Shown here piece by piece: positions 1 to 64,000 of a stretch of 64,000 bases of DNA. Below the pieces are notes generated by a model. That model was not told the DNA's origin. It ran no database searches and was given only the letters and a program-made list of their open reading frames with translations. The DNA lies in assembly GCF_002113125.1 (NCBI RefSeq), contig NZ_NEJP01000001.1:62001-126000 (forward strand). Reading direction: 5' to 3'. This DNA comes from Pseudomonas sp. B20(2017) (GTDB taxonomy: Bacteria; Pseudomonadota; Gammaproteobacteria; Pseudomonadales; Pseudomonadaceae). The number at the start of each line of letters is the position of its first letter. The stretch's first letter is position 1. A program made the translations under genes and the position numbers.

Positions 1-1256
<1,256 letters not shown>

Positions 1257-1267
1257 TCAAAAAATCC

Positions 1268-1345
1268 TCTTTAGCGAAAAGCTTCAAGCCGCGCGCTGCA
1301 AGCCAGGCTGCGTTTTCCCGCAGCTTGAAGCTTGCAGCACGCGAC
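1268..1345. repeat. Intergenic inverted repeat between sucB and lpdG
   Basis: The 97-bp gap holds two blocks related to AGCTTCAAGC and GCTGCAAGC in opposite orientation (near 1279-1303 and 1318-1338) that can pair into an imperfect stem. It resembles the short dispersed AGCTTCAAGC-type palindromes of pseudomonad intergenic regions. There is no T-run, so it is more likely an mRNA stabiliser or attenuation element than a full terminator. Confidence 0.5.
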
Positions 1346-1353
1346 TGCTTCTA

Positions 1354-2580
1354 TCAGATATCCAGCAACAGACGAGCCGGATCTTCCAGCAGGTTCTTGA
1401 TGGTCACCAGGAAGGTTACAGCTTCTTTGCCATCGATCAGACGGTGATCGTAGGACAGTGCCAGGTACATCATCGGACGGATCACGACCTGACCGTTGAT
1501 GGCCATCGGACGCTGGATGATGTTGTGCATGCCCAGAATCGCTGCCTGCGGCGGGTTGACGATCGGGGTCGACATCATCGAACCGAAGGTACCACCGTTG
1601 GTGATGGTGAAGGTACCGCCGGTCATTTCGTCCATCGACAGTTTGCCGTCACGGGCTTTCTTGCCGAAGGTGGCGATGCCGCCTTCGATTTCAGCCAGGC
1701 TCATGTGTTCGGCGTTACGCAGAACCGGAACTACCAGGCCACGGTCGCTGGAAACAGCGACGCCGATGTCGGCATAACCGTGGTAAACGATGTCGTTGCC
1801 GTCGATCGAAGCGTTGACTGCCGGGAAGCGTTTCAGCGCTTCGGTGGCAGCCTTCACGAAGAACGACATGAAGCCCAGGCGCACGCCGTTGTGGGACTTC
1901 TCGAACAGGTCCTTGTACTTCGAACGCAGGGCCATGACTTCAGTCATGTCGACTTCGTTGAAAGTGGTCAGCATTGCCATGTTCGATTGAGCTTCAACCA
2001 GACGCTTGGCAACAGTGGCACGAACGCGGGTCATCGGAACGCGCTTCTCGACGCGATCGCCAGCGGCGAACACAGGAGCAGCGGCAGCCGGAGCAGCAGC
2101 CTTGGCAGGCGCGGCAGCCGGAGCGGCTTTCTTGGCAGCAACCGCTGCAACCACGTCTTCCTTGGTCACGCGACCGCCTTTGCCGGTGCCGGCAACGGAA
2201 GCGATATTGATGCCGTTCTCTTCAGCCAGCTTGCGCGCGGCAGGAGCAGCGATCGGGTCGTCTTCGCCATCGGCGGCCGGAGCAGCGGCAGCGGCAGCAG
2301 CGGCCGGAGCAGCAGTGGCAGCCGGAGCGGCAGCAGCAGCGCCGCCTTCAACGATGGAGCCCAGGACTTCGTCGGACAGGACGGTTTCGCCCTCGCCCTT
2401 GACGATTGCGCCCAGCACGCCGTCGGCGGTAGCCAGCACTTCCAGTACGACTTTGTCGGTTTCGATGTCGACGATCAGTTCGTCACGCTTGACGGCGTCG
2501 CCCGGTTGTTTGTGCCAGGTGGCAACGGTGCCATCGGCAACCGATTCCGGGAAAGTGGGGGCTTTGATCTCGATAGCCAT
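1354..2580 (-). CDS. sucB: Dihydrolipoyllysine succinyltransferase (E2 of 2-oxoglutarate dehydrogenase)
   Basis: E2 core of the 2-oxoglutarate dehydrogenase complex; transfers succinyl groups from lipoyl-lysine to CoA. The 408-residue product shows an N-terminal lipoyl domain with the modified lysine in [11 protein letters not shown] (Lys43), a long Ala/Pro linker (about 78-105), a peripheral-subunit-binding domain around [13 protein letters not shown], a second Ala/Pro linker, and the catalytic acyltransferase domain ending in [13 protein letters not shown], where His379 and Asp383 are the active-site pair. Length and order are normal for the family. It starts at the ATG at 2580, 42 bp after sucA, and is co-transcribed with it. 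Confidence 0.97.
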
Positions 2581-2622
2581 TATCTGTGGTTCCTTAAATT
2601 CGGTTTCAGGTGCGCGAAGGCG

Positions 2623-5454
2623 TTAAACGGTAAACGCGTCTTGCAGCAGTTGTTCCTGCTGCTCGGCGTGCATCGATGCGTAACCACATGCTGGTGCAGC
2701 AGAAGCCTCACGGCCCGCGTACTCAAGTACGAGAGATTTGTTGAGGTTGCTGATGCTGCGACGCAAGTGGTGCTGACTGCAGTACCAGGCGCCCTGGTTC
2801 ATCGGCTCTTCCTGACACCACACGGCCGCTTTGGCATTGGTGTAAGGAGCCAGGACTTCTTTCAAGTCGTCCTCAGGGAACGGGTACAACTGCTCGATAC
2901 GCACGATGGCGATATCTTCGCGGCCTTCGGCACGACGTTTTTCCAGCAGGTCGTAGTAGACCTTGCCGCTGCACAGAACAACGCGCTCGACCTTTTTCGG
3001 GTCCAGGGCATCGATTTCCGGGATAACGGTCTGGAACGAACCTTCGGCCAGATCTTCCAGGGTCGAGATGGCCAGCTTGTGGCGCAGCAGCGACTTTGGA
3101 GTCAGAACGACCAATGGCTTGCGCAGCGGGCGAATCACCTGACGACGCAGCAAGTGGTAGATCTGGGCCGGGGTGGTCGGCATGCACACCTGAATGTTGT
3201 GCTCGGCGCACAGCTGCAGGTAACGCTCAAGACGTGCCGAGCTGTGCTCAGGGCCCTGACCTTCGTAACCGTGTGGCAGCAGCATGGTCAGACCGCAGAG
3301 ACGGCCCCACTTGTGCTCGCCGCTGGTGATGAACTGGTCGATCACGACCTGAGCACCGTTGGCGAAGTCGCCAAACTGGGCTTCCCAGATCACCAGCGCG
3401 TTCGGCGTGGTGGTCGAGTAACCGTATTCGAACGCCAGTACGGCTTCTTCCGACAGGAACGAGTCGTACAGTTCGAAACGCGGCTGACCTTCGAACAGAT
3501 GCTTCAACGGCACATAGGTACCGGCATCTTTCTGGTTGTGCAGCACAGCGTGACGGTGCGAGAACGTACCGCGGCCGATGTCCTGACCGGTCATGCGGAT
3601 CGGGTGACCTTCGAACGCCAGGGTCGCGTACGCCATGGTTTCGGCATAACCCCAGTTGATCGGCAGGCCGCCAGCTTGCATCTTCTGACGGTCTTCGTAG
3701 ATCTTCGCGACCTGACGCTGAACCACGAAGCCTTCCGGAATTTCCAGCAACTTGGCGGACAGTTCCTGCAGGGTCTTCAGATCGAAGCGTGTGTCGTGAC
3801 GCGCAGTCCAGGTGTGGCCCAGATACGGACGCCAGTCCACGAACAGCTCTTTGTTCGGCTCCTTGACCAGCGACTTCACCACGTGCAGACCGTTGTCCAG
3901 CGCGTTGCGGTATTCGTCGACTTTCGCCTGAACACGCTCTGCGTCCAATACACCGGCCTGGGTCAGACGATCAGCGTACAGCTCACGGGTGGTGCGCTGC
4001 TTGGTAATCTGCTGATACATCAGAGGCTGGGTGCCGCTCGGCTCGTCGGCCTCGTTGTGACCACGACGACGGTAGCAGACCAGGTCGATCACCACGTCAC
4101 GCTTGAACTGCATGCGGTAATCGATCGCCAGCTGGGTCACGAACAATACGGCTTCCGGATCATCACCATTCACATGGAGGATCGGCGCCTGGATCATTTT
4201 CGCAACGTCGGTCGCGTACTCGGTGGAGCGCGAGTCCAGCGGGTTGCTGATGGTGAAACCGACCTGGTTGTTGATCACGATGTGCACGGTACCGCCGGTC
4301 TTGAAACCGCGAGTCTGCGACATCTGGAAGGTTTCCATCACCACGCCCTGACCTGCGAATGCAGCATCACCGTGGATGGAGATCGGCAGTACTTTTTCGC
4401 CGGTCGCGTCGTTACGACGGTCCTGACGGGCACGTACCGAACCTTCGACCACCGGGGAAACGATTTCCAGGTGGGACGGGTTGAACGCCATGGCCAGGTG
4501 AACTTCACCGCCGGCGGTCATTACGTTGGACGAGAAGCCCTGGTGGTATTTAACGTCACCGGAACCCAGCTCGACCTTTTTCTTGCCTTCGAACTCGTCG
4601 AACAGCTCGCGCGGGTTCTTGCCGAAGGTGTTGACCAGTACGTTCAGACGGCCACGGTGGGCCATGCCGATGACGACTTCCTTGGTGCCGTAGGAGCCGG
4701 AACGCTGGATCAGTTCGTCGAGCATCGGAATCAGGCTTTCGCCGCCTTCCAGACCGAAACGCTTGGTGCCCGGGTATTTGGTGCCCAGGTATTTCTCGAG
4801 GCCTTCACCGGCGGTGACACGCTCGAGCAGGTGGCTCTTGATGTCGGCGGAATACTCCGGACGGCCACGCACGCTTTCCAGACGCTGCTGGAACCACTGG
4901 CGCTGCTCGGAATCGGTGATGTGCGTAAATTCAGCGCCGATGGTGCGGCAATATGTCTGCTGCAACGCTTCGTGAATTTCGCGTAGGCTCGCTTCCTCTT
5001 TGCCGATGAACAGGTCGCCGGCACGGAAGGTCGTATCAAGATCGGCATTGGTCAAGCCGTAATGATTGATCGACAGGTCTGCAGGTGCAGGACGCTGCCA
5101 CAGCCCCAGCGGGTCAAGCTGGGCTGCCTGGTGGCCACGCATACGGTAGGCCTGGATCAATCGCAGCACTTCAACCTGCTTCTTCTCGTGCTCAGAGCTC
5201 ACGCTGCCGGCGGAAACCGGTTGGGCGCGGCGCTGGTTCTTTGCCAGCAGCACGAAATGATCGCGGATTGTGGAGTGCGAAACATCGGTGGAGGAGTTGC
5301 CGTCGGCTGGCAACTTCTGGAAGTAGTTGCGCCACTCTTCTGGCACAGCGTTAGGGTCGTGCAGGTAGAGCTCATAAAGCTCTTCCACATAGGCAGCGTT
5401 TCCACCTGAAAGGTAGGCGCTGTTCCACATGCGCTGCATCACGCTTTCTTGCAT
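2623..5454 (-). CDS. sucA: 2-oxoglutarate dehydrogenase E1 component
   Basis: Thiamine-diphosphate-dependent decarboxylase that converts 2-oxoglutarate to succinyl-lipoyl-E2 plus CO2 in the TCA cycle. The 943-residue product has the E1o N-terminal signature (YLSGGNAAYVEELYELYL) and the binding-fold region GMAHRGRLNVL. The ThDP motif runs from GDAAFAGQGVV to NNQVGFTISNP. The C-terminal transketolase-like half includes QDIGRGTFSHRHAVLHNQ and EAQFGDFANGAQVV. The ATG at 5454 gives the expected family start. It lies between sdhB (253-bp gap with a stem-loop) and sucB, all minus strand. Confidence 0.97.
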   Translation of the reverse strand: MQESVMQRMWNSAYLSGGNAAYVEELYELYLHDPNAVPEEWRNYFQKLPADGNSSTDVSHSTIRDHFVLLAKNQRRAQPVSAGSVSSEHEKKQVEVLRLIQAYRMRGHQAAQLDPLGLWQRPAPADLSINHYGLTNADLDTTFRAGDLFIGKEEASLREIHEALQQTYCRTIGAEFTHITDSEQRQWFQQRLESVRGRPEYSADIKSHLLERVTAGEGLEKYLGTKYPGTKRFGLEGGESLIPMLDELIQRSGSYGTKEVVIGMAHRGRLNVLVNTFGKNPRELFDEFEGKKKVELGSGDVKYHQGFSSNVMTAGGEVHLAMAFNPSHLEIVSPVVEGSVRARQDRRNDATGEKVLPISIHGDAAFAGQGVVMETFQMSQTRGFKTGGTVHIVINNQVGFTISNPLDSRSTEYATDVAKMIQAPILHVNGDDPEAVLFVTQLAIDYRMQFKRDVVIDLVCYRRRGHNEADEPSGTQPLMYQQITKQRTTRELYADRLTQAGVLDAERVQAKVDEYRNALDNGLHVVKSLVKEPNKELFVDWRPYLGHTWTARHDTRFDLKTLQELSAKLLEIPEGFVVQRQVAKIYEDRQKMQAGGLPINWGYAETMAYATLAFEGHPIRMTGQDIGRGTFSHRHAVLHNQKDAGTYVPLKHLFEGQPRFELYDSFLSEEAVLAFEYGYSTTTPNALVIWEAQFGDFANGAQVVIDQFITSGEHKWGRLCGLTMLLPHGYEGQGPEHSSARLERYLQLCAEHNIQVCMPTTPAQIYHLLRRQVIRPLRKPLVVLTPKSLLRHKLAISTLEDLAEGSFQTVIPEIDALDPKKVERVVLCSGKVYYDLLEKRRAEGREDIAIVRIEQLYPFPEDDLKEVLAPYTNAKAAVWCQEEPMNQGAWYCSQHHLRRSISNLNKSLVLEYAGREASAAPACGYASMHAEQQEQLLQDAFTV

Positions 5455-5648
5455 GCTTGGTCACCCTCGGTTAGGGGAACACCATCGGTGTCGACACCGA
5501 GCAAGCTTGCAGAAGTCCGAATGCAGCGACCAAAACAAGCCACTTAGGATCACACTGATAGTCCGGGTACCAGCCCGGATGCCCCTGCTTGTCTCATTTC
5601 TTCAAAATAAGAGCCGCAGCTTATGGCTGCTGCTCTGGTTATAGCCAT

Positions 5649-5670
5649 GGCGCGGGTTGAAGCCCGCGCC
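5649..5670. other. GC-rich stem-loop between sdhB and sucA
   Basis: GGCGCGGG and CCCGCGCC form an 8-bp perfect stem around a 6-nt loop in the 253-bp gap between sdhB and sucA. No T-run follows on either strand. It may modulate read-through from the sdh genes into sucAB or stabilise a processed mRNA end. The rest of the gap (5455-5648) probably holds a sucA promoter on the minus strand, but I could not pick a convincing one. Confidence 0.55.
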
Positions 5671-5707
5671 TAAGCCTTCTACGGGTACAGCGGGTACAGC
5701 AGCTGAA

Positions 5708-6412
5708 TCACACGCCGCTCGAAAGCAGCATGTTACGGATGTGACCGATGGCCTTAGTCGGGTTCAGGCCTTTCGGACATACGTTGACGCAGTTCATGAT
5801 GCCCCGGCAGCGGAAGACGCTGAACGGGTCATCGAGGGACGCCAGACGCTCGGACGTCTTGGTGTCACGGCTGTCTGCCAGGAAGCGGTACGCTTGCAGC
5901 AGGGCAGCTGGACCCAGGAACTTGTCCGGGTTCCACCAGAAGGACGGGCAAGAGGTCGAGCAGCAAGCGCACAGGATGCACTCGTACAGACCGTCGAGCT
6001 TTTCACGCTCTTCAGGGGACTGCAGACGCTCGATGGCCGGAGCCGGCGTGTCGTTCTGCAGGAATGGCTTAACCTTCTCGTATTGCTTGTAGAAGATGCT
6101 CATATCGACAACCAGGTCACGGATAACCGGCAAACCTGGCAGCGGACGAATGACCAGCTTGTTACCTTTCACGACTGCGGACAGCGGCGTGATGCACGCC
6201 AGGCCGTTCTTGCCGTTGATGTTCATGCCGTCGGAGCCGCAGACGCCTTCACGGCAGGAGCGACGATAGGAGAAACCTTCGTCCTGCTCTTTGATCAGGG
6301 CCAGCACGTCCAGCACCATCAGGTCTTTACCACCGGTATCGACCTGGAATTCCTGCATGAACGGCGCAGCGTCCTGATCAGGGTTGTAACGATAAACACT
6401 GACTTGCAACAT
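5708..6412 (-). CDS. sdhB: Succinate dehydrogenase iron-sulfur subunit
   Basis: Iron-sulfur subunit passing electrons from the FAD of SdhA to the membrane anchor and ubiquinone. The product has the plant-type [2Fe-2S] cluster ligands in SCREGVCGSDG and downstream C, then two ferredoxin-like Cys groups, CILCACCSTSCP and CRGIMNCVNVCPKG, for the [4Fe-4S] and [3Fe-4S] clusters. I chose the ATG at 6412 (234 residues, the usual length), preceded by AAGGGTGA at good spacing. A GTG at 6421 would add three residues and sits on that Shine-Dalgarno. It follows sdhA by about 11 bp. Confidence 0.96.
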   Translation of the reverse strand: MLQVSVYRYNPDQDAAPFMQEFQVDTGGKDLMVLDVLALIKEQDEGFSYRRSCREGVCGSDGMNINGKNGLACITPLSAVVKGNKLVIRPLPGLPVIRDLVVDMSIFYKQYEKVKPFLQNDTPAPAIERLQSPEEREKLDGLYECILCACCSTSCPSFWWNPDKFLGPAALLQAYRFLADSRDTKTSERLASLDDPFSVFRCRGIMNCVNVCPKGLNPTKAIGHIRNMLLSSGV

Positions 6413-6423
6413 GGCGGTCACCC

Positions 6424-8196
6424 TTAATAAGTCCGGACTTTAGGTTCGAAAGTCGGAACAGTCTTCGGCGAGAAGTTCACGGCACGCTTGGCGACGCGTT
6501 TCTCACCCGGGAAGTACAGGGTGTGGCACAGCCAGTTTTCGTCGTCACGGTCTTCGAAGTCTTCACGGGCGTGAGCGCCGCGGGACTCTTTACGTACTTC
6601 GGCAGCGATGGCGGTAGCTTCAGCCACTTCCAGCAGGTTTTGCAGCTCCAGCGCTTCGATACGTGCAGTGTTGAACGCCTGCGACTTGTCGTTGATCTTC
6701 ACATTCGCGATGCGCTTGCGCAGATCTGCCAGCTGAGCGATACCCTTCTGCATGTATTCGCCGGTACGGAATACACCGAAGTAGTTCTGCATGCAGCTTT
6801 GCAGCTCGCGACGCAGGGTAGCGACGTCTTCGCCGTCGGTACGGTTGTTCAGGGCGTTCAGACGCGCCAGGGCAGCTTCGATGTCGGCTTCGGTAGCGTC
6901 GTCGTATTCGATGCCGTCGGTCAGCGCCTTCTCCAGGTGCAGGCCGGCAGCGCGGCCGAATACCACCAGATCGAGCAGCGAGTTGCCGCCCAGACGGTTG
7001 GCACCATGAACCGATACGCAAGCCACTTCACCTACCGCGAACAGACCAGGAATGATCTGATCCACGCCTTCGGCGTCCTGGGTGATCGCCTGGCCGTGAA
7101 TGTTGGTGGCAACGCCGCCCATCATGTAGTGGCAAGTCGGAACAACCGGAACCGGAGCAACCACCGGGTCAACGTGTGCAAAAGTCTTCGACAGTTCGCA
7201 GATGCCTGGCAGACGGCTGTGCAGCACTTCCTCGCCCAAGTGGTCGAGTTTGAGCATCACGTGGTCGCCATTCGGACCGCAACCGTTGCCGGCGATGATT
7301 TCTTTAACCATCGAACGGGCAACCACGTCACGACCAGCCAGGTCTTTGGCGTTCGGAGCATAACGCTCCATGAAACGCTCGCCGTGCTTGTTGATCAGGT
7401 AACCACCTTCACCACGGCAACCTTCGGTCACCAGTACACCGGCGCCGGCGATGCCGGTCGGGTGGAACTGCCACATTTCGATGTCTTGTACCGGCACGCC
7501 AGCACGCAGAGCCATGCCAACGCCGTCACCGGTGTTGATCAGGGCGTTGGTGGTGGATGCATAGATACGACCTGCACCGCCGGTAGCCAGTACGGTGGCT
7601 TTGGCGCGGATGTAGGTGGTTTCGCCGGTTTCGATGCAGATCGCGATCACACCGACGAATTCGCCTTCCTGGTTTTTCACCAGGTCGACAGCGTAGTACT
7701 CGTTCAGGAACGTGGTACCGGCTTTCAGGTTGCCCTGATAAAGGGTGTGCAGCAGCGCGTGACCGGTACGGTCGGAAGCGGCGCAGGTACGGGCAGCCTG
7801 CCCGCCTTTGCCGTAATCCTTCGACTGACCGCCGAATGGACGCTGGTAGATACGGCCGGTTTCGGTACGCGAGAACGGCAGACCCATGTGGTCCAGCTCG
7901 AAAACGGCAGCCGGGCCTTCCTGACACATGTATTCGATAGCGTCCTGGTCACCGATGTAGTCGGAACCCTTGACGGTATCGTACATGTGCCAGCGCCAGT
8001 CATCGTTCGGGTCGGCCGAAGCGATGGCGCAGGTGATGCCACCCTGTGCGGACACAGTGTGCGAACGGGTCGGGAAAACCTTGGTGATCACGGCAGTCTT
8101 GTGACCGCCCTGTGCCAGTTGCAGCGCAGCGCGCATGCCGGCACCGCCGCCACCAATAATGATGGCGTCGAAAGAAATCGTTGGAATGTTAGCCAT
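6424..8196 (-). CDS. sdhA: Succinate dehydrogenase flavoprotein subunit
   Basis: Catalytic subunit oxidising succinate to fumarate, membrane-bound through SdhCD. The 590-residue product opens with the FAD-binding loop [17 protein letters not shown]. His46 in [10 protein letters not shown] is the residue expected to bind FAD covalently. The active-site region includes [21 protein letters not shown], and MGGVATN and GLFAVGEVA mark the flavin domain. Length is as in E. coli. It lies 3 bp downstream of sdhD and directly upstream of sdhB. Confidence 0.97.
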
Positions 8197-8199
8197 GAA

Positions 8200-8568
8200 T
8201 CAGATACCCCAGAGAATCTGCACACCCCAGACGAAGTAAGCGAACATCGCGACGCCGCATACTGCCTGGAAAAGGAAACGTACTGCAGTCGCGGACTTGC
8301 CCAGCGCCATTGGCGTCAGGTAGTCGGTCGCGATGGTCCACATGCCGACCCAGGCGTGAGCGCCCAGGGCAACCAGTGCCAGCAGACTGAAGATACGCAT
8401 TCCGTTGTGGGCGAACAGGCCGTGCCATTGGTCGTAGCCAATGCCCGGGTTCGCGGCGAGGTAGCCGATCAGGAAAATGAAATAAGCCGCGAGAACGACC
8501 GCAGACACACGTTGTGCCATCCAGTCATAGAGGCCCGAACGCGAAAGGTTTGTAACGCTGGTTACCAT
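8200..8568 (-). CDS. sdhD: Succinate dehydrogenase membrane anchor subunit D
   Basis: Hydrophobic anchor of complex II that helps bind haem b and ubiquinone. The 122-residue product starts MVTSVTNLSRSGLYDWMAQRVSA and has three membrane segments. A helix-two His in ALGAHAWVGMW is the expected haem ligand. Start at 8568 is an ATG with GGAG seven bases upstream; an upstream TTG (8574) would add only two residues. Its first bases overlap the end of sdhC by 7 bp, which suggests translational coupling. Confidence 0.93.
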   Translation of the reverse strand: MVTSVTNLSRSGLYDWMAQRVSAVVLAAYFIFLIGYLAANPGIGYDQWHGLFAHNGMRIFSLLALVALGAHAWVGMWTIATDYLTPMALGKSATAVRFLFQAVCGVAMFAYFVWGVQILWGI

Positions 8569-8936
8569 ATCCAAACTCCTGCCAGAACGATCAGCACCAC
8601 GGAAACGGCGATGATCAGTTTCGAGCCCAGGCGGCCGCCTTCCAGCGTCTCACCGATGCCCATGTCCATGATCAAGTGGCGCACACCGGCAACCAGGTGA
8701 TACAGAAGAGCGGACAGGAGGCCCCATGCTACGAACTTGGCCAGCGGGCTGGTCAAGCATGCCTTCACCTCGACATAACCTTCCTCGGAACCCAGGGATT
8801 TGCCCAATGCATAAAGCATGATGCCGAGGCCCAGGAAGAGGATGATGCCGGAAACACGGTGAAGAAACGACGTAACGCCGGTGATGGGGAGTTTGATGGT
8901 CCTTAGGTCTAGGTTTACAGGTCGTTGGCTTTTCAC
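8562..8936 (-). CDS. sdhC: Succinate dehydrogenase cytochrome b556 subunit
   Basis: Membrane anchor binding haem b and quinone. With a GTG start at 8936 the product is 124 residues (VKSQRPVNLDLRTIKLP), the usual length. It contains the family motif HRVSGIILFLGLG near the first helix and HLVAGVRHLIMDMG with the conserved histidines in the second. Longer upstream in-frame starts add an unconserved tail, so I rejected them. First gene of the operon; its mRNA leader from the predicted promoter is about 130 nt. Confidence 0.92.
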   Translation of the reverse strand: MKSQRPVNLDLRTIKLPITGVTSFLHRVSGIILFLGLGIMLYALGKSLGSEEGYVEVKACLTSPLAKFVAWGLLSALLYHLVAGVRHLIMDMGIGETLEGGRLGSKLIIAVSVVLIVLAGVWIW

Positions 8937-9071
8937 GGCTTTTTTTTCACACTGAAGAGCCCCTAACAATCAGGGCAAAGTTGTTGGGGAGTGCACTGGT
9001 CAGGTAACCACCACCCAGGGATGCGACCCCCAATGAAAGCGAGCCCAAAAGCCCTTGGCGGTCGGTCGCCG

Positions 9072-9100
9072 AGTATAGACAGTTAGGCTACTAATGACAA
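9072..9100 (-). promoter_or_regulatory. Predicted sigma70 promoter of sdhCDAB
   Basis: On the minus strand TTGTCA (9095-9100) is separated by 17 bp from TATACT (9072-9077), a near-consensus sigma70 promoter pointing at sdhC. The transcription start would fall near 9065, leaving a 5' leader of about 130 nt. Recognised by eye only. Confidence 0.6.
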
Positions 9101-9214
9101 CGCAATCGCCTACCCCCAATAGCGGATTGCACAAGTCGTATAAAAGGCGTAAATGGCAGGCAATTTCGAGGAAAAAGTACGGTTAAAGCCTTCTGGAGCA
9201 AGACTTTAGGCAAA

Positions 9215-9242
9215 TTGACATTCGAATTTATCTCACTATAGT
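9215..9242 (+). promoter_or_regulatory. Predicted sigma70 promoter of gltA
   Basis: TTGACA (9215-9220), a 16-bp spacer and TATAGT (9237-9242) form a strong sigma70-like promoter reading toward gltA. The -10 lies inside the palindrome CACTATAGTG (9234-9243), which could be a regulator site. The Shine-Dalgarno AGGAGG sits just before the gltA ATG. Confidence 0.65.
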
Positions 9243-9300
9243 GGTGCGGGCCCTGCGTGGGGGGTCTGTCTGATGATTTCAAGCATAAATAGGAGGCCAC

Positions 9301-10590
9301 ATGGCTGACAAAAAAGCGCAGTTGATCATCGAGGGCGCAGCCCCCGTCGAGCTGCCCATTTTAACCGGCACCGTTGGTCCCGATGTTATCGATGTTCGGG
9401 GCCTGACGGCCACGGGCCGCTTCACTTTCGACCCCGGTTTCATGTCGACCGCTTCCTGCGAATCGAAGATCACCTATATCGACGGCGACAACGGCATCCT
9501 GCTGCACCGCGGCTACCCGATCGAACAGCTGGCTGAAAAGTCGGACTACCTGGAAACCTGCTACCTGCTGCTGAACGGCGAACTGCCAACTGCAGAGCAA
9601 AAGGCCCAGTTCGTCGGCACCGTGAAGAACCACACCATGGTTCACGAGCAGCTGAAAACCTTCTTCAACGGCTTCCGCCGTGACGCCCACCCGATGGCCG
9701 TCATGTGTGGTGTAGTCGGCGCCCTCTCGGCCTTCTACCACGACTCCCTCGACATCAATAACCCGCAGCATCGCGAAATCTCCGCGATCCGCCTGGTTGC
9801 CAAGATGCCGACCCTGGCCGCGATGGTTTACAAGTACTCCATGGGCCAACCCATGATGTACCCGCGCAACGACCTGTCGTACGCGGAAAACTTCCTGCAC
9901 ATGATGTTCAACACCCCGTGCGAGATCAAACCGATCAGCCCGGTACTCGCCAAGGCCATGGACCGGATCTTCATCCTCCACGCCGACCACGAGCAGAACG
10001 CTTCGACCTCCACCGTGCGTCTGGCGGGCTCTTCGGGTGCCAACCCGTTTGCCTGCATCGCCGCCGGTATCGCCGCACTGTGGGGCCCTGCCCACGGTGG
10101 TGCGAACGAAGCCGTGCTGACCATGCTCGATGAAATCGGCGATGTCTCGAACATCGACAAGTTCATCGCCAAGGCCAAGGACAAGAACGATCCGTTCAAG
10201 CTGATGGGCTTCGGTCACCGCGTCTACAAGAACCGCGACCCTCGCGCGACTGTCATGAAGCAGACCTGCGACGAAGTGTTGAAGGAACTGGGCATCCAGA
10301 ACGATCCGCAACTCGAACTGGCCATGCGCCTGGAAGAGATCGCTCTGACTGACCCGTACTTCATCGAGCGCTCGCTGTACCCGAACGTCGACTTCTACTC
10401 GGGGATCATCCTCAAGGCGATCGGCATTCCGACCAGCATGTTCACTGTGATTTTCGCCCTGGCACGTACTGTCGGCTGGATTTCGCACTGGAAGGAAATG
10501 CTTTCCAGCCCGTACAAGATTGGCCGTCCGCGCCAGCTGTACACCGGCTACGAGTCGCGGGATATCACCAAGCTGGAAGACCGCAAATAA
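9301..10590 (+). CDS. gltA: Type II citrate synthase
   Basis: Condenses oxaloacetate and acetyl-CoA to citrate. The 429-residue product has the family catalytic residues in [12 protein letters not shown] (His), [14 protein letters not shown] (His/Arg) and NVDFYSGI (Asp). The N-terminal extension is that of the NADH-sensitive hexameric Gram-negative type. The ATG at 9301 follows AGGAGG at ideal spacing. It is divergent from sdhCDAB, the standard arrangement in Pseudomonas, and ends in a terminator hairpin. Confidence 0.97.
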
Positions 10591-10627
10591 GAGCTGTCTT
10601 GCGATAGACTCCTAGCGTTGTACCGGG

Positions 10628-10658
10628 AACGGCCTCCATGTGAATGGGGGCCGTTTTT
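10628..10658 (+). terminator. Rho-independent terminator of gltA
   Basis: AACGGCC and GGCCGTT, with extra pairing of TCCA to TGGG, form a stem-loop directly followed by TTTTTG, 38 bp after the gltA stop codon. Confidence 0.85.
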
Positions 10659-10697
10659 GTTTGTTTCATCTCAGCGGCCTTTGGGCCGACTGTTTTT

Positions 10698-11345
10698 TGT
10701 TGATTGGGTGTATATCCGTTGCTTCGGGTGCTGCCGCTGGCGGTTTCGCTCTTACAGCGAGTCCCTTTTTCAAACGCCAAAAAGGAACCAAAAGGCTTTT
10801 GCCCCGGCGTACGGCACTTCGCCTAGGCTCAGTGTTCCCTCGCTACGGTGTCCATCAGGGGGCATCGCCTACGGTTTGCTTCGCTGCACCTCCTCTCGAT
10901 GTATGCGGCTTCGCCGCACGGCGCTGCGCGCCTACCCCCTAATGAACACCTCCGCTCGGCCTGCCGAAGGGGCAAAAAATCAAAAGCCAGAGCCAAAGCC
11001 AAACACACCACGCTCCTCCCCACTCACCACGATGAGCGTTAGCTCGAGTACCGCTTTTGATCGCAGGGCCCGTCGGAAGGCTGAGTGGAGGGATTTATCC
11101 GGGGGTGGGAGCGCAGCGACCGTGCGGCGCAGCCGCATGCATCGAGAGGAGGTGCAGCGAAGCAAACCGTAGGCGATGCCCCCGGATCAATCCCGGAGCG
11201 AAGGAACCCGAGCCACAGCGAGGGCCGTACGTCAGGGTAAAGCCTTTTTGGTTACTTTTTCGGCGTTTGGAAAAAGTGACCCGCCGTAAGGGCGGAACCC
11301 TAAGAAGCCGTTACCGCAGCAACGGATATACACCAATCCCCAAGA
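10698..11345. repeat. Large inverted-repeat element (two arms of about 260 bp)
   Basis: The gene-free stretch between gltA and actP is dominated by two imperfect inverted arms. The left arm is about 10698-10970, the right arm about 11085-11345, with a roughly 110-bp centre. Shared blocks, one copy reverse-complemented, include GTGTATATCCGTTGC, AAACGCC followed by AAAAAGG, and a long core around GCATCGCCTACGGTTTGC with CACCTCCTCTCGATG. All apparent reading frames here are Arg/Ala/Pro-rich and lie across the palindrome, so I call no gene. It could be a non-autonomous mobile element or a very large hairpin. Confidence 0.8.
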
Positions 11346-11363
11346 ACATCCGATAACCGCCCA

Positions 11364-11402
11364 CAAAAAAAATGCCCCAATCTCTCGACCAGGGCATTTT
11401 TC
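11364..11402 (-). terminator. Terminator downstream of actP
   Basis: Read on the minus strand, AATGCCC, a 14-nt loop and GGGCATT are followed by a long T-run. It lies about 30 bp after the actP stop and has A/T runs on both sides, so it could act in both directions. Confidence 0.8.
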
Positions 11403-11429
11403 CATTCAACTCAACCTACACAAAAAGCC

Positions 11430-13088
11430 TCAGTGCGAAACCGCCCCACTAGCCCCCAACCCAGTCTGCGAACGCACAAACTGCGGGAAGAACAGCGCAC
11501 GCTCATTCTCGGCTTCGGCCGACTTATCGGTGACCGAGAAGAACCAGATCCCGATAAACGCAATGATCATCGAGAACAACGCAGGATACTCGTAAGGGAA
11601 GATCGCCTTCTCGTGATGCAGAATCTGCACCCAGATGGTCGGGCCAAGAATCATCAGGCCCACCGCACTCACCAGACCCAGCCAGCCGCCAATCATGGCG
11701 CCACGGGTGGTCAGCTTCTTCCAGTACATCGAAAGCAGCAATACCGGGAAGTTGCAGCTCGCCGCGATGGAGAATGCCAGACCGACCATGAACGCAATGT
11801 TCTGGCTTTCGAACAGGATGCCCAGGCCAATGGCCAGAACGCCCAGTGCGATGGTGGTGATCTTCGAAACGCGGATTTCATCCTTCTCGTTGGCCTTGCC
11901 CTTCTTGATCACGCTGGCGTACAGGTCGTGAGAGACCGCCGAAGCACCGGCCAGGGTCAGACCTGCCACCACTGCCAGAATGGTCGCGAACGCCACCGCC
12001 GAGATGAAGCCGAGGAACACGCTGCCGCCCACGGCGTTGGCCAGGTGCACCGCCGCCATGTTGTTGCCGCCGAGCAGAGCGCCCGCCGCATCTTTGAAGG
12101 CCGGGTTGGTGCTGACCAGCAGGATCGCGCCGAAGCCGATGATGAAGGTCAGGATGTAGAAATAACCAATGAAACCGGTCGCGTACAGCACGCTCTTACG
12201 GGCTTCTTTCGCGTCGCTGACAGTGAAGAAGCGCATCAGGATGTGCGGCAGGCCGGCGGTACCGAACATCAGCGCCAAACCAAGGGAGAACGCCGAGATC
12301 GGGTCTTTTACCAGACCACCCGGGCTCATGATCGCTTCGCCCTTGGCGTGAACCTTGATGGCTTCGGAAAACAGGGTGTTGAAATCGAAGTTGACGTGCT
12401 TCATCACCATCAGCGCCATGAACGAGGCACCGGACAGCAACAGCACAGCCTTGATGATCTGCACCCAGGTGGTTGCCAGCATGCCGCCGAACAGCACGTA
12501 CAGGCACATCAGGATACCGACCAGAATCACCGCAACGTGGTAGTCGAGACCGAACAGCAGCTGGATCAGCTTGCCCGCACCAACCATTTGCGCGATCAGG
12601 TAGAACGCCACCACCACCAGCGAACCGCAGGCAGACAGGGTGCGGATCTGGGTTTGCCCAAGGCGGTAGGACGCCACGTCGGCAAAGGTGTATTTGCCCA
12701 GATTACGCAGACGCTCGGCGATCAGGAACAGAATGATCGGCCAGCCCACCAGGAAGCCGATCGAGTAGATCAGGCCATCGTAGCCGGAGGTGAACACCAG
12801 CGCGGAAATACCCAGGAAGGACGCCGCCGACATGTAGTCACCGGCAATTGCCAGACCGTTCTGGAAACCGGTGATCTTGCCGCCCGCCGCATAGTAGTCG
12901 GCGGCCGAGTTATTGCGTTTGGACGCCCAGTAAGTGATGCACAGGGTCGCGCCAACGAACGCCACGAACATGACGATCGCGGAAACGTTAAGCGGTTGCT
13001 TGTGGACTTCGCCGGTCAGGGCGTCAGCGGCCCAGACGGCCGGAGCGAACGCTGCGATGCTCAAAAGAGCCAGTAGACGCCGGATCAT
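11430..13088 (-). CDS. actP: Cation/acetate symporter
   Basis: Sodium:solute symporter family permease taking up acetate and related short monocarboxylates. With the ATG at 13088 the product is 552 residues, the usual ActP length. It has a cleavable-looking N-terminus ([16 protein letters not shown]) followed by about 13 membrane helices; SSS signatures include [18 protein letters not shown] and [10 protein letters not shown]. The frame stays open further upstream, but that part overlaps the DUF485 gene and is not conserved. The start overlaps the stop of the upstream gene by 4 bp (ATGA), so the two are translationally coupled. Confidence 0.94.
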
Positions 13089-13396
13089 TGCTGAGCCTCC
13101 TTGAGAATCGCGTTGTTCAGGTCGTCGAACTCGCCATTGGCGCGGCGCACGTAGATGCCGGTCAGGATGAAGGCCGAGACAATCAGTCCGACACCGATCG
13201 GGATGCCCCAGGTGATGGATGATTCGGCACTGATTTTCGTCCCGAGCACTTGCGGCCCGTACGCGATCAGAAGGATGAAGCCGGAGTAGAGCCCGAGCAT
13301 GATCGCCGAGAGTATCCAGGCGAACCTTTCTCTTTTCTTGACCAGCTCCTTGAAGCGCGGGCTGTTCTGAATCGAGAGGTAAATGCTGTCGTTCAT
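13085..13396 (-). CDS. DUF485 small membrane protein, ActP partner (YjcH-like)
   Basis: A 103-residue protein starting [19 protein letters not shown] with two membrane helices (around [17 protein letters not shown] and [16 protein letters not shown]). The opening and the position before actP match the YjcH/DUF485 family, which is co-encoded with acetate permeases. Its molecular role is not settled; it may be an accessory subunit. The ATG at 13396 has GAGGA upstream. The operon promoter should lie in 13397-13560. Confidence 0.9.
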
Positions 13397-13560
13397 TGTT
13401 TTTATCCTCGCAGCACAGATTTTTATTTTTGGAACATATCCACTGTATGCGGCTGCGAGCCGGGTTCCAGACGACCTTAGTAGTAGAACGCCATGACGTT
13501 TTTGCCAATTTCCAGACCCGCCGAAAACGGCCAACGCTGCTTATTAATAGTGGGCAAACA

Positions 13561-13601
13561 AAAAAGGCCGCCCGACTGTCATGTCGGGCGGCCCTGGGAA
13601 G
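13561..13601 (-). terminator. Terminator of the betaine-binding protein gene
   Basis: On the minus strand GGGCCGCCCGAC pairs with GTCGGGCGGCCT around ATGACA-type loop bases and runs into TTTTTTTG. It lies about 26 bp after the stop codon at 13627. Confidence 0.88.
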
Positions 13602-13626
13602 CGCAGATTAGACGCTTCGGCTTAAA

Positions 13627-14478
13627 TCACTTGGTCCAGTCGGCAACACGCTCAGGGTGCTTGGCAACCCAATCCTTGGCCGCTGCGTCAGGTTTTGCAC
13701 CGTCCTGAATTGCCAGCATGACTTCGCCGATTTCGTCTTTCGAAGCCCACTGGAAGTTCTTCAGGAACTTGGCCACTTCCGGCGCCTTGGTCGCCAGTTC
13801 TTTGCTGCCGATGCTGTTCACGGTTTCAGCCGCGCCGTACACGCCTTTCGGATCGTCGAGGAAGCGCAGTTTCCACTTGGCGAACATCCAGTGCGGCACC
13901 CAGCCTGTCACTGCGATGGATTCGTTTTTCTTCTCGGCGCGGGTCAGCTCGGCAATCATGCCGGCACCGGAACTGGCCTTGAGTTGATAGCCGGTCAGGT
14001 CGTAATCCTTGATCGCCTGATCGGTCTTGAGCATCACGCCTGAACCGGCGTCGATGCCGACGATGCGTTTCTTGAAAGAGTCGTCGGTTTTCAGGTCTTC
14101 GATGGTCTTGGCCTTGACGTACTCAGGCACGATCAGACCGATTTTCGCGTCCTTGAAGTTCGGGCCGTAATCGACGACCTGATCCTTGTTCTTGGTCCAG
14201 TATTCGCCGTGGGTCACCGGCAGCCAGGCCGAGAGCATGGCGTCGAGTTTGCCGGTGGCAACGCCCTGCCACATGATGCCGGTAGCGACGGCTTGCAGTT
14301 TCACGTCGTAGCCGAGTTTCTGCTTGATCACTTCGGCCGCCACGTGGGTGGTCGCGACGCTGTCGGACCAGCCGTCAACGTAACCGATGTTCAGGGTCTT
14401 GGTTTCAGCACTGGCGAGTGTGGAGCCCATCGCAAGCACCAGAGCGGCACCTGCGCCTAAAAGTCGTCGCATCTTCAT
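13627..14478 (-). CDS. Glycine betaine/choline-type ABC transporter substrate-binding protein
   Basis: Periplasmic binding protein of the OpuAC/ProX type for quaternary ammonium compounds. It has a clear signal peptide (MKMRRLLGAGAALVLAMGSTLASA) and mature start ETKTLNIGYVDGWSDS. Trp-rich stretches such as GIMWQGVATGKLDAMLSAWLP and TGWVPHWMFAKWKL fit an aromatic cage for trimethylammonium ligands. The ATG at 14478 has GGGGAAG about eight bases upstream; earlier starts lack one. No permease or ATPase is adjacent, so it is probably one of the orphan binding proteins that pseudomonads use with a shared Cbc-type transporter. The ligand (betaine, choline or carnitine) cannot be told from sequence. 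Confidence 0.85.
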   Translation of the reverse strand: MKMRRLLGAGAALVLAMGSTLASAETKTLNIGYVDGWSDSVATTHVAAEVIKQKLGYDVKLQAVATGIMWQGVATGKLDAMLSAWLPVTHGEYWTKNKDQVVDYGPNFKDAKIGLIVPEYVKAKTIEDLKTDDSFKKRIVGIDAGSGVMLKTDQAIKDYDLTGYQLKASSGAGMIAELTRAEKKNESIAVTGWVPHWMFAKWKLRFLDDPKGVYGAAETVNSIGSKELATKAPEVAKFLKNFQWASKDEIGEVMLAIQDGAKPDAAAKDWVAKHPERVADWTK

Positions 14479-14807
14479 CGTTACTTCCCCGAAATGCTGC
14501 GCCCGACGGATGCCGGGCATCGTCAACGTGTTGTTATGGTGCTCGGCGCCCCCATCACGCCCGTTCGCGAACTCGTTCGAACATCAGCGGAGTACTGATG
14601 AGTCCGATCATCAACCTGACGCCCGTTAAGACCTGCTCTGCCAGCGACCTCGAAGCAACGAGAAACGACATCAGAAAGCCATTAACTGCCTCCGGATATT
14701 TGGCGCCAGACAATCCGCCCGAACTTTGCATGTCAAAATCGTGCGGGCCACCAACCTGCTTATAAATGCAGGTAACATGCGTCGCTTTGCAGCCACTCGG
14801 CCTGACC
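14479..14807. other. Divergent intergenic region
   Basis: 329 bp between the betaine-binding protein gene (minus) and the GH17 gene (plus). It must hold both promoters. I see no strong sigma70 hexamers, operator palindrome, terminator or RNA gene in it. Confidence 0.4.
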
Positions 14808-16361
14808 ATGTCCGCGACCTCCCGCTTCCCCTTTCTTCCTTATCTGTTCGCCTGTCTGCTCGGGCTGTTTGCCCTGTGCGGTTTCTGGTACGGCCTCGGT
14901 AAACCGGTGATCCTGCCGGACGTCGCCACCCCGACTCACAAGCTGCAATGCGCCTCCTATACCCCGTTCGACAAAGACCAGTCGCCGTTCGACGTGCCGT
15001 TCAAACTGCGCCCGGAGCGCATGGACGCCGACCTCGCCCTGCTCGCCACCCGTTTCGAATGCATTCGCACCTACTCAATGACGGGCCTCGAAGCGCTGCC
15101 GGATCTGGCGCGCAAGCACGGTTTGAAGTTGATGATCGGCGCGTGGGTCAACAGCAATCCGGTGGACACCGAGAAGGAAGTCGATCTGCTGATTGCCTCG
15201 GCCAACGCCAACGCGGATGTGGTCAGCGCCGTGATCGTCGGCAACGAAGCCTTGCTGCGCAAGGAAGTGACCGCCACCCAACTGGTGAAGCTGATCAACA
15301 AGGTCAAAAGCCACATCAAGCAGCCGGTGACCTACGCCGATGTCTGGGAATTCTGGCTCAAGCACCCGGAAGTCGCGCCGGCGGTGGATTTCCTGACCAT
15401 TCACTTATTGCCGTACTGGGAAGACGATCCGTCGAACATCGACGCCGCGCTGCACCATGTAGCGGAAGTGCGTCAGGTGTTCGGCAACAAGTTCGCGCCC
15501 AAGGACGTGATGATTGGCGAAACCGGCTGGCCGAGCGAAGGCCGCCAGCGCGAGACCGCGCTACCGAGCCGGGTCAACGAGGCCAAGTTCATTCGTGGTT
15601 TTGTCACCCTCGCCGAACAGGAAGGCTGGCGTTACAACCTGATCGAAGCGTTCGACCAGCCGTGGAAGCGCGGCAGTGAAGGCGCGGTCGGCGGTTACTG
15701 GGGACTGTTCGATGCCGATCGCCAGGACAAGGGCGTGCTGGCCGGACCGGTGTCGAACGTGCCGTACTGGTCACAGTGGCTGGTGGTCGGCGGGCTGATT
15801 TTCCTTGGAACATTGCTTCTGGGTGGGCGGATTCGCACAACGCGTTCGGCGCTGATCCTGCCGCTGCTCGGCGCCCTCGCCGCCTGTTCGATCGGCGCCT
15901 GGGGTGATCTGGCGCGGGTGACCACGCGGTTTGCCAGCGAATGGCTGTGGGTCGGGTTACTGACAGCTCTGAATCTGTTGGTGCTGGCCCATGCCGCGCT
16001 GACCTTGAGCGACCGCAATGGCTGGCGTGAACGGGCGTTCAACGCTTTCGAGCGACGGGCCGGCTGGCTGGTTGCGGCAGCGGGTTTCGCCGCTGCGGTG
16101 ATGATGCTTGAGATGGTGTTCGATCCGCGCTATCGCAGTTTTCCGAGCGTGGCGTTCATTCTGCCGGCGCTGGTTTACCTGTGCCGCCCGGTACCCGTGG
16201 CTCGGCGGGAGATCGCCCTGCTGACCTTCATCATCGGCGCCGGCATTGCGCCGCAGCTGTTCCGTGAAGGTTTGCAGAATCAGCAGGCGTGGGGCTGGGC
16301 GCTGGTCAGCGTGTTGATGGTGGCCGCGTTGTGGCGCTGCCTGCGGGTTCGCAACCGCTGA
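14808..16361 (+). CDS. Membrane-anchored GH17 family beta-glucan hydrolase/transglycosylase
   Basis: About 517 residues. An N-terminal membrane segment (PYLFACLLGLFALCGFWYGL) leads into a periplasmic GH17-type domain of about 300 residues. This has the two expected catalytic glutamates: the acid/base in VIVGNEALLRKE and the nucleophile in IGETGWPSEG. A C-terminal half follows with about seven membrane helices from GGLIFLGTLLLGG onward. The family acts on beta-1,3-glucan chains; related Pseudomonas enzymes elongate or branch glucans. The start is uncertain: an ATG at 14766 in the same frame would add 14 residues, and neither has a strong Shine-Dalgarno. No other glucan gene is adjacent. Confidence 0.8.
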   Translation: MSATSRFPFLPYLFACLLGLFALCGFWYGLGKPVILPDVATPTHKLQCASYTPFDKDQSPFDVPFKLRPERMDADLALLATRFECIRTYSMTGLEALPDLARKHGLKLMIGAWVNSNPVDTEKEVDLLIASANANADVVSAVIVGNEALLRKEVTATQLVKLINKVKSHIKQPVTYADVWEFWLKHPEVAPAVDFLTIHLLPYWEDDPSNIDAALHHVAEVRQVFGNKFAPKDVMIGETGWPSEGRQRETALPSRVNEAKFIRGFVTLAEQEGWRYNLIEAFDQPWKRGSEGAVGGYWGLFDADRQDKGVLAGPVSNVPYWSQWLVVGGLIFLGTLLLGGRIRTTRSALILPLLGALAACSIGAWGDLARVTTRFASEWLWVGLLTALNLLVLAHAALTLSDRNGWRERAFNAFERRAGWLVAAAGFAAAVMMLEMVFDPRYRSFPSVAFILPALVYLCRPVPVARREIALLTFIIGAGIAPQLFREGLQNQQAWGWALVSVLMVAALWRCLRVRNR

Positions 16362-16384
16362 TCTTCAGAGGCTGAACCGGCCTC

Positions 16385-16472
16385 TTCGCTGGCAAGCCAG
16401 CTCCCACAGGATTTTTGTCTGCCACAGTTCTGTGTCGACATAGATCAAGTGTGGGAGCTGGCTTGCCAACGA
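16385..16472. repeat. REP-type inverted pair (GGCAAGCCAGCTCCCACA)
   Basis: Two REP-like units in opposite orientation, CTGGCAAGCCAGCTCCCACA (16389-16408) and its complement around 16450-16470, separated by about 40 bp, just after the GH17 stop. This is a diverged version of the GAGCAAGCTCGCTCCCAC repeats elsewhere in the window. Confidence 0.8.
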
Positions 16473-16482
16473 TGGCTGACGG

Positions 16483-16851
16483 TCAGACGCCACGAGACTC
16501 TCTAACCAGTCGCAACCCGGCAATCACCACCGCAAACACCGCCAGCGTCGTGTTGTATAGCGCCAACGCCGGCAACCCGAACACCAGCGCCAGCACCGCC
16601 AGCCACCACCCTGCCCGTCCCGGCACGACAAAACCGATCACCGCAGCCGCGACCGCTGCCCAGCCCAGCATCTGGAAATGAATCATCAGTCCCAGGTTCG
16701 AGCGCACCGAGCATTCCCAACGGCTTGCCTCATCCACGCAGATGCCCACCCACTGCGCGTCCTCCATGAAGCCATATCGCGCGCCATAACTGGCGGCCAG
16801 CCACAATGGCAACAGAACGAGCAGCAAAATCACGGGCAAGCGGCGGGACAT
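16483..16851 (-). CDS. Small integral membrane protein of unknown function
   Basis: A 122-residue protein starting MSRRLPVILLLVLLPLWLA, with an N-terminal hydrophobic segment and two to three further helices (AAVAAAVIGFVVPGRAGWWLAVLALVFG and a final segment). A short loop contains two Cys residues (GICVDEASRWECSV) that could form a disulfide. The ATG at 16851 has GGAG at good spacing. I do not recognise the family. It is convergent with the GH17 gene across the REP pair and divergent from the hydrolase-mlaA pair. Confidence 0.65.
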   Translation of the reverse strand: MSRRLPVILLLVLLPLWLAASYGARYGFMEDAQWVGICVDEASRWECSVRSNLGLMIHFQMLGWAAVAAAVIGFVVPGRAGWWLAVLALVFGLPALALYNTTLAVFAVVIAGLRLVRESRGV

Positions 16852-17074
16852 GGAACACTCCAATCGATGAAATCGGCGGCCAGCTTAATCTGCCGCCGCG
16901 CATACGCAAGGGCTAACAACTCTTAACTGGTCATTCATTCCGTGCAAAGTGTATCGTCCGGCTACTATTACTCCGAATTCCGTCAGTTTGGTGCCGTGGC
17001 ATGGCACTTTGGCGCAAACCCGGTGGTCATAGCCTGCGAACTTCATTCGGCACCTTCCTCTAAGGGATCCAGTC

Positions 17075-18373
17075 ATGCTCCGTTCCTTGCGCTTCGCCGC
17101 CCTGTTTGGCGGCCTTATTCTGAGTGCGTCCGCGCTGGCGGTGGATATCGACGCCGCCAGCTATGGCTATCCCCTGACCAACCCGTTCGAGGCGACCATC
17201 GCCACCACGCCGCCGGACTTGCGCCCCGAACTGCCACTGGACGATGACATCGATCAGACCGATCGCAGCGTCACCCTGCGCCCCGAGCGCGAATTCATCC
17301 TGCCGGACAATTTCTGGCCGGTGAAAAAACTGACTTACCGCATCGCCACCCAGGACAAGGCCGCGCCGCTGATCTTCCTGATCGCCGGCACCGGCGCGCG
17401 CTACGACAGCACGCTCAACGAATACCTGAAGAAGCTTTATTACAAGGCCGGCTACCACGTGGTGCAGCTGTCATCGCCGACCAGCTTCGACTTCATGAGC
17501 GCCGCCTCGCGTTTCGCCACCCCCGGCGTGACCAAGGAAGACGCCGAAGACATGTACCGGGTGATGCAGGCCGTGCGGGCGCAAAATCCGAAACTGCCGG
17601 TCACTGACTATTACCTCAGCGGCTACAGCCTCGGCGCACTGGACGCGGCATTCGTGGCCCATCTGGATGAAACCCGTCGCAGCTTCAACTTCAAGAAAGT
17701 CCTGCTGCTGAATCCGCCGGTCAACCTCTACACCTCGATTACCAACCTCGACAAGCTGGTGCAGACCGAGGTCAAGGGCATCAACAACAGCACCACGTTC
17801 TATGAACTGGTGCTGAGCAAACTGACCCGTTACTTCCAGCAAAAAGGCTACATCGACCTCAACGATGCACTGCTTTACGACTTCCAGCAGTCCAAGCAGC
17901 ACTTGAGCAACGAGCAGATGGCGATGCTGATCGGCACCTCGTTCCGCTTCTCGGCGGCGGATATCGCCTTCACTTCGGACCTGATCAACCGTCGCGGCCT
18001 GATCACCCCGCCGAAATTCCCGATCACCGAAGGCACCAGCCTCACGCCGTTCCTCAAGCGTGCGCTGCAATGTGACTTCGACTGCTACCTCACCGAACAG
18101 GTGATCCCGATGTGGCGCGCCCGCACCGACGGCGGCAGCCTGCTGCAACTGATCGATCAGGTGAGTCTGTACGCGCTGAAGGATTACCTGCACGACAGCC
18201 CGAAAATAGCCGTCATGCACAACGCCGACGACGTGATCCTCGGCCCGGGCGACCTCGGTTTCCTGCGCCGCACCTTCGGCGATCGCCTGACCGTTTATCC
18301 GCTGGGCGGCCATTGCGGCAACCTTAACTATCGCGTCAACAGCGACGCCATGCTGGAGTTCTTCCGTGGCTAA
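17075..18373 (+). CDS. Secreted/periplasmic alpha/beta hydrolase encoded with mlaA
   Basis: A 432-residue protein with a signal peptide (MLRSLRFAALFGGLILSASALA) and an alpha/beta-hydrolase core. The nucleophile elbow is in YLSGYSLGALDAAF (Ser), a candidate acid in MHNADDVILG (Asp) and the histidine in LGGHCGN. Homologs are often labelled serine/threonine protein kinase, but no kinase motif is present. It overlaps mlaA by 8 bp, so an envelope-lipid role is plausible but inferred only from context. Shine-Dalgarno AAGGGA precedes the ATG. The 211-bp gap upstream should hold the promoter. Confidence 0.75.
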   Translation: MLRSLRFAALFGGLILSASALAVDIDAASYGYPLTNPFEATIATTPPDLRPELPLDDDIDQTDRSVTLRPEREFILPDNFWPVKKLTYRIATQDKAAPLIFLIAGTGARYDSTLNEYLKKLYYKAGYHVVQLSSPTSFDFMSAASRFATPGVTKEDAEDMYRVMQAVRAQNPKLPVTDYYLSGYSLGALDAAFVAHLDETRRSFNFKKVLLLNPPVNLYTSITNLDKLVQTEVKGINNSTTFYELVLSKLTRYFQQKGYIDLNDALLYDFQQSKQHLSNEQMAMLIGTSFRFSAADIAFTSDLINRRGLITPPKFPITEGTSLTPFLKRALQCDFDCYLTEQVIPMWRARTDGGSLLQLIDQVSLYALKDYLHDSPKIAVMHNADDVILGPGDLGFLRRTFGDRLTVYPLGGHCGNLNYRVNSDAMLEFFRG

Positions 18374-19154
18374 ATATCTCCTGCTGATTGCAGCGCTCCT
18401 CAGTGCAGGTATGGCCCAGGCCGACAACAGCAAAGCCAATGCACCGGTGGTCATCGACAGCGACGGCTTCAAGGAGCCGCTGTCCAAACTCAAGTTCAAC
18501 CCGGGGCTGGATCAGCGCGAGTTCGAGCGCTCGACCCTCAGCGCGCTGAACGTCTATGACCCGCTGGAAGAGTGGAACCGGCGCGTCTACCACTTCAACT
18601 ACCGCTTCGACCAATGGGTGTTCCTGCCGGTGGTCGATGGTTATCGCTACATCACCCCGAGCTTCGTGCGCACCGGCGTGAGCAACTTCTTCAACAACCT
18701 TGGCGACGTGCCGAATCTGGTCAACAGCCTGTTGCAGTTCAAGGGCAAACGCTCGATGGAAACCACCGCGCGCCTGCTGCTCAACACCACCATCGGCATC
18801 GCCGGGCTCTGGGATCCGGCCACCGCCATGGGCCTGCCGCGTCAGAACGAAGACTTCGGCCAGACCCTGGGCTTCTACGGCGTACCGGGCGGCGCCTACT
18901 TCGTGCTGCCGATCCTCGGCCCGTCGAACCTGCGCGATACCGCAGGTCTCGCCGTGGACTACACCGCCGAGTCCGCGATCAACTTCCTCAACGTCTCGGA
19001 AGTCAGCTCCAACCACCCGGAAGTCTGGGTACTGCGTGGCGTCGACAAGCGTTACCAGACCAGCTTCCGTTACGGTCAGCTGAACTCACCGTTCGAGTAC
19101 GAGAAGGTGCGCTACGTCTACACCGAGTCGCGCAAGTTGCAGATCGCCGAGTAA
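18366..19154 (+). CDS. mlaA: Phospholipid-binding protein MlaA (VacJ family)
   Basis: Outer-membrane component of the Mla retrograde phospholipid transport system, which keeps lipid asymmetry. The 262-residue product starts with GTG at 18366, overlapping the upstream stop by 8 bp. The family signature is clear: DPLEEWNRRVYHFNYRFDQ, GVSNFFNNLGDVPNLVN, LGFYGVPGGAYFVLPILGPS. The signal sequence ends in AQADN with no lipobox cysteine, so unlike E. coli MlaA this copy appears not to be a lipoprotein. The other mla genes (mlaBCDEF) are not in this window. Confidence 0.94.
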   Translation: MAKYLLLIAALLSAGMAQADNSKANAPVVIDSDGFKEPLSKLKFNPGLDQREFERSTLSALNVYDPLEEWNRRVYHFNYRFDQWVFLPVVDGYRYITPSFVRTGVSNFFNNLGDVPNLVNSLLQFKGKRSMETTARLLLNTTIGIAGLWDPATAMGLPRQNEDFGQTLGFYGVPGGAYFVLPILGPSNLRDTAGLAVDYTAESAINFLNVSEVSSNHPEVWVLRGVDKRYQTSFRYGQLNSPFEYEKVRYVYTESRKLQIAE

Positions 19155-19166
19155 AGCGCCGGCCAC

Positions 19167-19205
19167 AAAAAAGGCCATTCGATGCGAGTCGAATGGCCTT
19201 TTTGT
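19167..19205. terminator. Bidirectional terminator between mlaA and the DUF808 gene
   Basis: AAAAAAGGCCATTCGA and TCGAATGGCCTTTTT form a long perfect stem around a 6-nt loop, with A-run on one side and T-run on the other, exactly between the convergent genes. Confidence 0.92.
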
Positions 19206-19217
19206 TTGCCTCAGGAT

Positions 19218-20132
<915 letters not shown>

Positions 20133-20266
20133 GAATCTTGTTTCCTTATGTGAGTAATGCCGCGCAGCATACCGCGACTGCAGGCCACACGGGGCATTGT
20201 TGAGCGCCGCGCGAGGCCGGTGCTACCATGCGCAACCGCCAGAACAGGCAAGGAACCACCGGGTTT

Positions 20267-20872
20267 ATGAGCACAATCCGCGAGCGCAACAAAGAACTGA
20301 TCCTGCGTGCAGCCAGTGAAGAGTTTGCCGACAAGGGCTTCGCTGCGACCAAAACCAGCGACATTGCCGCCAAGGCAGGACTGCCCAAGCCCAACGTCTA
20401 TTACTACTTTAAGTCCAAGGAAAACCTCTACCGCGAGGTGCTGGAAAGTATCATCGTGCCGATCCTGCAGGCCTCGACCCCGTTCAACCCGGACGGCGTA
20501 CCGAGCGAAGTGCTGAGCGGCTACATCCGCTCGAAGATCCGCATCTCCCGCGACCTGCCCTTCGCCTCCAAGGTGTTCGCCAGCGAAATCATGCACGGCG
20601 CCCCGCACCTGAGCGCCGACCTGGTCGAGCAGCTCAACGGTCAGGCCAAGCACAATATCGACTGCATCCAGACCTGGATCGACCGCGGCCAGATCGCCCC
20701 GATCGACCCCAACCACCTGATGTTCAGCATCTGGGCCGCGACCCAGACCTACGCCGACTTCGACTGGCAGATCTCCGCCGTCACCGGCAAGGACAAGCTC
20801 GACGAAGCCGACTATGAAGCGGCAGCACAAACCATCATCCGGTTGGTGCTCAAGGGCTGCGAGCCGGACTGA
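20267..20872 (+). CDS. TetR family regulator (RutR/YcdC-like)
   Basis: A 201-residue repressor. The N-terminal TetR helix-turn-helix is TKTSDIAAKAGLPKPNVYYYF, followed by KSKENLYREVLESI. The C-terminal region (SKVFASEIMHGAPHLSADLV and FSIWAATQTYADFDWQ) resembles the RutR/YcdC-type ligand domain. The ATG at 20267 restores the usual start MSTIRERNKELILRAA; an earlier in-frame start adds 13 unlikely residues. Target genes are unknown: the neighbours are a divergent DUF808 gene and a downstream REP/transposase island. Confidence 0.88.
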   Translation: MSTIRERNKELILRAASEEFADKGFAATKTSDIAAKAGLPKPNVYYYFKSKENLYREVLESIIVPILQASTPFNPDGVPSEVLSGYIRSKIRISRDLPFASKVFASEIMHGAPHLSADLVEQLNGQAKHNIDCIQTWIDRGQIAPIDPNHLMFSIWAATQTYADFDWQISAVTGKDKLDEADYEAAAQTIIRLVLKGCEPD

Positions 20873-20885
20873 AAGACTGCGGTGC

Positions 20886-20970
20886 CCCGTTCGCGAGCAA
20901 GCTCGCTCCCACACTGGATCTGTGGCGTTCACAAATCTTCTGTGGGAGTGAGCTTGCTCGCGAACGGGGC
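20886..20970. repeat. REP inverted pair upstream-side of the transposase gene
   Basis: TTCGCGAGCAAGCTCGCTCC with CACA (20890-20913) and its inverted copy (about 20941-20966) are separated by 27 bp. This pair lies 9 bp from the 3' end of the REP-associated transposase gene. Confidence 0.92.
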
Positions 20971-20979
20971 GACTCATTC

Positions 20980-21405
20980 TTACCGACAGGCCCAGACCGC
21001 ATCCCACAACGGGTTGGCCACCACATACCGGGCCATTTTCACCAAATCCTCGTCCCGACGCAGCGCATGATCATGAAACCCCGGCTGCCAAATACTTCCG
21101 CTTCTCCCGGCGCTTAGATTCACAGCCCGCGCACTCAAGGATTTGGTTTTCTGCATCAGCTCACGGAGCGATCCCTGCTTCAGATTGATCAACCAGTGCA
21201 AGTGATCAGGCATGACCACCCAGGCCAATGAATCAACCAAGCCTTGCTCCTGAGCACTTTGAAACTGATCTGCGACCAATCTACCCAACATGTAGTCCCT
21301 GAAAAAAGGAGCACGTCTCAACGTATTGGCAGTCAGCAGATAAATGCGATTGGGTTCGTCATAACGCCCCAAGCGCAGTCGATGTGAGGCTGATGATTTT
21401 GGCAT
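20980..21405 (-). CDS. REP-associated tyrosine transposase (RAYT)
   Basis: A 141-residue Y1 transposase-like protein of the IS200/IS605-related RAYT group. The start MPKSSASHRLRLGRYDEPN is followed by IYLLTANTLRR, the metal-binding HxH in VVMPDHLHWLI, the GFHDHALR motif and the conserved region ARYVVANPLWDAVW, where the Tyr is the expected nucleophile. Length is typical. REP sequences of the same family flank it on both sides, the arrangement in which the host-domesticated transposase is thought to process REPs. It appears intact. The ATG is at 21405. Confidence 0.92.
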   Translation of the reverse strand: MPKSSASHRLRLGRYDEPNRIYLLTANTLRRAPFFRDYMLGRLVADQFQSAQEQGLVDSLAWVVMPDHLHWLINLKQGSLRELMQKTKSLSARAVNLSAGRSGSIWQPGFHDHALRRDEDLVKMARYVVANPLWDAVWACR

Positions 21406-21498
21406 TCCGTTGCCCTTTCAATAGAAGATTTGAAAGGTTAGATCCGCGAACAGAATTAGACTGCGGATGACTTTGGCAGGATGTGTCTGTTGAATCGC

Positions 21499-21525
21499 CT
21501 TCGCGAGCAAGCTCGCTCCCACAGC
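21499..21525 (+). repeat. Single REP unit, other flank of the transposase gene
   Basis: CTTCGCGAGCAAGCTCGCTC followed by CCACAG, the same unit as in the pairs at 20886 and 26001. A degraded mate (GGGAGCGAGCC, near 21571) lies about 45 bp away. Confidence 0.85.
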
Positions 21526-21615
21526 GGGCTCGCAGTGTTAGACATTTTGTGCCCGACACTTCGAATCAATGGGGAGCGAGCCAGTCAGCGATGGCGTCAG
21601 TTCAAACGCCGCAAA

Positions 21616-22056
21616 TCACGCAGCCACCCCCGCATCTGCCCGCAGGTCCAGGGCCTCTACGGCCTTGATTGCCACCTGCTCATCAATGTCCGACAGATCG
21701 CCGCTGATGCCGATCGCACCCAGCACGTTGCCCGCCTGATCACGAATCAGCACACCGCCCGGTGCCGGCACGACACTGCCCTGCCCCATGCTGTTGAGCG
21801 CGGCGATGAACGCCGGGCGTTGTTGCGCGTCCAGCGCCAGCAGGCGTGAGCCCTTGCCCAGGGCGATGGCGCCCCAAGCTTTGCCGATGGCGATGTTCGG
21901 GCGCAGCAGGCTGGCGCCGTCTTCGCGTTGCAAGGTGACCAGATGGCCGCCGGTATCCAGTACCGCGATGGTCAGCGGCGCGGCGGAGATGGCCCGCCCT
22001 GCGCTGATGGCTTCGTTGACCAACTTGACTGCGACTTTCAAGGTTAAAGCGCTCAT
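21616..22056 (-). CDS. GlcG/HbpS family protein (DUF336)
   Basis: A 146-residue protein of the GlcG/HbpS fold: start MSALTLKVAVKLVNEAI, core TIAVLDTGGHLVTLQREDGA and PAPGGVLIRDQAGNVLGAIGISG. The family is linked to glycolate/glyoxylate or haem-related operons but its biochemical role is unsettled. It is divergent from gcl and shares a 268-bp regulatory region that contains two copies of TTGTATACAA, so it is probably co-regulated with glyoxylate metabolism. No signal peptide is seen. Confidence 0.85.
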   Translation of the reverse strand: MSALTLKVAVKLVNEAISAGRAISAAPLTIAVLDTGGHLVTLQREDGASLLRPNIAIGKAWGAIALGKGSRLLALDAQQRPAFIAALNSMGQGSVVPAPGGVLIRDQAGNVLGAIGISGDLSDIDEQVAIKAVEALDLRADAGVAA

Positions 22057-22149
22057 GGTGCCGTCCTCATTTTGTTATTGGGAAAGTCGTTGGACTGCGC
22101 GCAAGTGCCGCAGCCCGATGCAACAAATAGAACACAATGAATTATTTTT

Positions 22150-22159
22150 TTGTATACAA
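22150..22159. promoter_or_regulatory. Operator-like palindrome TTGTATACAA, copy 1
   Basis: Perfect 10-bp palindrome 94 bp upstream of the GlcG-like start codon, repeated exactly at 22288. The shape fits a winged-helix repressor such as a GntR-type protein. The regulator is not encoded in the window. Confidence 0.5.
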
Positions 22160-22287
22160 TAATCGCCGAAAAGCGCCTCATGCGACGAAAAGCCACAGCA
22201 GAATTGGCTTCCGACGAATGAAACAGGCGCTTGAGAAAATGGATTGACCTGCGCCGTCCGCCGTGAATACACTCTGCGCAAAGCCAC

Positions 22288-22297
22288 TTGTATACAA
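22288..22297. promoter_or_regulatory. Operator-like palindrome TTGTATACAA, copy 2
   Basis: Identical to copy 1 and 27 bp before the gcl start codon, where bound protein would block initiation of gcl. The two copies lie 138 bp apart, compatible with joint control of both divergent genes. Confidence 0.5.
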
Positions 22298-22324
22298 TTA
22301 CAAAACGTAAAGAGGCACAAAACC

Positions 22325-24100
22325 ATGAGCAAAATGAGAGCAATCGAAGCCGCCGTTCTGGTGATGCGCCGTGAAGGGGTTGATACCGCTTTTGGCATTC
22401 CAGGCGCTGCAATCAACCCGCTGTACTCCGCCCTGCAGAAAGTCGGTGGCATCGATCACGTCCTCGCTCGCCACGTTGAAGGCGCCTCGCACATGGCCGA
22501 GGGCTACACCCGCACCAAGGCCGGCAACATCGGCGTGTGCATCGGCACTTCCGGCCCGGCCGGTACCGACATGGTCACCGGTCTGTACAGCGCCTCCGCG
22601 GATTCGATCCCGATCCTCTGCATCACCGGCCAGGCACCCCGCGCCCGTATGCACAAGGAAGACTTCCAGGCCGTCGACATCACCAGCATCGTCAAGCCGG
22701 TGACCAAGTGGGCGACCACCGTTCTGGAGCCGGGCCAGGTGCCTTACGCCTTCCAGAAAGCCTTCTATGAAATGCGTTCCGGCCGTCCGGGCCCGGTGCT
22801 GATTGACCTGCCGTTCGACGTGCAGATGGCTGAAATCGAATTCGACATCGACGCCTACCAGCCACTGCCGCTGGCCAAGCCGAGCGCGACCCGCGTGCAA
22901 GTCGAAAAAGCCCTGGCGATGCTGGACCAGGCCGAACGTCCGTTGCTGGTCGCCGGTGGCGGCATCATCAACGCTGACGCCAGCGAGCTGCTGGTCGAGT
23001 TCGCCGAGCTGACAGGTATTCCAGTCATCCCGACCCTGATGGGCTGGGGCACCATCCCGGACGATCACCCGCTGATGGTGGGCATGGTCGGTCTGCAGAC
23101 TTCGCACCGCTACGGCAACGCCACCCTGCTCAAATCCGATGTGGTACTGGGCGTCGGCAACCGCTGGGCCAACCGTCACACCGGCTCGGTCGACGTTTAC
23201 ACCGAAGGCCGCAAGTTCATTCACGTCGACATCGAACCGACCCAGATCGGCCGCGTGTTCACCCCGGACCTGGGCATCGTGTCCGACGCCGCTGCCGCGC
23301 TGACCGTGTTCATCGAAGTCGCCCGTGAATGGCAAGCCGCCGGCAAGTTGAAAAACCGCAGCGCATGGCTGCAAGACTGCCAGCAGCGCAAGTCCAGCCT
23401 GCAACGCAAGACCCACTTCGACAACGTGCCGGTCAAGCCGCAGCGCGTCTACGAAGAAATGAACCAGGTGTTCGGCAAGGACACCTGCTACGTCAGCACC
23501 ATTGGTCTGTCGCAGATTGCCGGCGCGCAGTTCCTGCACGTCTACAAGCCGCGTCACTGGATCAACTGTGGTCAGGCCGGCCCGTTGGGCTGGACCATTC
23601 CGGCAGCGCTGGGCGTGGTGAAGGCCGATCCGAACCGTAAAGTCGTGGCCCTGTCGGGGGACTATGACTTCCAGTTCATGATCGAAGAACTGGCGGTCGG
23701 CGCTCAGTTCAAACTGCCGTACATCCACGTCGTGGTGAACAACTCGTACCTGGGGCTGATCCGTCAGGCCCAGCGCGGGTTCGATATGGACTACTGCGTG
23801 CAGCTGTCCTTCGATAACCTGAACGCGCCGGAACTCAACGGTTATGGTGTCGACCACGTCGCAGTCGCCGAAGGCCTTGGCTGTAAAGCGCTGCGTGTAT
23901 TCGAACCGGCTGACATCGCCCCTGCGCTGCGCAAGGCCGAACAGCTGATCGAAGAGTTCAAGGTGCCGGTGATTGTCGAGATCATTCTGGAGCGTGTGAC
24001 CAACATCTCCATGGGGACCGAGATCAACGCCGTCAACGAATTCGAAGACCTGGCGCTGGTCGGCAACGATGCGCCTACCGCGATTTCGCTGCTCGATTAA
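22325..24100 (+). CDS. gcl: Glyoxylate carboligase
   Basis: Thiamine-diphosphate enzyme joining two glyoxylates into tartronate semialdehyde plus CO2. The 591-residue product has the three-domain acetolactate-synthase fold. In [12 protein letters not shown] the usual catalytic Glu is replaced by Val51, the diagnostic feature of Gcl. The ThDP-binding segment is around [18 protein letters not shown]. The ATG at 22325 gives [18 protein letters not shown]; the frame is open further upstream but crosses the operator. First gene of the glyoxylate operon with hyi and glxR. Confidence 0.97.
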
Positions 24101-24151
24101 CTGCTGACCGCTCCCACAAGGGGAACCTCACAAGATTTACGGGAGACCACC

Positions 24152-24934
24152 ATGCCGCGTTTCGCAGCCAACCTGTCCATGCTGTTCACCGAACAGGATT
24201 TCCTTGCCCGTTTCGACGCCGCCGCCAAGGCTGGCTTCAGCGGTGTCGAGTACCTGTTCCCGTATGATTTCAGCTCCGCCGAAATCAAGGCCAGACTCGA
24301 CGCCAACGGTCTGACCCAAGTGCTGTTCAACCTGCCGGCCGGTGACTGGGCCAAGGGCGAGCGCGGTATCGCGTGCCTGCCGGACCGGGTCGAAGAGTTC
24401 CGCGCCGGGGTCGATCTGGCCATCGCTTACGCACAGGTGCTGGGCAACACCCAGGTCAACTGCCTGGCCGGCATCCGCCCGCAGGGCGTGGACGACGCTA
24501 CCGTTGAAAAGACCTTCGTCGCCAACCTCAAATACGCCGCCGACAAGCTGCAAGCCGCCGGCATCAAACTGGTGATGGAAGCGATCAACACCCGCGACAT
24601 CCCGGGCTTCTACCTGAACAACACGGCGCAGGCCCTGTCGATTCGCGAGCAGGTCGGCAGCGCCAATCTGTTCCTGCAATACGACATCTATCACATGCAA
24701 ATCATGGAAGGCGATCTGGCCCGCACCCTGCAATCGCACCTGAGCGAGATCAACCATGTGCAGTTGGCCGACAACCCGGGCCGCAACGAGCCGGGCACTG
24801 GCGAGATCAACTACCGCTTCCTGTTCGAACACCTCGATCGCATCGGTTATCAGGGCTGGGTCGGCTGCGAGTACAAACCGCTGACCACCACTGAAGCGGG
24901 CCTCGGCTGGCTGAAGAGCCATAACGCGATTTAA
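24152..24934 (+). CDS. hyi: Hydroxypyruvate isomerase
   Basis: Interconverts hydroxypyruvate and tartronate semialdehyde. The 260-residue TIM-barrel product begins MPRFAANLSMLFTEQDFLARF and shows the isomerase metal/substrate residues in LVMEAINTRDIPGFYL (Glu), LQYDIYHMQIMEGDLA (Asp/His) and GWVGCEYKP (Glu). Length and motifs match Hyi. GGGAG lies ahead of the ATG. It follows gcl by 51 bp. Confidence 0.95.
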   Translation: MPRFAANLSMLFTEQDFLARFDAAAKAGFSGVEYLFPYDFSSAEIKARLDANGLTQVLFNLPAGDWAKGERGIACLPDRVEEFRAGVDLAIAYAQVLGNTQVNCLAGIRPQGVDDATVEKTFVANLKYAADKLQAAGIKLVMEAINTRDIPGFYLNNTAQALSIREQVGSANLFLQYDIYHMQIMEGDLARTLQSHLSEINHVQLADNPGRNEPGTGEINYRFLFEHLDRIGYQGWVGCEYKPLTTTEAGLGWLKSHNAI

Positions 24935-24949
24935 GAACAATGCAAAACC

Positions 24950-25036
24950 CTGTGGGAGCGAGCCTGCTCGCGATGAAATCACCTCGGTACAACTGATGTA
25001 GCGCAGCGCCTGAATCGCGAGCAGGTTCGCTCCCAC
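24950..25036. repeat. REP inverted pair between hyi and glxR
   Basis: TGTGGGAGCGAGCCTGCTCG with CGA (about 24951-24973) and the inverted TCGCGAGCAGGTTCGCTCCC with ACA (about 25015-25037) lie in the 150-bp gap inside the operon. Each unit has small differences from the 26001 pair. Confidence 0.9.
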
Positions 25037-25084
25037 AAAAGCCCCTTATTTGCTTGAGCAATACAAAAACAAGAGGATTTTCTC

Positions 25085-25978
25085 ATGGCTAAAATCGGAT
25101 TCATCGGCACCGGCATCATGGGCCACCCAATGGCGGCGAACCTGCAGAAAGCCGGTCACAGCCTGTTCCTGTCGGCGCACCACGATGCCGCCCCTGCCGA
25201 CCTGGTCGCCGCTGGCGCCGTCGCTCTGGCCAACCCACGCGAAGTGGCCCAGGAAGCCGAATTCATCATCGTCATGGTGCCGGATACCCCGCAGGTCGAT
25301 GACGTGCTGTTCCGCGCCGACGGCGTCGCTGCCGGCATCGGCAAAGGCAAAGTCGTGATCGACATGAGCTCAATCTCGCCGACCGCCACCAAGGCTTTCG
25401 CCGCGAAGATCAACGAGAAAGGCGCGCAATACCTCGACGCTCCGGTGTCCGGTGGTGAAGTCGGTGCCAAGGCTGCGACCCTGAGCATCATGGTCGGTGG
25501 CGACGCCGATGCCTTCGAACGCGCACTGCCGTTGTTCCAGGCCATGGGCAAGAACATCACCCTGGTTGGTGGCAATGGCGACGGTCAGACCGCCAAGGTG
25601 GCGAACCAGATCATCGTTGCCCTGAACATTCAGGCCGTGGCCGAAGCCCTGCTGTTCGCTTCGAAAAACGGTGCCGATCCAGCCAAGGTGCGTGAAGCGC
25701 TGATGGGCGGTTTCGCCTCCTCGAAGATCCTCGAAGTGCACGGCGAGCGCATGATCAAGGGCACCTTCGATCCGGGCTTCCGCATCAGCCTGCACCAGAA
25801 GGACCTGAACCTGGCCCTGCAAGGCGCCAAGGAGCTGAACATCAACCTGCCGAACACCGCCAACGCCCAGCAAGTGTTCAGCACCTGCGCGGCCATCGGT
25901 GGCAGCAACTGGGACCACTCGGCGCTGATCAAGGGCCTGGAACACATGGCCAACTTCTCGATTCGCGACAAGAAGTAA
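25085..25978 (+). CDS. glxR: 2-hydroxy-3-oxopropionate (tartronate semialdehyde) reductase
   Basis: Reduces tartronate semialdehyde to D-glycerate with NAD(P)H. The 297-residue beta-hydroxyacid dehydrogenase has the Rossmann start MAKIGFIGTGIMGHPMAANL, the substrate loop DAPVSGGEVGAKAATLSIMVGG and the catalytic lysine in NGDGQTAKVANQIIVALN. The C-terminal helical domain is complete. Context between hyi and the glycerate kinase gene supports glxR rather than garR or mmsB. Confidence 0.95.
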   Translation: MAKIGFIGTGIMGHPMAANLQKAGHSLFLSAHHDAAPADLVAAGAVALANPREVAQEAEFIIVMVPDTPQVDDVLFRADGVAAGIGKGKVVIDMSSISPTATKAFAAKINEKGAQYLDAPVSGGEVGAKAATLSIMVGGDADAFERALPLFQAMGKNITLVGGNGDGQTAKVANQIIVALNIQAVAEALLFASKNGADPAKVREALMGGFASSKILEVHGERMIKGTFDPGFRISLHQKDLNLALQGAKELNINLPNTANAQQVFSTCAAIGGSNWDHSALIKGLEHMANFSIRDKK

Positions 25979-26000
25979 GCCCCTGCTGCACCGCTTGAAA

Positions 26001-26097
26001 CCTGTGGGAGCGAGCTTGCTCGCGAAGAGGGTCTGTCAGTCGACATGGACATTGACTGACCTACCGCTTTCGCGAGCAAGCTCGCTCCCACAGGACC
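26001..26097. repeat. REP inverted pair between glxR and the glycerate kinase gene
   Basis: CCTGTGGGAGCGAGCTTGCT with CGCGAA (26001-26026) and the exact inverted copy (about 26068-26094) are separated by about 40 bp. A very well conserved pair. Confidence 0.93.
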
Positions 26098-26138
26098 TGT
26101 ATCGCCCTTTCGAATAACAAGAATTCCGGGAGCCCGCC

Positions 26139-27413
26139 ATGTCGGTCGATCCGCAACAACTGCTGCGCGAGCTGTTTGCCACAGCCATCGACGCGGCCCA
26201 TCCGAACCAGGTCCTCGAAGCTCATCTGCCGGCCGATCGCACAGGTCGCGTGATCGTCATCGGCGCCGGCAAGGCTGCCGCTGCCATGGCGCAAGTGGTC
26301 GAGCGCTGCTGGGAAGGTGAAGTCTCGGGCCTTGTGGTGACCCGTTACGGTCACGGCGCCCCGTGCGAAAAAATCGAAGTGGTCGAAGCCGCGCACCCGG
26401 TGCCGGACGCAGCCGGTCTGGCCGTGGCCAAACGCGTGCTGGATCTGGTCAGCAACCTGACCGAAGACGACCGCGTGATTTTCCTGTTGTCCGGTGGCGG
26501 TTCTGCCCTGCTGGCGCTGCCGGCCGAAGGCATCACCCTGGCCGACAAACAGTCGATCAACAAAGCCCTGCTCAAATCCGGCGCGACCATCGGCGAGATG
26601 AACTGCGTGCGCAAGCACCTCTCGGCGATCAAGGGCGGACGGCTGGGCAAGGCCTGCTGGCCGGCGACTGTTTATACCTACGCGATTTCCGATGTACCGG
26701 GCGACCTCGCCACGGTCATCGCCTCCGGCCCGACCGTGGCCGACCCGAGCACCAGCGCCGAAGCGCTGGCGATCATCAAGCGCTACGGCATCGAGATTCC
26801 GGCCTCCGTGCGCAGCTGGCTGCAAAGCCCGGAATCGGAAACAGTCAAACCCGGCGATCCGAGCCTGGCCCGCAGTCACTTCCAGCTGATCGCCCGCCCT
26901 CAGCAATCGCTGGATGCCGCGGCAGTGAAATGCCGTCAGGCCGGTTTCAGCACGCTGATCCTCGGCGACCTGGAAGGCGAATCCCGCGAAGTGGCGAAAG
27001 TCCACGCCGGCATCGCGCGCCAGATCATCCATCACGGCCAGCCACTGGCGGCGCCGTGCGTGATTCTCTCCGGAGGCGAAACCACGGTGACCGTGCGCGG
27101 CAATGGCCGTGGCGGACGCAACGCCGAATTCCTTCTCAGCCTCACCGACAGCCTCAAGGGCCAGCCCGGCGTCTATGCGCTGGCCGGTGACACCGACGGC
27201 ATCGACGGCTCGGAAGACAACGCCGGCGCGATCATGACTCCGGACAGCTACGCCCGCGCCGCCGCCCTGGGCCTGAGCGCCAGCGACGAGCTGGATAACA
27301 ACAACGGTTACGGCTACTTCGAGGCGCTCAATGCGCTGATCGTCACCGAACCGACCCGCACCAACGTCAACGACTTCCGCGCCATCCTGATCCTCGAGAG
27401 CTCTAAATCATGA
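26139..27413 (+). CDS. ttuD: Glycerate 2-kinase (TtuD/GckA, MOFRL family)
   Basis: A 424-residue protein of the DUF4147/MOFRL family. The N-terminal domain has RVIVIGAGKAAAAMAQVVE and FLLSGGGSALLALP; the C-terminal MOFRL domain has ILSGGETTVTVRGNGRGGRNAEFLLSL and ALAGDTDGIDGSEDNAGA. Relatives are often annotated hydroxypyruvate reductase from the early TtuD work, but characterised members are ATP-dependent glycerate 2-kinases. Producing 2-phosphoglycerate fits the next gene, a pyruvate kinase. Its stop overlaps the next start by 4 bp. Confidence 0.88.
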   Translation: MSVDPQQLLRELFATAIDAAHPNQVLEAHLPADRTGRVIVIGAGKAAAAMAQVVERCWEGEVSGLVVTRYGHGAPCEKIEVVEAAHPVPDAAGLAVAKRVLDLVSNLTEDDRVIFLLSGGGSALLALPAEGITLADKQSINKALLKSGATIGEMNCVRKHLSAIKGGRLGKACWPATVYTYAISDVPGDLATVIASGPTVADPSTSAEALAIIKRYGIEIPASVRSWLQSPESETVKPGDPSLARSHFQLIARPQQSLDAAAVKCRQAGFSTLILGDLEGESREVAKVHAGIARQIIHHGQPLAAPCVILSGGETTVTVRGNGRGGRNAEFLLSLTDSLKGQPGVYALAGDTDGIDGSEDNAGAIMTPDSYARAAALGLSASDELDNNNGYGYFEALNALIVTEPTRTNVNDFRAILILESSKS

Positions 27414-28825
27414 CGCCTGATAAAAAGGTCAAAATCCTCGCCACCCTCGGGCCTGCCGTCGACGGCATCGAAGACATCCGCGAGCTGGTCGAGGCCGGGG
27501 TCAACATCTTCCGCCTCAACTTCAGCCACGGCGATCACGCCGACCACGCCAAGCGCTATCAGTGGATCCGCGAAGTCGAGCGCCAGCTCAACTATCCGCT
27601 CGGGATCCTGATGGACCTGCAAGGGCCGAAACTGCGGGTCGGCAAGTTCGCTGACGGTAAGGTGCAACTGCATCGCGGTCAGGCGTTCCGCCTCGACCTG
27701 GACGCCACACCGGGCGACGAACGCCGGGTGAACCTGCCGCACCCGGAGATCATCGCGGCGCTGGAAGCCGGGATGGACCTGCTACTCGACGACGGCAAAC
27801 TGCGTCTGCGGGTCGTCACCAAATACTCCGACGCGATCGACACCACCGTGCTCAATGGCGGTGAACTGTCGGATCGCAAAGGCGTGAACGTGCCGCAAGC
27901 GGTGCTCGACCTGAGCCCGCTGACCACCAAGGATCGTCGCGACCTGAGCTTCGGTCTGGAGCTGGGTGTGGACTGGGTCGCGCTGTCGTTTGTGCAGCGT
28001 CCGCAAGACATCATCGAGGCACGCGCGCTGATCGGCGACAAGGCATTCCTGATGGCGAAAATCGAGAAGCCGTCGGCCGTCGAGCAACTGCGCGAGATCG
28101 CCGAACTGAGCGACGCAATCATGGTTGCCCGCGGCGACCTTGGCGTGGAAGTGCCGGCCGAGAGCGTGCCGCAGATCCAGAAAAACATCATCACCACCTG
28201 CCGCCAGCTCGGCAAACCGGTGGTGGTGGCGACGCAGATGCTCGAGTCGATGCGTTTCTCCCCGGCGCCGACCCGCGCCGAAGTCACCGACGTTGCCAAC
28301 GCCGTGGCCGAAGGCGCCGATGCGGTGATGCTGTCGGCAGAAACCGCGTCCGGCGAGTACCCGCTGGAAGCCGTGCAGATGATGAGCAAGATCATCCGTC
28401 AGGTCGAAAACGGCCCGGACTACCAGACCCAACTCGACGTCAGCCGACCGAAAGCCGAAGCGACCGTGTCCGATGCGATCAGCTGCGCGATTCGCCGCAT
28501 CAGCAACGTGCTGCCGGTGGCGGTGCTGGTCAACTACAGCGAGTCCGGTGCATCGAGTCTGCGTGCGGCACGGGAACGGCCGAAAGCGCCGATCCTCAAC
28601 CTGACGCCGAACCTGCAGACCGCGCGCCGCTTGAGCGTGGCGTGGGGCATTCATTCGGTGGTCAATGATCGCCTGCGTCAGGTGGATGAAGTGTGCTCGA
28701 CCGCGCTGGAAATCGCTCAGGCTCAAGGAATGGCCGAGCGTGGCGATACGTTGCTGATCACCGCGGGTGTGCCGTTCGGGCAGCCTGGGTCGACTAATTC
28801 GCTGCGGATCGAAACATTGATTTAA
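27410..28825 (+). CDS. pyk: Pyruvate kinase
   Basis: Converts phosphoenolpyruvate and ADP to pyruvate and ATP. The 471-residue product contains KVKILATLGPAVDGIEDIREL, NFSHGDHADHA, the active-site region FLMAKIEKPSAVEQL and MVARGDLGVEVP, and KPVVVATQMLESM. A C-terminal allosteric domain is present. Translational coupling to the glycerate kinase gene (ATGA overlap) indicates that this isozyme is dedicated to the end of the glyoxylate/glycerate route (TtuE-type). Confidence 0.95.
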   Translation: MTPDKKVKILATLGPAVDGIEDIRELVEAGVNIFRLNFSHGDHADHAKRYQWIREVERQLNYPLGILMDLQGPKLRVGKFADGKVQLHRGQAFRLDLDATPGDERRVNLPHPEIIAALEAGMDLLLDDGKLRLRVVTKYSDAIDTTVLNGGELSDRKGVNVPQAVLDLSPLTTKDRRDLSFGLELGVDWVALSFVQRPQDIIEARALIGDKAFLMAKIEKPSAVEQLREIAELSDAIMVARGDLGVEVPAESVPQIQKNIITTCRQLGKPVVVATQMLESMRFSPAPTRAEVTDVANAVAEGADAVMLSAETASGEYPLEAVQMMSKIIRQVENGPDYQTQLDVSRPKAEATVSDAISCAIRRISNVLPVAVLVNYSESGASSLRAARERPKAPILNLTPNLQTARRLSVAWGIHSVVNDRLRQVDEVCSTALEIAQAQGMAERGDTLLITAGVPFGQPGSTNSLRIETLI

Positions 28826-28835
28826 CCACTGACCA

Positions 28836-28960
28836 AGATCGTTCCCACGCTCCGCGTGGGAATGCGGCCCGGGACGCTCTGCGTCCCAAGAGCAGACGCA
28901 GAGCGTCCTTTGAGGCATTCCCACGCAGACGGTTCGACGCCTCGACGTGGGAACGATCAG
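28836..28960. repeat. Dispersed inverted repeat of the CGTTCCCACGCTCCGCGTGG family
   Basis: Between pyk and the urea transporter gene lies GATCGTTCCCACGCTCCGCG at one end and CGACGTGGGAACGATC at the other, with internal inverted blocks GACGCTCTGCGTCC and GACGCAGAGCGTCC. The whole 125 bp folds into a branched palindrome. I recall this repeat as common in Pseudomonas and often mis-predicted as short DUF1534 proteins; none is called here. Confidence 0.85.
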
Positions 28961-28976
28961 TACCGAATGACCTGCC

Positions 28977-29891
28977 ATGCCTGCCAATCATTTCAACACC
29001 CACTGCCCTGACTGGGCCGAGGCTTTGCTCAACGGTTTCAGTCAAATCTTCCTCCAGCGCCATCCGCTGTGTGGACTTCTGTGCCTTCTGGCCATTTTAT
29101 TCACCGCGCCGGTGCTGTTCGCCGGCGCGCTGCTTGGCGCGGTCGCCGGGTTGCTCACCGCGCAACGGCGCAACTACGCCAAGGCGGATCGCCAGGCCGG
29201 ACTGTTCAGCTACAACGGCGTGCTGGTCGGCCTGTTGCTGAGCCTGTATTTCCCTTGGTCGCCGATGCTGCCGCCGCTGATTCTGGCGGCCGGTGGGCTG
29301 AGCGCGATGATCACGCAGCAGTGGCTCAAACGCGCACGCCTCACCGAGTATCTGCCCGCCTACACTGCGCCGTTCGTATTGCTGAGCTGGTTGTTCCTGT
29401 GTTTCGCCGAGCCTTCGACGCCGGCTCCGGCGCTTGAACTGAATACCGTGAACCTGCTCGGTGCCGCGCTGAAAAGCTTCGGTCAGGTGATGTTCCTCGA
29501 CCATCCGTTGGCCGGTGGATTGATCGCCGCCGGTTTGCTGATCGCCGATCGCCGGGCTTTTGCCTGGGCGCTGCTGGCTTCGGTGATTGGTCTGGGTTCC
29601 AGCCTGTTGCACCACGACAGCCAGGTCGCGCTGCTGGGTCTGGGGGGTTACAACGCCGTGCTCGCCGCCCTCGCCTTCAGCGCGCAGCGCCAGCAACCGT
29701 GGCTGCCGCTGTTCGGCATCGGCCTGGCGCTGCTGCTGACGCCGCTGTTCAGTGCCCTGGGGCTGGCGACCCTCACCGCACCGTTCATTCTCGCCTGCTG
29801 GCTGCTGCGCACCGGCATTCGCCTGATGCAGCAACCGCAGATCAACGGCGCGCCTTGCGCTCACGGGGAGAATCAACCTAGGCTGCGCTGA
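28977..29891 (+). CDS. Urea transporter
   Basis: A 304-residue membrane protein of the UT urea channel family. It shows two copies of the channel signature, YLPAYTAPFVLLSWLF and LGLATLTAPFILACWLL, in the internally duplicated arrangement typical of UT proteins. It also has GLFSYNGVLVGLLLSLYFPW and the second-half counterpart GGYNAVLAALAF. Around ten helices are predicted. It would admit urea passively across the inner membrane. No urease genes are present in the window. Confidence 0.9.
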   Translation: MPANHFNTHCPDWAEALLNGFSQIFLQRHPLCGLLCLLAILFTAPVLFAGALLGAVAGLLTAQRRNYAKADRQAGLFSYNGVLVGLLLSLYFPWSPMLPPLILAAGGLSAMITQQWLKRARLTEYLPAYTAPFVLLSWLFLCFAEPSTPAPALELNTVNLLGAALKSFGQVMFLDHPLAGGLIAAGLLIADRRAFAWALLASVIGLGSSLLHHDSQVALLGLGGYNAVLAALAFSAQRQQPWLPLFGIGLALLLTPLFSALGLATLTAPFILACWLLRTGIRLMQQPQINGAPCAHGENQPRLR

Positions 29892-29912
29892 TTTACCGCC
29901 AGAGCAATGTGC

Positions 29913-30737
29913 ATGAACGGCAACAACACGTGGCGTGATCGCCTGTACGTGATCATTTTCCAGACCGACACGGTGGCCGGCCGCCGTTTCGACAAGACCC
30001 TGCTGCTGATCATCTTCGCCAGCCTGGTGACCGTGATCCTCGACAGCATCGATGAAGTCCACCAGAACTACGCCAATGTGCTGGCGTACATCGAATGGGG
30101 CTTCACGGTCATCTTCCTCGGCGAGTATCTGCTGCGCCTGTACTGCTCGCCCAAGCCGCTGCGCTACGCCTTCAGTTTCTACGGGCTGGTGGACTTGCTG
30201 GCGATCGTGCCCGGCATCCTCGCGCTGTATTACAGCGATGCCCAGTACCTGCTGATCATCCGGGTGATCCGGATGCTACGGATCTTCCGGGTACTCAAGC
30301 TCGGGCCGTACTTGAAACAGGCGCATTACCTGCTCGACGCCCTGCGCGGCAGCAAGCAGAAAATCCTCGTGTTCCTGCTCAGCGTCTGCACCCTGGTCAC
30401 GGTGTTCGGCACCCTGATGTACGTGGTCGAAGGCCCGGAACACGGCTTCACCAGCATTCCCAAAGGCATCTATTGGGCTATCGTGACCCTGACCACCGTG
30501 GGTTACGGCGACATCGTGCCGAGGACCGTGCTGGGCCAGGTGATTTCGTCGCTGGTGATGATCACCGGTTACTCGATCATCGCCGTGCCGACCGGGATTT
30601 TCACCGCTGAACTGGCCACGGCCATGCGCGGCGGTCAGCTGCAACACGACTGCCCCGTGTGCAAGAAAAGCAGCCATGAACACGAAGCGTCGTTCTGCTC
30701 CCGTTGCGGCAATGCGTTGTTCAATAAAATGGAATAA
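29913..30737 (+). CDS. Voltage-gated potassium channel with C-terminal zinc ribbon
   Basis: A 274-residue six-helix channel. The voltage-sensor helix carries periodic arginines (RVIRMLRIFRVLKL), and the pore has the canonical K+ filter in VTLTTVGYGDIVP. After S6 there is a short cytoplasmic tail with two CxxC pairs, CPVCKK and CSRCGN, spaced as a zinc ribbon. An ATG at 29907 would add two residues; I prefer 29913 because it gives MNGNNTWRDRLYV, like homologs I recall. It follows the urea transporter by 21 bp and may be co-transcribed. Confidence 0.86.
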   Translation: MNGNNTWRDRLYVIIFQTDTVAGRRFDKTLLLIIFASLVTVILDSIDEVHQNYANVLAYIEWGFTVIFLGEYLLRLYCSPKPLRYAFSFYGLVDLLAIVPGILALYYSDAQYLLIIRVIRMLRIFRVLKLGPYLKQAHYLLDALRGSKQKILVFLLSVCTLVTVFGTLMYVVEGPEHGFTSIPKGIYWAIVTLTTVGYGDIVPRTVLGQVISSLVMITGYSIIAVPTGIFTAELATAMRGGQLQHDCPVCKKSSHEHEASFCSRCGNALFNKME

Positions 30738-30762
30738 GCAAAGTTCTTTTTAATCTTTAAAC

Positions 30763-30788
30763 GACTATGCGTGCCCCGCTATAGTCGC
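30763..30788. promoter_or_regulatory. Inverted repeat in the sbp promoter region
   Basis: CGACTAT (30763-30769) and ATAGTCG (30782-30788) form a perfect 7-bp inverted repeat 56 bp before the sbp start codon, with an AT-rich stretch upstream. It could be a regulator site (sulfur regulator CysB is a guess) or the end of the upstream transcript. Confidence 0.35.
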
Positions 30789-30843
30789 TGGCAAATGGCC
30801 TCATCTTTGTAAAAAAACACCCCTACAGAACAAGGAATGCGCA

Positions 30844-31842
30844 GTGAAAAAACTCTTTGGCGCCTCACTTCTCGCCGCAGGTCTTGCCTTCGGCAGCGTG
30901 GCTCAGGCCGCACCGACCCTGCTTAACGTTTCCTACGACGTGATGCGCGATTTCTACAAGGACTACAACACTGCGTTCCAGAAACACTGGCAGGCCGAAC
31001 ACAACGAAAACATCACCGTACAGATGTCCTTCGGCGGTTCGAGCAAACAGGCTCGCTCCGTGATCGATGGCCTGCCGGCTGACGTCATCACCATGAACAT
31101 GGCCACCGACATCAACGCCCTCGCCGATAACGGCCAACTGGTGCCGAAGGACTGGGTCACCCGTCTGCCGAACAACAGCGCGCCGTTCACCTCGGCCACC
31201 GTGTTCATCGTGCGCAAGGGCAACCCGAAAGCCCTGAAAGACTGGCCGGACCTGCTCAAGGACGGCGTGCAAGTGATCGTGCCGAACCCGAAAACCTCGG
31301 GCAACGGCCGCTACACCTACCTGTCCGCCTGGGGCTACGTGCTGAAAAACGGCGGTGACGAGAATAAGGCGAAAGACTTCGTCGGCAAGCTGTTCAAGCA
31401 GGCACCGGTGCTGGACACCGGTGGCCGCGCCGCGACCACCACGTTCATGACCAACCAGATCGGTGACGTGCTGGTGACCTTCGAAAACGAAGCCGAAATG
31501 ATCGCCCGCGAGTTCGGCCGCGACCAGTTCGAAGTCATCTACCCAAGCGTCTCCGCCGAAGCCGAGCCGCCGGTGTCGGTGGTCGACAAAGTGGTCGAGA
31601 AGAAAGGCTCCCGCGCCGCTGCCGAGGAATACCTGAAGTTCCTGTGGTCGCCGGAAGGTCAGGAAATCGCGGCCGCCAACTACCTGCGTCCACGTGACCC
31701 GGCGGTACTGGCCAAGTACACCGATCGCTTCCCGAAAGTCGACTTCCTGTCGGTCGAGAAGACCTTCGGCGACTGGCGCACCGTGCAGAAGACCCACTTC
31801 AACGATGGCGGAGTCTTCGACCAGATCTACAACGGCCAATAA
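30844..31842 (+). CDS. sbp: Periplasmic sulfate-binding protein
   Basis: Sulfate ABC transporter binding protein. The 332-residue product starts with GTG at 30844 after AAGGA and has a signal peptide (LFGASLLAAGLAFGSVAQA). Family motifs are clear: NVSYDVMRDFYKDYN, MSFGGSSKQARSVIDGLPADV, NPKTSGNGRYTYLSAWGY and YLRPRDPAVLAKYTDRFP. Normally cysTWA follow, but here the gene is followed by its own terminator and a convergent gene, so it is a stand-alone copy. Sulfur limitation probably induces it. Confidence 0.95.
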   Translation: MKKLFGASLLAAGLAFGSVAQAAPTLLNVSYDVMRDFYKDYNTAFQKHWQAEHNENITVQMSFGGSSKQARSVIDGLPADVITMNMATDINALADNGQLVPKDWVTRLPNNSAPFTSATVFIVRKGNPKALKDWPDLLKDGVQVIVPNPKTSGNGRYTYLSAWGYVLKNGGDENKAKDFVGKLFKQAPVLDTGGRAATTTFMTNQIGDVLVTFENEAEMIAREFGRDQFEVIYPSVSAEAEPPVSVVDKVVEKKGSRAAAEEYLKFLWSPEGQEIAAANYLRPRDPAVLAKYTDRFPKVDFLSVEKTFGDWRTVQKTHFNDGGVFDQIYNGQ

Positions 31843-31857
31843 GGCTTGAGCTGACAT

Positions 31858-31889
31858 GAAAAAGGCGACCTGCAGAGGTCGCCTTTTTT
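31858..31889 (+). terminator. Terminator of sbp
   Basis: AAAAAGGCGACCT and AGGTCGCCTTTTTT form a perfect stem with a short GCAG loop right after sbp. A-run and T-run on both sides make it usable by the convergent gene too. Confidence 0.92.
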
Positions 31890-31897
31890 GTGGGCGG

Positions 31898-32518
31898 CTA
31901 CATGGGCGGCTTCACGCCATCCTTGCCCGCCGAGATCGATTGCGCGGTCAGCGTGCCGTCCGCGCTCTGGGTCACGAAGGTCACGATCTTCACCCCGACC
32001 TTGAGCAGGCTGCGATCGCCCGGCGTCAGGTTGACGATCGGCACGTCCTCGGGCACCAGGATCTTTTGCTGGCCGCCCTTGTAGTTGACGGTCAGCACCC
32101 GGCCGTTGCTCACCACCAGATCGCCGACGCTGCCATTGGTCATGCTGCTGCCTTTGGTCAGGTCGAACGGCCGATGGCCATCGCCGCTGCCGGCCAGCTC
32201 CGGCGGGAACACGTGAACCTCCAGCGCCTTGAGCGTGCCATCCTCTTGGGGAATGGCGGCCGAGCCAATGTAGCTGCCGGGCTTGATGTCTTCGATATTG
32301 GCCAGGGTGACCGCGCGGACCTTGGTGTCCGGGGTCAACTGGACCACCACGTTTTCACCGCTGTTGACGTGAACCTTGAGCGAGTCGGGACTGACCCCGG
32401 TGATCTCGCCGCGCACGCCCATGCGCATGCCGGGCGCTTCGGCGGCCTGTGCGGCAGTGGCGCCGAGCAGACTGATCAGGGCAATCGTTGTGGTGTGGCG
32501 AAGCAACTGACGAAACAT
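31898..32518 (-). CDS. Exported protein with DUF5666-like repeats, function unknown
   Basis: A 206-residue protein with a signal peptide (MFRQLLRHTTTIALISLLGATAAQA). The mature part is beta-rich with an OB/DUF5666-like repeat: RGEITGVSPDSLKVHVNSGENVVVQLTPDTKV and a second weaker copy ending GQQKILVPEDVPIVNLTPGD. No catalytic motif is visible. Single gene, convergent with sbp; the 241 bp between it and the MFS gene should contain both promoters and hold an imperfect stem-loop at 32626-32652. Confidence 0.7.
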   Translation of the reverse strand: MFRQLLRHTTTIALISLLGATAAQAAEAPGMRMGVRGEITGVSPDSLKVHVNSGENVVVQLTPDTKVRAVTLANIEDIKPGSYIGSAAIPQEDGTLKALEVHVFPPELAGSGDGHRPFDLTKGSSMTNGSVGDLVVSNGRVLTVNYKGGQQKILVPEDVPIVNLTPGDRSLLKVGVKIVTFVTQSADGTLTAQSISAGKDGVKPPM

Positions 32519-32759
32519 CGCAATCCTCCGTTGATGAACGCGGAAACCCGGTCACAACATAAGCACGCTATCGAACAAGATGTAAGTGAATGTATCATCG
32601 TCGCTCAACGGTCGGACGCAAGGTTCGCCGATGAACAATGGAATGTTCGGCGCCACCTGTTCCGCAACGGAATAACTGATATCGATCAGAAGCCTCTACT
32701 GCCGGCTCGGCCCGTCCCTTAGCCTCACCGCATTCCTTTTCGCTGGATCGAGAAACCCT

Positions 32760-33947
32760 ATGACCGCCACAACTCACGCAATGACCCGAGGCATGGTGCT
32801 GCTGTTCGCTTTCTGCTGCGGCGCCATCGTTGCCAACATCTACTACGCCCAGCCGATCATCGGCCTGATCGCGCCGGACATCGGCCTGACCGACACCATG
32901 GCCAGCTTCATCGTGTCGCTGACCCAGATCGGCTATGCGCTGGGCCTGTTCTTCCTGGTGCCGCTGGCGGACCTGCTGGAAAACCGTCGCTTGATGATCA
33001 TCACCACCGTGGTGGCGATTGCCAGCCTACTGGGTGCGGCGTTTACCGATCAACCGAATATGTTCCTGCTGATTTCGTTGCTGGTGGGTTTCAGCTCGGT
33101 GTCGGTGCAGGTTCTGATTCCACTGGCAGCGCATCTGGCGCCGGAGGAATCCCGTGGCCGGGTGGTCGGCGGGATCATGGGCGGTCTGCTGCTGGGGATT
33201 CTGCTGGCGCGTCCGGTGTCGAGCGTGGTCGCCGACCATCTCGGCTGGCGGGCGATGTTCATGATCGCCGCAGCCTTGATGGCAGCGATCAGCGTGGTAT
33301 TGGCGCTGACCGTGCCCAAGCGCCAACCGGATCACAGCGCGTCCTACGGCCAGTTGCTGGGTTCGTTGTGGACGCTGCTGCGCAAACAACCGGTGCTGCG
33401 TCAGCGGGCGTTTTACCAGGCCTGCATGTTCGCCACGTTCAGCCTGTTCTGGACCGCCGTGCCGCTGGAACTGGCGCGCAACCATGGCCTGTCCCAGAGT
33501 GAAATCGCGATCTTCGCTCTGGTCGGCGCGATCGGTGCCATTGCCGCGCCGATCAGCGGACGCCTGGCCGATGCCGGCCACACCCGCATCGCCTCGTTGC
33601 TGGCCATGCTGTTCGCCAGCCTGAGCTTCCTGCCCGCCTTCATCCACCCGGCCTATAGCGTGATCGGCCTGGCCGTGACCGGTGTGGTGCTCGACTTCTG
33701 CGTACAGATGAACATGGTGCTCGGCCAGCGCGCGGTCTACTCCCTCGACGCAAAAAGCCGCGGCCGCCTCAACGCGCTGTACATGACCAGCATCTTCGTC
33801 GGCGGCGCCTTCGGCTCGTCGGTGGCGAGTGCGGTGTACGAACATGGCGGCTGGTTGTGGATCGTGATTGTTGGCAGCGCATTCCCGCTGCTGGCGCTGG
33901 TGCGTTTTTTGAGTGCTTCGCAGAAACCTGTTCTGGCAACGGCCTAG
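32760..33947 (+). CDS. MFS transporter, DHA1-type
   Basis: A 395-residue major facilitator protein with 12 predicted helices. The first helices contain GAIVANIYYAQPIIGLIAPDIGLT and QIGYALGLFFLVPLADLLENRR, where the loop 2-3 motif (PLADLLENRR) is an MFS signature. It resembles the YnfM/proton-antiporter branch that exports small hydrophobic compounds. The substrate is unknown. The ATG at 32760 has only a weak Shine-Dalgarno. No adjacent regulator. Confidence 0.85.
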   Translation: MTATTHAMTRGMVLLFAFCCGAIVANIYYAQPIIGLIAPDIGLTDTMASFIVSLTQIGYALGLFFLVPLADLLENRRLMIITTVVAIASLLGAAFTDQPNMFLLISLLVGFSSVSVQVLIPLAAHLAPEESRGRVVGGIMGGLLLGILLARPVSSVVADHLGWRAMFMIAAALMAAISVVLALTVPKRQPDHSASYGQLLGSLWTLLRKQPVLRQRAFYQACMFATFSLFWTAVPLELARNHGLSQSEIAIFALVGAIGAIAAPISGRLADAGHTRIASLLAMLFASLSFLPAFIHPAYSVIGLAVTGVVLDFCVQMNMVLGQRAVYSLDAKSRGRLNALYMTSIFVGGAFGSSVASAVYEHGGWLWIVIVGSAFPLLALVRFLSASQKPVLATA

Positions 33948-33956
33948 AAATCTGAA

Positions 33957-33990
33957 AAGCACTGCCGGATCGCTGATCCGACAGTGCTTG
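33957..33990. terminator. Bidirectional stem-loop between the MFS gene and hicB
   Basis: AAGCACTGCCGGATC and GATCCGACAGTGCTT form a 15-bp stem with one mismatch and a 3-nt loop, midway between convergent genes. The flanking T-run is short, so efficiency is uncertain. Confidence 0.75.
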
Positions 33991-33994
33991 ATGC

Positions 33995-34399
33995 TCAATG
34001 CCGGACCAGTTTTTCCATGGCGGCATCCGCCAGAAAGGAAGAGCGGCTTTTGACATTGTGCTCACGCACGTAGCGGTCGATCCGCTGGATGACATAGCCG
34101 GGCAACGTCACATTGACCTTTTCGGTCTTGCCCATGTACGGCGAAATATCCAGTTCCAGCATGCCCCAACCCATGTCGGCAAATTCCGGATTGTTGCGAT
34201 GGGCGGCCGCCGAAGTCGGCATCGGGATCGAGGCGCCATCAGCCGCGATCTCCTGCAGCATGATGTGGGCAATCTCGACGGCCGCGTTGTAGGCATCCTC
34301 AAACGTATCCCCGGCCGTTACTGCGCCGGGAATATCGGGGATCTGAATCCCGATGGCGGTGTTCTCGTCACCCCATTCGATGCAGATTGGGTATTGCAT
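33995..34399 (-). CDS. hicB: HicB antitoxin with ribbon-helix-helix domain
   Basis: A 134-residue antitoxin. The N-terminal HicB fold is MQYPICIEWGDENTAIGIQI followed by PDIPGAVTAGDTFEDAYNAA. The C-terminal ribbon-helix-helix DNA-binding domain is VNVTLPGYVIQRIDRYVREH with SRSSFLADAAMEKL. It should neutralise HicA and autorepress the operon. The ATG at 34399 overlaps the hicA stop by 1 bp (TAATG), so translation is coupled. Confidence 0.92.
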   Translation of the reverse strand: MQYPICIEWGDENTAIGIQIPDIPGAVTAGDTFEDAYNAAVEIAHIMLQEIAADGASIPMPTSAAAHRNNPEFADMGWGMLELDISPYMGKTEKVNVTLPGYVIQRIDRYVREHNVKSRSSFLADAAMEKLVRH

Positions 34400-34611
34400 T
34401 ACGGATCTCCTCTGTAACTGGCTGGCGGGTTGTACAACCCGGCACGCCTCCTGATGCTCTTGACCGTTCCGACCGGCAAATCCTTTTTCGGATGAGGGAC
34501 GGGAATCGTGTATGGGTTGTAGCGGTGCGTGAAGATGTGGTGGCTGCCGGTTATCCGGTCCAGCGTCCAGCCTGCCTCCTCCAGCTCCTCGATCAATAAC
34601 CTGCTCTGCAC
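34399..34611 (-). CDS. hicA: HicA mRNA interferase toxin
   Basis: A 70-residue double-stranded-RNA-binding-fold toxin. The catalytic histidine is expected in the RITGSHHIFTH motif (GSHH), and HPKKDLPVGTVKSIRRRAGL is typical of the C-terminal half. The GTG at 34611 has AAGGAGG at ideal spacing; a TTG three bases earlier is too close to it. Gene order toxin then antitoxin is the usual hicAB arrangement. Confidence 0.92.
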   Translation of the reverse strand: MQSRLLIEELEEAGWTLDRITGSHHIFTHRYNPYTIPVPHPKKDLPVGTVKSIRRRAGLYNPPASYRGDP

Positions 34612-34642
34612 CAACCGCCTCCTTGCTTCGGCTTAACAAAAG

Positions 34643-34656
34643 TAACCCTAGAGTTA
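34643..34656. promoter_or_regulatory. Candidate HicAB operator
   Basis: TAACCCTAGAGTTA matches its reverse complement at 12 of 14 positions and lies 32 bp upstream of the hicA start, where a ribbon-helix-helix repressor such as HicB would bind. No second copy was seen. Confidence 0.4.
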
Positions 34657-34815
34657 TCTTTACTCAAGCACGGAAATTCGCAGCACGACGTTCGGTTGTT
34701 TTGCAGCATGTGCTTGATGCACTGGCCCAGCGAGCAGGCGATGGCGCTTCTCGCAGAGAGAGCTCAGGCGGTAAGGACTGGATACGAGTGAGGCATTGTT
34801 CATCACCCCAGACAG

Positions 34816-34847
34816 CAAAACGGCGATCCAGAGATCGCCGTTTTTCA
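34816..34847. terminator. Terminator of the lipoprotein gene
   Basis: AAAACGGCGATC and GATCGCCGTTTT form a perfect stem with a short loop just after the stop codon of the lipoprotein gene, usable in both directions. Confidence 0.88.
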
Positions 34848-35255
34848 TTACTCCCCGAACTGCTTGCCCAGTCCCGCCGGTACGCCGTGGATGTTGGTTT
34901 CTTCCCACGGGCCGTTGGGGCTGATCGAGCGGCTCCAGCCGTTGTTCCAGCGATAGTAGGTGCGCTGGCGGTAGAAGGTGTTGGTCTGGTCGTCGAGCAC
35001 ATACACGCCCAGCTTCTGGTCCCAGTGGCTGTTGCCGCCCGGTGGCGGGGCGAAGCTGGCGGAGGTGCGCGGGACGGGTTTGGCGGGTTTGGCCGGAATG
35101 CCCGGCTTGCTCGGCGTCGGGCTGGTCGACGGGGTCGGGCTGGGTTGTGACGGCGGGATCGGCGGCAGCCTGGTGCTCGGCTCCGGTCGTTGCACCGCAC
35201 ATGCGCTCAAGCCCAGGGCCAGTGTGAGGACTGTGATTCGGGCGATGGCGTTCAT
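34848..35255 (-). CDS. Proline-rich lipoprotein of unknown function
   Basis: A 135-residue protein with a lipoprotein signal peptide (MNAIARITVLTLALGLSAC, lipobox LSAC, modified Cys19). It is followed by a Pro/Ser/Thr/Lys linker (about 25-65) and a C-terminal aromatic domain, TFYRQRTYYRWNNGWSRS with PNGPWEETN. The Tyr/Trp pattern resembles small outer-membrane proteins with YxW repeats. No function is known. It sits 25 bp downstream of ccmI and may be read as the tail of the ccm operon. Confidence 0.75.
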   Translation of the reverse strand: MNAIARITVLTLALGLSACAVQRPEPSTRLPPIPPSQPSPTPSTSPTPSKPGIPAKPAKPVPRTSASFAPPPGGNSHWDQKLGVYVLDDQTNTFYRQRTYYRWNNGWSRSISPNGPWEETNIHGVPAGLGKQFGE

Positions 35256-35280
35256 GGCGGTGCGTTCCTGTTGGTTCCGG

Positions 35281-36483
35281 CTATTTGTCCGGGCTGTCGA
35301 TGGTCAGTGTCTGCGGCGCGGTGGTGCTGCTGGCCAGAGGCCCGCTGCGGCCGACCCACTCACCGGCGGTCGGCTGACCGGCACGGGAGATGCGCGCAAC
35401 CAGTTGGACTTCGGGGAAGTTCGACAGTTTCAATTGCGGCATCATCGCGTCGGCATCGCCCAGTTCGACGGTCACCGGCAGGTCGGCGACGGTCAGGCGC
35501 TTGGCCGCCAGCGGCGCCGGCGGGCCCGAAGTGGCGCGGGCGAAAATGAACACGCTGTCACCCGGTTGCACCTTGGCTTTCAACTCGCTGGCCAGATCCA
35601 CACGCACTTTCAACAGCGCCGCCGCTTTCGTCGCCGGTGCCTGGGCGACTTTGCCGCCGCTGGCTTGCAGTTTCTCGGTGGCGCGGGTGATGCCGCCCTG
35701 CAGGGCCTCGCGGGATTTATCCTGCGGCGGCAGTTGCGCCAGCAGACGGTTCCAGTAGTCGATGGCCTCCTGATAACGCTCGCCTTCGAACGCGGCGATG
35801 CCCAACAGGCCGAGACTGGTGACTTCTTTCGGATCGGCTTTCAGCGCTTCATCGGTCAGGGCTTGAACCTTGTCCGACCATTTTTTGTTATCGGCGAAGT
35901 ATTGGGCCTGGGCCCACTGACCGAGCAGCTCCGGCTGACGACCGGCGAGATTGACCGCGCGTTCGAACATCTTTGCCGCGTCCGCCGGACGATCCTGGGC
36001 CATGTAGGTGCGACCGAGGAAATACACGCCTTCAGCCGAATCCGGTTGTGCGGCAACTGCGCGCTCCAAACGCTGGGTCATCTCTTCCATCGACTGCGGC
36101 GCCTGGGCGAACTCGCGGGTCAATTCGACCTTGTCGCTCGCGCCAAAGTGCAGGTACAGACCGAGGCCCAACACCGGCACCAGCACGGCCGCCAGCAAAG
36201 GCAGCGGCTTACCCAGACGCGACACCCGCGCCGGCGCCACAACTTCGGTGTCGGCCAGCAACTCACGGGCTGCTTCGGCACGGCCGCTATCCATTTGCGC
36301 AGCATCGAGTACGCCTTCGGCCTGCTGCGATTGCAGTTCGGCGACGCGTTCCTGATACAGGGCGACGTTGAGAGCGGTTCGATCCTCTTCACGCTGGGCG
36401 CGACGTTCGCGCAGAACGGGGATCAGCAGAAAACTCAGGGCGACCAGAAGCAACAGCCCTGCGGCAAGCCAGAAATCAATCAT
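35281..36483 (-). CDS. ccmI: Cytochrome c maturation protein CcmI
   Basis: Apocytochrome c chaperone of the Ccm system I haem-ligation complex. The 400-residue product has an N-terminal membrane helix pair ([21 protein letters not shown] and [20 protein letters not shown]) separated by a cytoplasmic loop. Periplasmic TPR repeats follow ([40 protein letters not shown]) and a C-terminal beta domain. It overlaps ccmH by 4 bp and is the last ccm gene. Confidence 0.93.
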
Positions 36484-36950
36484 TCTTGGTTTTTATCCAA
36501 CAGTTGGTCGAGGCGCTGACGCTCTTCAGGGGACAGCGATTGCGGCGTCTCGGCGCGTTGCCCGCGACGGCGGCGGACGATCACGGCAATCACCACGAAA
36601 CCGCCCAGTAACAGGCCGGCCGGGCCGAACCAGAGCAACGCGGTCTTGGCATTGAGCGCCGGTTTGTAGCGGACGAAATCACCATAGCGATCAACCATGA
36701 AGTCGATGATCTGCTGATTGTCCTTGCCCTCGCCGAGCATGCGGAAAATCTCTTTGCGCAGGTCGGCGGCAATCGGTGCATTGGAGTCGGCAATGTCCTG
36801 GTTCTGGCACTTGGGGCAGCGCAGTTCCTTGGTCAGTTCGCGAAAACGCTCGCGATCGCCTTCTTTGGCAAACTCGTAGGTGTCGATGGCCGCGTGGGCC
36901 ACACCGGCCAGGCTCAAGCCCAGCACCATGGCAGCAAAAAAGCGCTTCAT
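36480..36950 (-). CDS. ccmH: Cytochrome c maturation protein CcmH
   Basis: Thiol-disulfide component that reduces the CxxCH of apocytochrome c. The 156-residue product has a signal sequence, the redox motif [19 protein letters not shown] with the CxxC pair, [15 protein letters not shown], and one membrane helix near [20 protein letters not shown]. It is the short CcmH form that works beside a separate CcmI. 4-bp overlaps with both neighbours. Confidence 0.95.
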
Positions 36951-37483
36951 GGCTTGGCCTCATCGACCAGCGCCTGATATTTGGCCGCCAGTTTTTCCCG
37001 CCAGACCTGCTCGTCGATCACGCCGACGTACTTGTCGCGGATGATGCCCTTGGCGTCGATGAAGAAGGTTTCCGGCGCGCCATAGACACCGAGGTTCAGG
37101 CCCAGCGAGCCTTCGTCGTCGCGGATGTCCAGTTGATACGGATTGTGGAACTCGGCCAGCCACTTCAACGCATCGGCGTTGGTGTCCTTGTAGTTGATGC
37201 CGTAGATCACCACGCCGCGCTCGGCGAGTTTGTTCAGCACCGGGTGCTCGACCCGGCAGGAAATGCACCAGGTGCCCCAGACGTTGACCAGTGCCGGTTT
37301 GCCGAGAATGTCAGCGCGGGTCAGGGTCTTGTCGCCCTGCACCGCCGGCAGGGAAAACTCCGGGAACGGCTTGTTGATCATCGCCGACGGCAGCTCCGCC
37401 GGATCCAGGTACAGACCGCGATAAAGGAATACGGCCACCAGCAGGAAAATCGCCAATGGCACCAGCATCAACCAACGTCTCAT
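36947..37483 (-). CDS. ccmG: Thioredoxin-like CcmG (DsbE)
   Basis: Membrane-tethered periplasmic thiol:disulfide reductase of cytochrome c maturation. The 178-residue product has an N-terminal anchor (LMLVPLAIFLLVAVFLYRG) and a thioredoxin fold with the active site NVWGTWCISCRVEHPVL (CISC). GVYGAPETFFIDAKGIIRDKYVG carries the cis-proline region. It overlaps ccmF and ccmH by 4 bp each. Confidence 0.95.
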   Translation of the reverse strand: MRRWLMLVPLAIFLLVAVFLYRGLYLDPAELPSAMINKPFPEFSLPAVQGDKTLTRADILGKPALVNVWGTWCISCRVEHPVLNKLAERGVVIYGINYKDTNADALKWLAEFHNPYQLDIRDDEGSLGLNLGVYGAPETFFIDAKGIIRDKYVGVIDEQVWREKLAAKYQALVDEAKP

Positions 37484-39468
37484 GCAGCAGCTCCTTCCAT
37501 GCCCAGCGCTTCACGCACCTTGGCTTTGACCTTGACCCGGTAACGCCGATCCAGCGCCGCCAGCAGACCACCGAAACCGGTCAGCAGACCGCCGAACCAG
37601 ATCCAGCGCACGAACGGCTTCACATGCACCCGCACCGCCCAGGCGCCATCGCCCAGCGGTTCGCCCAAGGCGACGTAGAGGTCGCGGGTGAAACCGGCGT
37701 CGATCCCGGCCTCGGTCATCACCGAGTTCTGCACGGTGTACAGACGTTTTTCCGGGTGCAGCACGCTGACTTCCTGACCGTTGCGGATCACCCGGATGGT
37801 GCCCTTGTCGGAAGTGAAGTTCGGGCCTTCGAAATGTTTGGCGCCTTCGAACACGAACTGATAGCCGGCCAGGTCCATCGACTCGCCTGGTGCCAGACGC
37901 AGGTCACGCTCGGCGCTGTTCTGACTCGACAACACCACGCCCAGCGCGCAGACGGCGATACCAAGGTGCGCGATCTGCATGCCCCAATAACTGCGGGTCA
38001 GGGTCGGCAGGCCTTTGATCAGGCCTTTGTGGCGAGTCTTGTCGAAGATGTCGCGCACACCGGCCAGCAACACCCAGGCCGCGAGCAGGAACGTCGCAAT
38101 CACTGCCCAGTTGAAATCGCCGTAAGCGACGCCGGCCACCACGGCCAGCGCAACACTGCCCAGCAGCACCGGGGTCAGCATACTGACCAGCCATTTCACC
38201 GGGGTGTCTTTCCAGCGCACGATCACACCGACCGCCATCACCAGCATTAACAGCGCCATCAACGGAATGAACAGCGCGTTGAAGTACGGCGGGCCGACCG
38301 ACAGTTTGGCGCCGCTGATCGCATCAAGAATCAGCGGATACAGCGTGCCGAGCAGGATCATCGACGCCGCCACCACCAGCACCAGGTTGTTGCCCAGCAG
38401 CAGGGTTTCCCGCGACCACAAGTTGAAACCGACCTGGCTCTTGACCACTGGCGCACGCAGCGCAAACAGGGTCAGCGAACCGCCGACCACGAACAGCAGG
38501 AAGATCAGAATGAACACACCACGCTCGGGATCCGAAGCAAACGCGTGCACCGAGGTCAGCACACCGGAACGCACCAGGAAAGTACCGAGCAGGCTCAGGG
38601 AGAACGCGGCAATCGCCAGCAACACCGTCCAGCTCTTGAACACGCCACGTTTCTCGGTGACTGCCAGCGAGTGAATCAGCGCCGTGCCCACCAGCCATGG
38701 CATGAACGAGGCGTTTTCCACCGGGTCCCAGAACCACCAGCCGCCCCAGCCGAGTTCGTAATAAGCCCACCACGAACCGAGGGTGATGCCGATACCGAGA
38801 AAGGCCCAGGCGACGATGGTCCACGGACGCGACCAACGCGCCCACGCCGCATCGAGACGACCGCCGAGCAGTGCGGCGATGGCGAAAGCAAACGCCACCG
38901 AGAAACCCACGTAGCCCATATAGAGCATCGGCGGATGGACGATCAGACCGATGTCCTGCAGCAACGGATTGAGGTCACGACCGTCGGCCGGAATCTGCGG
39001 CAGGATCCGCGAAAACGGGTTGGAGGTCAGAATCAGGAACAGCAGGAAACCGGTACTGATCATGCCCATCACTGCCAACACGCGAGCGAGCATCACTTGC
39101 GGCAACTGCCGAGAGAACACCGACACCGCGAAGGTCCAGCCACCGAGGATCAACGCCCATAGCAGCAATGACCCTTCGTGGGCGCCCCACACCGCACTGA
39201 ATTTGTAGTACCACGGCAGCGCGCTGTTGGAGTTCATCGCGACGTAAGCCACGGAGAAATCATCGGTCATGAAGGCGTAGGTCAGGCAACCGAAGGCGAA
39301 CAGCAGAAACGCGAACTGCCCCCACGCCGCCGGTTGGGCGAGGCCCATCCACAGACGGTCGCCGCGCCACGCACCGAGCAACGGCACCACGGCCTGCACC
39401 AGCGCAAAACACAGCGCGAGAATCATGGCCAGATGGCCAAGCTCGGGAATGAAAATGGTGGATGTCAT
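37480..39468 (-). CDS. ccmF: Haem lyase CcmF
   Basis: Core of the haem-ligation complex that attaches haem from CcmE to apocytochrome c. The 662-residue multi-helix protein has the WWD haem-handling motif (WGGWWFWDPVENASFMPWL), the conserved KFSAVWGAHEGSLLLWALIL and periplasmic His residues. A C-terminal periplasmic domain and final helix complete it. Start at 39468, 3 bp after ccmE. Confidence 0.96.
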   Translation of the reverse strand: MTSTIFIPELGHLAMILALCFALVQAVVPLLGAWRGDRLWMGLAQPAAWGQFAFLLFAFGCLTYAFMTDDFSVAYVAMNSNSALPWYYKFSAVWGAHEGSLLLWALILGGWTFAVSVFSRQLPQVMLARVLAVMGMISTGFLLFLILTSNPFSRILPQIPADGRDLNPLLQDIGLIVHPPMLYMGYVGFSVAFAFAIAALLGGRLDAAWARWSRPWTIVAWAFLGIGITLGSWWAYYELGWGGWWFWDPVENASFMPWLVGTALIHSLAVTEKRGVFKSWTVLLAIAAFSLSLLGTFLVRSGVLTSVHAFASDPERGVFILIFLLFVVGGSLTLFALRAPVVKSQVGFNLWSRETLLLGNNLVLVVAASMILLGTLYPLILDAISGAKLSVGPPYFNALFIPLMALLMLVMAVGVIVRWKDTPVKWLVSMLTPVLLGSVALAVVAGVAYGDFNWAVIATFLLAAWVLLAGVRDIFDKTRHKGLIKGLPTLTRSYWGMQIAHLGIAVCALGVVLSSQNSAERDLRLAPGESMDLAGYQFVFEGAKHFEGPNFTSDKGTIRVIRNGQEVSVLHPEKRLYTVQNSVMTEAGIDAGFTRDLYVALGEPLGDGAWAVRVHVKPFVRWIWFGGLLTGFGGLLAALDRRYRVKVKAKVREALGMEGAAA

Positions 39469-39471
39469 CGA

Positions 39472-39927
39472 TCAACCCTCCTTCGCAGGGGTTGGCGCGG
39501 ATTGACCGCTATCCTTCAGGGCTTTGGTCACTTCCGGCGGCATGTATTTCTCGTCATGCTTGGCCAGCACTTCATCGGCGACCACCACGCCATCGGCGTT
39601 GAGCTTGCCGAGCGCGACGATGCCCTGCCCTTCGCGGAACAGGTCCGGCAGGATCCCGCGGTAGGTGATGGTCACGGACTTGTTGAAGTCGGTGACCACG
39701 AATTTGACGTCCAGCGAATCCGTGGAGCGCTGCAGCGAACCTTTCTCGACCATGCCGCCGGCCCGGATGCGGGTGTCCTGCGGCGCTTCGCCGTTGGCGA
39801 TCTGGGTCGGGGTGTAAAACAGGTTGATGTTCTGCTGCAGGGCGCTCAGGGCCAGGCCGACGGCAGCGCCGACCCCGACCAGAATTGCCAGGATGATGAT
39901 CAGACGCTTTTTACGCAGCGGATTCAC
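39472..39927 (-). CDS. ccmE: Haem chaperone CcmE
   Basis: Periplasmic haem chaperone. The 151-residue product has an N-terminal membrane anchor ([20 protein letters not shown]), a beta-barrel OB domain and the haem-binding site [14 protein letters not shown], where His124 binds haem covalently and the nearby Tyr is conserved. It overlaps ccmD by 4 bp. Confidence 0.96.
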
Positions 39928-40100
39928 TTGCCGTTCTCCCGGCGCAGACGACGCGCCTCTTGTTGCAGATAACGCTTGCGGGCCGCGATCGGCGCCGCCA
40001 CGTTGAGGATCAGTACCGCCAGACAGATGCCGTAGGCCGACCAGACATACAGGCCGTGATGGCCCATGGCGAGGAAGTCGCCGAATGACGCGAAACTCAT
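39924..40100 (-). CDS. ccmD: Haem exporter subunit CcmD
   Basis: A 58-residue single-helix protein ([20 protein letters not shown], then [24 protein letters not shown]) that helps release holo-CcmE from CcmABC. The ATG at 40100 gives the typical length; the upstream extension is not conserved. 4-bp overlaps with ccmC and ccmE. Confidence 0.92.
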
Positions 40101-40852
40101 CGAGCGGCCTCCAGGCTGTTCTGCACTTCTTCTTTCACCCAACTGGCGCGGGCTTCGCGCTTGAGCACTTCAAGGCGCATGCGCAGCAACAGCACGGCGC
40201 CGAAGAAACAGTAGAAACCCAGCACCGTCAGCAGCAGCGGCAGCCACATTTCTACGGGCATCGCCGGTTTTTCGGTGAGGGTGAAGGTCGCGCCCTGGTG
40301 CAGGGTGTTCCACCACTCCACCGAGTATTTGATGATCGGAATGTTGATCACGCCGACGATGGCCAGCACCGCGCAGGCCTTGGCGGCGCTGTCGCGGTTG
40401 CTGATAGCGTTGCCCAGCGCAATTACGCCGAAGTACAGAAACAGCAGAATCAGCATCGAGGTCAGCCGCGCGTCCCAGACCCACCACGAACCCCAGGTCG
40501 GCTTGCCCCAGATCGCCCCGGTGACCAGCGCCACGGCGGTCATCCACGCGCCGATGGGTGCGGCGCATTGCAGGGCGACGTCGGCCAGTTTCATCTTCCA
40601 CACCAGACCGACCACACCGCACACCGCCAGCATCACGTAGATCGACTGAGCGAGCATCGCGGCGGGTACGTGGATATAGATGATGCGAAAGCTGTTGCCT
40701 TGTTGATAGTCCGGCGGCGCGAAGGCCAGGCCCCAGATGACGCCAACGCAGATCAGCAACAACGCTGCGATGCTCAACCACGGCAGGAACTTGCTGCTGA
40801 TGCCGTAGAACCACTTGGGCGAGCCGAGCTTGTGAAACCAGGTCCAGTTCAT
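40097..40852 (-). CDS. ccmC: Haem exporter protein CcmC
   Basis: Membrane protein that loads haem onto CcmE. The 251-residue product has six helices and the WWD motif [19 protein letters not shown] plus the conserved histidine in [15 protein letters not shown] chose the ATG at 40852 ([16 protein letters not shown]) with GGAA upstream; an in-frame ATG at 40879 would add nine residues. Confidence 0.94.
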
Positions 40853-40930
40853 ACTGTTTCCATCACGGGTGCCGCTCATCAGTGTGAGCAGTCTCAGGGT
40901 CTTTGCTGGTTAAATTTTAACCAGACCTCA

Positions 40931-41599
40931 TTATTCGCCGACGCTGATCTTCAGGCCAGCCGCTATTGCAAAAGGTGTCAGGGTTATCGCCAGGGCGGTC
41001 AGGCTACCAAGCCACAACAGATAACCAATCGCCGGCATCCCCTGCAATGCCGCCTGCAAGGCGCCACTGCCCAGGATCAACACCGGGATGTACAACGGCA
41101 GAATCAGCAGCGCCAGCAACAGGCCACCGCGTTTCAGACCGACCGTCAGCGCCGCGCCCACCGCGCCGAGCAAGCTCAGCACTGGTGTTCCCAGCAGCAA
41201 CGAAAGCAGCAATACCGGCAGACACGCAGCCGGCAACCCGAGCATCAACGCCAGTAACGGCGAGAGCAAAACCAGTGCCAGCCCGGAAAAAAGCCAGTGT
41301 GCCAGCACCTTGGCCAATACCAGAAGTGGCAGGGGGTGCGGCGAAAGGACCCACTGTTCAAGGGAGCCATCTTCGAAATCACTGCGGAAAAGCCCGTCCA
41401 GCGAGAGCAGGACCGACAAAAGTGCCGCCACCCAGACTAACCCCGGGGACAAGTTTTGCAATACTTGAGTTTCCGGTCCGACGGCCAGCGGGAACAGCGC
41501 GATGACGATGGCGAAGAAAATCAGCGGATTGGCCAGCTCCGCCGGGCGGCGGAACAGCAGTCGGGATTCACGGGCAACCAGCAGGCCGAACACACTCAT
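40931..41599 (-). CDS. ccmB: Haem exporter protein CcmB
   Basis: Membrane subunit of the CcmAB ABC complex. The 222-residue product starts [22 protein letters not shown] and has six helices; the segment [23 protein letters not shown] carries the family signature. The start overlaps the ccmA stop by 4 bp. Confidence 0.94.
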
Positions 41600-42231
41600 A
41601 CCGCCCAATTCCCCAGATCGATGTCGCGATAACCGGCCGGCATCCGGCTCAGGGTGTGGTGCGTGGTGAGCACCACTAGGCCGCCTTTCTCGCAGTGACG
41701 GGCCAGGTGTTCTTCAAGCTGTGCCACGCCCTGTTTGTCCAGCGCAGTGAACGGTTCGTCGAGAATCCACAACGGCGGGCTGTCCAGATACAACCGCGCC
41801 AGTGCCACGCGGCGCTGCTGGCCGGCGGACAAACTGTGGCAGGGAACATCCTCGAAACCGCGCAATCCAACCGCCGCCAGTGCCTGCCAGATCGCGTCGC
41901 GTTCGGCGGGTTGATGCAGGGCGCAGAGCCAGGCGAGGTTTTCTTCCGGCGTGAGCAGATCCTTGATCCCGGCGGCATGGCCGATCCACAGCAGGTTGCG
42001 CGCCAGTTCGCTGCGTTGCTCGCCCAGCGGCTTGCCGTTGAGCAGCACCTGACCGTCGGTCGGCTGCATCAGACCGGCCAGCAAACGCAGCAGGCTGGTC
42101 TTGCCGCTGCCGTTGGGGCCGCTGATCTGCACCATATCGCCACTGGCCAGTCTCAATTCGAGATTGTCGAAGAGCAGTCTGAGATCACGTTCACACGCGA
42201 GGGCAACGGTTTGCAGGACAGGACTGGTCAA
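41596..42231 (-). CDS. ccmA: Haem exporter ATP-binding protein CcmA
   Basis: ATPase of CcmAB, which powers release of haem-loaded CcmE. The 211-residue product has Walker [19 protein letters not shown], the ABC signature [16 protein letters not shown] and Walker [13 protein letters not shown]. The start appears to be TTG at 42231 ([17 protein letters not shown]) with no better ATG. It is the first gene of ccmABCDEFGHI; the promoter must lie in 42232-42428, shared with the divergent FliK-like gene. Confidence 0.94.
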
Positions 42232-42428
42232 GGGTTCACGGGCCTTATACGGTTCAAGTCGGCTCTGGCGCGGCCGTTAAAGAGTTGCAGCATAAATGCA
42301 ATGACGGCTCAATCCAGAGAGCTGCGTCAAACAATTGCTATGTTTTTTGAACGAATGGAAGGACGGGCGGCATTATACATGTCGCCATCCTCTCTCCAGA
42401 GTGCATTTTCCTCAGGTTGTGTCCGCGT

Positions 42429-44003
42429 ATGACAGGCGAAATGAACATCCTCCCGCTCTCGCCCACCACCCCGGCGACCGTTCGCCCGCAGGTGGGTGAG
42501 CTGCTGAAGTTGCTGACGCCGGTCGACGGGCTGATTGCCGCCGGCCAGAGCGCCAAGGCCGAGGTGTTGTCGCTCAAGCAGGCGGATCAGACCTTTCAGT
42601 TGCTGCTCAAGGTGACGCTGGACAGCGGCCGTCAGACCACCGTGCAAGCGACCAGCAATCTGCCGCTGCCCCAAGGCACCAGCCTGGCGATCACCCAGCC
42701 GTCGGCGGGCAATCTGGCGATCACCGTGCAACAGGCCATCGCCAGTAGCGTCGCCACCCTCACCCGCATCGACACCGCGCAACTGCCGGTCGGCACACTG
42801 CTGCAAGGCAAAGTGCTAACGGCTCAGGTCTTGCCGCAGGTGCCGGGGCAACCGACGGTTTATCGCTCGATGGTCAGCCTGCTCAACACCGCGTTGAGCG
42901 GCAGCACGCTGAGCATCGACAGCCCGCAACCGTTGCGTATCGGCACCTTGCTGTCGGCACTGGTGCAGGACTCGCAGACCCTGAAGTTCCTGCCGCTGAG
43001 CAATCGCCAGGAACAACTGGCGGTCAGCCAGCAACTGGTCAGTCAGCAAAGCCGTCAGGGCTCGCTCGACGGCTTGCTGAAAATACTCCAGAGCCTGCCC
43101 CCCGCCACCGATCAGACGTCCCAGGATTTGCGCGCCGCCGTGGACAAATTGCTCGCCAATCTGCCGGATGTGCAGCAACTGAGCACTCCAAAGGGTCTGG
43201 CCCAGGCGCTGGCCAACAGCGGCGTGTTCCTTGAGACCAAACTGCTGACCGGGCAAAACCCGACGCTCGCCCCGGACATGAAAGCCGATCTGCTCAAGCT
43301 GATCGCCCAGCTCACCCCCGGCCTGCCGGGCAACACCAACCTGAACGCGATCATCGCCGCGAACACGCTGGCCCAGGCGCTGCCGAGCTTCGTGCGCAAC
43401 GCCCTCGGCATGCTCGGTCAGGTCAGCGCGAAACCAGTGCCGAGCAGTTTCCCGTTGCCCGACCGGCTGCTGCAAAGTCTGGAAGGTGAAGGTGATCTGG
43501 AACATTTGCTGCGCCTCGCCGCAGCCGCCGTGTCGCGCCTGCAAAGTCATCAGCTGTCGAGCCTGGAACAGACCGGCGTCACCGATGACGGTCGTCTGCT
43601 CAGCACCTGGCAACTGGAAATCCCGATGCGCAACCTGCAGGACATCGTGCCGTTGCAGGTCAAGTTCCAGCGCGAAGAAGCGCCGGAGAAACAGGAAGCG
43701 AACGAGCAGCGCCGCGATGAGCGGGAGCCGAAACAACAGCTTTGGCGCGTCGATCTGGCGTTCGACATGGAACCGCTGGGGCCGATGCAGATTCAGGCGC
43801 AATTGATCAGCGGCAGCCTGTCCAGTCAGCTATGGGCCGAGCGGCCATACACCGCGAGCCTGATCGAAAGCAATCTGACCGCCCTGCGTCAGCGCCTGCT
43901 GGATTCCGGGCTGAACGTCGGCGATCTCGACTGCCACCTCGGCACCCCGCCGCAAGGCATCCAAACCCGCCTCGAACACCGCTGGGTCGACGAAACCGCA
44001 TGA
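42429..44003 (+). CDS. FliK-like flagellar hook-length control domain protein
   Basis: About 524 residues. The N-terminal two-thirds is Gln/Leu/Pro/Thr-rich and low in complexity. The C-terminal about 130 residues resemble the FliK C-terminal domain (LWRVDLAFDMEPLGPMQIQAQLISG, SLSSQLWAERPYTASLIESN and a final LRQRLLDSGLNVGDLDCH). FliK proteins measure hook length and switch export specificity through FlhB. Being directly upstream of an FlhB-tail gene strengthens this. The start may be 42429 or 42441. A standard fliK would normally sit in another flagellar locus, so this is probably a second paralog. Confidence 0.8.
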   Translation: MTGEMNILPLSPTTPATVRPQVGELLKLLTPVDGLIAAGQSAKAEVLSLKQADQTFQLLLKVTLDSGRQTTVQATSNLPLPQGTSLAITQPSAGNLAITVQQAIASSVATLTRIDTAQLPVGTLLQGKVLTAQVLPQVPGQPTVYRSMVSLLNTALSGSTLSIDSPQPLRIGTLLSALVQDSQTLKFLPLSNRQEQLAVSQQLVSQQSRQGSLDGLLKILQSLPPATDQTSQDLRAAVDKLLANLPDVQQLSTPKGLAQALANSGVFLETKLLTGQNPTLAPDMKADLLKLIAQLTPGLPGNTNLNAIIAANTLAQALPSFVRNALGMLGQVSAKPVPSSFPLPDRLLQSLEGEGDLEHLLRLAAAAVSRLQSHQLSSLEQTGVTDDGRLLSTWQLEIPMRNLQDIVPLQVKFQREEAPEKQEANEQRRDEREPKQQLWRVDLAFDMEPLGPMQIQAQLISGSLSSQLWAERPYTASLIESNLTALRQRLLDSGLNVGDLDCHLGTPPQGIQTRLEHRWVDETA

Positions 44004-44329
44004 ATGACACCACCGCTCCACGCCAGGCCATCGCCCTCAAATACGACGGCAGCCACGCCCCGACCCTTACCGCCAAGGGCGATGAAGAACTGGCCGAAGA
44101 AATCCTGCGGATCGCCCGCGACTGTGAAGTGCCGATCTACGAAAACGCCGAACTGGTGAAGTTGCTGGCGCGGATGGAACTGGGCGACAGCATCCCGGAA
44201 GAGCTGTACCGCACGATCGCCGAGATCATCGCGTTTGCCTGGAACCTCAAGGGCAAGTTCCCGGCGGGACACAACCCGGATGCGCCGATGGTCGAAAAAG
44301 ACGTCACCGAACGCGGCGACGATTATTGA
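44000..44329 (+). CDS. FlhB C-terminal-domain-like protein (FlhB2/FlhX type)
   Basis: A 109-residue protein that corresponds only to the cytoplasmic C-terminal domain of FlhB/YscU: AIALKYDGSHAPTLTAKGDEELAEEILRIA, then CEVPIYENAELVKLLARMELGDSIPEELYRTIAEI. The NPTH autocleavage site is replaced by the start of the protein, so it resembles the released FlhB fragment. Such proteins are known in other bacteria as FlhB substitutes in the specificity switch. It overlaps the FliK-like gene by 4 bp (ATGA). Confidence 0.88.
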   Translation: MNDTTAPRQAIALKYDGSHAPTLTAKGDEELAEEILRIARDCEVPIYENAELVKLLARMELGDSIPEELYRTIAEIIAFAWNLKGKFPAGHNPDAPMVEKDVTERGDDY

Positions 44330-44343
44330 AACTTCAAAGACGC

Positions 44344-44418
44344 CTTCGCGAGCAAGCTCGCTCCCACATTGGTTCGGCGTACACCGATCTAATGTGGGAG
44401 CGGGCTTGCTCGCGAATA
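44344..44418. repeat. REP inverted pair
   Basis: CTTCGCGAGCAAGCTCGCTC with CCACAT (about 44344-44369) and inverted TGTGGGAGCGGGCTTGCTCG with CGAA (about 44393-44416), between the convergent FlhB-tail and DUF2802 genes. Confidence 0.92.
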
Positions 44419-44441
44419 GGCCATCAGCCTCAACGCAAAAA

Positions 44442-44834
44442 TCAGTTCTTGTGCAGCTTGCGCATCAACTCCGCCTCAGCCTGGGTCAACCCGCAGGACT
44501 GGGTCAGCTCATCGACACTTGCGCCCATCCCGACAAGTTTCGCCGCCTGGGCGAACGACAGGCTGGAAGGATCGCGCTGTTCGAGCTGGGCGAGTTTGTC
44601 CGGGATCGGACTGACCACCGCGCGCAGCTCGTGCAGGGCTTCGCCCATGCGCACGTTGCCGTTCTGGTAATCGTCGACACGCTTGGCCAGATCCTTGATG
44701 CGCTGATCACGCAGCGCATCGCCCTGGGCCTGTTGCGCAGCGATCACCCGCTGCGCCTTGATGTACGCCAGAAACATTGCCAGCGTGCCTGCCCAGAACA
44801 GGAACAGGACAATGACCGCTACCTCGAGAATCAA
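44442..44834 (-). CDS. DUF2802 protein, chemotaxis-operon tail
   Basis: A 130-residue protein with an N-terminal membrane helix (LEVAVIVLFLFWAGTLAMFLAYI), a coiled-coil (QRVIAAQQAQGDALRDQRIK to VDDYQNG) and a C-terminal helix-turn-helix-like end (KLVGMGASVDELTQSCGLTQ with AEAELM). It matches DUF2802, regularly the gene after cheW in Pseudomonas. No function is established; the fold suggests a membrane-tethered adaptor. It abuts cheW. Confidence 0.85.
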   Translation of the reverse strand: MILEVAVIVLFLFWAGTLAMFLAYIKAQRVIAAQQAQGDALRDQRIKDLAKRVDDYQNGNVRMGEALHELRAVVSPIPDKLAQLEQRDPSSLSFAQAAKLVGMGASVDELTQSCGLTQAEAELMRKLHKN

Positions 44835-45320
44835 TCAGATGTTCTCCAGTTCCGACCACTCTTCTTCGCTCATCATCTTGTCCAGCTCGACCAGGATCAG
44901 CAACTCGTTGTTCTTGTTGCACACGCCCTGGATGAACTTGGCCGACTCTTCGTTACCGACGTTCGGTGCGGTCTCGATTTCCGACTGACGCAGGTAAACC
45001 ACTTCAGCCACGCTGTCGACCATGATGCCAACCACTTGCTTGTCGGCTTCGATGATAACGATACGGGTGTTGTCGCTGATCTCACCGCTCATCAGGCCGA
45101 AGCGCTGACGGGTATCGATCACGGTCACCACGTTGCCGCGCAGGTTGATGATGCCCAGCACGTAGCTTGGCGCACCCGGAACCGGAGCGATCTCGGTGTA
45201 GCGCAGGACTTCCTGAACGCGCATCACGTTGATGCCGTAGGTTTCGTTGTCCAGCTTGAAGGTCACCCATTGCAGGATCGGATCTTCGGAACCCTTTGCC
45301 GCCGTAGCCTTGTCGTTCAT
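44835..45320 (-). CDS. cheW: Chemotaxis coupling protein CheW
   Basis: Scaffold linking chemoreceptors to CheA. The 161-residue product shows the CheW fold: ILQWVTFKLDNETYGINVMRVQEVLRY, APVPGAPSYVLGIINLRGNVVTVIDTR and VGIMVDSVAEVVYL. Start at 45320 after GAGGGG. It lies 73 bp downstream of parP. Confidence 0.95.
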   Translation of the reverse strand: MNDKATAAKGSEDPILQWVTFKLDNETYGINVMRVQEVLRYTEIAPVPGAPSYVLGIINLRGNVVTVIDTRQRFGLMSGEISDNTRIVIIEADKQVVGIMVDSVAEVVYLRQSEIETAPNVGNEESAKFIQGVCNKNNELLILVELDKMMSEEEWSELENI

Positions 45321-45393
45321 ACCCTAGCCCCTCGAAAAACCGCGCCTGGCGGTGTGTGTTCTGTGCGCCGGCTTCAGGGCCGGCGCGTGTCTT

Positions 45394-46341
45394 TTATGTC
45401 GGTTTGTGGTTCGGCTTACTGCCGGACATGTGCTTTGCCCCACCGCTGGCGATCAACTCGGCCAGTGCGGAGACATCGAGCAAGGCGCACATGTGTTCAA
45501 TCACCGTGCCGGCGAGCCATGGCCGCTGACCCCGCTGACTTCTCCATTTGATTTCATTCGGGTCCAGACGCAACGAGCGACTGACCTGATGCACCGCCAG
45601 GCCCCACTCGTAACCCTGCACCGAAATCACGTATTGCAGGCCCTGACGGAAATCATCGCGATAGCGATCCGGCATGACCCAGCGTGCGGTGTCCAGCACC
45701 TTCAGGTTGCCGGCCTGGCTCGGCAGAATCCCGAGGAACCATTCCGGCTGACCGAACAGCGGCGTCAGCTCATGGCCGGCCAGCGAATAAATCGAACCCA
45801 GGCACACCAGCGGCACCGCCAGCGTCAATCCGGCCACGTCGAACAACAGGCATTCGAACGCTTCCGAAGCCCAGGCCGGCCGGCCATCAGTCTCTACCGG
45901 TGGCGGCGTGTTGCTGGGCGGCAGATGCACTTCGACCAGCGGCGCAACCAGGGTCGGTTCGACCGGGGCTGGCGCAGGCGCTTCAGGCTCTGGCGCCGCC
46001 GGAACCGGAGGCGTTTGCAGAAGTTGGGTTTGCAGCAGCGGTGCCAGCGTCGAGATCACGCGCACCGGCTCAGGCTCTTTGATCAGAGTCGCTGGCGCTT
46101 TGGCCACCACAGCGGCAGGTGCTGCAACCGGGGCGACCGGTCGGGCGGCTTTTTGCGCATCCCGGGCCTGCTCTTCAAGGACAGCGGCCTGGAATTCATC
46201 GAGTGCCGCGGTGTTCTCGACCACCTCGACCGGCGCTGCGATTTCCTGCTCGACCTCGTCCGGCACTTCCTGCAGCAAGCCGTCCAGATAGGACTGCAGC
46301 GCCAGTTGCGGCTTCGACGTCAGCTTGATCGGCCGATTCAT
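45394..46341 (-). CDS. parP: ParP-like chemotaxis array partition protein with CheW domain
   Basis: A 315-residue protein in two parts: an Ala/Pro-rich disordered N-terminal region (about 1-165) and a C-terminal CheW-like domain (AFECLLFDVAGLTLAVPLVCLGSIY, GILPSQAGNLKVLDTARWVMP, YEWGLAVHQVSRSLRL). This architecture beside a ParA-type gene matches ParP, which links ParC to CheA and holds arrays at the cell pole. The ATG at 46341 is chosen; the frame upstream overlaps parC. Confidence 0.88.
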   Translation of the reverse strand: MNRPIKLTSKPQLALQSYLDGLLQEVPDEVEQEIAAPVEVVENTAALDEFQAAVLEEQARDAQKAARPVAPVAAPAAVVAKAPATLIKEPEPVRVISTLAPLLQTQLLQTPPVPAAPEPEAPAPAPVEPTLVAPLVEVHLPPSNTPPPVETDGRPAWASEAFECLLFDVAGLTLAVPLVCLGSIYSLAGHELTPLFGQPEWFLGILPSQAGNLKVLDTARWVMPDRYRDDFRQGLQYVISVQGYEWGLAVHQVSRSLRLDPNEIKWRSQRGQRPWLAGTVIEHMCALLDVSALAELIASGGAKHMSGSKPNHKPT

Positions 46342-46343
46342 GC

Positions 46344-47132
46344 TCAAGCCACCTGCGCAACGAGTTGCTGCGCCAGCAGATGCTTGAGCAGTGCGCGGTA
46401 AGCCAGCACGCCACGGCTCTTGCCGTCGAACTGCGAAGGGGTGACACCGGCACGACTGGCGTCGCGCAGACGGGTATCGACCGGGATGTAACCCTGCCAG
46501 ATCTCGTCGGGGAATTTGTCGCGCAGCACGCGCAAGGTGCCCATCGACGCCTGGGTGCGGCGGTCGAACAGGGTCGGCACGATGCTGAACGGCAGCGCCT
46601 GTTTGCGTGAGCGGTTGATCATCGCCAGGGTGTTGACCATGCGCTCCAGGCCTTTGACGGCCAGGTGTTCGGTCTGCACCGGGATCACCAGTTGCTGACT
46701 GGCGGCCAGGGCGTTGACCATCAGCACGCCGAGCAACGGCGGGCTGTCGATGATCGCGTAATCGAAGTCCTGCCACAGCTGCGCCAGACTCTTGGCGATC
46801 ACCAGGCCCAGGCCACTCTGCCCCGGTGACTGGCGCTCTAGGGTGGCCAGTGCGGTGCTCGACGGTAACAGGGAAATACGTTCATCGCTGGTCGACAACA
46901 GCAATTGACCCGGCAAGCCTTGCGGCACCGTGCCCTTGTGCAGAAACAGGTCGTAGTTGCTGTGTTCCAGGCTGTCAGGGTCGTAACCGAAATAGCTGGT
47001 CATCGAGCCGTGCGGGTCGAGATCGACCACGACCACGCGCTTGCCCGCCTCTGCCAGCAAACCGGCTAAAGCGATGGAAGAAGTGGTTTTACCAACACCA
47101 CCCTTTTGATTGGCGACTGCCCAGACTCTCAT
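46344..47132 (-). CDS. parC: ParC ParA-type ATPase for chemotaxis array positioning
   Basis: A 262-residue MinD/ParA ATPase. Deviant Walker A VANQKGGVGKTTSSIALAG, the switch region VVVVDLDPHGSMTSYFGYDP and DYAIIDSPPLLGVLM are all intact. In the che cluster between motD and parP it corresponds to ParC, which directs polar placement and inheritance of chemoreceptor arrays. Start ATG at 47132. Confidence 0.9.
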   Translation of the reverse strand: MRVWAVANQKGGVGKTTSSIALAGLLAEAGKRVVVVDLDPHGSMTSYFGYDPDSLEHSNYDLFLHKGTVPQGLPGQLLLSTSDERISLLPSSTALATLERQSPGQSGLGLVIAKSLAQLWQDFDYAIIDSPPLLGVLMVNALAASQQLVIPVQTEHLAVKGLERMVNTLAMINRSRKQALPFSIVPTLFDRRTQASMGTLRVLRDKFPDEIWQGYIPVDTRLRDASRAGVTPSQFDGKSRGVLAYRALLKHLLAQQLVAQVA

Positions 47133-47175
47133 TCAGATCGTTCCTCCCGGCCGGGATACTCGGCCGAGACATGGT

Positions 47176-48066
47176 TCAGCGTATTAATGCGGGCGACGGA
47201 GAATTGACGGCACTCTCGCGTCCCGGCGTCTTGACCGGGGTCGGTGCAGTTTGTGTGCCAGCACGCTTCAACGCGGCGTCCGGTGTTGCATTGGCGGTTC
47301 CGGTGCCGGTCAGGCTGCGGCGCACATCGAGATTGCGCGACACCACCAGCACCACGCGACGGTTTTTCGCCCGGCCTTCGGCGGTGGCGTTATTGGCCAC
47401 CGGCTGGAATTCGCCGTAGCCCACCGAGGCCAGACGGCCAGGGTTTACGCCCTGCATCGCCAGCATGCGCACGATGCTCGCCGAACGCGCCGAGGACAGT
47501 TCCCAGTTGGTCGGGTACTGCGCGGTGCGGATCGGCTGATCGTCGGTGAAGCCTTCGACGTGGATCGGGTTGTCGAACGGTTTGAGGATCGCCGCGACCT
47601 TGTCGATGATGTTGAACGCGATGTCGCTCGGCATCGCATCACCGCTGCCGAACAACAGGCTGGAGTTGAGTTCGATCTCGACCCACAGCTCGTTGCCGCG
47701 CACGGTCATCTGGTTCGAGGAGATCAGGTCGCCGAACGCGGCACTGATGTCATCGGCGATGCTTTTCAGCGGATCGCTGGCCCCGGCGATGCCAGCGTCG
47801 ACCTGTTCGGCGTCTTTGACCAGCGGCTTGGCCGGGGTCACAGTCTTCGGTCGTTCTTCACCGATCGGGATCGGCTTGAGCGCGCGGTCGGAGTCGGTGA
47901 AGACCCCGATCAGCGCTTCGGAGATGATCTTGTACTTGCCTTCGTTGATCGACGAGATGGAGTACATCACCACGAAAAAGGCAAAGAGCAAGGTGATGAA
48001 GTCGGCGTAGGAAACCAGCCAACGTTCATGGTTTACGTGCTCTTCATGCTGGCGACGACGTGCCAT
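47176..48066 (-). CDS. motD: Flagellar stator protein MotD (MotB type)
   Basis: Second stator B-subunit of pseudomonads. The 296-residue product begins MARRRQHEEHVNHERWLVSYAD, with the proton-path aspartate in SYADFITLLFAFFVVMYSIS. After a linker comes an OmpA-type peptidoglycan-binding domain (HVEGFTDDQPIRTAQYPTNW, ELSSARSASIVRML, GYGEFQPVANNATAEGRAKN RR). Works with MotC. It follows motC by 12 bp. Confidence 0.94.
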   Translation of the reverse strand: MARRRQHEEHVNHERWLVSYADFITLLFAFFVVMYSISSINEGKYKIISEALIGVFTDSDRALKPIPIGEERPKTVTPAKPLVKDAEQVDAGIAGASDPLKSIADDISAAFGDLISSNQMTVRGNELWVEIELNSSLLFGSGDAMPSDIAFNIIDKVAAILKPFDNPIHVEGFTDDQPIRTAQYPTNWELSSARSASIVRMLAMQGVNPGRLASVGYGEFQPVANNATAEGRAKNRRVVLVVSRNLDVRRSLTGTGTANATPDAALKRAGTQTAPTPVKTPGRESAVNSPSPALIR

Positions 48067-48078
48067 GAGGTTAGTCCC

Positions 48079-48819
48079 TTAATCCATGAAGCCCTGAAGC
48101 TTCAACTCGATGGAGCGTGGGTTTTCACCTTCAGCGATCGACAAGATCCCTTCCAACAACATTTCGCGATAACGCGACTGTCGCAACGCGATTGACTTGA
48201 GCTTGGCGGCAACCGGCAGCAACACCAGGTTGGCACTGGCCACACCGTAGATAGTGGCGACGAACGCGACCGCGATCCCGTTGCCCAATTGCGACGGATC
48301 GGCCAGGTTGCCCATCACGTGGATCAGGCCCATCACCGCACCGATGATGCCGATGGTCGGCGCATAGCCGCCCATGCTTTCAAACACTTTGGCGGCCTCA
48401 ATGTCGCGGGCTTCCTGAGTGTAGAAATCCACTTCGAGAATGCTGCGGATCGCTTCCGGCTCGGCGCCGTCGACCAGCAGTTGCAGGCCCTTGCGCGAAT
48501 AGGCGTCAGGCTCGGCATCCGCCACGCCTTCCAGACCCAGCAGGCCCTCCTTGCGGGCGGTGAGGCTCCAGTTGACGACGCGGTCGATGCCGCCGGCCAG
48601 GTCCACACGCGGCGGGAAAAAGATCCAGGCCAGAATCTGCATGGCGCGCTTGAACGCGCTCATCGGCGATTGCAGCAGCGCAGCGCCGATGGTGCCACCG
48701 AGCACGATCAGCGCCGCCGGGCCGTTGGCCAGCGCGCCGAGGTGCCCCCCTTCAAGGTAATTGCCGCCGATGATGGCGACGAACGCCATGATGATCCCGA
48801 TAAGGCTTAGAACATCCAT
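48079..48819 (-). CDS. motC: Flagellar stator protein MotC (MotA type)
   Basis: Stator A-subunit, proton-driven. The 246-residue product ([20 protein letters not shown]) has four helices and the conserved helix pair TIGIIGAVMGLIHVMGNLADP and VAFVATIYGVASANLVLLPVA. The ATG at 48819 overlaps the cheB stop by 1 bp (TGATG) and gives the typical length; a start at 48828 would add three residues. Confidence 0.94.
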   Translation of the reverse strand: MDVLSLIGIIMAFVAIIGGNYLEGGHLGALANGPAALIVLGGTIGAALLQSPMSAFKRAMQILAWIFFPPRVDLAGGIDRVVNWSLTARKEGLLGLEGVADAEPDAYSRKGLQLLVDGAEPEAIRSILEVDFYTQEARDIEAAKVFESMGGYAPTIGIIGAVMGLIHVMGNLADPSQLGNGIAVAFVATIYGVASANLVLLPVAAKLKSIALRQSRYREMLLEGILSIAEGENPRSIELKLQGFMD

Positions 48820-49955
48820 CAGACGCATGCCTCGACCAGGTGTTTGCCAATATCGTCCAGGCTGTACACCGCGTCGGCGAGGTCAGCTTTGACGATGGCC
48901 ATCGGCATGCCGTAGATCACGCAACTGGCTTCGTCCTGCGCCCAGATCGTGCTGCCGCCCTGCTTGAGCAGGCGTGCACCTTCGCGCCCGTCGGCGCCCA
49001 TGCCGGTCAGTACGACCGCCAGAACTTTGTCGCTGTAGGATTTGGCCGCAGAGCCGAAGGTGATGTCCACGCACGGCTTGTAGTTCAGACGCTCGTCGCC
49101 CGGCAGGATTTTCACTGCACCACGGCCGTCGATCATCATCTGCTTGCCACCCGGTGCCAGCAGCGCCAGCCCCGGACGCAGGATGTCGCCATCCTCGGCT
49201 TCCTTGACGCTGATGCGGCACAGCTTGTCCAGACGTTCAGCGAAGGCCTTGGTGAAGGCTGCCGGCATGTGCTGGATCAGCACGATTGGCGCCGGGAAAC
49301 TGGCCGGCAACTGGGTCAGAACCCGTTGCAGCGCAACCGGGCCGCCGGTCGATGTACCAATCGCCACGAGCTTGTAGTTTTTGCGTTTCGGGGCCGGCGA
49401 CGAAGCACTGGCCGCTGGCGCGCGAGTCGGTGCAGGCGCAGGTGCCGGGCGGGCCGGAGCGCTGTGGCTGCCAAAGCTCGACGGCGCAGCAGCTGGAGTC
49501 GGCGCAGGCGCAGGTGCAGCGGCGGGCGCCGGCGCACTGTAAGCACTGAAACGACGGTTGCTGCGCGAGATGCTGTGAACCTTCTCGCACAGCAGTTGCT
49601 TGACCTTCTCCGGATTGCGGGAGATGTCTTCGAAATTCTTCGGCAGGAAATCCACCGCGCCGGCATCGAGCGCATCCAGGGTGACCCGGGCGCCTTCGTG
49701 CGTCAGCGAGGAGAACATCAACACCGGGGTCGGGCAGCGCTGCATGATATGCCGCACGGCCGTGATGCCATCCATCATCGGCATCTCGTAGTCCATGGTG
49801 ATCACGTCCGGCTTGAGGGCCAGGGCCTGATCGATCGCCTCTTTACCGTTGGTTGCCGTGCCGACAACCTGGATGCTCGGATCCGCTGAAAGAATTTCCG
49901 AGACGCGGCGGCGGAAAAAACCCGAATCGTCCACCACCAGGACTTTGACTGCCAT
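48819..49955 (-). CDS. cheB: Chemotaxis protein-glutamate methylesterase CheB
   Basis: Demethylates and deamidates receptors when phosphorylated. The 378-residue product has a receiver domain with Asp55 in [13 protein letters not shown], a Pro/Ala-rich linker (about 155-195), and a methylesterase domain with the nucleophile in [16 protein letters not shown] (Ser), the His in [11 protein letters not shown] and the Asp near [17 protein letters not shown]. The ATG at 49955 gives [14 protein letters not shown]; the longer upstream frame is not conserved. Confidence 0.95.
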
Positions 49956-50004
49956 AAACACTCCATTAGGTGCAGCGGGACGTTGTCGCCCCGCCGCCCC
50001 GGAT

Positions 50005-52284
50005 TCAAATACGCCGTGCGGCGTAACGCTTGAGCATGCTCGGAACATCGAGAATCAGTGCAATGCGGCCGTCACCGGTGATGGTGGCGCCGGACATGCC
50101 CGGAGTTCCCTGGAGCATCTTGCCCAATGGCTTGATGACCACTTCTTCCTGGCCGACCAGTTGATCGACGACGAAGCCGATCCGCTGGGTGCCCACCGAA
50201 AGGATCACCACATGGCCTTCGCGCTGCTCTTCGTGAGCGGCGGAGCTGACCAGCCAGCGCTTGAGGTAGAACAATGGCAGCGCCTTGTCCCGCACGATCA
50301 CCACTTCCTGGCCGTCCACCACGTTGGTGGTCGACAGGTCGAGGTGGAAGATCTCGTTCACGTTCACCAGCGGGAACGCGAACGCCTGGTTGCCGAGCAT
50401 TACCATCAGGGTCGGCATGATCGCCAGCGTCAGCGGCACCTTGATGACGATCTTCGAGCCCTGGCCCTTGGTCGAGTAGATGTTGATCGAACCATTGAGC
50501 TGGGAAATCTTGGTCTTCACCACGTCCATGCCGACACCGCGGCCGGACACGTCGGAGATCTCGGTCTTGGTCGAGAAGCCCGGGGCGAAAATCAGGTTGT
50601 AGCACTCGGTGTCGCTCAGGCGATCGGCGGCATCCTTGTCCATCACACCGCGTTTCACGGCGATGGCGCGCAGGACGTTCGGGTCCATGCCTTTGCCGTC
50701 GTCGGAGATCGACAGCAGGATGTGGTCGCCTTCCTGTTCAGCAGCCAGGATCACCTTGCCGCCACGGGCCTTGCCCGAGGCTTCGCGTTCTTCCGGCGAC
50801 TCGATGCCGTGGTCGACCGCGTTGCGCACCAAGTGGACCAGCGGGTCGGCCAGTGCCTCGACGAGGTTCTTGTCGAGGTCGGTCTCTTCGCCCACCAGTT
50901 CCAGGTTGATTTCTTTCTTGAGCTGACGTGCCAGGTCGCGAACCAGACGCGGGAAACGGCCGAAAACCTTCTTGATCGGCTGCATCCGCGTCTTCATCAC
51001 CGAGGTCTGCAAGTCGGCGGTGACCACGTCGAGGTTCGACACAGCCTTTTGCATGGCTTCGTCGCCGCTGTTCAGGCCAAGACGCACCAGACGGTTACGC
51101 ACCAGCACCAGCTCGCCGACCATGTTCATGATTTCGTCGAGACGCGCGGTATCAACGCGAACGGTGGTCTCGGCTTCGCTCGCCGGTTTTTCCGGTGGCG
51201 GAGTCGCCGGAGCACGGGCCGGAGCCGGTGCCGCAGCGGCGGCTGGCTTGGCCGGTTCGGCTTTCGGCTCAGGCGCTTTTGCAGCAGGTTTTGCCGCAGC
51301 GGCCGGGGCCTTGGCAGCGGGCGCTGCAACAGCAGAAGCATTACCGGCGGTCACGACGGCGCCGGTGGCGACATCAGTGAACTTGCCTTTGCCATGCAGA
51401 TCGTCGAGCAGCGCTTCGAACTCGTGGTCGGTGATCAGATCGCTACCGGCCGCAGCGGCTGCCGGAGCAGTCGTCGCAGGAACCGAAGCAATCGCCGACT
51501 CCAGCGCATCGACGGCAAAGTTGCCCTTGCCGTGCAACTGATCGAGCAAGGCTTCGAATTCGTCGTCGGTGATGTCCGAGCTGTCGCCCGCTGCCGGAGC
51601 CGCCGGGGTAGCGGCCGCCGGGGCCACGGCGTCGGCCGCGAACTGGCCCTTGCCATGCAACTGGTCGAGCAGCGACTCGAACTCGGCGTCGGTGATTTCA
51701 TCGCTGGCCGCCGCGTCGGAAGCAGGCGCGGCGGCAGCCGCCGGAGCTTCGGCTTCAGCCTTGACGGCGCTCAGCGAGTCCAGCAACTGTTCAAATTCGT
51801 TATCGGTGATGTCGCCGGAGTCGCCGGTTTCGTTTTCAACGACCAGCTCTTCGATCATCTCGGCAACGGGCGACGCCGGGGCTTCATCCGCCGATTGCGG
51901 TTCGGCCAGGCGCGACAGAGCGGCCAGCAGTTCCGGGGTAGCCGCAGTGATCGGGCTGCGATCGCGGACTTCGCCGAACATGCTGTTCACCGCGTCCAGC
52001 GCTTCAAGCACCACGTCCATCAGTTCTGCATCTACGCGACGCTCACCCTTGCGCAGGATGTCGAACACGTTTTCGGCGATGTGACAGCACTCCACCAGCT
52101 CGTTGAGCTGAAGGAAGCCGGCGCCCCCTTTTACAGTGTGGAAACCGCGAAAAATTGCGTTGAGCAGATCTGCGTCATCCGGGCGGCTTTCCAGCTCGAC
52201 CAGTTGTTCGGACAGTTGCTCAAGAATCTCGCCGGCCTCAACCAGGAAATCCTGAAGGATCTCTTCATCGGCGCCGAAGCTCAT
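50005..52284 (-). CDS. cheA: Chemotaxis sensor histidine kinase CheA with repeated linker
   Basis: Phosphorylates CheY and CheB. The 759-residue product has the Hpt domain with His49 in [16 protein letters not shown], a long linker, then dimerisation ([20 protein letters not shown]), ATPase ([44 protein letters not shown]) and CheW-like domains. The linker holds four copies of a motif near residues 158, 196, 237 and 283, consensus ITDxEFExLLDxLHGKGxF, separated by Ala/Pro spacers. These may be docking sites (see findings). Start ATG at 52284. Confidence 0.95.
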
Positions 52285-52323
52285 TAATGGGGTGCTCCTA
52301 CAGGTCTAAAAACCCAAAAAAAC

Positions 52324-53112
52324 TCAAAATCCAAGGCTGGATAGCAAATCGTCCACATCGTCCTGACCGGACACAACGTCTTCTCGTTTATCGGCATGAA
52401 TCTGCGGACCTTCACCCTGCGAGAGATGTTTTTGTGGATCTTTTTCAGCAAGCATCGCCGCACGGTCATGCTCGATGCCCGCAAAGCGGTCCACCTGGCT
52501 GGCCATGAGTACGAGTTTGAGCAGGTTGCTTTCGACTTCGGTGACCAATTGGGTCACGCGCTTGATCACTTGACCTGTGAGGTCCTGGTAATCCTGGGCG
52601 AGCAGAATGTCGTTCAGATTGCTCGACACCGCGCGGTTGTCCGCACTGCTGCGTGCCAGAAAACCGTCGACCCGGCGCGCCAGTTCACGGAACTCTTCAG
52701 CCCCGACCTCACGGCGCATGAAGCGGCCCCAATCGGCGCTCAAGGCCTGGGCTTCGTCAGCCAGGCCATTGACCACAGGGGTCGCGCTTTCCACCAGATC
52801 CATGGTGCGGTTGGCAGCGTTTTCGGTCAGCTTGACCACGTAGCCCAAGCGTTCGGTCGCATCAGTGATCTGCGACACTTCCTCGGCCTGAGGCATGTGC
52901 GGATCGATCTGGAAATTGACGATCGCACTGTGCAATTCACGCGTGAGCTTGCCCACTTCCTGGTACAGGCCACGGTCACGGGTCTGATTGAGCTCATGGA
53001 TCAGTTGCACGGCTTCGCCGAACTTGCCCTTTTCAAGGCTCTCGACCAGTTCGACCGCGTGTTTTTTCAGGGTCGACTCAAAATCGCCCTGTGAAGATTC
53101 GTTGTGCTCCAT
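52324..53112 (-). CDS. cheZ: CheY-P phosphatase CheZ
   Basis: Dephosphorylates CheY-P. The 262-residue mainly helical product shows the family motifs: LESATPVVNGLADEAQALSAD for the long hairpin and DILLAQDYQDLTGQVIKRVT, with the catalytic Asp/Gln pair in AQDYQDLTGQ. The extreme C-terminus DVDDLLSSLGF is the CheY-binding helix. ATG at 53112 with GGGGGAG; it starts 17 bp after the cheY stop. Confidence 0.95.
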   Translation of the reverse strand: MEHNESSQGDFESTLKKHAVELVESLEKGKFGEAVQLIHELNQTRDRGLYQEVGKLTRELHSAIVNFQIDPHMPQAEEVSQITDATERLGYVVKLTENAANRTMDLVESATPVVNGLADEAQALSADWGRFMRREVGAEEFRELARRVDGFLARSSADNRAVSSNLNDILLAQDYQDLTGQVIKRVTQLVTEVESNLLKLVLMASQVDRFAGIEHDRAAMLAEKDPQKHLSQGEGPQIHADKREDVVSGQDDVDDLLSSLGF

Positions 53113-53129
53113 AGCTCCCCCGCGCGTCA

Positions 53130-53501
53130 TCAGCCGATGCGTTCGAAAATCTTCTCGATCTTTTCTTTCAACGCCTGGGCCGTGAAAGGTTTGACCACAT
53201 AGCCGTTCACGCCGGCCTGGGCCGCTTCGATGATCTGCTCGCGCTTGGCTTCAGCAGTCACCATCAGCACGGGAAGGTGCTTGAGTTTTTCATCGGCGCG
53301 CACGTGGCGCAGCAGGTCGATACCGGTCATGCCTGGCATGTTCCAGTCCGTTACCAGAAAGTCGATGCTGCCGCTGTTGAGCACCGGAATGGCAGTGGTG
53401 CCATCGTCGGCTTCAACGGTGTTGGTGAACCCGAGATCACGCAACAGGTTCTTGATGATCCGCCGCATCGTTGAGAAGTCATCAACGATGAGGATTTTCA
53501 T
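53130..53501 (-). CDS. cheY: Chemotaxis response regulator CheY
   Basis: Single-domain receiver that binds the flagellar switch. The 123-residue product [20 protein letters not shown] has the acidic pocket, phospho-acceptor Asp52 in [13 protein letters not shown], the Thr of [11 protein letters not shown] and the Lys of YVVKPFTA. Start ATG 53501 gives the usual N-terminus, but the best Shine-Dalgarno (GGAGGT) is spaced for a TTG at 53513 that would add four residues. Confidence 0.94.
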
Positions 53502-53648
53502 GTCTTTGTTCAATTCGACCTCCAAGCAGTCTTAAACGCGCCCAGCACCTGGACGCGCCATTTCAATCAATCCGGCAAAACACTCGATGACTGTCTGGAG
53601 CACAACAGATCGAGACCGGTGCCGTTCACCACCGCACCAGCCTCGTTC

Positions 53649-53666
53649 GCAGTGTCCCCACACTGC
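53649..53666. other. Stem-loop just after fliA
   Basis: GCAGTGT and ACACTGC form a 7-bp perfect stem with loop CCCC, 2 bp beyond the fliA stop. No T-run, so it is a weak terminator at most. It could partly insulate fliA from cheYZAB. The 167-bp fliA-cheY gap should also carry a che promoter, but none was convincing. Confidence 0.5.
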
Positions 53667-53668
53667 CT

Positions 53669-54409
53669 TCAGCGCGCTCGCCACTCCCCCAAACGCCCCC
53701 GCAAGCGGGCCGCGCACTGGCTGTGTAACTGGCTGACCCGCGATTCACTGACGCCAAGGACTTCACCGATTTCCTTGAGGTTCAGCTCTTCGTCGTAGTA
53801 CAGCGCCAACACCAGTCGCTCACGCTCCGGCAAATTGGCAATCGCGTCCGCCAGCGCTGCCTGGAAGCGTTCGTCTTCCAGATCGCGCGACGGTTCCAGA
53901 TGAGCACTGGCGCCATCCTCGTGCAGCCCTTCGTGTTCGCCGTCCTGCAACAGGTCGTCGAAACTGAACAGCCGGCTGCCCAGGGTGTCGTTCAAAATCC
54001 CGTAGTAATCGTCGAGACTCAATTGGAGTTCGGCCGCAACCTCGTGATCTTTAGCGTCACGGCCGGTTTTAGCTTCAATTGCACGAATCGCGTCGCTGAC
54101 CATACGGGTATTGCGGTGAACCGAGCGCGGTGCCCAGTCCCCTTTGCGCACTTCATCAAGCATCGCGCCACGGATCCGGATGCCCGCGTACGTTTCAAAA
54201 CTGGCGCCCTTGCTGGCGTCGTATTTGGTCGAGACTTCGAGCAGGCCGATCATCCCGGCCTGGATCAGGTCTTCGACCTGCACACTGGCCGGCAATCGCG
54301 CCAGCAAGTGGTAAGCAATGCGTTTGACCAGTGGCGCGTAACGCTCGATCAGCTCGTACTGCGCGTCACGCGCCGACTTTTTGTAAAGGTTCATACCGCT
54401 GGCGGTCAT
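53669..54409 (-). CDS. fliA: Flagellar sigma factor FliA (sigma28)
   Basis: Sigma factor for late flagellar and chemotaxis genes. The 246-residue product has region 2 (LVKRIAYHLLARLPASVQVE, DLIQAGMIGLLEVSTKYD, FETYAGIRIRGAMLDEVRKG), region 3 and region 4 (LPERERLVLALYYDEELNLK, EIGEVLGVSESRVSQLHSQ). ATG at 54409 overlaps the fleN stop by 4 bp. Activity is normally held by FlgM, not in this window. Confidence 0.95.
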   Translation of the reverse strand: MTASGMNLYKKSARDAQYELIERYAPLVKRIAYHLLARLPASVQVEDLIQAGMIGLLEVSTKYDASKGASFETYAGIRIRGAMLDEVRKGDWAPRSVHRNTRMVSDAIRAIEAKTGRDAKDHEVAAELQLSLDDYYGILNDTLGSRLFSFDDLLQDGEHEGLHEDGASAHLEPSRDLEDERFQAALADAIANLPERERLVLALYYDEELNLKEIGEVLGVSESRVSQLHSQCAARLRGRLGEWRAR

Positions 54410-55236
54410 AGCACAGGTCCTGCCGTTTGCTGCACGAGGCGCTCGACGAAAAATTCGAGATGGCCACGCGGGTTGGCGGGCAGCGGCCAGGTGTCGACCT
54501 TCTGTGCGATCGCCTTGAACGCCAGTGCGCACTTGGAACGCGGGAAGGCTTCATAGACCGCACGCTGCTTCTGCACCGCCTTGCGCACGCTTTCGTCGTA
54601 GGGCACCGCGCCGACGTATTGTAGGGCGACGTCGAGGAAGCGATCCGTGACCTTGGTCAACTTGGCGAACAGATTGCGACCTTCCTGCGGGCTCTGGGCC
54701 ATGTTGGCCAGGACGCGGAAGCGGTTCATGCCGTAATCGCGGTTGAGCAGTTTGATCAGCGCGTAGGCGTCGGTGATCGAGGTCGGCTCGTCGCAGACCA
54801 CCAGCAACACTTCTTGCGCAGCGCGAACGAAACTGACTACCGAGTCACCAATACCCGCAGCGGTGTCGATCACCAGCACGTCGAGATTGTCGCCGATGTC
54901 GCTGAACGCCTGAATCAGGCCGGCATGCTGGGCCGGGCTCAGGTGAACCATGCTCTGGGTGCCGGAAGCGGCCGGCACGATGCGGATCCCGCCGGGGCCT
55001 TGCAACAGCACGTCGCGCAGCTCGCAGCGGCCTTCGATCACGTCGGCCAGGGTGCGCTTGGGTGTGAGGCCCAGCAGAACGTCGACGTTCGCCAGCCCCA
55101 GGTCGGCGTCCAGCAGCATGACCCGACGGCCAAGCTCTGCCAGCGCCAGGGACAAGTTCACTGACACATTAGTCTTGCCGACGCCACCTTTGCCGCCGGT
55201 CACCGCGATCACCTGTACGGGATGCATGCTGCCCAT
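54406..55236 (-). CDS. fleN: Flagellar number regulator FleN (FlhG)
   Basis: MinD-like ATPase that limits flagellar number by antagonising FleQ. The 276-residue product has the deviant Walker A VTGGKGGVGKTNVSVNLSLA, the switch DADLGLANVDVLLGL and LDVLVIDTAAGIGDSVVSF, plus the C-terminal helical end (RGHLEFFVERLVQ). Start at 55236 (MGSMHPVQVIAV). It lies between flhF and fliA. Confidence 0.95.
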   Translation of the reverse strand: MGSMHPVQVIAVTGGKGGVGKTNVSVNLSLALAELGRRVMLLDADLGLANVDVLLGLTPKRTLADVIEGRCELRDVLLQGPGGIRIVPAASGTQSMVHLSPAQHAGLIQAFSDIGDNLDVLVIDTAAGIGDSVVSFVRAAQEVLLVVCDEPTSITDAYALIKLLNRDYGMNRFRVLANMAQSPQEGRNLFAKLTKVTDRFLDVALQYVGAVPYDESVRKAVQKQRAVYEAFPRSKCALAFKAIAQKVDTWPLPANPRGHLEFFVERLVQQTAGPVL

Positions 55237-55349
55237 GTTATTTCTTTACCTTGTCTTGCATAGACGGAGGCCACATTACTGGCTGCGCGTTCACAACCGG
55301 AACAATGCATGGCAGACCATCGATGTAGGTACAAAAACGGTTCATTACC

Positions 55350-56690
55350 TCAGCCAACCTGCTTGGTCGGGCTGTGGTAGATATCAGCGAACATGTCAGC
55401 CATGGCTTCTTCGCTGGGTTCTTCCTGCATTTGCACACTGACGGCGCGGCTGACCAGTTGATGACGGCGCGGCAGATGCAGATCATCCGGAATACGCGGC
55501 CCATCGGTCAGGTAGGCGACCGGCAGTTCGTGACTGATCGCCAGGCTCAGCACTTCGCCAAGGCTGGCCGTCTCATCCAGTTTAGTCAGGATGCACCCGG
55601 CCAGCCCGCAACGCTTGTAACTGTGATAAGCGGCGGTTAGAACCTGTTTCTGGCTGGTGGTTGCCAGCACCAGATAATTTTTCGACCGAATGCCACGCCC
55701 GGCCAGACTTTCCAGCTGCATGCGCAGCGCCGGATCGCTGGCTTGCAGGCCGGCGGTATCGATCAGCACCACGCGTTTGCGCAGCAGTGGATCCAGCGCC
55801 TGCACCAGGGACTGGCCCGGATCGACGTGGGTCACCGACACATTGAGGATGCGGCCCAAGGTCTTGAGCTGCTCCTGCGCGCCGATGCGGAAACTGTCCA
55901 TGCTCACCAGCGCGATGTTCTGCGCGCCGTACTTGAGCACGTAGCGGGCGGCCAGTTTGGCCAGGGTGGTGGTCTTGCCCATGCCGGCAGGACCGACCAT
56001 GGCAATCACGCCGCCCTCTTCCAGCGGCTCGACTTCGGGTACGGAAATCATCCGCGCCAGGTGCGCCAGCAGCATGCGCCAGGCCTGACGAGGCTCATCG
56101 ATCTCGGTGATCATCGACAGCAGATCACGGGACAACGGGCCGGACAAACCGATGCGTTGCAGACGACGGTACAGATTGGCCTGGGCCGGACGGCTGCCTT
56201 GCAGCTGGTTCCAGGCCAGAGTGCCGAGTTGCACTTCCATCAGTTCGCGCAGGCTGTTGAGCTCGAAACGCATCGAGTCCAGCGCACGCGGGTCAACACC
56301 AGCAGCAGCGGGTGCTGGCGCCGGGGCTGGACGGGCCGGCGCTTCGTAGGTCGGTTCGGTCAGCGGCTCGGCAGCGGTCAGCGGCAGGCCGGCCGTCAAC
56401 GGCAGCCCGGCGAACAGCTGGCGATTGGTGTTGCCGTCGGCTTCGCCACGCAGGCTCAGTTCGGCCTGGGCGGTGACGATGCGCGACTGAGTCTTGCGCA
56501 GCTCATCCTCGAGTTCCATGTTCGGAACGCGCGGGGCCAGCGCCGACAGTTTGTAATCGAGCGCCGCCGTCAGCTCGACGCCGCCGGCAATGCGGCGGTT
56601 GCCAATGATGGCGGCATCAGCGCCCAGCTCATCACGAACCAGCTTCATGGCCTGACGCATATCGGCGGCGAAAAAACGCTTAACTTGCAT
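55350..56690 (-). CDS. flhF: Flagellar biosynthesis GTPase FlhF
   Basis: SRP-type GTPase that sets the polar flagellar site. The 446-residue product has an N-terminal B domain (MQVKRFFAADMRQAMKLVRD), an Ala/Pro linker, the N domain, and the G domain: G1 VGPAGMGKTTTLAKLA, G2/G3 region DSFRIGAQEQLKTLGRIL and VLIDTAGL, and G4 LTKLDETASLGEVLSL. Length is normal. 11 bp after flhA. Confidence 0.95.
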   Translation of the reverse strand: MQVKRFFAADMRQAMKLVRDELGADAAIIGNRRIAGGVELTAALDYKLSALAPRVPNMELEDELRKTQSRIVTAQAELSLRGEADGNTNRQLFAGLPLTAGLPLTAAEPLTEPTYEAPARPAPAPAPAAAGVDPRALDSMRFELNSLRELMEVQLGTLAWNQLQGSRPAQANLYRRLQRIGLSGPLSRDLLSMITEIDEPRQAWRMLLAHLARMISVPEVEPLEEGGVIAMVGPAGMGKTTTLAKLAARYVLKYGAQNIALVSMDSFRIGAQEQLKTLGRILNVSVTHVDPGQSLVQALDPLLRKRVVLIDTAGLQASDPALRMQLESLAGRGIRSKNYLVLATTSQKQVLTAAYHSYKRCGLAGCILTKLDETASLGEVLSLAISHELPVAYLTDGPRIPDDLHLPRRHQLVSRAVSVQMQEEPSEEAMADMFADIYHSPTKQVG

Positions 56691-56701
56691 AAACCACTAC
56701 C

Positions 56702-58831
56702 TCAGCCGTTGGGCCCTACTGTCGCAACGATGGTCACTTGCTTGTTGTCCGGAATTTCCTGGTAGGCCAGCACATGCAGTCCGGGAACTGCCAGGCGACC
56801 AAAGCGCGAGAGCATCGCGCGAACCGGGCCTGCTACCAACAGGATCACCGGCTGACCTTGCATTTCCTGGCGCTGCGCCGCTTCGATCAGCGAACGCTGC
56901 AGCTTCTCGGCCATGCTCGGCTCCAGCAGAACGCCCTCTTCCGAGCCTTGTCCTGCCTTCTGCAGACTATTGAGCAATATTTGTTCCAACCTTGGCTCCA
57001 GCGTGATAACTGGCAGCTCCGACTCAGTCCCTACAATGCTTTGGACGATGGCACGGGAAACGCCGACCCGCACAGCGGCCACCAAAGCGGCGGTATCTTG
57101 ACTCTTGGCGGCATTGTTGGCGATGGCTTCGGCAATGCTGCGGATATCGCGCACCGGCACGTGTTCGGCCAGCAACGCCTGCAATACTTTGAGCAGCTGC
57201 GACAGCGACACCACGCCCGGCACCAGCTCTTCGGCCAGCTTCGGCGAGCTCTTGGCCAGCAATTGCATCAGTTGCTGTACTTCTTCGTGGCCGATCAGCT
57301 CGCTGGAGTGCTTGTACAGAATCTGGTTCAAGTGTGTCGCAACCACGGTGCTGGCATCGACCACGGTGTAACCGAGCGATTGCGCCTGCGCGCGCTGGCT
57401 GACTTCAATCCACACCGCCTCCAGGCCGAAAGCCGGGTCTTTGGCGGTAATGCCGTTAAGCGTGCCGTAGACCTGCCCCGGGTTGATCGCCAGTTCGCGA
57501 TCCGGGTAAATCTCGGCCTCGGCCAGGATCACGCCCATCAGGGTCAGGCGGTAGGCACTCGGCGCCAAGTCGAGGTTGTCGCGGATGTGCACGGTCGGCA
57601 TCAGGAAGCCCAGATCCTGCGAAAGCTTCTTGCGCACGCCCTTGATCCGCGCCAGCAATTGCCCGCCCTGGTTACGGTCCACCAGCGGAATCAGGCGGTA
57701 GCCGACTTCCAGGCCGATCATGTCGATCGGGGTCACATCGTCCCAGCCCAGCTCCTTGGTTTCCATGGCGCGGGCCGGCGACGGCAGCAGTTCCTGTTGA
57801 CGCTTGACCTCTTCCAGCGCGACGACCTTGGCCACGTTCTGCTTCTTCCAGAACAGGTAAGCGCCACCGGCAGCCAGGGCAGCCATGCTCAGGAACGAGA
57901 AGTGCGGCATGCCCGGCACCAGGCCCATGACCGCCATCAGACCGGCAGCCACCGCCAGCGCTTTGGGCGAGGCGAACATCTGGCGATTGATCTGCTTGCC
58001 CATGTCTTCCGAGCCGGAAGCACGGGTCACCATGATCGCCGCCGCTGTAGATAACAACAGTGATGGCAATTGCGCCACTAAACCGTCACCGATGGTCAGC
58101 AAGGCGTAAACCTTGCCCGCGTCGGCGAAGCTCATGTTGTGCTGGAAGATACCGACGGCCATGCCGCCGATCAGGTTGATGAACAGAATCAGCAAACCAG
58201 CGATGGCGTCACCGCGCACGAACTTGCTGGCACCGTCCATCGAACCGTAGAACTCTGCCTCTTGAGCCACTTCCTGACGACGGGCCTTGGCCTGGGCCTG
58301 ATCGATCAGGCCGGCGTTGAGGTCGGCGTCGATCGCCATTTGTTTGCCGGGCATCGCATCGAGGGTGAAACGCGCGCTCACCTCGGAGATCCGGCCGGCA
58401 CCCTTGGTTACCACGACGAAGTTGATGATCATCAAGATCGCGAAGACCACGATACCGACCACGTAGTTACCGCCGATCACCACCTCACCGAAGGCCTGGA
58501 TCACCTTACCGGCAGCGGCGTGGCCGTCCTGACCGTGGAGCATCACCACCCGGGTCGACGCCACGTTCAGCGCCAGTCGCAACAGCGTCGCCACCAGCAG
58601 GATCGTCGGGAACACTGCGAAATCCAGTGGCCGCAAGGCGTACACGCAGACCAGCAGCACGACGATCGACAAGGCAATGTTGAAAGTGAAGAACACGTCG
58701 AGCAGGAACGGCGGCACCGGCAACATCATCATCGCCAGCATGACCAGCAGCAACAGCGGCACACCCAGATTGCCCCGACTGAGGTCGGCAATGTTCGAGC
58801 GAGCACTGTTGATTAACTGAGAGCGATCCAC
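56702..58831 (-). CDS. flhA: Flagellar export apparatus protein FlhA
   Basis: Export-gate protein of the flagellar type III apparatus. The 709-residue product has eight N-terminal helices (for example LLLLVMLAMMMLPVPPFLLDV, FTFNIALSIVVLLVCVYALRP), the FHIPEP-type region GKQMAIDADLNAGLIDQAQA, and a large cytoplasmic domain that forms the nonameric ring (VGYRLIPLVDRNQGGQLLARI). The start is GTG at 58831 with AAAGGA upstream. First gene of flhA-flhF-fleN-fliA. Confidence 0.95.
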   Translation of the reverse strand: MDRSQLINSARSNIADLSRGNLGVPLLLLVMLAMMMLPVPPFLLDVFFTFNIALSIVVLLVCVYALRPLDFAVFPTILLVATLLRLALNVASTRVVMLHGQDGHAAAGKVIQAFGEVVIGGNYVVGIVVFAILMIINFVVVTKGAGRISEVSARFTLDAMPGKQMAIDADLNAGLIDQAQAKARRQEVAQEAEFYGSMDGASKFVRGDAIAGLLILFINLIGGMAVGIFQHNMSFADAGKVYALLTIGDGLVAQLPSLLLSTAAAIMVTRASGSEDMGKQINRQMFASPKALAVAAGLMAVMGLVPGMPHFSFLSMAALAAGGAYLFWKKQNVAKVVALEEVKRQQELLPSPARAMETKELGWDDVTPIDMIGLEVGYRLIPLVDRNQGGQLLARIKGVRKKLSQDLGFLMPTVHIRDNLDLAPSAYRLTLMGVILAEAEIYPDRELAINPGQVYGTLNGITAKDPAFGLEAVWIEVSQRAQAQSLGYTVVDASTVVATHLNQILYKHSSELIGHEEVQQLMQLLAKSSPKLAEELVPGVVSLSQLLKVLQALLAEHVPVRDIRSIAEAIANNAAKSQDTAALVAAVRVGVSRAIVQSIVGTESELPVITLEPRLEQILLNSLQKAGQGSEEGVLLEPSMAEKLQRSLIEAAQRQEMQGQPVILLVAGPVRAMLSRFGRLAVPGLHVLAYQEIPDNKQVTIVATVGPNG

Positions 58832-58891
58832 CGGTTTTCCCCGTTCCTTTAAAGCAAACTTTTGACGCCCGAAGCAGGCGCAGGGCGGCTA

Positions 58892-58909
58892 CTGCAAGAA
58901 GCCTTCCAA
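58892..58909 (-). promoter_or_regulatory. Predicted sigma54 promoter of flhA
   Basis: On the minus strand TTGGAAGGCTTCTTGCAG has the GG (-24) and GC (-12) dinucleotides exactly 10 bp apart with TTGCA at -12. It lies about 60 bp upstream of the flhA start. RpoN/FleQ control of flhA is known in Pseudomonas aeruginosa. Confidence 0.65.
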
Positions 58910-58969
58910 TTAACTGCGCAGCATGCATTTTTTTGTTTTTTGCCCCGCTCATCGATGACCATCCGTCGC

Positions 58970-58991
58970 CACCTGTCAGATCTGACAGGTG
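58970..58991. promoter_or_regulatory. lux-box-like perfect palindrome, copy 1
   Basis: The core ACCTGTCAGATCTGACAGGT (58971-58990) is a perfect 20-bp palindrome that extends to 22 bp with one more paired base on each side. It has the length and half-site (ACCTGT/ACAGGT) of the Vibrio fischeri lux box ACCTGTAGGATCGTACAGGT. It is placed 22 bp ahead of TGATAT, so its centre would be near -45 for the gene at 59054. The same 22 bp occurs at 62515. Confidence 0.7.
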
Positions 58992-59013
58992 TGTAATTCC
59001 CCACACGGCGTTT

Positions 59014-59019
59014 TGATAT
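59014..59019 (+). promoter_or_regulatory. Candidate -10 box TGATAT
   Basis: TGATAT lies 22 bp after the palindrome and 34 bp before the ATG at 59054; no good -35 box is present, as expected for an activator-dependent promoter. The paralog has TGATAG at the same spacing. Confidence 0.45.
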
Positions 59020-59044
59020 CTCCTGCACTCCCACCACTCAGGAG
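59020..59044 (+). promoter_or_regulatory. 5' UTR hairpin that buries the Shine-Dalgarno, copy 1
   Basis: CTCCTG (59020-59025) and CAGGAG (59039-59044) pair around a 13-nt loop containing TCCCACC. CAGGAG is the ribosome-binding site of the gene at 59054, so the hairpin should reduce translation. The equivalent hairpin before the paralog has an 8-bp stem. Confidence 0.6.
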
Positions 59045-59053
59045 CCCCACCCC

Positions 59054-61429
59054 ATGACCACCTCAACCCCGCCGGAAAACATCGTTCTCGCGCTCAGTCC
59101 GCCAAAGATCAATGGCCAGACTGAGCCCGTTGCAGGCGCAATGGTTGGCTTGTCGAAGGCCGCCTATGAGCTGGTGGCCGACGGCGAGGGCGCCGTTGTA
59201 ATCGTCGACCCACCATTGTCTGGCACCACTCATCCCGGGGATGTCATAGAGCTTTGGCTCAAGGATGATGAAGCGGTACTGGACAGCGAAACCATCAGTG
59301 ATCCAAGCGCCAAGACCATCTTGCGCCTACCCAAAGACCGGTTGCATTCGGACCGGGTCAACGAGGTGCTCTATACCATTAAGCGTGGCAGCAGCAATAT
59401 TGGCACCTCCCCGCCACTCACCGTGCTTTACAACTTCATCCGTCTCGGCCTGAAAGACCGATTGACCGTGCCCGGCGGTCACTCCGAACTCAAACTGCTG
59501 CTGCCAGACGCGATCAAAAGCGGTGTCGGCCCGGATTTCGTCAGCGCCGAAGTCTGCGTCTCTCATCCATACGGCCGTGCCTACGACCGTATCGACCTCA
59601 AATGCAATGGCGAACTGATGAAGGCCTTTGTGGGTAAGGACCAGGCACCACAACCGCCCGATCCCGGTTCCGAAGAACCGATCACGTTTTGTTTCATCGT
59701 GGGTCGCGCTTTCCTGGATCGCGCGAAACGACTGGATCAGAAACTGAATTTTTCCTACACCGGCACCGATCAGATCGGCAACGGCACGGACCCCGACGCA
59801 TCGTGGTCGCCGGTGCAAACGGTTGATGAGGACCTGGATGGTACGCGCTTGCCGAAGGCGATCCTGCTGGAGCAGATGGTGGATTATCCCGGCGACGACG
59901 CCGAGAAAATTGAGCTGGAGAAACTGGCAGGCAAGCCATTACTGCTGGTGGTCCTGACGATAGACCCACGCTTTGTCGTGGGCTACGAAGTCAACGCGAC
60001 GTACACAGCGAAAAACACGGGACAACCCGCCGATGTGGTGGTACCCGTCAGCGGCAAAGTCGAAGCGGATCCGTTCGGGCAGAAAAAACCCTGCATCCTT
60101 GAAGTGCCGAACAACAAGATCTTTGCCGATAGCAACGTCATCGTGACTTACGAACTGCGCAAGCCGAACGGTGATCTGGTGGGCACTTCCATACCGGCGA
60201 CCGCTACGGTGACGGGGAGTGCTCCGATTGCATTAATGCCACCAACACTGGTGGCACCGGCGACCAACCCCATTGATGTGCTGTCCTACGAAAACGGAGT
60301 CACCGTGCGCATCGAGCACCTTGCGGCACTACCCAATGACCAGGCTCGACTGCTGGAGGTTGATCCGCCTCCTGATGCCAAGCCGTTTCTACCAACTGCG
60401 TTCAATCAAAACAAACGCGCCAACTTCAAACTCAGTCCCGAGTTTTTAGTGTCACGGCGCGGGACAAGCACCAAGTTGCGCTGGGAACTTATTCGAGAAG
60501 GAAAACCAGTCGGCGAATCAAAGAACTTGACACTGATCATAAGCCCTATTGCTGAGAATGATCCGCGCTTCCCGCCACTGAACATTGCGGGAGAAACAGG
60601 AGGGGTATTGGATGTTCGAAAACTGGACGAAGGAGCGCAGATTCTTTCGGATAAATGGCCCCTACAAAAGGCAGGCCAACCAACCTGGATAACCTTAAAT
60701 GGAACTGATAAGCAGGGCAACTCGATTAGTAAGGATGTACGGAAGGGAGAGCCTAATCCATCGGCAAATGGAATGTCAGCATCGGCACCTGTTGAATGGC
60801 TCAACGAGCTCAAGCACGACAGTAAACTGATGATAGAAGGTGCCGTCAGCCTGGATGGAAGCGCCGACAAAGAAAAAGCTGTGCTCCTTGCGCTACGCAC
60901 TTATACCGTCGCGGGCAAACGTGGGCCCGTGACGATTGATTATTGGGGGCCTGAGGGCGATCTCCCGAATGGTACAGTCCGTGACTTAGGGCACGCGACT
61001 TTGACTGTCAAATTTATCACTGGAAATCCGACGGCATATGCAAGCGTACTCCTTACTCACTCACAAGTTACGTTATCGAACGGCGCTTATACAGGACCTA
61101 CTTATGGTACACCCAGCGTAGTTTTACATCTAAAGGGAGAGAGCGCTCGAACAATCACTGTTATTGGCTCCCAACATTTAGGAAATGCGGACGACAGCAA
61201 CAAACCTCCGCCACATGGCACAATTTTAAGTGAAATAACTTTTTTCGACATTGACGGGAAAGACATCCATAGACATCAAGTGCCATACAGTCCGAATGCC
61301 GCTCACCTGATCCAGTTAACGATCCCAAACGGAAAATCATTTTATAGTTTTTCGTTCCTCCAGAAGCAGGCTCCGGTAAGACATTCCGCCTTCTGTGAGC
61401 TATATAGGATTATTTACGATGATCAATGA
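59054..61429 (+). CDS. Large modular beta-rich protein, function unknown (copy 1)
   Basis: A 791-residue protein of no family I recognise. There is no signal peptide, membrane helix or Cys-rich region. The first 440 or so residues form a conserved architecture shared with the second copy at 62600 (for example GGHSELKLLLPDAIKSGVG, FVSAEVCVSHPYGRAYD), then Ig-like or similar beta modules (TLVAPATNPIDVLSYENGVT, RGTSTKLRWELIREGKPV). The C-terminal about 230 residues look different: TITVIGSQHLGNADDSN and KSFYSFSFLQKQAPVRHSAF, encoded by clearly more AT-rich DNA from about 60400 on, as expected for an exchangeable tip domain. Start ATG at 59054, Shine-Dalgarno inside the leader hairpin. Confidence 0.8.
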   Translation: MTTSTPPENIVLALSPPKINGQTEPVAGAMVGLSKAAYELVADGEGAVVIVDPPLSGTTHPGDVIELWLKDDEAVLDSETISDPSAKTILRLPKDRLHSDRVNEVLYTIKRGSSNIGTSPPLTVLYNFIRLGLKDRLTVPGGHSELKLLLPDAIKSGVGPDFVSAEVCVSHPYGRAYDRIDLKCNGELMKAFVGKDQAPQPPDPGSEEPITFCFIVGRAFLDRAKRLDQKLNFSYTGTDQIGNGTDPDASWSPVQTVDEDLDGTRLPKAILLEQMVDYPGDDAEKIELEKLAGKPLLLVVLTIDPRFVVGYEVNATYTAKNTGQPADVVVPVSGKVEADPFGQKKPCILEVPNNKIFADSNVIVTYELRKPNGDLVGTSIPATATVTGSAPIALMPPTLVAPATNPIDVLSYENGVTVRIEHLAALPNDQARLLEVDPPPDAKPFLPTAFNQNKRANFKLSPEFLVSRRGTSTKLRWELIREGKPVGESKNLTLIISPIAENDPRFPPLNIAGETGGVLDVRKLDEGAQILSDKWPLQKAGQPTWITLNGTDKQGNSISKDVRKGEPNPSANGMSASAPVEWLNELKHDSKLMIEGAVSLDGSADKEKAVLLALRTYTVAGKRGPVTIDYWGPEGDLPNGTVRDLGHATLTVKFITGNPTAYASVLLTHSQVTLSNGAYTGPTYGTPSVVLHLKGESARTITVIGSQHLGNADDSNKPPPHGTILSEITFFDIDGKDIHRHQVPYSPNAAHLIQLTIPNGKSFYSFSFLQKQAPVRHSAFCELYRIIYDDQ

Positions 61430-61493
61430 AAAAAGGACGAATGAAAAAAGGGGCGTATTGGAATGGCACTTACTTAGCAGCTAACCACTTGGA

Positions 61494-61541
61494 GGAAAAA
61501 GGGGACGCATTTATTTGAAGGAAAAAGGGGACGCGTATTTA
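61494..61541 (+). repeat. Direct repeat GGAAAAAGGGGACGC
   Basis: AGGAAAAAGGGGACGC occurs twice (about 61494-61509 and 61520-61535) in tandem, followed by ATTTATTT or GTATTTAA. A related AAAAAAGGGGCG lies at about 61446. Similar GGGGAC-plus-AT-rich repeats are common next to RAYT-type elements; no transposase gene is present here. Confidence 0.6.
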
Positions 61542-61636
61542 ATAGCCATTGAAGCAGAGGGGGTTTTGGCGTGATTTTTCTGCTGACCGGGATGTCGCCT
61601 GCTCGCGAAGGGGCCCGAGAAGCCGGCACAAAATGC

Positions 61637-61660
61637 CTTTTAAACCCAGGCGTTTAAAAG
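61637..61660. other. AT-rich stem-loop
   Basis: CTTTTAAAC (61637-61645) and GTTTAAAAG (61652-61660) form a 9-bp perfect stem with a 6-nt loop in the 568-bp gap after copy 1. It could terminate the upstream transcript weakly or be part of a mobile repeat. Confidence 0.5.
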
Positions 61661-61759
61661 ACACCTCCAGACACGCCTTACAGGCTACGCATCCTTGCGC
61701 CACTGCCTACAGCTACGCCAGAATCCGCCGGCTTGTGCGCTTTGGGTCGGGTCCAATTG

Positions 61760-61997
61760 TGGGTCGGTCGCTGACGAATCAGCGATCGGTTTTAGCGACT
61801 CGGCTCAATTTAAAGGTGCACCTGCGTTCCAGGCTTCGTTGCGGATATGTATGTCTGCAATTTCGTTATGGTGGCTGTATGCGGGAGACCCTTGTGGTCT
61901 GCCGGGTGCCTTTGACCGGTTCGCTAACCCGCGTACAGCCGCCACCCTTCCTGTTTAGCGACAGGATTTGGCGGCTCCACTTCAAAGGAGCTTCACC
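61760..61997 (+). ncRNA. Predicted structured RNA leader of the DUF6124-type gene
   Basis: Upstream of the gene at 61998 lies a likely 5' leader. It starts with CGCTGACGAATCAGCG (61769-61784), a 6-bp stem with a CGAA loop. A multibranch unit spans 61870-61946: the outer stem is GGTGGCTGTATGCGGG (61870-61885) against CCCGCGTACAG and CCGCCACC, enclosing hairpin AGACC-CTTGT-GGTCT and a CCGG-CCGG hairpin (61902-61919). GTTTTAGCGAC near 61788 and GTTTAGCGAC near 61953 are direct repeats flanking it. No long reading frame on either strand is credible here. I recall similar leaders before such genes in Pseudomonas but cannot verify it. Confidence 0.5.
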
Positions 61998-62357
61998 ATG
62001 ATCAAACCCACACCCAACCCACCCGAAACCGACCCCGCCTCGCCCTACGAATCCGCCGATTCCAGAAAGCTTCACGAAGCCGCCGACCGCGCCCTCGATC
62101 ACTATCTCTGCCCGCCCGGCTCCACGCCACCACCGCGCAAAAACCGCAGAATGTATGCCGTCACCGCAGACTTCAAAAACGAAGAGCTGCTGGTCGATGC
62201 CTGCGAAACCCTGGCCTCAGCCAGAACCATCGTCAATGACTTCACCCAACTCATGCCCGCCTCGCAGCGCAGAACGCTGGTGGGTATTGCGCAATTGATC
62301 ATGCTCGGCGAGCTGGCAGTGAATCGGGTGCTGGATAATCTGGAATTGCCGAATTAA
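61998..62357 (+). CDS. DUF6124-family small protein
   Basis: A 119-residue cytoplasmic protein, MIKPTPNPPETDPASPYESA with a Pro/Asp-rich start, then ADRALDHYLCPPGSTPPPRK, FKNEELLVDACETLASARTI, and a C-terminal helix (LIMLGELAVNRVLDNLELPN). This matches the multicopy Pseudomonas family I know as DUF6124; its function is unknown. ATG after AAAGGAG. It is preceded by the structured leader and followed by a REP unit and terminator, sitting between the two large paralogs. Confidence 0.8.
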   Translation: MIKPTPNPPETDPASPYESADSRKLHEAADRALDHYLCPPGSTPPPRKNRRMYAVTADFKNEELLVDACETLASARTIVNDFTQLMPASQRRTLVGIAQLIMLGELAVNRVLDNLELPN

Positions 62358-62377
62358 AGCGTCGCCACTGATGCCCT

Positions 62378-62405
62378 CCTGTGGGAGTGAGCTTGCTCAC
62401 GAAGG
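62378..62405 (-). repeat. Single REP unit
   Basis: TGTGGGAGTGAGCTTGCTCA followed by CGAAGG, same family as the other REPs but with a small change and no inverted mate. Confidence 0.8.
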
Positions 62406-62440
62406 CTGACTTACAGGCAACACATCTTTCCAGACAAAAA

Positions 62441-62478
62441 GAACCGCCGTTCCGAATCAACCGGGACGGCGGTTTTTT
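62441..62478 (+). terminator. Terminator of the DUF6124-type gene
   Basis: ACCGCCGTTCC and GGGACGGCGGT form a perfect stem around GAATCAACC-type loop bases, then TTTTTT. It lies 85-120 bp past the stop and insulates copy 2 of the large paralog. Confidence 0.85.
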
Positions 62479-62514
62479 CATACAGTACACGACCACTCGT
62501 CGCAAAACCGCCGT

Positions 62515-62536
62515 CACCTGTCAGATCTGACAGGTG
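62515..62536. promoter_or_regulatory. lux-box-like perfect palindrome, copy 2
   Basis: Identical 22 bp to copy 1 (core ACCTGTCAGATCTGACAGGT), 63 bp before the GTG start of the second paralog. The distance to TGATAG (62559-62564) is 22 bp, as in copy 1, although the bases between have diverged, which supports function. Confidence 0.7.
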
Positions 62537-62563
62537 CGAAATTCATCGTTTAGCACTCTGATA

Positions 62564-62592
62564 GCTCCTGCCCGTTCCCACCGCGCAGGAGC
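62564..62592 (+). promoter_or_regulatory. 5' UTR hairpin that buries the Shine-Dalgarno, copy 2
   Basis: GCTCCTGC (62564-62571) and GCAGGAGC (62585-62592) pair perfectly around the 13-nt loop CCGTTCCCACCGC. GCAGGAG is the ribosome-binding site of the GTG at 62600. Loop size and the TCCCACC block match copy 1, while the stem has two extra pairs. Confidence 0.62.
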
Positions 62593-62599
62593 CTTATCC

Positions 62600-64000
62600 G
62601 TGACCACTTCAACCCCACCGGACAACACCGTTTTCGTTCTCTATCCGCCAATCGTCAATGGCCAGACCACGCCCGTGGAAGGTGCACATATCGGAGTGCC
62701 CTTGGTCGCCTATGATCTGGTCACCGATGGTGAAGGTGCAGTCGTTCTCGTCGATCCGCCGTCGACGGGCACCATGGATCCCGGAGACGTCATGGAGCTT
62801 TGGCTTGAGGGGGAACCGGCAGCACTGGACAGCGAAACCATTGTCGATCCGAACGCACGCACCACGCTGCGTATTCCCAAGGGTCGACTACATCCGGACC
62901 GGGTCAACAAGCTGTACTACACGATCAGGCGTGGAAGCAGCAATTTAGGGACGTCCACGCCCCCGCTCGAAATACTCTATAACCGCATCCGTCCCGGCCT
63001 GAAGGATCGCCTGACCGACCCCGGCGGCCACTCTGAACTCAAGCTCCTTCTGCCTGACGCGATCAAGAACGGCGTCGGCCCGGATTTCGTCAGCGCCGAA
63101 GTGTGTGTGGCCTATCCATATTGCCGGGCGTATGACCTCATTACCCTCAAGTGCAATGGCGAACTGCTGGAGCCCAAGCCCAAGGTCAATCCGAATCAGG
63201 CGCCGCAACCACCGAATCCCGGTGACGAAATCCCCATTACCAGTTGCTTCACCATCACCCGCGCCTTTCTGGACGAGGCGAAACGTCAGGACAAAAAACT
63301 GCATTTTTCCTACACCGTCACCGACCAGATCGGCAACGGCCCGGACACTGATGCACCGTGGTCGCCGGTACAGACGGTGGATGAGGACCTGGATGGCGTT
63401 TTACTTCCAATGCCAATTCTGCTTGAACGTAAAGAGGACTATCCCGGTGATGACGCGAGCATCATTGATCTGGAAAAACTGGCGGGTAATCCATTGCTGC
63501 TGGTCGTGATCACCAAAGACAACCGCTTTGTGGTGGGTGACGAGATTGTGGCGACCTATACCACTACAGGGCAATCCGACCCCGTGGTAGTCCGGGGCAA
63601 AGTCGAAGAGGATCCCTTCATTGGGAAACTGCCCTGTTTCCTTGAAGTGCCCAATGACAAGGTCTTCGCTGGCAGCAAGGTGACTGCGAATTATAAATTG
63701 CACAGGCCCACAGTTGGTTTGGTGGGGATTTCCAACACAGCTACCGCAACGGTGACAGAAACCGCCCCGGTCGATTTGGAGCCGCCAACACTGGTGGCAC
63801 CGGCCGTTGATCCGATTGATGTGCTGGCCTATCCCGACGGGGTGACAGTGCGCATCGAGTATCTTGGCGCACTGGAAGGAGACCGCGCACGACTGGTGGA
63901 AGTCAATCCGCCAGCAGGTTCGCCACAGTTTCCGCTGGTGGAGTTCAACAGCAATAAGCGGGTGAACACGGTGTTGAGCCCGGCGTTTCTCTCCGCGCGG
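62600..64000 (+). CDS. Large modular beta-rich protein (copy 2), 3' end outside window
   Basis: Open reading frame from the GTG at 62600 to the window edge (467 codons, no stop). It begins VTTSTPPDNTVFVLYPPIVN, aligned to copy 1 from its first residue, and keeps blocks such as PGGHSELKLLLPDAIKNGVG, DFVSAEVCV and SPVQTVDEDLDG. Identity with copy 1 is high over the first 440 residues. The variable C-terminal part is not visible. It has the same palindrome, spacing and leader hairpin as copy 1. Confidence 0.78.
   Translation, partial: MTTSTPPDNTVFVLYPPIVNGQTTPVEGAHIGVPLVAYDLVTDGEGAVVLVDPPSTGTMDPGDVMELWLEGEPAALDSETIVDPNARTTLRIPKGRLHPDRVNKLYYTIRRGSSNLGTSTPPLEILYNRIRPGLKDRLTDPGGHSELKLLLPDAIKNGVGPDFVSAEVCVAYPYCRAYDLITLKCNGELLEPKPKVNPNQAPQPPNPGDEIPITSCFTITRAFLDEAKRQDKKLHFSYTVTDQIGNGPDTDAPWSPVQTVDEDLDGVLLPMPILLERKEDYPGDDASIIDLEKLAGNPLLLVVITKDNRFVVGDEIVATYTTTGQSDPVVVRGKVEEDPFIGKLPCFLEVPNDKVFAGSKVTANYKLHRPTVGLVGISNTATATVTETAPVDLEPPTLVAPAVDPIDVLAYPDGVTVRIEYLGALEGDRARLVEVNPPAGSPQFPLVEFNSNKRVNTVLSPAFLSAR

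What the first reader, a model, noticed from the sequence alone, without database searches (positions are those of the whole stretch)
59020..62592. Conserved hairpin hides the ribosome-binding site of both paralogs
CTCCTG/CAGGAG before copy 1 and GCTCCTGC/GCAGGAGC before copy 2 form stems that include the Shine-Dalgarno, with 13-nt loops both containing TCCCACC. Sequence around the hairpin diverged but pairing, loop size and position are kept. This suggests a second, translational layer, such as an sRNA pairing with the loop, a protein, or temperature.
Basis: partly seen in the sequence, partly recalled or inferred. Interest (0 to 1): 0.62.

Follow-up and report, generated by a model that had tools for sequence, protein, structure and literature searches.

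The report
Ribosome-site-masking stem beside shared Pseudomonas promoter
Two neighbouring sister genes in a Pseudomonas genome share a promoter whose first bases can pair with the ribosome-binding site a few bases further on, which could hold down translation, but the pairing is only loosely kept in relatives and nothing yet shows that it is a regulated switch.

Summary
The stems exist as described: copy 1 CTCCTG/CAGGAG (59020-59025/59039-59044), copy 2 GCTCCTGC/GCAGGAGC (62564-62571/62585-62592), both with 13-nt loops. Copy 2 folds far better than shuffles; copy 1 does not. The inner arms are identical in both copies, so no compensating change supports pairing. In 31 distinct short leaders the unbroken pairing run is 1-8 bp, at least 6 in 11 (run-length P 0.011, uncorrected for kinship); alignment covariation does not exceed shuffles and RNAalifold predicts no pair. 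Predicted masking barely changes from 15 to 37 C, and TCCCACC is in 4 of 31 leaders, so temperature and a loop-binding sRNA are not supported. Decisive gap: the 5' arm begins 1-2 nt past a strictly placed TNTSAT hexamer (probably the -10), so it may be partly untranscribed. Unexpectedly, across 134 promoters with the same palindrome+TNTSAT module (some drive cold-shock proteins), the first three nt after TNTSAT fold with their own leader better than foreign ones do (p 0.0001-0.0002 over 38-64 gene clusters), which suggests that they are transcribed or form a DNA inverted repeat. Best reading: a short leader with a passive brake on translation; a regulated layer is unproven.

The parts
58958..58967 (+). 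AlgR-site-like ACCATCCGTC upstream of copy 1 (8 of 10 to ACCGTTCGTC), 11 bp closer to TNTSAT than the usual place
   Evidence: read by eye; motif enriched at offset -71 in 134 promoters; AlgR core CCGTTCGTC from PMC4064291 passages
58970..58991 (.). 22-bp perfect palindrome CACCTGTCAGATCTGACAGGTG (lux-box-like operator), copy 1
   Evidence: 0 expected in 100 shuffles of the window
59012..59017 (+). TTTGAT, -10-like TNTSAT hexamer 21 nt after the 20-mer box
59020..59025 (+). 5' arm CTCCTG of the copy 1 stem (anti-SD)
59026..59038 (+). 13-nt loop CACTCCCACCACT; its CTCC is an alternative anti-SD
59039..59044 (+). 3' arm CAGGAG containing the Shine-Dalgarno of copy 1
59054..61429 (+). copy 1 ORF, 791 aa; no NCBIfam or PDB match up to E 0.1, one sub-threshold Pfam match
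62459..62474 (+). terminator-like hairpin and T run just upstream of the copy 2 promoter (1 found, 0.3 expected in shuffles)
62492..62501 (+). AlgR-site-like ACCACTCGTC upstream of copy 2 (8 of 10), at the usual offset -71
   Evidence: read by eye
62515..62536 (.). identical 22-bp palindrome, copy 2
62557..62562 (+). TCTGAT, -10-like TNTSAT hexamer
62564..62571 (+). 5' arm GCTCCTGC of the copy 2 stem
62572..62584 (+). 13-nt loop CCGTTCCCACCGC; GTTCC is an alternative anti-SD
62585..62592 (+). 3' arm GCAGGAGC containing the Shine-Dalgarno of copy 2
62600..64000 (+). copy 2 ORF (GTG start, runs off the window)

Best explanation
Both paralogs inherited one promoter-leader module: an upstream AlgR-like site, a 20-22 bp palindromic operator, 21 nt, a -10-like TNTSAT, and a 36-37 nt leader whose early nucleotides (CTCCTG) are complementary to the Shine-Dalgarno (CAGGAG). 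If those nucleotides are transcribed, the mRNA begins with a stem that masks the SD and lowers translation: weakly in copy 1 (about -6 kcal/mol), strongly in copy 2 (about -17 kcal/mol). If the start is some nt later, a second anti-SD in the loop still gives a weak mask. I take it as a passive brake setting a low yield per mRNA, not a switch. Shown: sequences, fixed geometry, predicted pairing, looseness in relatives. Inferred: that the first nt after TNTSAT are in the RNA, and any effect on translation.
For: Stems and predicted masking. C at nt 5 and nt 6 (or T) can pair with the GG of the SD in 28 and 29 of 31 distinct short leaders; summed longest pairing run 158 vs 146.8 for shuffled partners, P 0.011. 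Own first 8 nt mask the SD more than foreign ones in 25 of 31. Changes that keep a pair: L212 has A-T where T-A is usual; L032 and L035 have A-T where G-C is usual. Over 134 promoters nt 1-3 after TNTSAT fold with their own leader better than swapped ones (z -5.4; cluster-level p 0.0001-0.0002); the fold-based swap test was also positive in a separately fetched set of 68 (P 0.0006-0.006). This argues that the first nucleotides are transcribed.
Against: Covariation on a 22-leader alignment does not exceed shuffles (cells paired 72.4% vs 71.1%, 121 of 500; covariation score 100 of 500); RNAalifold gives no pair; cognate vs swapped arms P 0.09; paired cells P 0.067. Relatives L195, L012, L016, L015 and L021 are predicted with the SD 24-61% unpaired, and L010 and L050, homologs of the third paralog, differ (1% vs 56%). 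No kinship-corrected support at 65% identity or lower. SD-specific swap test over 56 promoters: best P 0.03, three overlapping windows of 13 under 0.05. Swap test in the family alone P 0.07. In the set of 68 the sliding duplex test was not significant at nt 1-7 (P 0.12-0.54) and peaked at nt 10-12 instead. Purine peak at nt 8 (0.65) suits a start there. Leaders taken from nt 8 on are less structured than shuffles (mean z +0.49, s.e. 0.08, 59 leaders; coding-sequence control -0.25).
Confidence: 0.45

Rival explanations
1. The 5' arm is mostly promoter DNA (discriminator) and is not in the mRNA; the resemblance to the SD complement is a by-product of a pyrimidine tract after the -10 and a conserved SD.
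For: TNT[ACG]AT at a fixed offset (21 nt in 27 of 46 homologs with a box); the usual lux-box centre of -42.5 (PMC4471428, passage) gives +1 at 59023 / 62568; purine at nt 8 in 65% of 134 promoters; weak C preference at nt 5-6 also in other genes with this box.
Against: nt 1-3 fold with their own downstream leader beyond swapped controls, also at cluster level; CCTG at nt 5-8 is more conserved in the short-leader family than in other promoters with the box.
Confidence: 0.32
2. A 5'-terminal stem-loop is a feature of many leaders of the module that protects or times the mRNA; in copies 1 and 2 the leader is so short that the 3' arm falls on the SD.
For: Stems starting at the first nt after TNTSAT in leaders of other genes, e.g. 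L160, L066, L078, L119, L169; cluster-level statistics; in 75 non-family promoters the 5' segment does not mask the SD (0.45 own vs 0.45 foreign, lower in 37 of 75).
Against: Only 37 of 134 leaders have nt 1 paired with p>0.5; it needs a start right after TNTSAT, unusual for any sigma factor (established knowledge).
Confidence: 0.13
3. Regulated translational switch (sRNA on the loop, protein, or temperature).
For: Copy 2 stem strong enough to need opening; a second, mutually exclusive anti-SD pairing is predicted when the 5' arm is cut off, in both copies.
Against: Masking nearly unchanged at 15-37 C for all assumed 5' ends; TCCCACC in 4 of 31 leaders (read); no Rfam family at threshold; fourU and ROSE hallmarks absent. 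No sRNA search of the genome was made.
Confidence: 0.1

Closest known systems
ROSE / ROSE-like and fourU-like RNA thermometers of Pseudomonas aeruginosa (rhlA, lasI, ibpA, PA5194)
   Same: 5' UTR pairing that occludes the SD; rhlA and lasI are quorum-sensing genes (passages of PMC13104619)
   Different: Leader of 36-37 nt, no U(U/C)GCU anti-RBS, no unpaired G opposite the SD, no four U; masking barely responds to 15-37 C
LuxR-type (las/rhl) box promoters
   Same: 20-bp palindrome with CT-N12-AG (consensus as quoted in PMC4074388, passage); genome has two autoinducer-domain LuxR genes
   Different: Start site unmapped; promoters of the same module have varied N4 centres and some drive cold-shock genes; regulator unknown
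AlgU (sigma-22) promoters with AlgR sites
   Same: TNTSAT resembles the -10 TCtgA; CCGTTCGTC-like site at a fixed upstream place
   Different: No GAACTT -35 16-17 nt upstream (read); the second position of the hexamer varies

Membership tests
SD-sequestering leader | Leader sequence complementary to the SD | tested here: met
SD-sequestering leader | Both arms present in the mRNA (start at or upstream of the 5' arm) | tested here: inconclusive
   searches point different ways; no mapped start
SD-sequestering leader | Pairing maintained by compensatory change in relatives | tested here: inconclusive
   not above shuffles; one search run-length P 0.011 uncorrected for kinship; isolated double changes in L212, L032, L035
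fourU RNA thermometer | Four U opposite the SD | tested here: not met
   arms CUCCUG / GCUCCUGC
ROSE RNA thermometer | 60-120 nt or longer UTR, U(U/C)GCU anti-RBS, unpaired G (as described in PMC13104619) | tested here: not met
   no Rfam match up to E 1 for copy 1, only sub-threshold minus-strand matches for copy 2
LuxR-type box promoter | 20-bp palindrome with CT-N12-AG | tested here: met
   read; consensus
LuxR-type box promoter | Centre near -42.5 from a mapped start, and dependence on a LuxR protein | not testable with these tools
   no start mapping or mutants available
AlgU promoter | GAACTT-N16/17-TCtgA | tested here: not met
   -10-like TNTSAT present, but the commonest letters at the -35 place read TAGCCA

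The most novel reading that the evidence does not exclude
An undescribed Pseudomonas promoter-leader module: AlgR-like site, CTGTCA-N4-TGACAG palindrome, 21-nt spacer, TNTSAT, then an mRNA that begins at or within about two nt of TNTSAT with a stem-loop. It drives a family of long uncharacterised proteins and small cold-shock-domain proteins, and in short-leader members such as these two genes the 5'-terminal stem captures the Shine-Dalgarno, coupling promoter position to translational output.
Probability: 0.27. Interest if true: 0.62.

Novelty: new member of a known kind. Interest (0 to 1): 0.4.

Why it matters
If the start lies at TNTSAT, these promoters break the usual -10-to-start spacing and tie the 5' end of the mRNA to a stem, which mapping of the 5' ends would settle. 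Even if not, the shared module points to a set of well over a hundred promoters across Pseudomonas (198 read here, 134 non-redundant) with an unidentified regulator, and joins uncharacterised long proteins with cold-shock proteins.

Tried and rejected
Rejected as evidence: the two-copy comparison (arms identical, nothing compensates); alignment covariation as a decisive test, since the SD can hardly vary and the test has little power; the thermometer idea. LuxR regulator: the genome has two PF03472 genes and no PF00765 hit, but the latter search rang nowhere, controls included, so absence of LuxI is not shown. Single-linkage clustering of leaders that included the box collapsed to one cluster and was dropped. 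The first related-loci query returned nothing; the alignment query gave 43 loci. The SD-specific swap test was weak. One upstream control window (-15) was also positive over 134 promoters (z -3.3, P 0.0015) but not at cluster level (p 0.06-0.17). Sliding duplex tests agree only in part: nt 1-2 (P 0.001, 0.0004) and nt 11-12 in the first set, with upstream windows at -27 and -24 at P 0.017 and 0.04; only nt 9-12 in the second set. Rows dropped: 4 near-duplicates of 28, and L034 and L056 besides before the alignment (22 of 24 used); near-duplicates; promoters without an SD of 4 nt before (75 of 88 kept, 56 non-redundant); 80 of the places listed were fetched, and that list was itself cut short. 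Literature: the box 20-mer and five box strings gave 0 papers in the open-access library; no other search for the module was made. Papers were seen only as passages or listings.
Full report
What is there. Against dinucleotide shuffles the copy 1 stem is ordinary in folding energy (z -0.98 and -0.35) and copy 2 is strong (z -3.13 and -4.48). A helix of at least 6 bp to the SD occurs by chance in 2.75% (copy 1) and 4.3% (copy 2) of shuffles, the 8 bp of copy 2 in 0.27%. The inner arms have identical letters in both copies, so the pair of copies holds no compensating change.

Relatives. A protein search of 398 genomes of the genus found relatives in 36 genomes, 50 places. Of the 50, 46 have a box with at most 5 mismatches upstream, and the hexamer TNT[ACG]AT starts exactly 21 nt after the box in 27 of 46, at 22 in 5, at 20 in 1. 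A search of a named collection gave 43 loci, all titled Pseudomonas. The stem therefore begins 1-2 nt past a strictly placed promoter-like hexamer. On an alignment of 22 leaders the 8-bp structure pairs in 72.4% of cells against 71.1% after shuffling (121 of 500 as high), covariation score 100 of 500 as high, and RNAalifold predicts nothing. On 31 distinct short leaders (30 of the family and the unrelated L099) in fixed register the longest pairing run is 1 to 8; it is at least 6 in 11 of 31; the sum of runs exceeds shuffled partners with P 0.011 and paired cells with P 0.067, neither corrected for kinship. L212 carries A-T where T-A is usual, and L032 and L035 carry A-T where G-C is usual.

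Masking of the SD. Ensemble folding gives GGAG of copy 1 at most 7% unpaired for every assumed 5' end from nt 1 to nt 8 after the hexamer; for copy 2 0-1% for nt 1-3, 26-72% for nt 4-6 and 6-16% for nt 7-8; the values change little between 15 and 37 C. With a late start a second anti-SD inside the loop (CTCC in copy 1, GTTCC in copy 2) takes over. In the 31 short leaders the own first 8 nt leave the SD 16% unpaired against 30% with first segments of other promoters (25 of 31 lower, p 0.0009); 75 non-family promoters show no such effect (0.45 and 0.45; lower in 37 of 75). Of 47 distinct family leaders of any length 46 could be scored; grouped by protein identity the effect is p 0.02 with 38 clusters at 80% and absent at 65%, 55% and 48% (13, 6 and 5 clusters). 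So masking is a tendency of the short-leader subgroup and is lost in several close relatives.

A wider module. Scanning the same 398 genomes for the palindrome plus hexamer gave matches in 44 genomes (strict box followed by an ATG) and in 93 genomes (CTGTCA-N4-TGACAG). By eye many downstream genes encode proteins of the same kind and others small proteins; two of four small proteins tested are cold-shock-domain proteins (PF00313, E 1.5e-28 and 2e-25) and two had no Pfam match. Columns of 134 non-redundant promoters show T[TCG]T[GC]AT and, at offset -71, a site like ACCGTTCGTC: at least 7 of 10 matches in 40% against 0.8% on average over the offsets scanned (the consensus was suggested by the same columns, so this shows fixed position, not the identity of the binder). 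The AlgR core CCGTTCGTC is from PMC4064291, passages seen. By eye copy 2 has this site at the usual place and copy 1 has it 11 bp closer.

Where does the RNA start? The question decides whether the stem can exist. A lux box is usually centred at -42.5 (PMC4471428, passage seen), which would give 59023 and 62568, inside the 5' arm; purines peak at nt 8 (65%) but also at nt 1-2 (68-69%). Against a late start, swapping tests show that the first nt after the hexamer fold with their own leader better than foreign ones: 59 promoters, P 0.00005 for the first 4, 6 or 8 nt, with upstream controls P 0.05-0.06; within the copy 1/2 family alone P 0.07, within 28 other genes P 0.00005. In 68 newly fetched promoters the same test gives P 0.0006 to 0.006, controls P 0.36 and 0.97; but a sliding duplex test there is not significant at nt 1-7 and peaks at nt 10-12. 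In 134 pooled promoters nt 1-3 give z -5.4, windows at nt 4-8 nothing, nt 10 z -3.6, and one upstream window (-15) z -3.3. Averaged within gene clusters the nt 1-3 effect keeps p 0.0001-0.0002 for 64, 49 and 38 clusters, with upstream windows not significant in the same direction. In the first set alone the cluster test was weaker (p 0.01-0.07 for nt 1-6, 0.08-0.13 for nt 1-8, one control at p 0.04). Only 37 of 134 leaders have nt 1 paired with probability above 0.5, so the feature belongs to a part of the set. Leaders starting at nt 8 are less folded than shuffles (mean z +0.49). I could not reconcile these lines without start-site data.

Verdict. SD masking is plausible; a regulated layer through temperature or a loop-binding sRNA has no support here. 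The more unusual result is the inverted repeat that tends to start at the first nucleotide after TNTSAT across the module.

Noticed in passing
58958-59017 and 62492-62562; 134 promoters in relatives: Fixed architecture AlgR-like site, CTGTCA-N4-TGACAG palindrome, 21 nt, TNTSAT. The second position of the hexamer is hardly ever A (0 of 66; exceptions L131, L136, L145 and L084), unlike a sigma-70 -10.
   Followed up: partly
L120, L125: The same module precedes small cold-shock-domain protein genes in other Pseudomonas genomes; further loci look alike by eye.
   Followed up: partly
G000 contig C4:61465 (L010): Third paralog in the same genome (39% identical, query residues 7-386) with a weaker box and a 57-nt leader whose CTTCTGAG can pair with CTCAGGAG.
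   Followed up: partly
L005 (G000 contig C10): Another box with one mismatch lies before a long ORF that by eye resembles Tc/SpvB-like proteins; no canonical hexamer there. Not tested.
   Followed up: no
L112: LuxR solo that by eye lies between a ferredoxin-NADP reductase-like and an rRNA methyltransferase-like gene, as described for subgroup A in PMC8546723 (passages); possible regulator of the boxes.
   Followed up: no
61430-61560: GGAAAAAGGGGACGC occurs twice close together after copy 1 (read).
   Followed up: no
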